A DNA stretch of 33,584 nucleotides from Acidobacteriaceae bacterium (lineage in GTDB: Bacteria; Acidobacteriota; Terriglobia; Terriglobales; Acidobacteriaceae). The DNA lies in NCBI GenBank assembly GCA_003164855.1, contig PLUI01000256.1:8144-41727 (forward strand), read 5' to 3'. Below the pieces are notes generated by a model. It worked only from the letters and a program-made list of their open reading frames with translations, was not told the origin of the DNA and ran no database searches. This document shows positions 1 to 33,584 of this stretch, one piece after another. The stretch's first letter is position 1; each line of letters opens with the position of its first letter. The position numbers and the translations under genes are program-made.

Positions 1-2
1 AT

Positions 3-821
3 GCGACAGAACTGAGCGGGGGACAGGCCGCGTCCGAATCAGCCGGGGATGACACGCTTGAATATGAATCGCTGACGCCGAAGCTCGCACTAGGGACCTT
101 AGAACCGGCAAGCTCAACCCCCCGGCGATTCGATTGGGTTACGCTTTTGATGAGCGGGGCAATCGTCACCATCGCACTTCTGATGGGAACGGTATTCGCG
201 ATGCGTATGGGATGGCTGAAGACGGGCGGCCAGAGGCGTGCGCCCCGTCTGGCGACCACAGCGTCGGTGTCGTCTGCGCTGGCAACATCCACCGCTAAGC
301 GGGGAAACGCAAGTGCCAGCGCTCCGGGATCGTCGCCGGCTAACGCGCAGAACAGATCTACCACTGGGCAATCTGGATCTGGCGAAAGTGTGCGGGTTCC
401 TGAGGGCAGCCTGCGAGTCTATGAGAATGGCAAAGAAATCTTCCGTATACCACCTTCTGAGGCGGGCGCCACAGAAGTGCGCCCAGGAGAAAAAGACGCG
501 AACACAGATTCAGGATTGCAGCCGGCGAGCGTCGTCGAGTTGTCGCCAGAAGCGGCGGAGGGCAGCTTGTTACGGCGAGTGGAGCCAGAATATCCCGAGC
601 AAGCACTGACGCAGCGGGTTCAGGGGCCAGTGCTGCTCGACGTGCACATCAGCCCGGAAGGTGCTGTGCAAGAAATAAAGCTGGTGAGTGGAGAGCCTCT
701 CTTGGCGGAGGCGGCCATCGCAGCAGTGCGGCAATGGCGGTTCAAGCCGCAGACGGTGAACGGCCATGCAGTTGAAATGGAGACCAGGATCACTCTGAAG
801 TTCACGCTTCCTACGAATTAA
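3..821 (+). CDS. TonB-family energy transducer-like protein, 5'-truncated by window edge
   Basis: The frame of the 147..821 ORF is open back to base 3 (ATELSGGQAASESAGDD...TLLMSGAIV), so 147 is probably an internal Met. One TM segment, Pro/Ala/Ser-rich linker, and a C-terminal TonB-like domain (RVEPEYPEQALTQRVQGPVLLDVHISPEGAVQEIKLVSGEPLLAEAAIAAVRQWRFKP). Confidence 0.85.
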   Translation, partial: ATELSGGQAASESAGDDTLEYESLTPKLALGTLEPASSTPRRFDWVTLLMSGAIVTIALLMGTVFAMRMGWLKTGGQRRAPRLATTASVSSALATSTAKRGNASASAPGSSPANAQNRSTTGQSGSGESVRVPEGSLRVYENGKEIFRIPPSEAGATEVRPGEKDANTDSGLQPASVVELSPEAAEGSLLRRVEPEYPEQALTQRVQGPVLLDVHISPEGAVQEIKLVSGEPLLAEAAIAAVRQWRFKPQTVNGHAVEMETRITLKFTLPTN

Positions 822-1080
822 CAACAGCTCGCGCTCGCGCCAAGTAGCAAGATCCTGCAGAGAAATCAGCACGTCTTCCCGGAATGGCACGCGATGTTGC
901 AGAAATTTGCATAAATTTTGTAACCAAAAAATAATCTTGCGCTCGAACGCGACAATTGGGCGATGATGGGGTTCGCAAGGCGGGAACGTGCTTTACGCTC
1001 TCGCCGAAAGTTTTATCTTCCGCACGCGTTTTGCCCCGCGTAGCGAAAGCCACCAGTAGTACAAGCGGAGAGAACAGAAT

Positions 1081-2719
1081 GCCTTTGGTGCGTCGGTACA
1101 CCGCTCACGTAAGCCGTGGCCAAGTTCGAATATTCAAAACAATTGTTTGGGGAGCGATTCTTTCGCTTTCTATAACCACAGCTGCGCAGAGCGCGGTCAA
1201 CATCACCACGTATCACAACGACAATTTGCGCAGCGGACAGAACCTGCATGAAACGACGCTCACCCCGGCGCTCGTGCAAATGAACACTTTTGGGAAGTTA
1301 TTTTCGCAACCGGTGGACGGCCAGATTTATGCCGAGCCGCTGGTCCTGGCCAATCTGGAAATTCCGGGCAAAGGATTGCACACCGTGGTTTTTGTGGCGA
1401 CGGAAAATGACAGCGTGTTTGCTTTTGACGGCAATAGCAATACGGGGATCAACGCCACTCCGCTGTGGAAGGTCAGCTTTATTAATCCGGCAAAGGGAAT
1501 CACGACCGTCCCCAGCGGGGATTTGGGAACGGATGCAATTTATCCGCAGGTCGGTATTACGGGAACGCCGGTGATTGATCCGAATAATCAAACCTTGTAT
1601 GTGGTGGCGGCGACCAAAGAGAACGGCGTTTACTTTCAAAGGCTGCACGCGCTGAGTGTGACTACCGGCGCGGAACAATTTGGCGGGCCGGTGGTGATAG
1701 CGGCGACGGTGAAGGGTACTGGTTCGGGATCTTCCGGCGGTAATATTTCGTTCGATCCCTTCCGGTCGAATCAGCGGCCGGGGCTATTGCTCTTGAATGG
1801 CGGCATTTATATCGCATGGTCTTCGCACGGACTGGAAAACCAATTTACCTATCACGGATGGGTGATCGGATATAACGAAAACACCTTGAAGCAAATATCG
1901 GCATACTGCCTTACAGCCAATGGGGATCAAGGTGGAATTTGGCAGAGCGGCGACGGGCTGACTGCCGATACGCTCGGCAATATTTTCTTCATGAGCGGGA
2001 ATGGGACGTTCGACGCCAATACCGGCGGCCAGGATTACGGCATGAGCTACGTGAAGATGTCCACCAAAGGCGGCTTGAACGTAGCCGATTACTTCACGCC
2101 GTATAACGAGGCCGAAGAAAGTAATGAAGATCTGGATCTGGGTTCAGGGGGAGCGATGCTACTTCCCTATTTGACCGGAGCAACGTATCCGTATCTGGCA
2201 GTCGGCGCCGGGAAAGACGGAACCATGTATGTGGTGAACCGAAACGACATGGGCCATTTCAATGCGTCGGGAAACCAGCAAATCGTAGAGTCGATTCCAA
2301 ACGCGTTTGCGGGCCACGGGCTGTACAGCACTCCGGCGTACTGGCAGGGATATTTGTATTTTTGGGCTCCGAACGATGTATTACGCGTTTTCCAGATGGT
2401 GAACGGTCTGGTGTCGACGACGCCGGTGGCGACCGGCTCGATAACGTTTGGTTCTCCTGGCGCCACGCCCGTGGTTTCCGCCAATAGCGGAGCGGACGGG
2501 ATTGTATGGGCCATCCAACCGGCAGGCTATGCCACCGGCGCCCCGGCTATATTGTATGCGCTGAACGCGCTCACGGCCGCCCAACTGTACAACAGCAGCC
2601 AGGCTGGGACGCGTGATACCGCGGGGCCAGCCATTAAATTTACCCCGCCAACCGTGGCGAATGGCAAGGTGTACGTTCCGACCGCCAGCGAACTGGATGT
2701 CTATGGCTTGCTGCCTTAG
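1081..2719 (+). CDS. secreted PQQ-type/beta-propeller repeat protein
   Basis: Open from 956, but ATG at 1081 gives a signal-peptide-like N terminus. Propeller motifs such as VVFVATENDSVFAFDGNSN and TVANGKVYVPTASELDVYGLLP. Confidence 0.75.
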
Positions 2720-2733
2720 GGACCCGGACGATA

Positions 2734-2867
2734 GAGACTTTGGTTATGGGTGCTTTTGACCTCTTGCTTGCGATTTGCAGCTGGGGGTAGTATCACTTTC
2801 ACTCCGACTGCATCGCTAAGGGATGGCATGTTTCGGATTATTAATTCGTGACCGGTATCTCCCCCCA
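2734..2867 (+). ncRNA. candidate conserved leader/structured element, copy A
   Basis: Shares GAGACTTT-N-GT...GGGYGCTTTTG-N-CCTCTTGC...TTGCA...GTAGT-N-TC and a distal CTCCCCCC with 9904-10036, at nearly identical spacing (134 vs 133 bp). Confidence 0.4.
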
Positions 2868-3115
2868 ACAAAAAGACCCAGCATTTTGGTAATTGCCACG
2901 AGTGTAGCTGTGAAGTTTGGCTTCGCTCGGGAAGGCAGATGCCGGGCAACCTGTTTCCGGATTCGTGTTTTACCCGGGGAGCAACCCACGCGAATCGCAA
3001 GCAGGCAGGCGAAGGCATAAACAAACATGAATCGTTTCCACCTTCGTCAAGCAAGCGGGCCCGATAACTGGTGCGTAGTGAACCCATTCCCCAAAATCTT
3101 GTGCGGAGGTAGTTT

Positions 3116-6100
3116 GTGAAATTGAATCGCAGCGGCCGTTCCAATGTGCAACCGCAGGTCTGTCTGAGCCTGGCAGCTCTATTCGTGCTCTGCCTGGCGT
3201 TTTCGCCAGTTCTGGCGCAGGCCCAGACCTACACGCCTAACGATATTTACACGATTGTTGGCGGCGGCGTTCCTTATCCGACGTCCGCGCCACTGACGGC
3301 CGACCTGCCGGGGGCCAGCGCAGCGATTGAGGATTCTTCTGGCAACGTCTATATCGCCGCGCCAGACTCCGCCTACGTGTTTAAGTTGACTTCTGCGGGT
3401 GTGTTGAGCACCTACGCAGGCCTTGGCTTCGGCGGTCACAGCCCCGATAACAATCCAGCCATCAAGTCTACGATCTACGCGGTTACCGGCCTCGCATTTG
3501 ACAGCAGCGGCAATGTATATTTCGCCGATGCGGCGGGCTCGCGCATCAGGGAAGTGAATGCGACGACGGGCAAGATTTCGACCGTGGCGGGAAACGGCGA
3601 CAAGTGCGACCACGCCGAGGTTTGTGGCGACGGCGGACTGGCGATCGACGCCAACTTGAATCTGCCGGAATCGGTCGTGCTCGACGCCGCTGGCAACCTG
3701 TACATAGCAGATGCCGGCGACAACCGGATCCGCGTGGTCAACATGACGAAGAGCACGATTACGATCGCGGGCGTGAGCATTGCTCCGGGGGATATTCAGA
3801 GCGTGGCCGGCCGCGAAAATGACATTACAGGATGCGCCAACTCGCAGACCGCTTGCGGCGATGGCGCGGCAGCGAACGCGGCTTACTTGAACCTGCCTTA
3901 CGGTGTCGCGCTGGACAGCGCTGGCAACATCTATATCGCGGATACCGAAGACCAGAAAATCCGCGTGGTGAACGTTGGGACCAGCCCCATCACTATTTTG
4001 GGGACGCCCATTGCAGCGGGAGTCATCGAAACGGTTGTCGGCAACGGTATCGCCTGCACGAATCCTGTGAGTGGTTGCGGAGATGGAAGAACCCTTACCT
4101 CGGCCGAAGTGACTCGTCCGCAAGGTCTTTTTGTCGATCCTTCGAATAACGTTTACATCGCGGACACTGGGGATAGCCGCATTCGTAAGGTAACCGCCTC
4201 GACTGACCAGATCAGCACCGTGGTAAATTCCGCGGGAACGCCTGGATTCACGAATGATGGCGGCCTGGCGACGAGCGCGCAGATCGATTTGCCGGGCGGC
4301 ATCTGGGTGGATTCTTCGGGCGATCTGTTCGTGGCCGATAGCGGCAATGCGCGCATTCGCGTGGTGAACAACCAAACCGCCCCGATCACGGTGGGTGGAA
4401 CCTCGATTGGAGTCGGCGATATCGAAACCATCGCTGGCGGCGGCAGCGAGGTTCCGGCGAACGGATCCCCGACGGGCGCGACTCTCGCGCTGCCTTGGGA
4501 TGTAGTGGAATATGGCGGCAATCTTTACATCGTGGATCAGGGCAACAACCGGATCCTCGAAGTAACGAACCCCACCAATAGTTCGGCGCAGATCTCGGTA
4601 TACGCGGGCAACGGCAGCACCGGTTCCTGCTCCGTGCAGACTCCGCCACTACCCGCCCTCTGCACGGGCGACGGGGGATTGGCTACTGCAGCGTCATTGA
4701 ATGGGCCCAGTTCGGTTGCATTCGATGCCAGTGGCAACATGTACATCGCCGATTCCAACAACATGGTGATTCGCGAAGTGAACGGGACCACTCACGATAT
4801 CAGCACCGTAGTTGGCAGTGGCTATTCCTGTTACCCAACCACCGGGACTTGCGGAGATGGCGGCGTTGCAACCTCGGCGAGCTTCTCGTTTCCATTGAAT
4901 GTCACATTCGACACAGCCGGCAATCTCTACATCAGCGACTGGCAGGGTTACAAAATTCGTAAAGTGGTTCCTTTGGGCGGCAGCATTGCCAACGGAACGA
5001 TCTCCACGATCGCTGGAACCGGCGTCTCGGGTTCCAAAGGAAACAACGGAAAGGCTACCAGCGCAAACCTGAATCACCCGGCGGGTCTGGTGGTCGATAG
5101 CTCCAGCAATGTTTATATCTCTGATCAATACAACAATGAGGTTCGGCAGGTTGTGCAATCGCCGAACGCCTCTACCTGCAGCCAAACCACCGGCTATATC
5201 TGCCAATGGGCGTTGAATGCGGATGCAAAGCTGGGCGGAGACGGGCTTAACAAGCTGGATGGCAGCATGTGGAACCCGCTGGAACTGGCGATCGACCCCT
5301 CGAACAACGTCTACATTTCCGGGGGCAACAATAACGTGGTGCAGAGAATCAGCGCCGCGACCAGCATCTACAGCACAGTGGCAGGTAGTTCCACCAATTC
5401 GATTCAAGGCGGATTCGGCGGAGATAAAGGGCCTGCAACCAGCGCCAAGATGGCCAACCTGGGCGCATGGGTCGATGCGAGCAGCAATCTGTACATTGCT
5501 GACGGCGGCAACAACCGCGTTCGCTATGTTCCGCTGGCGCCCGCAGCGACAGCCACTCCAACCACGCTGGCGGTTGGGCAATGGGCTCTGGGTACTACCG
5601 GCACCGCGCAGCCAGTGACGTTGAGCAGCACCGGCGGTGAGGATCTCAGTATCACTAGCGAGCCCACTTTCTCTGGGACGAACAGCGGCGATTTCTCGCA
5701 GACCAATACCTGCGGAACCCTTCCGGCGACTATCTCTCCGGATGATACTTGCACGATCAACGTGAGCCTGACTCCGAGCGTGTATGGCCCGGAAACGGCT
5801 ACGATGACCATCAACGATAACTCGATCGGCGGCTCGCAGACGGTGACGTTGACCGGATCGGGTCCGAACTTCAGCATTTCGGCCTCGCCGACAACGATTA
5901 CCCTGGCACCGGGCGCCGGGGGAAATTCCACCATCACGCTGAAGCCGGAAGCGAAGTTTACAGGAAGCGTCCCGGTGAGCTATACGGGTTGTCCGCCGAG
6001 TTCGACGTGCACGCTCAATCCAACCAGCGTAAACGTGCCTCCGGGATCAGCAGTAACCACGACGCTGACGATCCAAACTACGACCGGTACGGGCGCGGGA

Positions 6101-6175
6101 ACGTACACGGTGACGGTCACCGGCGTGTTTGCCCCGCTATCCAACTCAACCACGGTCACGGTCACGGTACAGTAA
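3116..6175 (+). CDS. secreted NHL-repeat beta-propeller protein with C-terminal Ig-like/ASH-like domains
   Basis: GTG start with GGAGG upstream. Signal peptide followed by many repeats of the type GNLYIADAGDNRIRVVN; C-terminal FSISASPTTITLAPGAGGNSTITL... module. Confidence 0.85.
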   Translation: MKLNRSGRSNVQPQVCLSLAALFVLCLAFSPVLAQAQTYTPNDIYTIVGGGVPYPTSAPLTADLPGASAAIEDSSGNVYIAAPDSAYVFKLTSAGVLSTYAGLGFGGHSPDNNPAIKSTIYAVTGLAFDSSGNVYFADAAGSRIREVNATTGKISTVAGNGDKCDHAEVCGDGGLAIDANLNLPESVVLDAAGNLYIADAGDNRIRVVNMTKSTITIAGVSIAPGDIQSVAGRENDITGCANSQTACGDGAAANAAYLNLPYGVALDSAGNIYIADTEDQKIRVVNVGTSPITILGTPIAAGVIETVVGNGIACTNPVSGCGDGRTLTSAEVTRPQGLFVDPSNNVYIADTGDSRIRKVTASTDQISTVVNSAGTPGFTNDGGLATSAQIDLPGGIWVDSSGDLFVADSGNARIRVVNNQTAPITVGGTSIGVGDIETIAGGGSEVPANGSPTGATLALPWDVVEYGGNLYIVDQGNNRILEVTNPTNSSAQISVYAGNGSTGSCSVQTPPLPALCTGDGGLATAASLNGPSSVAFDASGNMYIADSNNMVIREVNGTTHDISTVVGSGYSCYPTTGTCGDGGVATSASFSFPLNVTFDTAGNLYISDWQGYKIRKVVPLGGSIANGTISTIAGTGVSGSKGNNGKATSANLNHPAGLVVDSSSNVYISDQYNNEVRQVVQSPNASTCSQTTGYICQWALNADAKLGGDGLNKLDGSMWNPLELAIDPSNNVYISGGNNNVVQRISAATSIYSTVAGSSTNSIQGGFGGDKGPATSAKMANLGAWVDASSNLYIADGGNNRVRYVPLAPAATATPTTLAVGQWALGTTGTAQPVTLSSTGGEDLSITSEPTFSGTNSGDFSQTNTCGTLPATISPDDTCTINVSLTPSVYGPETATMTINDNSIGGSQTVTLTGSGPNFSISASPTTITLAPGAGGNSTITLKPEAKFTGSVPVSYTGCPPSSTCTLNPTSVNVPPGSAVTTTLTIQTTTGTGAGTYTVTVTGVFAPLSNSTTVTVTVQ

Positions 6176-6226
6176 GGATGAAAGTCGAGCCTTATCGGAG
6201 ACCGAGGAGCAGTTGAATGCATTGTG

Positions 6227-6256
6227 AGGCGGACTCTCATGGAGTCCGCCTTTTTT
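6227..6256 (+). terminator. intrinsic terminator of the NHL-repeat gene
   Basis: Perfect 10-bp stem AGGCGGACTC-TCATG-GAGTCCGCCT followed by a T tract. Confidence 0.9.
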
Positions 6257-6494
6257 GATTTTTCTTGGCGTTGAGATCTTGAAATCCGCGTCAATTTTGT
6301 CGGAGTGGGCGCTGTCAGCGGGGTACGAAGATTTTGAATTGCGGCGTAAATCAAGGATAGTATCTTAGCCGTTCTGTGGATCCAGCAGTTCAGTTGTAAT
6401 TAACTTCTGCAGCCTGGCAGCGCCGGCAAAGTCGGACTGTTGCTCTGGACTGTTGGGCCGTCCGAATGTTGCTGGCTATTTTCTGGGGGCATCA

Positions 6495-8489
6495 ATGCGC
6501 ATCAACTCCTTCCTGATATCGTTCACGTTACTGGCAGTATCTTTTGGCTCGCTCACACCTGCCGCGCAGGGCCAAGGTTTTACCGGTGTTTTTACGCAGC
6601 ACAATGACACGGCGCGCACCGGCCAAAACCTGAACGAAACCGATCTCACCCCGGCGAACGTGACCTCCAGCAAGTTCGGAAGGATATTTTCTTATCCTGT
6701 CGACGGCCAGGTATACGCCCAGCCGCTTTACGTGCCGAATGTCACGATTCCGAACCAGGGCGTGCACAACGTTTTGTACGTGGCAACGGAGAACGACAGC
6801 CTGTACGCCTTTGATGCCGACGGATTGACGCCGAACATCCTGTGGCAGCTGAGTTTTATTAATCCTGGGAACGGGATTACGACGATCAATTGCATTACGA
6901 CAGGGATCGTTTGCAATGTCTATCCCATCACAGGAATTACTTCCACTCCCGTGATCGACCCCACCAGCGATACGATTTATCTTCTGGTGCGGACCCAGGA
7001 AAACAATAATTCAGTCCAGAGGCTTCACGCCCTGGATATTACGACGGGAGCGGAGAAATTTGGCGGCCCGGTAGAGATCGCGGCGGTGGTGAACGGTACC
7101 GGGACTGGAACCTCGCGGGGAAAGATTCTGTTCGATGCGCTTCACGACAATCAGCGCACGGCATTGCTGCTGGCGAACGGCAATATTTATATCGGATGGG
7201 CGGGCCAGGCACATGGCTGGATCATGGCCTACAATGCGCAGACGCTGGCGCAAGTAGCCGTCATGAACACGACTCCGAATGGAACTCTGGGCGGCGTCTG
7301 GCAAGCGGGTAACGGGCCGGCGCTGGATTCGTTGGGCAACATTTATTTTGCTACGGGAGACGGAACATTCGACGCAAACACGGGCGGCGTCGACTACGGC
7401 GATACTTTGCTGAAGATGAATGCCAACCTGACAGTATTGGATTATTTCACCCCTATGGATCAGGCGTGCCGTTTGCTGCCAAACGATTTGGACTTGGGAT
7501 CGGGCGGGCCGCTGATTTTTCCTGCCCAGAGCGGTTCCTATCCAGACGAGATTATCGAATCCGGCAAGGGCGGGTCGCCATGTGATTTGTTCGGCAGCAC
7601 GTATGCGGTTCCTATCTACCTTGTGAACCGCGACGAAATGGGGGGATATGATCCCAATCAAGATCAGGATATTCAGACCATCGAGGGGACGGTTCACGGT
7701 TACTGGGGCAGTCCGACTTATTGGCAGAGTCCCACGGCGCAATATGTTTACTACTCGGGGATGACCAACGAGACTGGGGATGGAGATTATCTCAAGCAGT
7801 ACAGCATAACGAATGGACTAGTGTCGACGGCGCCGGTGGAACAAACACTGAATCTTTTTCCCGTAGGAAGTACTCCGTCCGTTTCGGCCAACGGAACCAG
7901 AAACGGCATTTTGTGGACGGTGGAACGCAAAGACATCCTTTCGGCCTCGCCGGGAACGCATCCGGCGGTTCTCTACGCGTACGAGGCCGCGAATGTTTCA
8001 AAGCTGCTCTACGACAGTGCGCAAGCGAAAGGACTGAGGGATCAGCCCGGCTGCGCCAACAAATTTATTACGCCTACCGTCGCCAACGGAAAAGTCTATG
8101 TTGGAACGCAGAATGAGTTGGACGTTTACGGGATACTGCCGACTACGCAAACCACTCCAGTGGCCACTATTTCAGCCCCTTGCATTAACTTTGCCGCGCA
8201 AACCGTGGGCGAGAAAAGTCCTCCGGCCGGTACAATCCTGAGCAATCTTGGGCCGGGCAATTTGATCATCAACAGCATTGCTCTCACGGGCTACAATCCA
8301 ACGGAATTCACGGAAACCAATACCTGCGGCGCGTCGCTGGCGCCGGGGACCTCGTGTACCATCAGCATTACGTTTACAGCATCGGTAGCGAAGATACCGC
8401 AGATCGTAGACGTGGCCATCAGCGACAACGCCGCGGGTGGTGGGACAAATGTGTTCGTGATCGGAGTCGCAACCAAGACGGCTCGCTGA
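6495..8489 (+). CDS. secreted beta-propeller protein with C-terminal ASH/choice-of-anchor-like domain
   Basis: ATG at 6495 followed by a signal peptide. Paralogous to 1081..2719 (YVATENDSLYAFDADG, TVANGKVYVGTQNELDVYGILP). C-terminal INFAAQTVGEKSPPAGTILSNLG...TCTISITFTAS. Confidence 0.75.
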   Translation: MRINSFLISFTLLAVSFGSLTPAAQGQGFTGVFTQHNDTARTGQNLNETDLTPANVTSSKFGRIFSYPVDGQVYAQPLYVPNVTIPNQGVHNVLYVATENDSLYAFDADGLTPNILWQLSFINPGNGITTINCITTGIVCNVYPITGITSTPVIDPTSDTIYLLVRTQENNNSVQRLHALDITTGAEKFGGPVEIAAVVNGTGTGTSRGKILFDALHDNQRTALLLANGNIYIGWAGQAHGWIMAYNAQTLAQVAVMNTTPNGTLGGVWQAGNGPALDSLGNIYFATGDGTFDANTGGVDYGDTLLKMNANLTVLDYFTPMDQACRLLPNDLDLGSGGPLIFPAQSGSYPDEIIESGKGGSPCDLFGSTYAVPIYLVNRDEMGGYDPNQDQDIQTIEGTVHGYWGSPTYWQSPTAQYVYYSGMTNETGDGDYLKQYSITNGLVSTAPVEQTLNLFPVGSTPSVSANGTRNGILWTVERKDILSASPGTHPAVLYAYEAANVSKLLYDSAQAKGLRDQPGCANKFITPTVANGKVYVGTQNELDVYGILPTTQTTPVATISAPCINFAAQTVGEKSPPAGTILSNLGPGNLIINSIALTGYNPTEFTETNTCGASLAPGTSCTISITFTASVAKIPQIVDVAISDNAAGGGTNVFVIGVATKTAR

Positions 8490-8730
8490 ATGCTGAATTA
8501 TGACGAGAGTAGTTCGAGCGCATGCGAGGTCATGTTCAACCTGCAAAACTGGCGACTCTGAACCTCAGAAAACATGACTCAATCCGTTCTGCGGCTTAGA
8601 GTTCTCATTCTCCTTTGCCGGTACTAAGTCGCACCTCAATGGGAAATAGACCGCGGCCCAAGTGCTACCATTAAAACTTAAAAACTTACCTGGCAAATTT
8701 TTTAAATTGGTTTTTTGGAGGCGTCCCGAT

Positions 8731-9768
8731 ATGCGCTCTGGTTGGCTGATCTTCTTCATGACGATCTGTTTGCTGTTCGGCGTTCTGGCTTGGGGACAAA
8801 CGAAACCGGCGACCGAGCCACCCGCCACAACTCCAGCCGCGGCAGCGGATGACGATGATGATCGACCCGTGCCTCCACCGCCGTCTGCCGCTGCGGTGCC
8901 CGCCGATGCACCGGTGTTGACTGTCAAGGGGCTATGCCCGGGGGGGGCGGCAAAGCCAGGCGAGGTCGCCGCCGGATGCCAAACGATAATTACCCGCGCC
9001 GAGTTCGAGAAAATCGCCCGCGCCATTCAGCCCAGCCTGTCGCCAGTGATAAAGCGCCAGCTAATGAATTTGTATCCTCGACTTCTGATTATGACGCACG
9101 AAGCGGAAGTGCGTGGCTTGGATAAGGAAGAGTATTTTCAGCAGACGTTGGCCTACGCTCGGATGCAGATATTAACTCAGCAACTCACTCGCCGCGTGCA
9201 ACAGGAGGCAGCGAAGGTTCCGGAGACGGATATTGCTGACTACTACGGGAAGAATCCAGAGAGTTTCAAGGAATATAACCTGGAGCGCATCTACATCCCG
9301 CGCCTGAAGCAGGAGCCGCCACCCAGCGTCAAGCTCAGCGAGGAAGCCGAAAAAGAGCGGCAAAAAAACGCGGAAGACGCGATGACGAAACTGGCGGAAG
9401 CGCTGCGCGTGCGAGCCGCAAACGGGGAAGAGTTTGCTGTGCTGCAGAAGGAGGCGTATCAATCGGCGGGAATGAAGAGCAATCCGCCCAATGCCAGCAT
9501 GGGTAAGATTCGACGGACGGGACTGCCGCCGGGCCACGGCGCTGTATTCAGCCTGAAGGTGGGCGAAGTCTCGCTGGTGTTAACCGATTCCGGAGGTCAT
9601 TACATTTACAAACTGGATGCTATCGGCATGGAAAGTTTGGCCGATGCAAAAGACGAGATTCACAACATACTGCAAGGCCAGCGGATGAAGGAATTCATGG
9701 CCAAGATCCAGGGACCATTCTCAACTGAGGTGAATGATGCCTACTTTGCAAATGCGCCAGCGCGGTAG
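8731..9768 (+). CDS. PpiC/SurA-like peptidyl-prolyl isomerase, exported
   Basis: Signal peptide MRSGWLIFFMTICLLFGVLAWGQ, helical chaperone-like region, C-terminal parvulin-like GMKSNPPNASMGKIRRTGLPPGHGAVFSLKVGEVSLVLTDSGGHYIYKL. Confidence 0.75.
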   Translation: MRSGWLIFFMTICLLFGVLAWGQTKPATEPPATTPAAAADDDDDRPVPPPPSAAAVPADAPVLTVKGLCPGGAAKPGEVAAGCQTIITRAEFEKIARAIQPSLSPVIKRQLMNLYPRLLIMTHEAEVRGLDKEEYFQQTLAYARMQILTQQLTRRVQQEAAKVPETDIADYYGKNPESFKEYNLERIYIPRLKQEPPPSVKLSEEAEKERQKNAEDAMTKLAEALRVRAANGEEFAVLQKEAYQSAGMKSNPPNASMGKIRRTGLPPGHGAVFSLKVGEVSLVLTDSGGHYIYKLDAIGMESLADAKDEIHNILQGQRMKEFMAKIQGPFSTEVNDAYFANAPAR

Positions 9769-9903
9769 GGCCGGCTGGCACCCCGGCGAATGCGGTTGCC
9801 CCCAAGTAACAACTCCATTGTTTGGTTAAGTTTAAGGACGATCTTCTTATTGGCTGGCTTATCGTAAAAGGAATAAGGCCAGAAACGCATTCTTGACCGA
9901 ATG

Positions 9904-10036
9904 GAGACTTTCGTCACTAGGGCTTTTGGCCTCTTGCAGTAAATTGCAATGTTCCGTAGTCTCTAGCTACATCGGTGGCACCTTACGATTGCCACTCGGA
10001 CCGCAACGAATAAGTTTAGGCTGTAACTCCCCCCCA
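9904..10036 (+). ncRNA. candidate conserved leader/structured element, copy B, upstream of NusG paralog
   Basis: See copy A at 2734-2867; same 5' block and distal CTCCCCCCC at matching distance. Confidence 0.4.
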
Positions 10037-10199
10037 TTATTAACGACGGCAGTGGGCCGCCTTTGGACCGCGTATCCGAAAACGGCTACGGGAGGCGGAG
10101 CTTTATCCGGGGTTCCGGCTGGACAATTCTTGCGGAGTCACGGAATGTGACTCAGAGGGCGGAGCTACGACAAGCACTCAGATTTCGGACTATCCAGTG

Positions 10200-10718
10200 A
10201 TGAGCGTTGGGAAGCCACCTACTCATTTGGATTGGTACGCCATTCAGACTCGTTCGCGTCATGAAAAGATGGTAGTCCAGCAACTGCAGAACCAGGGCAT
10301 CATCACATTTCTGCCGCTTTCGAGCCAGGTGCGGGAGTGGAGCGACCGGCAGAAAGTGGTGGAATTTCCCTTGTTCCCCGGCTACGCTTTTGTCCGCTTG
10401 GTATATGGGCCGGAAGAACGGCTTAGGGTGCTGCGCACGGAAGGCGTGGTTAATTTTGTGGGAACTTCTGGACAGGGAATAGCGATTCCTGAAAAACAGA
10501 TTGAGCACGTCCAAACTCTTCTCGCCAGTAAGGTTCCCTTCGAAAGTTATCCCTTTCTCAAAGCGGGCCAGCGGGTGCGAATCCGTGGCGGAGCGCTGAA
10601 TGGAACGGAAGGAATTTTGGTGCGGCAGGATGCGGATCGCATGCTGGTAATTTCCGTGGATCTGATTCAACGATCCCTGTCGATTCGGCTTCAAGGATAT
10701 GAAGTGGAAGCCGTATAG
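10200..10718 (+). CDS. NusG paralog, UpxY/RfaH/LoaP-like transcription antiterminator
   Basis: NGN domain (DWYAIQTRSRHEKMVVQQLQNQGIITFLPL...FPLFPGYAFVRL) and KOW domain (AGQRVRIRGGALNGTEGILV). GTG at 10197 is an alternative start. Confidence 0.85.
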   Translation: MSVGKPPTHLDWYAIQTRSRHEKMVVQQLQNQGIITFLPLSSQVREWSDRQKVVEFPLFPGYAFVRLVYGPEERLRVLRTEGVVNFVGTSGQGIAIPEKQIEHVQTLLASKVPFESYPFLKAGQRVRIRGGALNGTEGILVRQDADRMLVISVDLIQRSLSIRLQGYEVEAV

Positions 10719-10780
10719 CGTTTGCCGCGACCCCCAAGCGGCTGCATTTTTGAATTTCTTTGAACTCTCTCCCGGAAACC

Positions 10781-10827
10781 CAGTGAGCCATTAAGTGGAA
10801 CAGCTATCTGGCTGTCCGTGCTCACTG
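10781..10827 (+). promoter_or_regulatory. two-tier stem-loop in the nusG-paralog/fis-like intergenic region
   Basis: Outer perfect 8-bp inverted repeat CAGTGAGC (10781-10788)/GCTCACTG (10820-10827), inner ACAGC/GCTGT. Confidence 0.5.
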
Positions 10828-10863
10828 ACCATTACAGACTGGTGAACTGTGTGAGGCAAAATC

Positions 10864-11241
10864 ATGGATGAAATGCAAGTGAAGAACAATAATGAGGAGA
10901 TAATGAACGAATCCCAGGCTGCGGAGTCGGTGGGGTCTCTCGCTGTAGCAGGGCATGAGTCCGCGCCGTCGGCGGCCAAGGTTACGCTGCGTACGCTCCG
11001 AGCTGAGACTGAAATGCAAGCCATCAGTCAAGCCCTGGCGCAAACCGGTTGGAATCGCAAGCGCGCGGCGCAATTGCTGAGCATCAGCTACCGGGGATTG
11101 CTCTACAAGATTCGGCAACACAACATCACGAAGGACCAAAGTATATCGGGAGTTCCCAAACGGGCGAAGATGGCGGATACTTTGAACTGGGAATCTTCCA
11201 GTCTGGCCGTCGCCGGTGGCGGGGCTCCGAGCAAAGATTGA
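10864..11241 (+). CDS. stand-alone Fis-family (HTH_8) DNA-binding protein
   Basis: EMQAISQALAQTGWNRKRAAQLLSISYRGLLYKIRQHNI matches the NtrC/Fis C-terminal HTH; no receiver or AAA+ domain. Confidence 0.75.
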   Translation: MDEMQVKNNNEEIMNESQAAESVGSLAVAGHESAPSAAKVTLRTLRAETEMQAISQALAQTGWNRKRAAQLLSISYRGLLYKIRQHNITKDQSISGVPKRAKMADTLNWESSSLAVAGGGAPSKD

Positions 11242-11407
11242 TCGCCTGGCATTGATCGCAGGGCGAAGATCGGATCGCACGGGCCTGAAGCTGCGCACTG
11301 GTTGCGGCCGCTCGCGGTTGAACTTTGGCCGACAAGATCTGGAATTTGACGGAATCAAATGTCGTGTAGGTTTACTGGGCGCGAGAACTACTTGGGGGAA
11401 ACAATTC

Positions 11408-12169
11408 ATGAGTCGTAATTTCGAGCTGTTACAAAAGATCGGCAGGGAACAGACCCTCTACACCACTACTGCCGAAGAGCCTTTCCAGGAGATGGAGCCG
11501 CCTCCAGTTGTAGTTCCGGTCGGCTCACGTTTGGAGATTGAAGGGGCCGAGCTCGAGGAAATTACAAAGGTAGTGCAACGAGTATTCTTGCTGCCTGGAA
11601 ACGATTCGCCTCGGACTGTAGTGTTCGCCGGCACGGAGCCAGGAAATGGTTGCAGTTGGGTGTGTGCGCGGGTTGCGGAGGTGTTAGCCGGGCAGGTCTC
11701 TGGAACGGTTTGCCTGGTGGATGCGAACCTGCGAAGTCCCGGATTAAATGCGCAGTTTGCGGCGGAGAATGCGTATGGGCTGACCGATGCGCTCCGCAAG
11801 CGAGAACCGATTCGGAGCTTTGCGCAGCCTCTGTCTTGCCCGAGGTTGTGGCTGGTCAGCTCTGGCTCGGCCGCCGAAGATGGGCAAAGCTTACTATCGT
11901 CGGACCGGATGCGTCAGAGGATGACGGAACTCAGGGCGGAATTCGATTATGTCTTGATCGATACGCCGGCGATCAGTTCGAGCAATGACGCCACCGTGCT
12001 GGGAGCCGCCACGGACGGCCTGGTGGTGGTGCTGAAGGCGAACAGCTCGCGGCGGGAGAGTGCGCGGGGGGCGATGCAGGATCTGCGCGCGGCCAAGGTG
12101 CGGGTGCTGGGGGCGGTTTTGAACCAGCGAACCTTCCCCATTCCGCAATCCATTTACGACAAGCTCTAA
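11408..12169 (+). CDS. CpsD/CapB-like (BY-kinase/MinD-like) polysaccharide-biosynthesis ATPase with degenerate Walker A
   Basis: VVFAGTEPGNGCSWVCARVAEVLA...TVCLVDANLRSPGL...FDYVLIDTPAISSSNDATVLGAATDGLVVVLKANSSRRE. ATG at 11408 is a better start than 11216. Confidence 0.7.
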   Translation: MSRNFELLQKIGREQTLYTTTAEEPFQEMEPPPVVVPVGSRLEIEGAELEEITKVVQRVFLLPGNDSPRTVVFAGTEPGNGCSWVCARVAEVLAGQVSGTVCLVDANLRSPGLNAQFAAENAYGLTDALRKREPIRSFAQPLSCPRLWLVSSGSAAEDGQSLLSSDRMRQRMTELRAEFDYVLIDTPAISSSNDATVLGAATDGLVVVLKANSSRRESARGAMQDLRAAKVRVLGAVLNQRTFPIPQSIYDKL

Positions 12170-12260
12170 GGTAGGAAACTGGCATTCATCCGCTGCGGCG
12201 TTGTCCTGTCAGTCGGTTGACGTGTTTGATAGCAGTTTTAGGAATGTAAGGACTAATAGA

Positions 12261-12926
12261 ATGTTCGACAATCTGCGCGCGGATTTCCAGGCAGCCATGG
12301 GTCACCGAAAGCTGGAGCGGGGGCTGTGGCGTGTGCTGCTGCGCATCGAGACGCCGGCCATTGTGTGCTACCGCTATTCCCATTGGGTATTGCATGTGCG
12401 TATCCCCGTGATCCGGCAACTGCTTTTGATTCCAGCCCTGTTCTGGCAGCGATTCAACCAGATGTTTTTTGGCATTTTTATTTCCCCGGACGCGGAGATC
12501 GGGCCGGGCATGATCATTCATACACCATACGGAATATTCATCCCGCCTGTGAAGATTGGCGCCAACTGCACGTTTACCTCGGGAGTGCTGATCGGTTCTG
12601 GGTGCCGCAGCGTGGGTGACAACGTTTACTTTGGCGCGGGCTGCAAGATTATTGGGGACGCTAAGATTGGAAACAATGTGGTGGTCGTTGCCAACAGCGT
12701 AGTGCTGACTGACGTGCCGGACAACACGACGATCATGGGAGTGCCTGCCCGCATCAAGCTGCCGGGAGGCAAACCCAAGAAGTTTGCCTGGCGAGCGATC
12801 CAGCCGGGACAAAAGACTAGTGAACCGACAAACGGCCAGGGCAACGGCGTGAAAAATGATTCGCAGCACGAGAACAAGAGTGAAGCCTCGGACCAACAGA
12901 CTCCGGGTCCGAAAGCTCGCGCGTAA
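12261..12926 (+). CDS. serine acetyltransferase-like left-handed beta-helix (hexapeptide) acetyltransferase
   Basis: IGPGMIIHTPYGIFIPPVKIGANCTFTSGVLIG...VGDNVYFGAGCKIIGDAKIGNNVVVVANSVVLTDVPDNTTIMGVPAR. Confidence 0.8.
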   Translation: MFDNLRADFQAAMGHRKLERGLWRVLLRIETPAIVCYRYSHWVLHVRIPVIRQLLLIPALFWQRFNQMFFGIFISPDAEIGPGMIIHTPYGIFIPPVKIGANCTFTSGVLIGSGCRSVGDNVYFGAGCKIIGDAKIGNNVVVVANSVVLTDVPDNTTIMGVPARIKLPGGKPKKFAWRAIQPGQKTSEPTNGQGNGVKNDSQHENKSEASDQQTPGPKARA

Positions 12927-12947
12927 GCGGGGAAGAGAGAAAGAACA

Positions 12948-14093
12948 TTGGATTTTTCCTGGAGTGAAGAGCAGGCAGCATTTCGCAAGGAAGTGATTCG
13001 GTTCGCGAAGGAAGAGTTGAACGATGACGTCGCCAAGCGGGACCGCGACGAGGAGTTTCCCTTTGACTTCTGGAAGAAATGCGCTGCGTTTGGAATTCAG
13101 GGATTGCCGGTTCCGCCAGAATATGGCGGTGGCGGCGCCGACACGCTGACCACGGTCTGCGCTTTGGAAGCGCTGGGCTACGGCTGCAAAGACAACGGAT
13201 TCCTCTTCTCCTTGAACGCGCACATGTGGACAACGGAGATTCCGTTGATGGCATTCGGTACCGAAGAGCAGAAGCGCAGGTACTTGCCGAAGCTGATCAG
13301 CGGGGAGTGGATCGGGCTGCACTGCATGACCGAACCCGGCTCGGGTTCGGACGCCTACAGCCTGAAGACGCGGGCGGAACGCAAAGGCGACCGCTATGTG
13401 ATCAATGGCAGCAAGACGTTCATCACGAACACGATCTACGGCGATCTTTTCATCGTGTTCGCGAATGTCGATCCGGCGAAGGGCGCGAACGGAGTTACCG
13501 GGTTTCTGATCGAGAAGGGGACGCCGGGCCTGATAGTTGGCCAGAAGTTGCACAAAATGGGGTTGCGCACCTCGCCCATGTCAGAAGTTGCGCTGGTCGA
13601 TTGTGAAGTGCCAGCGGAAAATATTCTGGGCAAAGAGGGCAGTGGCCAGGCCATCTTCACACATTCGATGGAGTGGGAGCGCACCTGCATTCTGGCCAGC
13701 CATCTTGGAATGATGCAAAGGCTGCAGGAAACATGCGTGAAGTACGCGCGCGAACGGCGGCAATTTGGCGAGCCGATCGGAAAATATTCCGCCATCGGCA
13801 ACAAGATCGCCGACATGGAAGTCCGCCTTGAAACTGGCCGGCTGCTGGTGTACAAGGCGGCCTGGCTGAAGAGCCAGGGGCGGCATGCTCTGCGCGAGGC
13901 TTCCATGGCTAAACTTTACGTGAGCGAAGCCTGCGTACAGAGTTGTCTCGATGCGATCCAGATCCATGGCGGTTACGGCTATATGACCGAGTACGAGATG
14001 GAGCGCGATCTGCGGGACGCAATTTCCGGCAAACTCTACTCGGGAACTTCCGAGATTCAGAGGGTGATTATTGCCGGGTTTCACGGACTCTGA
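12948..14093 (+). CDS. acyl-CoA dehydrogenase-family flavoprotein, PltE-type prolyl-carrier dehydrogenase candidate
   Basis: TTG start. ACAD motifs (TEPGSGSDAYSLKTRAER, YARERRQFGEPIGKYSAI, QIHGGYGYMTEYEMERDLRDA, YSGTSEIQRVII). Directly followed by a proline-code A enzyme and a stand-alone carrier. Confidence 0.85.
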   Translation: MDFSWSEEQAAFRKEVIRFAKEELNDDVAKRDRDEEFPFDFWKKCAAFGIQGLPVPPEYGGGGADTLTTVCALEALGYGCKDNGFLFSLNAHMWTTEIPLMAFGTEEQKRRYLPKLISGEWIGLHCMTEPGSGSDAYSLKTRAERKGDRYVINGSKTFITNTIYGDLFIVFANVDPAKGANGVTGFLIEKGTPGLIVGQKLHKMGLRTSPMSEVALVDCEVPAENILGKEGSGQAIFTHSMEWERTCILASHLGMMQRLQETCVKYARERRQFGEPIGKYSAIGNKIADMEVRLETGRLLVYKAAWLKSQGRHALREASMAKLYVSEACVQSCLDAIQIHGGYGYMTEYEMERDLRDAISGKLYSGTSEIQRVIIAGFHGL

Positions 14094-14135
14094 AAGTTTT
14101 CGAACACCCCCGAATCCTTTTCGACTGGGACGGAC

Positions 14136-15746
14136 ATGGCATACATACTGCAACAGCTTTTGACCAAGAGCGCGGCGCGCTATCCCGAGAAGACGGCGGT
14201 GTGGGCGCGGGGCCGCAGCATCACGTACCGGGAACTCGACGAGCGTTCGAACCAGCTTGCACATTTATTACGGCAGCACGGAGTAAAGAAGGGCGATCGC
14301 GTGGGATTGTACTTTCCCAAGTGCGTGGAGTCGGTGATCTCGATGCTGGGGGTGGTAAAAGCGGGCGCCGTTTATGTGCCGCTCGATCCGCAAGCACCGG
14401 CGGACCGCGTGGGCTACATCATCGGTAATTGCGGCATTCGCGCGTTAATCACGAAAGAGGATAAGCGCCACGGTCTTGACGAATCTACGCTGGCATCGCT
14501 CGAGTTTTGCGTGATGATTGAAGAGGCGACGAAATCCAGCAACGGAACAAAAATAATTCCGTGGTCGATGTTAAGTGAATTTCCCGCCGCGCATGCCCCG
14601 GAAGTCGTACTCACCGAGACGGACCTGGCCTACATTCTTTATACCTCGGGCTCCACGGGGCGGCCCAAGGGCGTGATGTTGTCGCATCAGAATGCGCTGA
14701 CTTTTGTGGAATGGTGCGCTGCGACTTTTGAAATTACTAGGGAAGATCGGCTCTCCAACCACGCGCCACTGCATTTCGATCTTTCGGTTTTTGACGTTTA
14801 CAACGCGCTTGAGGCTGGGGCTACGGTATTTTTGATCACCGAAGATCTGGCTTTGTTCCCATCGCGACTGGCCAGCTTCATTGAGACACAGGGAATTACC
14901 GTTTGGTATTCGGTTCCGTCCGCGTTGACGCTGCTGCTTCTGCATGCGAATGTGAATGCGGAAAAACTTTCGCGCTTGCGGCTGATTCTCTTTGCGGGCG
15001 AGGTCTTCCCCTTGAAGTATCTGCGGCAACTGGCCGATTTACTGCCGCACGTCGAATTGCAGAATCTTTACGGTCCGACGGAAACCAACGTGTGCACATA
15101 CTACGAGGTGGAGCGGGAACGGCTCGCCAGCCTGGAGAAATTGCCCATTGGGATCGCCTGCGAGAATACAGAAGTATTCGCGGTCAACGATCAGGATGAA
15201 ATTGTCACCCAGCCGGGCGGAACCGGAGAACTCTACGTGCGCGGGCCGGCCGTGACTTACGGCTACTGGGCCGATCCGGAGAAGACCGCGAAGATGGTTG
15301 TTCCCAACCGGTTTCAGAAGAACTTCGAGGAAAAGATTTACCGTACTGGAGATTTGGTGCAGCTGGCCGAGGATGGCAACTATTATTTTCTAGGCCGCCG
15401 TGACAGCATGATCAAGAGCCGCGGTTACCGGATCGAACTGGGCGAGATTGAAAGCGCCCTGCTCAGTCACGAGGCGGTGAAAGAGGCAGTGGCCGTTGCC
15501 ATCCCCGATGATATTGTCAGCAACCGTATCGTGGCGGTGATCGCGGCGCACGACGGCATCACCATTAAGCCATCGGAACTGCAACAGCACTGTGGCAGCC
15601 GAATTCCCAAGTACATGATCCCGGAACTGATCGAGTTCCGCGACAGCTTGCCCAAAACTTCAACCGGAAAAGTGGACCGCGTGCAACTCACGCAGGAAAG
15701 TATTCGCGCGGCCAACCAGCCGCCATCGGAAGTAGTTTCGCAGTAA
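14136..15746 (+). CDS. stand-alone amino-acid adenylation enzyme, PltF-type L-prolyl-AMP ligase candidate
   Basis: A-domain cores LAYILYTSGSTGRPKGVM, LYGPTETN, YRTGDLVQ, TSTGKV. Code aligned by hand to GrsA PheA: D-L-F-Y-L-A-L-V-C-K. Confidence 0.85.
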   Translation: MAYILQQLLTKSAARYPEKTAVWARGRSITYRELDERSNQLAHLLRQHGVKKGDRVGLYFPKCVESVISMLGVVKAGAVYVPLDPQAPADRVGYIIGNCGIRALITKEDKRHGLDESTLASLEFCVMIEEATKSSNGTKIIPWSMLSEFPAAHAPEVVLTETDLAYILYTSGSTGRPKGVMLSHQNALTFVEWCAATFEITREDRLSNHAPLHFDLSVFDVYNALEAGATVFLITEDLALFPSRLASFIETQGITVWYSVPSALTLLLLHANVNAEKLSRLRLILFAGEVFPLKYLRQLADLLPHVELQNLYGPTETNVCTYYEVERERLASLEKLPIGIACENTEVFAVNDQDEIVTQPGGTGELYVRGPAVTYGYWADPEKTAKMVVPNRFQKNFEEKIYRTGDLVQLAEDGNYYFLGRRDSMIKSRGYRIELGEIESALLSHEAVKEAVAVAIPDDIVSNRIVAVIAAHDGITIKPSELQQHCGSRIPKYMIPELIEFRDSLPKTSTGKVDRVQLTQESIRAANQPPSEVVSQ

Positions 15747-15796
15747 CGGATTTCGATTTCATAAGAAGACAAACGACCTAGGAGGAAGCGCCCGCA

Positions 15797-16078
15797 ATGT
15801 CCACCGTAAACCAAACACCCGCAACTCATGCTCCAGTTCTCAAGGATCAAATTCGCGAATTCATTATGGAGAATCTGGCGCACGCCAAAGGCATCACGTC
15901 TTTCACCGACGACGAATCGCTGATGGAGAGCGGAGTCATTGACTCGCTCGGGATTTTCCGGCTGGTCTCTTTCCTGGAAGAGGACTTGCGAGTGCGAGTC
16001 AGCGACGAAGAGATCAATGCTGAGACGCTCAAGAGCGTAAACTCGATCGAACAGCTGGTTCTCAGCAAGAAGAAATAG
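15797..16078 (+). CDS. stand-alone acyl/peptidyl carrier protein (PltL-like)
   Basis: 93 aa with phosphopantetheine motif SGVIDSLGIFRL; GGAGG upstream. Confidence 0.85.
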   Translation: MSTVNQTPATHAPVLKDQIREFIMENLAHAKGITSFTDDESLMESGVIDSLGIFRLVSFLEEDLRVRVSDEEINAETLKSVNSIEQLVLSKKK

Positions 16079-16235
16079 CAACTCGACCTGTACGTTTGGC
16101 GAGGACAGGCGGCTCCCCCAGCCTCCGCGCTGCAAAAAGGAAGCGCACAGACTTCCGCACGCAAGTCATGCCGATCGGTTTTGTCCGGCATGGCCCTGGG
16201 CCCTGTTAAATTTTACTTGCCAACGAGAGTGCGAT

Positions 16236-18110
16236 TTGAAAATAGAGACACATCTGGCTGAACCTCCCGCAGTAGCCCCCGCTGCGATGCCGCAGTGGAT
16301 CTCCGTCCCGCAGTTGGCAGCGCAACAAGCGGCTGCCCATCCTGAGGCTGTGGCTGTGGTCTCAGGTTCGCAACGCTTGACTTATGCGGAACTGGATCGC
16401 AGCGCCAACCAACTCGCCCATTATCTGAGAGCCACCGGTGTGGGTGAGGAGCAGGTCGTCGGATTACATCTGGAGAGATCACCTGCATCAGTGATTAGCG
16501 CGCTGGCTGTGTTGAAGGCGGGTGCAGCTTATTTGCCGCTCGATCCATCGCTGCCGGCGGAACGGCTGCGCTACATGCTGACGGATGCAAACGTGTCGGT
16601 GGTGATGAGCCAGGGCTCGAACGCCGAGCTGCTGCCGAAGCACACGTGGTCGGTGCTGGATTGGATGCGCTTGCATCCTTTGCTGGACGGCTATCCTTCG
16701 GACTGTCCACGGAGCGTGGTTACTGCCGAGAGTCTGGCTTATGTAATTTACACTTCCGGGTCGACAGGACAGCCGAAGGGGGTTGAGGCCACGCATGGTG
16801 GGCTGCGCAACCTGATTGATTGGCACATCCGGGCGTTCAAGGTGACCTCGGCAGACCGCGCCAGCTTGCAGGCAGTAGTCGGTTTCGACGCCGCCGTCTG
16901 GGAGCTGTGGCCTTATCTGGCGGTCGGAGCCAGTGTGCACATTCCACAGGGATCGGTGCGCAGTAATCCCGACGCGATTCGCGAATGGCTGCTGACCCAG
17001 AAGATCAGCGTCACTTTTTTGCCGCCGGCGTTGGCGGAACAGCTGCTTCTTTTCGAGTGGCCGTCGGACACGGCTCTACGGATTCTCCTTACCGGCGCAG
17101 ATACGCTGCGTCGACGGCCTTCTCCAGGGCTGCCGTTTACTCTGGTCAATAATTATGGTCCGACGGAGGGCACCGTGGTCGCGACCTCGGGGCGAGTTAA
17201 GCCTGAAGGTGCCGACGGTCACATGCCTACGATTGGACGCGCCATCGATAACACGCAGATTTATATTTTGGATGAAATGATGCAACCGGTGCCGGAGGGC
17301 GACAGCGGAGAACTCTACATTGGCGGAGCAGGCGTAGCGCGGGGATACCGGAACAATCCGGTGCTCACGGCGGAAAAATTTGTGCGCAATCCGCTGGGTG
17401 GATCTGGCCGTCTCTACCGAACCGGTGATCGCGCCCGCTTCCTGCCCAGCGGCGAGATTGAGTTCCTGGGGCGCCTCGATGATCAGATCAAGATTCGCGG
17501 TTACCGCGTGGAGCCGAATGAGATCATTAATGCGTTGAACACGTATCCGGGAGTGCAGGCCAGCGCCGTCGCCGTGGAGGCGGACAAAGCAGAAAAGCGG
17601 CTCATCGCTTACGTTGTGTTAACACCGGGAGCCAAGGTCGACCCCACCGGATTGCGCCAGATGCTTTCCCGGCAATTGCCTGACTACATGGTCCCTGCGA
17701 TGCTGGTACGAGTCGACGCTTTGCCTCTGACTGCGAATGGCAAAGTCGACTGTGCCGCGCTTCCCGCTCCCACCGCCGCGAACGCTCTGGCCGATGACAG
17801 ATTTGTGGCGCCCCGCACCATGGTAGAGGAGCGGCTGGCGGGCCTTCTAAAGCCATTGCTGCACGTGGACCGGGTCAGTGTGAAAGACAATTTCTTCCTG
17901 TTGGGCGGCCATTCACTGTTGGGAACACAGTTGATTTCCAGAATAAGCGAGTCCTTCGGAGTGGAACTCAGCCTGCTCAGCCTGTTCGATCATCCCACTC
18001 TGGAAGAAATGTCGGTAGAAGTGGAAAGGCTCATTCTCGCCAAAGTCGAAGCCATGAGCGCGGAGGACCGGCGCGCGCTGTCGCAGTTTGCGTTCGAGGG
18101 GAATCAGTAG
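16236..18110 (+). CDS. NRPS A-T didomain, leucine-type code
   Basis: LAYVIYTSGSTGQPKGVE, NNYGPTEGT, LYRTGDRAR, NGKVD, carrier motif DNFFLLGGHSLLGTQL. Code DAWFLGNVVK. TTG start; ATG at 16287 possible. Confidence 0.85.
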   Translation: MKIETHLAEPPAVAPAAMPQWISVPQLAAQQAAAHPEAVAVVSGSQRLTYAELDRSANQLAHYLRATGVGEEQVVGLHLERSPASVISALAVLKAGAAYLPLDPSLPAERLRYMLTDANVSVVMSQGSNAELLPKHTWSVLDWMRLHPLLDGYPSDCPRSVVTAESLAYVIYTSGSTGQPKGVEATHGGLRNLIDWHIRAFKVTSADRASLQAVVGFDAAVWELWPYLAVGASVHIPQGSVRSNPDAIREWLLTQKISVTFLPPALAEQLLLFEWPSDTALRILLTGADTLRRRPSPGLPFTLVNNYGPTEGTVVATSGRVKPEGADGHMPTIGRAIDNTQIYILDEMMQPVPEGDSGELYIGGAGVARGYRNNPVLTAEKFVRNPLGGSGRLYRTGDRARFLPSGEIEFLGRLDDQIKIRGYRVEPNEIINALNTYPGVQASAVAVEADKAEKRLIAYVVLTPGAKVDPTGLRQMLSRQLPDYMVPAMLVRVDALPLTANGKVDCAALPAPTAANALADDRFVAPRTMVEERLAGLLKPLLHVDRVSVKDNFFLLGGHSLLGTQLISRISESFGVELSLLSLFDHPTLEEMSVEVERLILAKVEAMSAEDRRALSQFAFEGNQ

Positions 18111-19402
18111 TGTCTCCGGGAGCCGAGTCCGTTGCCCGCGTGGAGAACGACGACGCGGCGTTGAGTCTTTACCATCTGCTCGATCCTGCAGTTCTAGCCA
18201 ATCCCTATCCTCTATTTCACCGTCTGCGCCGGGAAGATCCCGTGCATTGGGATCCGTTCCTGCATGCCTGGGTGGTGACCCGCTACGCTGACGTGCTCGA
18301 AGTGCTGCATACTTTCGCAGCCGATCGCACACCCACCCCCGAGCAACTCGCGTCCATGGGACTGGCACAAATGGCTCCTTTGGCGCAGTTGATGGTGAAG
18401 CAGATGCTCTTCATGGATGCATCTGCCCACACTCGTCTGCGCGGACTGGCGTCGCAAGCCTTCACTCCCGCCCGTATTGAAACCCTCCGCGCGCACATAC
18501 AGGAAATCGTCGAAGATCTGCTCGACGCGGTACAGGGCCGCGGATCAATGGATGTGATCACCGATCTGGCAGAACCGCTGCCGGCGATTGTTACGGCCGA
18601 GATGCTGGGCCTTCCCGTGGAAGATCGTCACCGCCTGAAGGCCTGGTCGGCGAACTTCGCGGAGATGTTGGGAAACTTCCAGCACAATCCCGACCATGCC
18701 GCTCGCATGCTGCAAACGGTGGAGGAGATGACCGCGTACTTCCGCGACGCCGTGCAAGAAACGAAGCGGCATCCCAGGGAAGGGTTGATCCACTCGCTGC
18801 TCTCCGCCGAAATTGACGGCGACCGCTTGACTGAAGAAGAAGTCGTGGCCAACACGATCATCACCATGGTGGGCGGGCAGGAGACAACCACAAATCTGAT
18901 CGGCAATGGCGTGCTCACCCTGCTACGGCATCCCGAGCAAATGAAAAAACTGCGCGGCGACTCGTCTCTGACCGCTTCTGCCGTGGAAGAGATGTTGCGC
19001 TTCGAAAGCCCGAGCCAGCATACGGCGCGGCTGGCTCCCACGGATCGTTCATTAGGGGGTAAACAGATTCGCAAGCGGCAGGCGGTGATTGCGGTGATGG
19101 CCGCGGCCAATCGGGATCCAGAAAGATTTCCCGAGCCTGACCGTTTCGACGTGACGCGCGCTGACAATCGTCATCTCGCATTCGGCTATGCCGCGCACTT
19201 TTGTTTCGGTGCGCCGCTGGCGCGCATGGAAGGTCAAATCGCCTTCGCAGCTTTACTGCGGCGATTTGAAAATATCCAGCTCGTGCCGCAGGATCTGGTT
19301 TGGCGCACGAATCTTGGTTTACGCGGGCTCACTTCGCTCAAGGTCAACTTCGAAGTTTCCGAGTCTGCGTCGCGCCCTGTGCAGGAGAACAACCCACGAT
19401 GA
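18110..19402 (+). CDS. cytochrome P450
   Basis: I-helix VGGQETTTN, K-helix EEMLRFESPSQHTAR, heme loop FGYAAHFCFGAPLAR. Start GTG overlaps the preceding stop. Confidence 0.9.
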   Translation: MSPGAESVARVENDDAALSLYHLLDPAVLANPYPLFHRLRREDPVHWDPFLHAWVVTRYADVLEVLHTFAADRTPTPEQLASMGLAQMAPLAQLMVKQMLFMDASAHTRLRGLASQAFTPARIETLRAHIQEIVEDLLDAVQGRGSMDVITDLAEPLPAIVTAEMLGLPVEDRHRLKAWSANFAEMLGNFQHNPDHAARMLQTVEEMTAYFRDAVQETKRHPREGLIHSLLSAEIDGDRLTEEEVVANTIITMVGGQETTTNLIGNGVLTLLRHPEQMKKLRGDSSLTASAVEEMLRFESPSQHTARLAPTDRSLGGKQIRKRQAVIAVMAAANRDPERFPEPDRFDVTRADNRHLAFGYAAHFCFGAPLARMEGQIAFAALLRRFENIQLVPQDLVWRTNLGLRGLTSLKVNFEVSESASRPVQENNPR

Positions 19403-22086
19403 GCGCAGGACGCCAGGATTCTTCCACCGAGCCGCGCAACTCCGCCCGGATGACGGATGCTGAACGTCAGCGCATTCTGGTGGAATGGAATAACACCTGC
19501 AAACCGTATCCCGCAGACAAGTGCGTGCATGAATTGGTAGAAGCGCAGGCGAAAGAGAATCCCGGCGCCGTCGCTATGGCCCACGAAGGGCGTCAGCTTA
19601 GCTATCAAGAGCTGAACGTGCGGGCCAACCAGTTGGCGCGACTTCTGCGACAGAAAGGCGTGGGCTGCGATGTCCCGGTGGCAATCTGCCTGAAGCGGTC
19701 ACTGGAACTGCCCGTCGCATTGCTGGCGATTCTCAAAGCGGGCGGTGCTTGCGTGCCGCTCGATCCGGACTATCCTAAGGATCGCCTGGCCTACATTTTA
19801 GAAGACTCGCGTGCCCCGGTTTTGATCACGCAACCGGGGCAGCATTCCGCTCTGGGCGACGTGCAGGCGGAGGTTTTGTATCTCGATGCAGACTGGAAGA
19901 TTCTTTCCGGCCAGAGCCCGGAAAATCTTCTTCCCGTTACCCAGCCGGAAAGTCTCGCCTACATTATTTACACTTCGGGCTCGACCGGAAAACCGCGTGG
20001 CGTGTTGCTGACGCATCGCGGACTGGTGAACCATGGAGTGGCGTCGATCGATCTTTACGGAATCGAGCGCAGCGACCGTGTGCTGCAGTTTTCCTCGATC
20101 AGCTTTGACATTGCGGTTGAAGAAATCTTCCCCACCTGGTTTGCCGGAGCCACCGTAGTTCTACGCAGGGACCAAATGTCGCTGGCCGCAACGGATTTCC
20201 TGCGCTGGATCAAGCAACAGCGAATCACGGTACTCGACCTGCCGACGGCCTACTGGCATGAACTGGTGCACGAATTGGCGGAATCCCACGAGAAGTTTCC
20301 GGAACGATTGCGGCTGGTAATTGTCGGCGGCGAGAAAGCCTCGGCATCAGCCTATGCATTCTGGTTGAAGGCTGGCGGAACGCGCGTTCGCTGGGTCAAT
20401 ACTTACGGTCCTACCGAAGCCAGTGTGATTGTCAGTGCGTACGAGCCCGATCCTTCACAACCATTTCCCGAGAACCTTCCGATCGGGCGTCCTATCGCGA
20501 ACGTTCGTTTATATGTTCTCGATTCCGAGTTGCAGCCGGTAGCCGTTGGCGAGCCCGGCGAATTGCATATTGGCGGACCCGGCGTTGCGCGCGGGTACTT
20601 GAACCATCCCGAACTCACCGAAGCAAAGTTTATTGCGGATCCTTTTAGCCAGGATGGTGACGCACGTTTGTACAAAACCGGTGACCTGGTGCGGTACCTG
20701 CCGGATGGCAACATCGAGTTCCAGGGACGAATCGACTTTCAGGTGAAGATCCGCGGCTTTCGCATTGAACTGGGAGAGATTGAGGCAGTGCTGGAGAAGC
20801 ATTCCGGAGTCGCGCAGGCCGTGGTGACGGCGCGAGAAGTGAATAATGAAAAGCGTTTAGCTGCATACATTGTCGCATTGCCGAATGCAGTCACGGCAGG
20901 CGAACTGCGGCGCTACTTAAAGGATCTGCTGCCCGAATATATGATGCCGGCGGATTTTGTTTTTCTGAAATCATTTCCGCTGACCCCCAATGGCAAGGTA
21001 GATCGGAGGGCCTTGCCCGCTCCTGAGCCGTCGGAACCGGGCGAGAGTGAGGGTTTTGTCGCAGCCCGCGATGAATTTGAATCCCGCATGGTCAGCTTGT
21101 GGGAGCAGGTTTTGGGTAAGCGGCCGATCGGCGTCCGAGACAACTTTTTTGAGTTGGGCGGCCATTCTCTTCTGGCAGTGCGGCTGACGAGCCGCATCGA
21201 AAAGCAGTTCGGCAAGAAATTAACCATCACCGCTCTGATTCAGGCTCCGACCGTGGAGAGTCTGGTTTCGCTTTTGCGAGATGAAAATTCCTCGTCGTCG
21301 CTGCTGGTGCCGCTGCAGACTGGTGGGTCGAAACCAATATTCTTCTTTGTTCATGGACTCGGCGGAACCGTCATGCGCTTCCACGAGTTGGCACGGCACA
21401 TGGTTCCCGACCAGCCTTTCTACTGCTTCCAGGCTCAGGGGATGGACGGGAAGCTGCCGTGCCTGGACCGCGTCGAAGATATGGCGGCTTTGTATTTGGA
21501 GCACTTGCGCGCCGTTCAGCCGCAAGGCCCATATTTTCTAGGCGGTTATTCGTTTGGAGGATTAGTCGCGTTCGAGATGGCACGGCGCCTCGTCGAACAT
21601 CAGGAAGAAGTAAGAGCGCTGACTTTGGTCGATACTTATCTTCCGGCCCCGAAAAATGGGCAGTCTTTGTTAGAAAAGTTCTTCGGGCTCTCGACCGAAC
21701 AAAAGCTGGCTTATTTGAAGAAGCGATTGGGTCGTTATAGGCGTGGCGTTAAGCGAAGGATCGATGCGCTTTCTCTTCCTCGTGCGATAAAGGACGTGCG
21801 TGAAGCTTGTGCTGTGGCTGAAGAGAGATATCGTCCCCAAGTTTATCCCGGCTGCGTCGTGTTGTTTCGTGCCAGTGAAAAGGCATTGCGCGGATTGGAC
21901 GATCCCCAAGACGGCTGGCGTAAGTATGCCGCGGGTAGGATCGAGGTTCACGAAATCGATGGAGATCACGGTAACATTCTGAACGAGCCGCAAGTGAAAC
22001 AGTTGGCGGAGGAGATCCGCTCGCGGTTGGAGAAGGCGCAGGCGGAATCGCCCAAAGAGGCCGTGCCCTCGTTGAGTTCCAGCTAG
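19399..22086 (+). CDS. NRPS A-T-TE protein
   Basis: ATGA overlap with the P450. LAYIIYTSGSTGKPRGVL, NTYGPTEAS, carrier DNFFELGGHSLLAVRL, thioesterase PIFFFVHGLGGTVMRF...GPYFLGGYSFGGLVAFEMARRL. Code DIEDIGTVIK. Confidence 0.9.
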   Translation: MSAGRQDSSTEPRNSARMTDAERQRILVEWNNTCKPYPADKCVHELVEAQAKENPGAVAMAHEGRQLSYQELNVRANQLARLLRQKGVGCDVPVAICLKRSLELPVALLAILKAGGACVPLDPDYPKDRLAYILEDSRAPVLITQPGQHSALGDVQAEVLYLDADWKILSGQSPENLLPVTQPESLAYIIYTSGSTGKPRGVLLTHRGLVNHGVASIDLYGIERSDRVLQFSSISFDIAVEEIFPTWFAGATVVLRRDQMSLAATDFLRWIKQQRITVLDLPTAYWHELVHELAESHEKFPERLRLVIVGGEKASASAYAFWLKAGGTRVRWVNTYGPTEASVIVSAYEPDPSQPFPENLPIGRPIANVRLYVLDSELQPVAVGEPGELHIGGPGVARGYLNHPELTEAKFIADPFSQDGDARLYKTGDLVRYLPDGNIEFQGRIDFQVKIRGFRIELGEIEAVLEKHSGVAQAVVTAREVNNEKRLAAYIVALPNAVTAGELRRYLKDLLPEYMMPADFVFLKSFPLTPNGKVDRRALPAPEPSEPGESEGFVAARDEFESRMVSLWEQVLGKRPIGVRDNFFELGGHSLLAVRLTSRIEKQFGKKLTITALIQAPTVESLVSLLRDENSSSSLLVPLQTGGSKPIFFFVHGLGGTVMRFHELARHMVPDQPFYCFQAQGMDGKLPCLDRVEDMAALYLEHLRAVQPQGPYFLGGYSFGGLVAFEMARRLVEHQEEVRALTLVDTYLPAPKNGQSLLEKFFGLSTEQKLAYLKKRLGRYRRGVKRRIDALSLPRAIKDVREACAVAEERYRPQVYPGCVVLFRASEKALRGLDDPQDGWRKYAAGRIEVHEIDGDHGNILNEPQVKQLAEEIRSRLEKAQAESPKEAVPSLSSS

Positions 22087-22171
22087 CTTACGAACATCAG
22101 AACGATACGCCGCCGGTTCCGGCCTGGCGGCTAATGGCAGAGCGAAAAGTCCGGGATTCAGGAGATCTTTA

Positions 22172-23578
22172 GTGCCGGTGCTCAGTTCACGCAAGCCAAT
22201 AGAGGATGTAGTCGAAGAAGCGAGCGGAGAAACGGAACGGATTTCTCCGTTCAGCCGCGATTTTATCCTCAAGAAGTTTATCCCTTGGGTGACCAAGGGT
22301 GGACTGGCCATTCTCGACTACGGCCTTTTTTCCGGCTCGAATTTTCTGCTGGGAATTTTACTCGCCCGCTGGATGGCGCCGGAACAGTACGGCGCGTATG
22401 CTCTGGCTTTCAGCATCTTTATTCTGGTTACGTTTCTGTACCAGGCGCTTGTACTGGAACCGCTTTCAGTCTTCTCCGGCACTGCCTACCCCAATAACCT
22501 TCGCGGCTATCTGCAATCGAACCTATGGTTGCACTGGGGGATTTCGCTCGTCGTCTGTCTGGCGCTAGGTGGAACGGCGGTTGCCGCGCGCGTCTGGTGG
22601 CATTCGCCGGTTTCGGCCATGGCATTCGCCGGCATGACCGTGGCAGCTCCGTTCATCCTGATTCACGCGCTCGGACGCAGGAGTTTTTATCTCAGGTTGT
22701 CCCCCGGCCCCGCTGCGTTTGGCTCCGCTTTCTACTGTGCGTTCGTTGTGGGCGGATCTTTTCTGGTTTACAAGTTGGGCTGGCTTTCCGCGTTCTCGGC
22801 GTATCTGGTAATGGGATTGGCTGCGCTGGTCGGGGGCGTGATCATGCTGTTCCAGTTGAATGCGAAACTGGAACCGGCTACCGCCAAGGTTCACTTAAAC
22901 GCTACATGGGGCAAGCACTGGGAATACGGCAAGTGGGCGTTGGCCACGTGCATCGTCGGCTGGATTCCGACGTATGTGTACATTCCCTTGGTCAGCAAGT
23001 TTTCCGGGTTAGCCGTCGCCGGCGAATTAAGGGCATTGATGAACCTGGGCGGCCCTGTCCTGCAGACTTACGCGGCACTTTCCATGCTGTTTCTGCCCCT
23101 GGCGGCGCGGGTGCAAAGCACACAGGGACGACGCGGAGCTTCCGGCCTAACATTTAAACTCACCGCTCTTTTCGTGGTCGGCGCCATCGCTTACTGGGCC
23201 GTGCTCATACCGCTGCGCCGTCCGCTGTTCCACATGCTGTACGCTGGCAAGTATATGGATGCCTCTTCTTTGCTTCCGCTATTCGCCGCTGAAACCATTG
23301 TATGGAGTGCCGCACTGGGGCCGGCCATTCTGCTGCGCGCCATGGAATCGCCTCGGTCTTTGTTCTTTGCGAATGGTGCGGCCAGCGTGGTTGCCCTGGT
23401 CTTCGGCATTCCAGCAACCCGCTTCTTCGGGTTGCGCGGGGTGATCTGGAGCATGGTCCTGGCCAATGTACTTTACGTTCTGGTCGCTTTCGTCATGCTG
23501 GGACGTAAAGTGTCGACACTGAAAACAGTTGAGCCCGACTTCAACGTGCCCTTGCCGGTGGAAGAGAGCGCTTTCTGA
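22172..23578 (+). CDS. polysaccharide biosynthesis/Wzx-like flippase (MOP superfamily)
   Basis: Multiple hydrophobic helices; GLAILDYGLFSGSNFLLGILLARWMAPEQYGAYALAFSIFIL is typical of O-antigen flippase-like proteins. Confidence 0.75.
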   Translation: MPVLSSRKPIEDVVEEASGETERISPFSRDFILKKFIPWVTKGGLAILDYGLFSGSNFLLGILLARWMAPEQYGAYALAFSIFILVTFLYQALVLEPLSVFSGTAYPNNLRGYLQSNLWLHWGISLVVCLALGGTAVAARVWWHSPVSAMAFAGMTVAAPFILIHALGRRSFYLRLSPGPAAFGSAFYCAFVVGGSFLVYKLGWLSAFSAYLVMGLAALVGGVIMLFQLNAKLEPATAKVHLNATWGKHWEYGKWALATCIVGWIPTYVYIPLVSKFSGLAVAGELRALMNLGGPVLQTYAALSMLFLPLAARVQSTQGRRGASGLTFKLTALFVVGAIAYWAVLIPLRRPLFHMLYAGKYMDASSLLPLFAAETIVWSAALGPAILLRAMESPRSLFFANGAASVVALVFGIPATRFFGLRGVIWSMVLANVLYVLVAFVMLGRKVSTLKTVEPDFNVPLPVEESAF

Positions 23579-23615
23579 GCGGAGCTTTTGACCGTAACTT
23601 GCAGAGCCATCCTTC

Positions 23616-24914
23616 ATGCGCCCATTGAAAATTATCTCCGTCCACAATCGCTACCTTCAACCGGGTGGGGAGGACCAGGTGTTTGAGTCCGAGGCGCGGC
23701 TGCTCACGAAGTGCGGGCATCAAGTCACGCAGGTGCAGGAGCAGACCACCTATCCGGACGGCGTGGTGAAAAAACTCGGGGTTGCGGTCGATTGCATTTG
23801 GTCCAGGAAATGGCATCGCGAGTTCCGGCAGATGCTGCAGACCTCCCGGCCCGACGTAGTGCACATTCACAACTTCTTTCCATTGATTTCTCCGTCGGTT
23901 TATTATGCCTGCCACCGGGAAGGGGTTCCGGTGGTGCAAACGCTGCACAACTACCGGCTGATATGCGCTTCGGCTGAGCTGTATCGCGACGGTAAAGTTT
24001 GCGAGGAGTGCCTGCACCACGGTCTTCTGCGCGGCGTGCGCTATGGATGCTACCAGGGTTCGAAGCTGGGGACAGCCTCACTCAGCCTGATGCTGGGAGT
24101 GCATCGTCGCTTGCGCACCTGGAACAACCTGGTGGACTGCTACATTGCGCTCACCGAGTTCGCCCGTAACAAAATGATCGAGGGGGGGCTGCCTGCGGAT
24201 CGAATTCGAGTTAAGCCCAACTTCGTGCTTCCGGATCCAGGTCCACGAGAGACTGGCTCACGAGAGACTGGTTCACGAGAAACAGGTTCACGAGAGGCGG
24301 GTTCGAAACAGTCAGGCTCAAAGGAAGGAAGCGCTGGGTACGCGCTGTTTGTAGGACGATTGGTGAAAGCCAAAGGCGTGCTCTCCATGATGAAGGCTTG
24401 GGAGCACATGCCTCGACACATCCCGCTCATGATCGCAGGAGATGGTCCCTGCCGGGAGCAATTGGAATCGGAACTGAAAGGTGGAAAGCTGCCATCAATT
24501 ACGTACCTCGGCAGGCTTTCACGGCTGGACACGCTGGCTACGATGAAAGGAGCGCGGTTCCTGGTGTTTCCCAGCGAGTGGTACGAGGGATTCCCGGTCA
24601 CGATAGCCGAATCGTTTGCATGCGGCATTCCGGTGATTTGTTCGCGCCTGGGGTCGATGCAGGAAATCGTCACCGATGGCCTCACAGGATTGCACTTCGA
24701 AGCAGGCAATGCGGACGATATGGCGAAGAAAGTCCAGTGGGCGTGGGAACATCCTGAAGAGATCAATACCATGGGACGCTTGGCCCGGCGGGAGTTCGAA
24801 ACAAAATATACGGCATCGCGAAATATTGAAATGCTGGAAGAGATTTACGAGTTCGCCATTGCATCGCGAAACAAGACAGTCGACTTAGCTGAGCCACAGG
24901 TCCTGCAGGTATAG
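23616..24914 (+). CDS. family 4-like (GT-B) glycosyltransferase
   Basis: HNRYLQPGGEDQVFESEARLL...VVHIHNFFPLISPSVYYAC...ALFVGRLVKAKGVLSMMKAW...FVFPSEWYEGFPVTIAESFACGIPVICSRLGSMQEIV (last string paraphrases the ORF track region). Confidence 0.85.
   Translation: MRPLKIISVHNRYLQPGGEDQVFESEARLLTKCGHQVTQVQEQTTYPDGVVKKLGVAVDCIWSRKWHREFRQMLQTSRPDVVHIHNFFPLISPSVYYACHREGVPVVQTLHNYRLICASAELYRDGKVCEECLHHGLLRGVRYGCYQGSKLGTASLSLMLGVHRRLRTWNNLVDCYIALTEFARNKMIEGGLPADRIRVKPNFVLPDPGPRETGSRETGSRETGSREAGSKQSGSKEGSAGYALFVGRLVKAKGVLSMMKAWEHMPRHIPLMIAGDGPCREQLESELKGGKLPSITYLGRLSRLDTLATMKGARFLVFPSEWYEGFPVTIAESFACGIPVICSRLGSMQEIVTDGLTGLHFEAGNADDMAKKVQWAWEHPEEINTMGRLARREFETKYTASRNIEMLEEIYEFAIASRNKTVDLAEPQVLQV
24240..24329 (+). 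repeat. six 15-bp in-frame tandem units encoding G(S/P)RET-type pentapeptides
   Basis: GGTCCACGAGAGACT/GGCTCACGAGAGACT/GGTTCACGAGAAACA/GGTTCACGAGAGGCG/GGTTCGAAACAGTCA/GGCTCAAAGGAAGGA; the last two units are degenerate. Confidence 0.9.
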
Positions 24915-24982
24915 AGTATCGGCGCTTACTCGGGTTTGAATCGAAACTCGTGAGGCGTCATCAGAGAGCTGTATCGAAACGC

Positions 24983-27900
24983 ATGTCCGAAACGGTGCTC
25001 ACAGAAGCGAAGCGGAAGCAGTTGCTGGAAGCGTATCTGCAGATGCGTCCGGAGAGTTTTCCGGCCACACAATCTGCAGCGGCACCGCGTAGGGACAACT
25101 CCGCGCTCCCACTTACCTTCGCACAACAGCAGCTTTGGCTGCACGCGCAACTTGCACCGGACACTTCGCTCTATAACGAGCCGCTTACGGTGCGCCGCAA
25201 CGGGCCTTTGGATGTTTCCGCGCTCGAGCGCAGCTTCACCGAAATCGTCCGGCGTCACGAGGCCTGGCGAACCACATTCCATGTGGCTGATGGTGAACCG
25301 GTTCAGCGAGTCGAGGCGCCGTTTGAAATCAAGTTGCCGTTGATTGACCTGCGCCACATGCCTCGGGCGGAGCGGGAGGGTGAAGCTCTTCGCATAGCAG
25401 CCGAGGACGCCCGCCAGCCCTTCGACTTAGCGCACGGCCCGCTCTTCAGGACTAAGTTAGTTTGCCTGGAGGACGAAGAGTATCGTCTGTTCGTAACTTT
25501 GCATCACCTGGTCTTCGATGGCTTCTCAGGCTATCGCGTTTTTCTTCCCGAGTTGGTGGCTTTGTATCGCGCGTTTTCTCAGGATGAACCCTCTCCGTTG
25601 CCTGATTTGCCATTTCAGTTTGCCGACTACGCCCTCTCGCAAAAGGGATGGCTGGCGAGCGATGCCCTTGCGGGGCAGATGGATTACTGGAGACATCAGC
25701 TGGCAGGCGAGTTGCCCTCCTTGCAACTGCCGACTTCGAGAACGCGGCCCGCGATGCAGACTTTTGGTGGCGCCATGCGGACGTTCTCCTTACCGGCGTC
25801 GTTGAGCGATGCGGTTCGCCAGCTTAGCAGGCAGGAGGGCGTGACTCTATATATGGCGTTGCTCGCGGCGTTTAACGTTCTTCTGCAACGTTATAGCGGG
25901 CAGGAAGACATCCTGATTGGAAGCAATACGGCGGGCCGGAATTATGCGGGCAGTGAAAAGCTTTTAGGCTATTTCCTCAACACTATTGTTTTACGCACTG
26001 ATCTTTCCGGGAGTCCAACTTTCCGCCAGGTGCTGGATCGCGTGCGGCGCACGACTGTGGATGCCCTGTCGAATGACGAAGCTCCTCTCGACCGTCTGGT
26101 CGCGGAACTTCATCCGCAGCGCGATGTAAAGCGAAATCCCTTATTTCAAGTATTGTTCTCACTGGAACCTCCAGTAACAAATGTAGAGCCCGGATGGGAC
26201 ATCACGTGTATCGATGTCGAGACTGGAACCACCAAGTTCGAGTTGTGTTTGGTTTTGGACGATCGTCCCGAAGGATTGCTCTGCCGTTTTATTTACAACA
26301 CGGGCCTGTTCGATGACGATGCGATTTCGCGCATGGGGAGCCACTGGCAAACATTGCTGGAATCGATCGTCGCCGATCCGGGCCAGCGGATCAGCAAGTT
26401 GCCGCTGCTGACGGACGCGGAACGCCACAAGATTCTTGTCGACTGGAACGATACCGCTAAGCCGTATCAGCTGCGTCCAGTACATGAACTGTTTGAGGCG
26501 CAGGCACACAATACACCGGAAGCGATGGCCGTTAGGTGCGGGGCGAAGCAGTTGACCTTCCGCGAACTCAACCAGCGCGCCGATCAACTGGCCGATCATC
26601 TGCGGACGCTGGGAGTAGGTCCCGACGTTGCGGTGGCGCTGTGCCTGGAGCGCTCGGCGGAAATGATCGTCGGTATTCTCGGGATTCTGAAGGCCGGTGG
26701 CGCTTACGTCCCGCTCGATCCTGCGTACCCTGCGGAGCGGATCGAATTCATGATCGCCGATTGTGGCGCTGTTGTGCTGCTCACGACCTCGGACACTGCC
26801 GCCGCCCAGTTCTCTTCTGCATCTCGCGGAATACGCACCGTCTTTCTCGATTCCGCAGATTGGCAGCTTCCAGTCGCGTCGCGGCGGCGAGCGCAGGCTT
26901 CCGCGGGCCTCGATGACCTGGCCTACATAATTTACACGTCGGGTTCTGCTGGCGGGCCCAAGGGAGTGCAGATCACTCATCGCAATCTGGCGCACTCCAA
27001 CCACGCCCGCCTCAATTACTACACCGATCCGGTGAATAGCTTTCTCCTGCTTTCGTCCTACGCTTTTGACAGCTCCGTCGCCGGAATTTTTCATGCACTC
27101 ACCAGCGGGGGAACCCTCGAGGTTCCACCTCCAGGTGACTCTGGTTGGGCGCCTGAGCAACTTGCCACGTTGATTGCGGAGAAGCACGTCTCCCACGTCC
27201 TGACCTTTCCCAGCCTCTATGGCGACTTGTTGGAGCACGCCGGCGCTGCACAACTGGCTTCGCTGCGTTGCGTGATTGTCGCGGGCGAGGCTTGTCCCCG
27301 GCAGTTGGTAGACGCTCACTACCGCGTTCTGCCACAGGCGTCGCTGTTCAACGAGTACGGCCCGACGGAAGCGACGGTGTGGAGCAGCGTGTATGAGTGC
27401 GAACCGGGAGAGAACGGGCCCACGGTTCCGATCGGCCGTCCCATCATCAACACGCAACTCTACGTGCTCGATCAGAACCTACAGCCCGTGCCATTCGGAG
27501 TGTCAGGAGAGCTGTACATCGGCGGCGACGGAGTGGCGCGAGGCTATGTAAATCGACCCGACCTCACTGAGCTGAATTTCATTCCAAATCCTTTCGCTGA
27601 AACGCCCGGCGCAAAGCTTTATCGCACCGGTGACTTGGTCCGTCATCTGGCCGACGGAAACCTTGAATTTCTAGGGCGCGCGGATCAGCAAGTGAAGATC
27701 CGCGGTGTGCGCATCGAACTCGGGGAGATCGAAGCGGCGCTGACGGCGTACCCGGATATCCGGGAAGCGGCGGTGATTACGCAGCGCAACGGATCGGGCG
27801 ATCCCAAGCTCGCGGCTTTTGTGATCGCCCGCGCCGAGCACTCGACTTCCGGCAACGAACTGCGAGCTTTTCTGAAGAATACTTTGCCTGGCTACATGGT

Positions 27901-29080
27901 GCCCACGGCGTTCCATTTCCTGGAGAACCTTCCGCGCACGCCGAATGGAAAAGTCGATCGCCAAAAGCTGATGGCCGGAAGTGTCGCCGGGGAAAGCACA
28001 AGACACGAATTCACCGTCCCTCGCAACGACATTGAGAAGCGGCTGCTCGTAATCTGGAAGAGCGTCCTGGGCACGCACAGTGAAGACGTCGGGCAGGATT
28101 TTTTTGAGCTGGGCGGACACTCCTTGCTTGCAGCCAAGCTGTTAGCGCGCATTGAAAAAGAATTCGGCAGGTCCCTATCGCTCGCCTTCGTATTTCAATC
28201 GCCGACCATCGAGCAGATGGCGGAATCACTGCTCAGCGCCGGCCAAACTCTGCGAGAGCGCGTGATCGTCGCGATCCAGCCGAAGGGATCTCTGCCGCCT
28301 CTGTTTTGGGTTCGCGGTGGTCCGCGGTTTCGTCTGCTGGCGCAGAAGTTGGGGCCTGATCAACCGTTCCTCGGACTCGACTTGCCCTTCACCGATGGCA
28401 ACAGACTGCCGGTTCCTTACAGATTTGAAGACATCGCCGCGTTGCTGATCAGGGTGATGCGTGAAGTGCAACCCAAGGGACCCTATTATCTTGGCGGCTT
28501 GTGCGTAAACGCCGTCATCGCTTATGAAATCGCGCAGCAACTGGTTCGGGACGGCGAGGAAGTAGCGCTGCTGGCCATGCTGGACGCTCATAATCAGGCC
28601 TACTACAAGAATCCCTTCAAGGATGGCCGCTATTCTTCGCGCATTAAATATCACTTGTCCAATCTGCTGAAGCTGGACGCGAGCGAGACCTCCGCCTACC
28701 TGCTCGACCGGTTAGACGAAGCCAGAAGAAAAATCGAGCGCGTAGCCTGGCGGCTCACTTCCGACCATACGGGCGAAGAGCGCCTGCGCAATACGGATTC
28801 CATCGTTCACCCCGCATTCAGCCGCTATGAACCGCAGCCGTATCCTGGAAAGATTGTTCTGCAGCAATCCAGTGAGTGGCCGATCGGTCCTTACTTCGAT
28901 TTCAAACTGGGATGGAAGGACCTGGTCGCAAGCGGCATCGACTTCTATTCAATTCCTGGTAATCACCCCTCGATGTTCACCGAACCCAACGTGAACCTTG
29001 TCGCGGACAAGTTGGGCGGCTATCTCAAGCAATCCGCGCTGGCGATTCATAGGGGTGCCGCCTCCAAGTCAAAGCTGTAA
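24983..29080 (+). CDS. NRPS C-A-T-TE module
   Basis: C domain with intact HHLVFDG (25502-25522), A domain LAYIIYTSGSAGGPKGVQ...NEYGPTEAT (code DSATIAEVWK), carrier DFFELGGHSLLAAKL, TE with GGLCVNAVIAYEIA. GTG at 24950 is an alternative start. Confidence 0.9.
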   Translation: MSETVLTEAKRKQLLEAYLQMRPESFPATQSAAAPRRDNSALPLTFAQQQLWLHAQLAPDTSLYNEPLTVRRNGPLDVSALERSFTEIVRRHEAWRTTFHVADGEPVQRVEAPFEIKLPLIDLRHMPRAEREGEALRIAAEDARQPFDLAHGPLFRTKLVCLEDEEYRLFVTLHHLVFDGFSGYRVFLPELVALYRAFSQDEPSPLPDLPFQFADYALSQKGWLASDALAGQMDYWRHQLAGELPSLQLPTSRTRPAMQTFGGAMRTFSLPASLSDAVRQLSRQEGVTLYMALLAAFNVLLQRYSGQEDILIGSNTAGRNYAGSEKLLGYFLNTIVLRTDLSGSPTFRQVLDRVRRTTVDALSNDEAPLDRLVAELHPQRDVKRNPLFQVLFSLEPPVTNVEPGWDITCIDVETGTTKFELCLVLDDRPEGLLCRFIYNTGLFDDDAISRMGSHWQTLLESIVADPGQRISKLPLLTDAERHKILVDWNDTAKPYQLRPVHELFEAQAHNTPEAMAVRCGAKQLTFRELNQRADQLADHLRTLGVGPDVAVALCLERSAEMIVGILGILKAGGAYVPLDPAYPAERIEFMIADCGAVVLLTTSDTAAAQFSSASRGIRTVFLDSADWQLPVASRRRAQASAGLDDLAYIIYTSGSAGGPKGVQITHRNLAHSNHARLNYYTDPVNSFLLLSSYAFDSSVAGIFHALTSGGTLEVPPPGDSGWAPEQLATLIAEKHVSHVLTFPSLYGDLLEHAGAAQLASLRCVIVAGEACPRQLVDAHYRVLPQASLFNEYGPTEATVWSSVYECEPGENGPTVPIGRPIINTQLYVLDQNLQPVPFGVSGELYIGGDGVARGYVNRPDLTELNFIPNPFAETPGAKLYRTGDLVRHLADGNLEFLGRADQQVKIRGVRIELGEIEAALTAYPDIREAAVITQRNGSGDPKLAAFVIARAEHSTSGNELRAFLKNTLPGYMVPTAFHFLENLPRTPNGKVDRQKLMAGSVAGESTRHEFTVPRNDIEKRLLVIWKSVLGTHSEDVGQDFFELGGHSLLAAKLLARIEKEFGRSLSLAFVFQSPTIEQMAESLLSAGQTLRERVIVAIQPKGSLPPLFWVRGGPRFRLLAQKLGPDQPFLGLDLPFTDGNRLPVPYRFEDIAALLIRVMREVQPKGPYYLGGLCVNAVIAYEIAQQLVRDGEEVALLAMLDAHNQAYYKNPFKDGRYSSRIKYHLSNLLKLDASETSAYLLDRLDEARRKIERVAWRLTSDHTGEERLRNTDSIVHPAFSRYEPQPYPGKIVLQQSSEWPIGPYFDFKLGWKDLVASGIDFYSIPGNHPSMFTEPNVNLVADKLGGYLKQSALAIHRGAASKSKL

Positions 29081-29200
29081 AGTTTCTGCCGTAGTTCCTT
29101 CCTCCGTTCCCCAGGCCCCCTGCAATTTTTCTGCCCGATTACCTTCTTCCATTTTTCTCTGTCCATTCGCCTTTCATTCTCCTTCGATCGCTATATTCAA
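29081..29200 (+). terminator. candidate Rho-dependent (rut-like) region downstream of the NRPS locus
   Basis: 29101-29190 has about 36 C, 35 T, 10 G and 9 A by hand count (about 79% pyrimidine, C>>G); no clear intrinsic hairpin plus T tract follows the stop. Confidence 0.35.
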
Positions 29201-29346
29201 TCCATAAATCTCCATGGAATGGCTTTGAGAAACGTCGGGACAATGGGCTAATCCTACGCTCGTTGTTGTCCGGCGGTAACCATGACTTGGCGCGGCTTTC
29301 GGCTAATCTCGGGACATCCTAGGCGTGAGCCAAGGGAGCCCCAAGA

Positions 29347-31878
29347 ATGCACAAGTCGTCCCCCATTACGATCCTTGCATTATCTGTCGTGGTTCTTGGC
29401 CTTTTCGTCTTGGCAGGTTGTAGCGGAGTTTCCACACCGGGGTCCTCAGGCAGCAGCGGTAGCGGAGGCACGGGCAGCGGAGGATCTGGGGGCGGCGGTA
29501 CGGGCGGTGGCGGAACCGGCGGCGGAGGTACGGGTGGCGGCGGTGGTCAAAGTGGCGGAGCTACAGGTGCAGATTTCTACGTGGCAACCGACGGAAACGA
29601 TTCCTGGTCGGGAACTCTTGCCGCGCCGAATGCCGGCAACACCGATGGTCCCTTCGCCACGATTGCGAAAGCTCAGACGGCTGTGCAAGGGATTCTGAGT
29701 AATCCTCAAGGGCGGACCCAGACCATCCTCGTCCAAATCCGACAGGGAACGTATTTCCTCGCGCAACCATTATCCTTCACGGCGGCGGATTCGGGTACAT
29801 CGCAACTGCAGGTGAACTGGGAAAACTATCCGGCGGAAACTCCGTCGATTAGCGGAGGCGTGCAGTTGGGCGCAGGTTCGGGACTCAGCTGGCAGAATAT
29901 CGGCGGGAACGAGTGGCAGGTTTCCTTACCGGCGTCGACACAGTATTTCGAACAACTCTTCTACAACCAGCAGCGACGGTTGCGGCCGCGTCTCGGCGGA
30001 TCTCTGGGAGCTTACTATCGCGTGGCCGCGACCATCTATCTTGCCGGCTCATCTTCCGGCCCTGCACCCGATCCCAACTGCTCGGTCTATGTAAGTGGAA
30101 CCGGATGGGAATGTTTCGATCGATTTCAGTACAGTCCCAGCGATCCCATCAGCGCAAGTTGGACGAATCTTAATTCGCCTTATCCGGCGGGCGACATAGA
30201 AGTTTATGACTTCGAAAAGTGGATGGTTGCGAAGTTACGAATCAAGTCAATCGATACAAATAACTCCATTATTTACTTTACCGGGCCGACCTATCAGGAA
30301 AATCCGGATTTTGGTTTCATCGTGAATCACCGGTATGTTGTCGAAAATGTGAAAGACGATCTAACACAGGCGGGACAGTGGTTCCTGGATCGCTCGGCCT
30401 CGCCTTGGTCGCTCACTTATCTGGCGAACACGGGAGAGAATCCGAACACCGACTCGGTGATCGTTCCCCAGGCTTCGCAGGTGATGATTGCCACAGGATT
30501 GCAGTACGTTACGTTTACCGGCCTGACTTTCGAACATGACAATTTCATCGTGCCCGCCGTGGGATATCCGTCATTGAGGCAAGACCCGGGTATCACGGGA
30601 GCGTTGACCTGCTTCAACTGCCAGAACGTGACTTTCAATGGTGACATTGTCACGCAGACCTCAGGCGGCGGCATCGAGCTGTATACCAACAACACTAGCG
30701 CCGCGACAGCGAATAATGTGGTTGAGAATGCCGGCCTGTATGACTTGGGCGCTTTCGGAATTCGGGTTGGTTTACCCGGGGTGTACACCGACACTGACGC
30801 CAACGTGCCACACAACACGACGATTCAGAACACGCTGATTGCCAGCTATGGTAGAGTCTTTCCCAGCGCAATTGGACTGTTGCAAGGCGACGGACACGAC
30901 AACACTTACACCCAGAACGATATCTATGACGGGTATCACAGCACCATCGAAGTGTGCGCTCTGGGCTGTCCGTGGGGTACGCAGGGCTCCCACGGATCTT
31001 TCAATAACATTACCGAATTCAACCATACTTACAACGTCGGGCAAGGCATGACCGACGACTTAGGATGCATCTACTACAACACCGGCGGTCCGAATCATTA
31101 CGGCACCGGAAACAAAATTCTGAATAACAAATGTCACGATGTGACCGATGCCTCGACGCAGGATTCCGACGGCTACGGCGGGCAGGGAATTTATCTGGAT
31201 GCGGAAACCGCCGCAGTTACGGTGGAGAACAACCTGGTGTACCGGGCCTCGTCGCAAACGATGAACATGTCGAACGGTCCGGCGCAAGCCGGCACACCGA
31301 ACGTCATTCAGAATAATATTTTTGCATACGGACGCATGGGCATCTTCGGATTGAGTGCTCCGTATTCGAGCAACAGCTGTCCAACCGCTCCGATTGTGGA
31401 ATTCAATGCGCTGGACAACATCGCTTATTTCGACAAGAAATATACCGACGGATTCAGCGTGCAAAAGGGGTGTACGTATTCGTGTGGCTTTGCCTACACG
31501 CAATTCCAGATGTTGAGCGGTAACCTGTATTGGCGTACCGATGGTGCATTCGCCACCGATTCGCAGGCATTTCACATACAGCCCAACCCATCTTCGCCTC
31601 TGTGTGACACGCTGAACACTTCAGGGACGGATTGGAACTACTATACGTTCAGCGGCTGGCAGGGAGTGGGCGAAGATGTGCAGGGCACAGCTCAGACTAA
31701 TCCAGGATTCGTAAATGCGGTTTACCCGGCTGACGATTACACTCTCCCGAGTTCGCCTATAGCTGGATTTGTAGTGTTCGATCCGAGCCAGGCGGGAAGA
31801 CAGAGCCCGGTCATTCAGGCTCCAACCATATCGCCCACCTTTATAACCGCACCGCTGAACCCGGCGACAGACTACTGA
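29347..31878 (+). CDS. right-handed parallel beta-helix repeat lipoprotein
   Basis: Lipobox VLAGCS, Gly-rich linker, DFYVATDGNDSWSGTLAAPN...GPFATIAKAQTAV, and repeated N-rich coil motifs (VTFNGDIVTQTSGGGIELYTNNTSAATANNVVENAG). Confidence 0.8.
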   Translation: MHKSSPITILALSVVVLGLFVLAGCSGVSTPGSSGSSGSGGTGSGGSGGGGTGGGGTGGGGTGGGGGQSGGATGADFYVATDGNDSWSGTLAAPNAGNTDGPFATIAKAQTAVQGILSNPQGRTQTILVQIRQGTYFLAQPLSFTAADSGTSQLQVNWENYPAETPSISGGVQLGAGSGLSWQNIGGNEWQVSLPASTQYFEQLFYNQQRRLRPRLGGSLGAYYRVAATIYLAGSSSGPAPDPNCSVYVSGTGWECFDRFQYSPSDPISASWTNLNSPYPAGDIEVYDFEKWMVAKLRIKSIDTNNSIIYFTGPTYQENPDFGFIVNHRYVVENVKDDLTQAGQWFLDRSASPWSLTYLANTGENPNTDSVIVPQASQVMIATGLQYVTFTGLTFEHDNFIVPAVGYPSLRQDPGITGALTCFNCQNVTFNGDIVTQTSGGGIELYTNNTSAATANNVVENAGLYDLGAFGIRVGLPGVYTDTDANVPHNTTIQNTLIASYGRVFPSAIGLLQGDGHDNTYTQNDIYDGYHSTIEVCALGCPWGTQGSHGSFNNITEFNHTYNVGQGMTDDLGCIYYNTGGPNHYGTGNKILNNKCHDVTDASTQDSDGYGGQGIYLDAETAAVTVENNLVYRASSQTMNMSNGPAQAGTPNVIQNNIFAYGRMGIFGLSAPYSSNSCPTAPIVEFNALDNIAYFDKKYTDGFSVQKGCTYSCGFAYTQFQMLSGNLYWRTDGAFATDSQAFHIQPNPSSPLCDTLNTSGTDWNYYTFSGWQGVGEDVQGTAQTNPGFVNAVYPADDYTLPSSPIAGFVVFDPSQAGRQSPVIQAPTISPTFITAPLNPATDY
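29441..29560 (+). repeat. Gly/Ser/Thr-rich low-complexity linker (GGGGT repeats)
   Basis: Encodes SSGSSGSGGTGSGGSGGGGTGGGGTGGGGTGGGGGQSGG. Confidence 0.85.
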
Positions 31879-31912
31879 TCCACTTACTAACTCGCGGCAA
31901 AAAATAGATCGA

Positions 31913-31965
31913 CCGCCGGCTCTTCGGATGTTGATTACTTTCCGAAGATGCCGGCGGCTGTTTTT
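31913..31965. terminator. terminator between convergent genes
   Basis: CCGCCGGCTCTTCGGA ... TCCGAAGATGCCGGCGG (single bulge) followed by CTGTTTTT; an A-rich stretch lies on the other side (GCAAAAAATAG), consistent with bidirectional function. Confidence 0.8.
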
Positions 31966-31992
31966 GCGACTGAACCTTCCACCGTCCGTTGC

Positions 31993-33584
31993 TTACGGCT
32001 GCAGGAACCAGGGTGTCGCCGTAGGATCGGTCTTGAAGAACGTTGTCATCAGGCCGGCTTCCTTATTTCTTCCCAGAGCAGAAGAATGGAGACCATCACT
32101 GGTGTAATCCTGACAATCCCAGGTTAGACCGTCGTCACGACCGAGCAGTCCATTGGCCCAGGTGTAAGGTCCCCATAATAGCAGCGGCGCCATGACCGGA
32201 CCATTGGCGGGATTGTTGTTAAGAGCCGGATTGCCGTTGATCTGGTCGGCGATCACATTCTGCACAGCAAGCCCGAACTCGTAGGCATCGGGTTCTGGAT
32301 AACTGTTCGTAGGCCCATATCCACCGTAGTGAAGGCTGCTGATATAGACCAGTTGGAGATTGGGGAAGTAAGTATGCATATCCTGAATGATCGAGATCAG
32401 ATCATTTTCCTGGTCCTGCATATCGGCGGGGTAAATCCCGTTCGGATCGCTGTGAGGCATCATGAGAAATGCCGCCACAACCTGGTTTGCCGTCAAATTC
32501 TGATACGGCAGGTAGTAATTCGTGATGGTTGTCCAGGTTCCGCTGGTCGGCGAGGTCCAGTCGGGAGAATCCGTGCCATCGATCGCGGCGTTCACCAGCA
32601 CCAACTTGGAATTCAGCATGGGATCGGCCGCTTCCATGGGGCCGAACTCGTCCCACATGGTCCGAGTAATGGAGACTCCCACCGAGATCAAAGCGTAAGG
32701 CCCTGCACCAGAAGCGATGCTTTGCGCGTAGCTCTCAGCCGTGGCCAACTGAGTTGGTGGCGGCGTGTTCTGACCATTGGGATACAACCCTCCCTCATAG
32801 CCAAGGTAAGTACCCGTTCCCAGGTCGGTGAGCGCAACCAGCGGATTGTTTGTGCCGGCTACGTCCCAACTCGTGTTGCTGCACTTAGCGCCGGCGACAT
32901 TGGCGGCGACGGACGCGGTGAGCAGAGCAGTGGCGGTATTGGGCGGAACGCTCGAATCCGTCACCTTCGCGGTGAAGGTGTAGGTTCCTACTGCGCCCGT
33001 AGAAGTTCCAGTGATGGAACCGCTGGGGGATAAAGTCAAGCCGGCGGGCAGACTGCTGCCTGAAGCGAGACTCCAGGTAAGATTGCCGTTCCCGCCGGCG
33101 GCTGCCAGGTTAGCCAAATAGGATGCGGTCTGCGTAACCGTGGGCAATGTTGGGAAGCTCGTGATAGCCAGCGAACTCGGGGCTGTTCCACTTCCCGAGA
33201 CGCTCACCGTCTGGCCCGGGATAATATCCATCCCGAGATAGACGGAGTTCGTATAAGAGACAGCTTGCGTTGGCGAGAAGTTCACCTGGAATGAGAATGA
33301 CGTGTTCGGTTGGATTGCGACCGAAGTCGTGTAGCCCGAGTAGCTGAAGGGCGGTTCATCTGTCACGGAAGATAAGTGGAAGGCCGCCTTGCCGGTGTTC
33401 TTGACCGTGACGGTCTGCGAGGTGGTTGTTCCGAGAGGCTGAGGCGCAAAGGTCAAAATGTTCGGAGTAACCGTGGCAGCCGCGGTAGTTGTAACGCCCG
33501 TACCCGTGAACGTTACGATGGAGGGATTCGCGATTCCTTCAATCGCGATAGAAAGTTGCCCGGTGTAGGCCTGGGCGGCTTGAG
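31993..33584 (-). CDS. secreted/cell-surface protein with ASH-like and Ig-like domains and C-terminal SGNH-hydrolase-like domain, 5'-truncated by window edge
   Basis: The frame stays open upstream of the reported 33456 start to the window end (QAAQAYTGQLSIAIEGIANPSIVTFTGTGVTTT...). Ig-like LPAGLTLSPSGSITGTSTGAVGTYTFTAKVTD; C-terminal TSDGLHSSALGR resembles the SGNH DxxH block. Confidence 0.65.
   Translation of the reverse strand, partial: QAAQAYTGQLSIAIEGIANPSIVTFTGTGVTTTAAATVTPNILTFAPQPLGTTTSQTVTVKNTGKAAFHLSSVTDEPPFSYSGYTTSVAIQPNTSFSFQVNFSPTQAVSYTNSVYLGMDIIPGQTVSVSGSGTAPSSLAITSFPTLPTVTQTASYLANLAAAGGNGNLTWSLASGSSLPAGLTLSPSGSITGTSTGAVGTYTFTAKVTDSSVPPNTATALLTASVAANVAGAKCSNTSWDVAGTNNPLVALTDLGTGTYLGYEGGLYPNGQNTPPPTQLATAESYAQSIASGAGPYALISVGVSITRTMWDEFGPMEAADPMLNSKLVLVNAAIDGTDSPDWTSPTSGTWTTITNYYLPYQNLTANQVVAAFLMMPHSDPNGIYPADMQDQENDLISIIQDMHTYFPNLQLVYISSLHYGGYGPTNSYPEPDAYEFGLAVQNVIADQINGNPALNNNPANGPVMAPLLLWGPYTWANGLLGRDDGLTWDCQDYTSDGLHSSALGRNKEAGLMTTFFKTDPTATPWFLQP

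Follow-up and report, generated by a model that had tools for sequence, protein, structure and literature searches.

The repeated intergenic element upstream of the gene for a NusG paralogue in this acidobacterium, together with the leader behind it, probably forms two separable modules (probability about 0.7, judged on computational evidence): a co-regulated promoter set and an ops-type recruitment site for an acidobacterial protein of the UpxY family. The analyzed DNA, a stretch of 33,584 nucleotides called the window here, carries copies A and B of the repeat. We refer to the reported repeat, with its 5′ islands, as block 1, and to the ops-like element downstream of it as block 2. The features are summarized in Table 1.

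In copies A and B, the blocks GAGACTTT, GCTTTTGRCCTCTTGC, TTGCA, GTAGTmTC, and CTCCCCCC were all found where a sequence-only reading had placed them. The pattern GAGACTTTNGTNANNNGNGCTTTTGRCCTCTTGC, allowing up to three mismatches, gave exactly three matches in the 5.2-Mb genome, all on the same strand of contig C212, and the reversed control of this pattern gave none in the same genome. The third match, copy C, starts at position 44622 of the contig, 2.9 kb past the end of the window. All three copies lie within one exopolysaccharide/NRPS cluster. Copy C precedes a polysaccharide-export operon whose genes, named from their translations, encode a Wza-like export protein, a chain-length protein, an AAA protein, a sugar transferase, SGNH proteins, and an O-antigen ligase-like protein. 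Between 12948 and 29080, the translations indicate adenylation-domain/NRPS-like genes, a P450, and an acyl-CoA dehydrogenase amid exopolysaccharide genes, all in one putative operon that follows upxY. Two related beta-propeller-type secreted proteins (956-2719 and 6453-8489), both ending ELDVYGxLP, flank the NHL-repeat gene behind copy A.

A 16-base seed retrieved six clear copies from related genomes. At E ≤ 0.05 (best 3e-20), R1, a sequence-only model built from nine repeat copies, matched 34 of the 45 congeneric genomes. We take the genus to be Candidatus Sulfotelmatobacter (Acidobacteriota), because the named sequences closest to the UpxY protein come from Acidobacteriota and several of them bear this name. 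In the named records L042-L045, the repeat block was located immediately 5′ of upxY. Plasmid relatives were not found. The repeat is thus real, and its description as a conserved cis-regulatory element was borne out: besides the operon of the NusG paralogue, other operons of this cluster carry it.

By their sequence, the 5′ islands of the repeat are a sigma70-type promoter, in which "TTGCA...GTAGTCTC" represents the −35 and −10 boxes. TTGCAn (up to two deviations) was followed by TAnnnT in 63 of the 68 R1 matches, with a spacer of 17 bp (52 matches) or 18 bp (11 matches), a count that is partly circular for close copies because the training copies of R1 included the −10 region. Such spacing lies within the 16-18 bp of sigma70-type promoters and is kept in the homologues. 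When the alignment was anchored on CTTGC alone, TAnnnT was found at 17 in 44/63 and at 18 in 11/63, and every other spacing occurred zero to five times. Copies A, L021, and L034 have an extra base in the spacer and keep 18 bp. A sigma54 promoter was rejected by eye, as the GG-N10-GC spacing did not fit. Upstream of the −35 box, 62 aligned promoters shared TAGAGnCTTTnnTCnC...CTTTTnACCTC, which directly abuts this box. Perfect arms of at least 5 bp were detected here in about 16 of the 62 promoters, compared with about 6.5 in shuffles. The site is thus weakly palindromic and was read as an activator or operator site, not as an RNA stem. Block 1 resembles a sigma70-type promoter with an adjacent activator site in its −35 sequence TTGCAG, 17-bp spacer, and −10 sequence TAnnnT, but differs in the unusually long conserved site abutting −35 and in the conserved C-tract of the leader.

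The sequence-only reading had interpreted the repeat as a structured leader RNA or riboswitch, and both the conserved islands and the hairpin-like arms of several copies (e.g. L026, L036, and L045) are consistent with this. However, the −35/−10 spacing fits a promoter, and perfect arms are found in the minority of promoters given above. No Rfam match was detected in the window at the gathering score, or on the element up to E = 10. Folding of copy B was no better than that of shuffles (z −0.33), and copy A folded weakly better (z −1.71). The apparent hairpin arms are those of the imperfect operator-like inverted repeat. As −35 and −10 boxes at a fixed 17- or 18-bp spacing place the conserved islands upstream of the expected transcript, only the C-tract of the repeat should be transcribed; an element outside the transcripts was, by the earlier reading's own account, incompatible with such an RNA. 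We consider a structured RNA most improbable and prefer the promoter.

CCCCC was found 10-110 nt from the −10 box in 50/62 promoters and in 1/62 control windows. In the genus, conservation of the C-tract strongly follows the promoter and not block 2. On paper, the C-tract could pair over a long range with GGGCGGAG, but hardly any variation is seen on either side, and the C-tract is present in copy A without the ops-like block. A constant total length of the repeat, as first described, did not hold among the homologues. Counted from the first base of the −10 box, the C-tract starts at 14 to 93 nt (mostly 49-76), and the similar length of copies A and B is therefore partly coincidence.

Table 1 Positions of the predicted elements and genes in the window.
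Feature	Position	Strand	Remark
Copy A operator-like site ATAGAGACTTTGGTTATGGG	2731..2750	+	Aligned with copies B and C
Copy A −35 TTGCTT (2764-2769), N18, −10 TAGTAT (2788-2793)	2764..2793	+	
Copy A C-tract CTCCCCCCAA, expected leader	2859..2868	+	No clear ops-like block before the NHL-repeat gene
NHL-repeat secreted-type protein 3′ of copy A	3116..6175	+	PF01436/PF25021, choice-of-anchor D
Copy B operator-like site TGGAGACTTTCGTCACTA 5′ of −35	9902..9919	+	TAGAGnCTTTnnTCnC conserved in 62 aligned promoters; weak inverted repeat
Copy B GCTTTTGGCCTC directly abutting −35	9922..9933	+	Position-specific conservation in 62 promoters
Copy B −35 box TTGCAG	9934..9939	+	TTGCAn-N17/N18-TAnnnT in 63/68
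Copy B −10 box TAGTCT	9957..9962	+	Putative transcript start about 9969-9970
Copy B C-tract CTCCCCCCCA, expected 5′ leader	10027..10036	+	CCCCC near −10 in 50/62 promoters
Accessory inverted repeat GAGTCAC-ggaat-GTGACTC just 5′ of the core	10135..10153	+	7-bp stem in 29/103 sites
Ops-like element GTGACTCAGAGG-GCGGAGC-TACG	10147..10169	+	Putative core mini-hairpin GC-GGA-GC at 10159-10165; exact GTGACTSANAGGGCGGAGC; GC(GNA/GNTA)GC near upxY
NusG paralogue, UpxY family	10197..10718	+	Start at 10197 or slightly downstream; frame open back to ACG at 10167
Small Fis-type HTH protein (HTH_8)	10864..11241	+	PF02954, 48.6 bits; candidate operator binder

The proposal that the leader holds a recognition element for the NusG paralogue is probably right, but the element is a different block from the repeat. 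About 110 bp 3′ of the copy B C-tract, a further conserved block that the earlier reading had missed, GTGACTCAGAGGGCGGAGCTACG, resembles ops. Its consensus is GTGACTnAGAGG-GC(GRA)GC-TRTG. In its own genome, GTGACTSANAGGGCGGAGC occurred without mismatch only behind copies B and C, and a related site, GTGACTTAGAGGGCGAAGCT, was found 5′ of another upxY on contig C38. A second GCGGAGC (GGGAGGCGGAGCTTTA) is present at 10095-10101 in the same leader, 64 bp 5′ of the ops-like core and without the GTGACTnA flank. Behind copy A, GAGTGTAGCTGTGAAG (2895-2915) has AGCTGTGA in common with the ops-like sites and may be a decayed site.

Of the 90 upxY genes of the genus, 84 have the core GC(GNA/GNTA)GC in the 140 bp upstream, compared with 5.2/90 in shuffles; a few of the 84 sites are not in the typical context and could have arisen by chance. 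Near housekeeping nusG genes of the genus, which served as the control, it was found in 3/20. The core was absent from 6/90 upxY genes and also from the block-1 upxY leaders L142 and L149. At the class level, it was present within 150 bp of 20 of 30 upxY genes (2.0 in shuffles). Where block 1 is absent (UpxY loci L046-L061), the GC-loop-GC arrangement is mostly preserved, as GCGGAGC, GCGAAGC, GCAGAGC, GCGCTAGC, or GCGGTAGC. The loop thus varies in length from GRA to GGTA or GCTA with both GC arms retained. As the GC stem never varies, the putative hairpin has no covariation support. The consensus after the core, TRYR, is compatible with a pause end.

Block 2 (up to two mismatches) was found downstream of 51 of the 68 block-1 matches on the same strand. 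Its frequency depended on the gene behind block 1: 32/34 where upxY came first, 8/11 for export genes, and 1/5 for NHL genes, an NHL-type gene being present in four other matches besides copy A. Because copy A is a promoter without an ops-like site and NHL genes rarely have one, the two modules are separate.

The NusG paralogue scored 122.6 bits with the UpxY family model NF033644 (cut-off 100), 79.4 bits with the RfaH model TIGR01955 (cut-off 144.5), and 55.9 bits with the LoaP model (cut-off 125). At the positions of the RfaH pocket residues K10, H20, R23, Q24, and R73, it has R, Q, N, Q, and E, respectively. We thus do not claim membership in the RfaH/ops system. AlphaFold2 (pLDDT 93) predicted a beta-type C-terminal domain, unlike the autoinhibited alpha-helical RfaH, although AlphaFold2 may miss an alternative fold. 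The loop of the window element is the triloop GGA, whereas RfaH/ops has the four-base loop GGTA; GCGGTAGC, which is the E. coli ops core, occurs in one UpxY clade only, and the majority form has a three-base loop. In the UpxY tree, the tetraloop proteins, except for one outlier on a long branch, form a single clade nested among triloop relatives. When loop type was compared with UpxY residues, the best columns included RfaH positions 67/68. As nearly all tetraloop proteins belong to one clade, ancestry explains this correlation equally well. In the genome that contains the window, four UpxY genes exceed the cut-off, and each has a distinct site: GTGACTCAGAGG-GCGGAGC on C212, GTGACTTAGAGG-GCGAAGC on C38, GTAAGGCAGGGG-GCGAAGC on C177, and GGGACTCAATGA-GCGGTAGC on C228.

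Conservation of block 2 might also reflect only the ribosome-binding and start region of upxY (GAGG ... ATG). In 36/36 cases of the triloop class, the ATG right behind the element shares the reading frame of upxY, as this explanation would predict. However, this ATG was out of frame in 9/9 cases of the tetraloop class, and where the element precedes export or SGNH genes, TGTA or TGTG takes the place of the ATG and the gene starts further downstream. The conserved 7-mer also sits in the spacer, where a ribosome-binding site needs no conservation. The leaders without a start codon there indicate that the element is more than a ribosome-binding site; together with the tetraloop reading frames, they led us to reject a simple one. 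A ribosome-binding and start region as the whole explanation is very unlikely, and the element may double as a ribosome-binding site 5′ of upxY. In the tetraloop upxY leaders (L049, L051, L057-L061, and L305), an ATG inside CAATGAGCGG is apparently in frame, and the ops-like core may be translated there.

Block 2 could instead act as nascent RNA, with UpxY or another factor binding a hairpin of the leader RNA in the manner of LoaP, which does bind such a hairpin (PMC12691694). A 7-bp stem directly 5′ of the core was found in 29/103 sites, compared with 3.1 in shuffles and 12.9 when the upstream DNA was swapped. However, the stem is missing at most sites and is thus accessory at most, whereas GC-loop-GC is nearly universal. 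The LoaP site is a UNCG hairpin, and the window protein scored below the LoaP cut-off. The nascent-RNA explanation is therefore unlikely. In other Terriglobia families (L328-L350), many sites have CCTGT-AASTn-ACAGG immediately 5′ of GCGRAGC, so that a second hairpin adjoins the mini-hairpin.

An ordinary DNA operator for another regulator, unrelated to UpxY, would equally be short and conserved, and UpxY binding is a prediction. Nevertheless, block 2 lies inside the expected transcript at upxY genes class-wide, is present also without the block-1 promoter, and matches the ops core and the TRTG pause end; we regard such an operator as highly improbable. A candidate binder of the operator-like site of block 1 itself is the small Fis-type HTH protein. 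Among loci with block 1, 30 extended far enough for the neighbourhood to be judged, and 29 of these encoded a homologue of this protein beside upxY, compared with 0/16 upxY loci lacking block 1. Since shared ancestry contributes to this co-occurrence, the protein is a lead only.

We propose the following mechanism for the two modules. The sequence statistics show the promoter architecture, the association of the modules, and the ops-like site 5′ of upxY genes, whereas the transcription start and the steps from pausing to antitermination are predicted. The first module is a sigma70-type promoter specific to the cluster; an activator/operator-like site abuts its −35 box, the early transcript contains a C-tract, and the promoter probably co-regulates the upxY operon (B), the NHL-repeat protein gene (A), and the polysaccharide-export operon (C). 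As the second module, the upxY and export operon leaders also bear the ops-like element GTGACTnAGAGG-GC(GRA)GC-TRTG. RNA polymerase would pause at this element, and the exposed non-template strand would fold into the GC-GNA-GC mini-hairpin. UpxY, the product of the first gene, would bind the mini-hairpin, join the elongating polymerase, and then suppress termination over operons up to about 19 kb. In the non-template DNA of E. coli ops, a C3:G8 pair closes the loop G4-A7, RfaH takes up the flipped-out T6, and the pause is determined by TG at 11-12 (PMC5995543). DNA mini-hairpins with a GNA or GNNA loop on a stem of two G-C pairs, such as d(GCGNAGC), are known to be exceptionally stable (PMC4686876). 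The match to the ops core, these known mini-hairpins, and the pause-compatible TRYR end suggest that UpxY is recruited as RfaH is at ops.

The acidobacterial site and ops have in common a short GC-loop-GC element in the leaders of long envelope or polysaccharide operons, a NusG paralogue as partner, and a TG-like pause end. They differ in that the acidobacterial loop is mostly a triloop (GGA/GAA) with a conserved upstream flank. Unlike RfaH, the acidobacterial UpxY is encoded in its target operon, does not conserve the residues contacting the flipped T of the loop, and has a predicted beta C-terminal domain. With UpxY of Bacteroides capsule operons, it shares the protein family (by the NCBIfam cut-off) and the position as first gene of polysaccharide operons. 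In the 2024 work of Saba et al., Bacteroides UpxY reportedly recognises non-template DNA and upstream duplex DNA, aided by RNA hairpins. Bacteroides UpxY acts in the 5′ leader (PMC7819879). Unlike there, neither UpxZ nor an invertible promoter was seen by eye beside upxY of the window. LoaP of Bacillus is likewise a NusG paralogue associated with very long biosynthetic operons, polyketide there and NRPS-like here. LoaP works through its UNCG RNA hairpin and counteracts NusA at a terminator (PMC12691694), whereas a UNCG-type element was not found here. Within the literature searched, no ops-like element in Acidobacteriota and no triloop form was described, an absence that is not proof. The parts are of known kinds, and the triloop form with paralogue-specific flanks appears to be undescribed.

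More tentatively, and with rather less than even confidence, the Terriglobia may use an address code. Each upxY leader would carry a GC-(GNA or GNTA)-GC non-template mini-hairpin with its own flank, the paralogues of one genome (four here) would read different loops and flanks, and a change from triloop to tetraloop within the family would have reached the enterobacterial ops core GCGGTAGC. Work from 2024 is said to have partly answered operon choice for Bacteroides. For specialised NusG proteins other than E. coli RfaH, operon choice is largely open (PMC7593976). With about 90 UpxY genes and their ops-like sites in one genus, changes of loop length included, the recognition code can be tested directly. 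In addition, the regulons of polysaccharide/NRPS clusters in the largely uncultured soil Acidobacteriota become accessible from sequence through the promoter and ops-like motifs.
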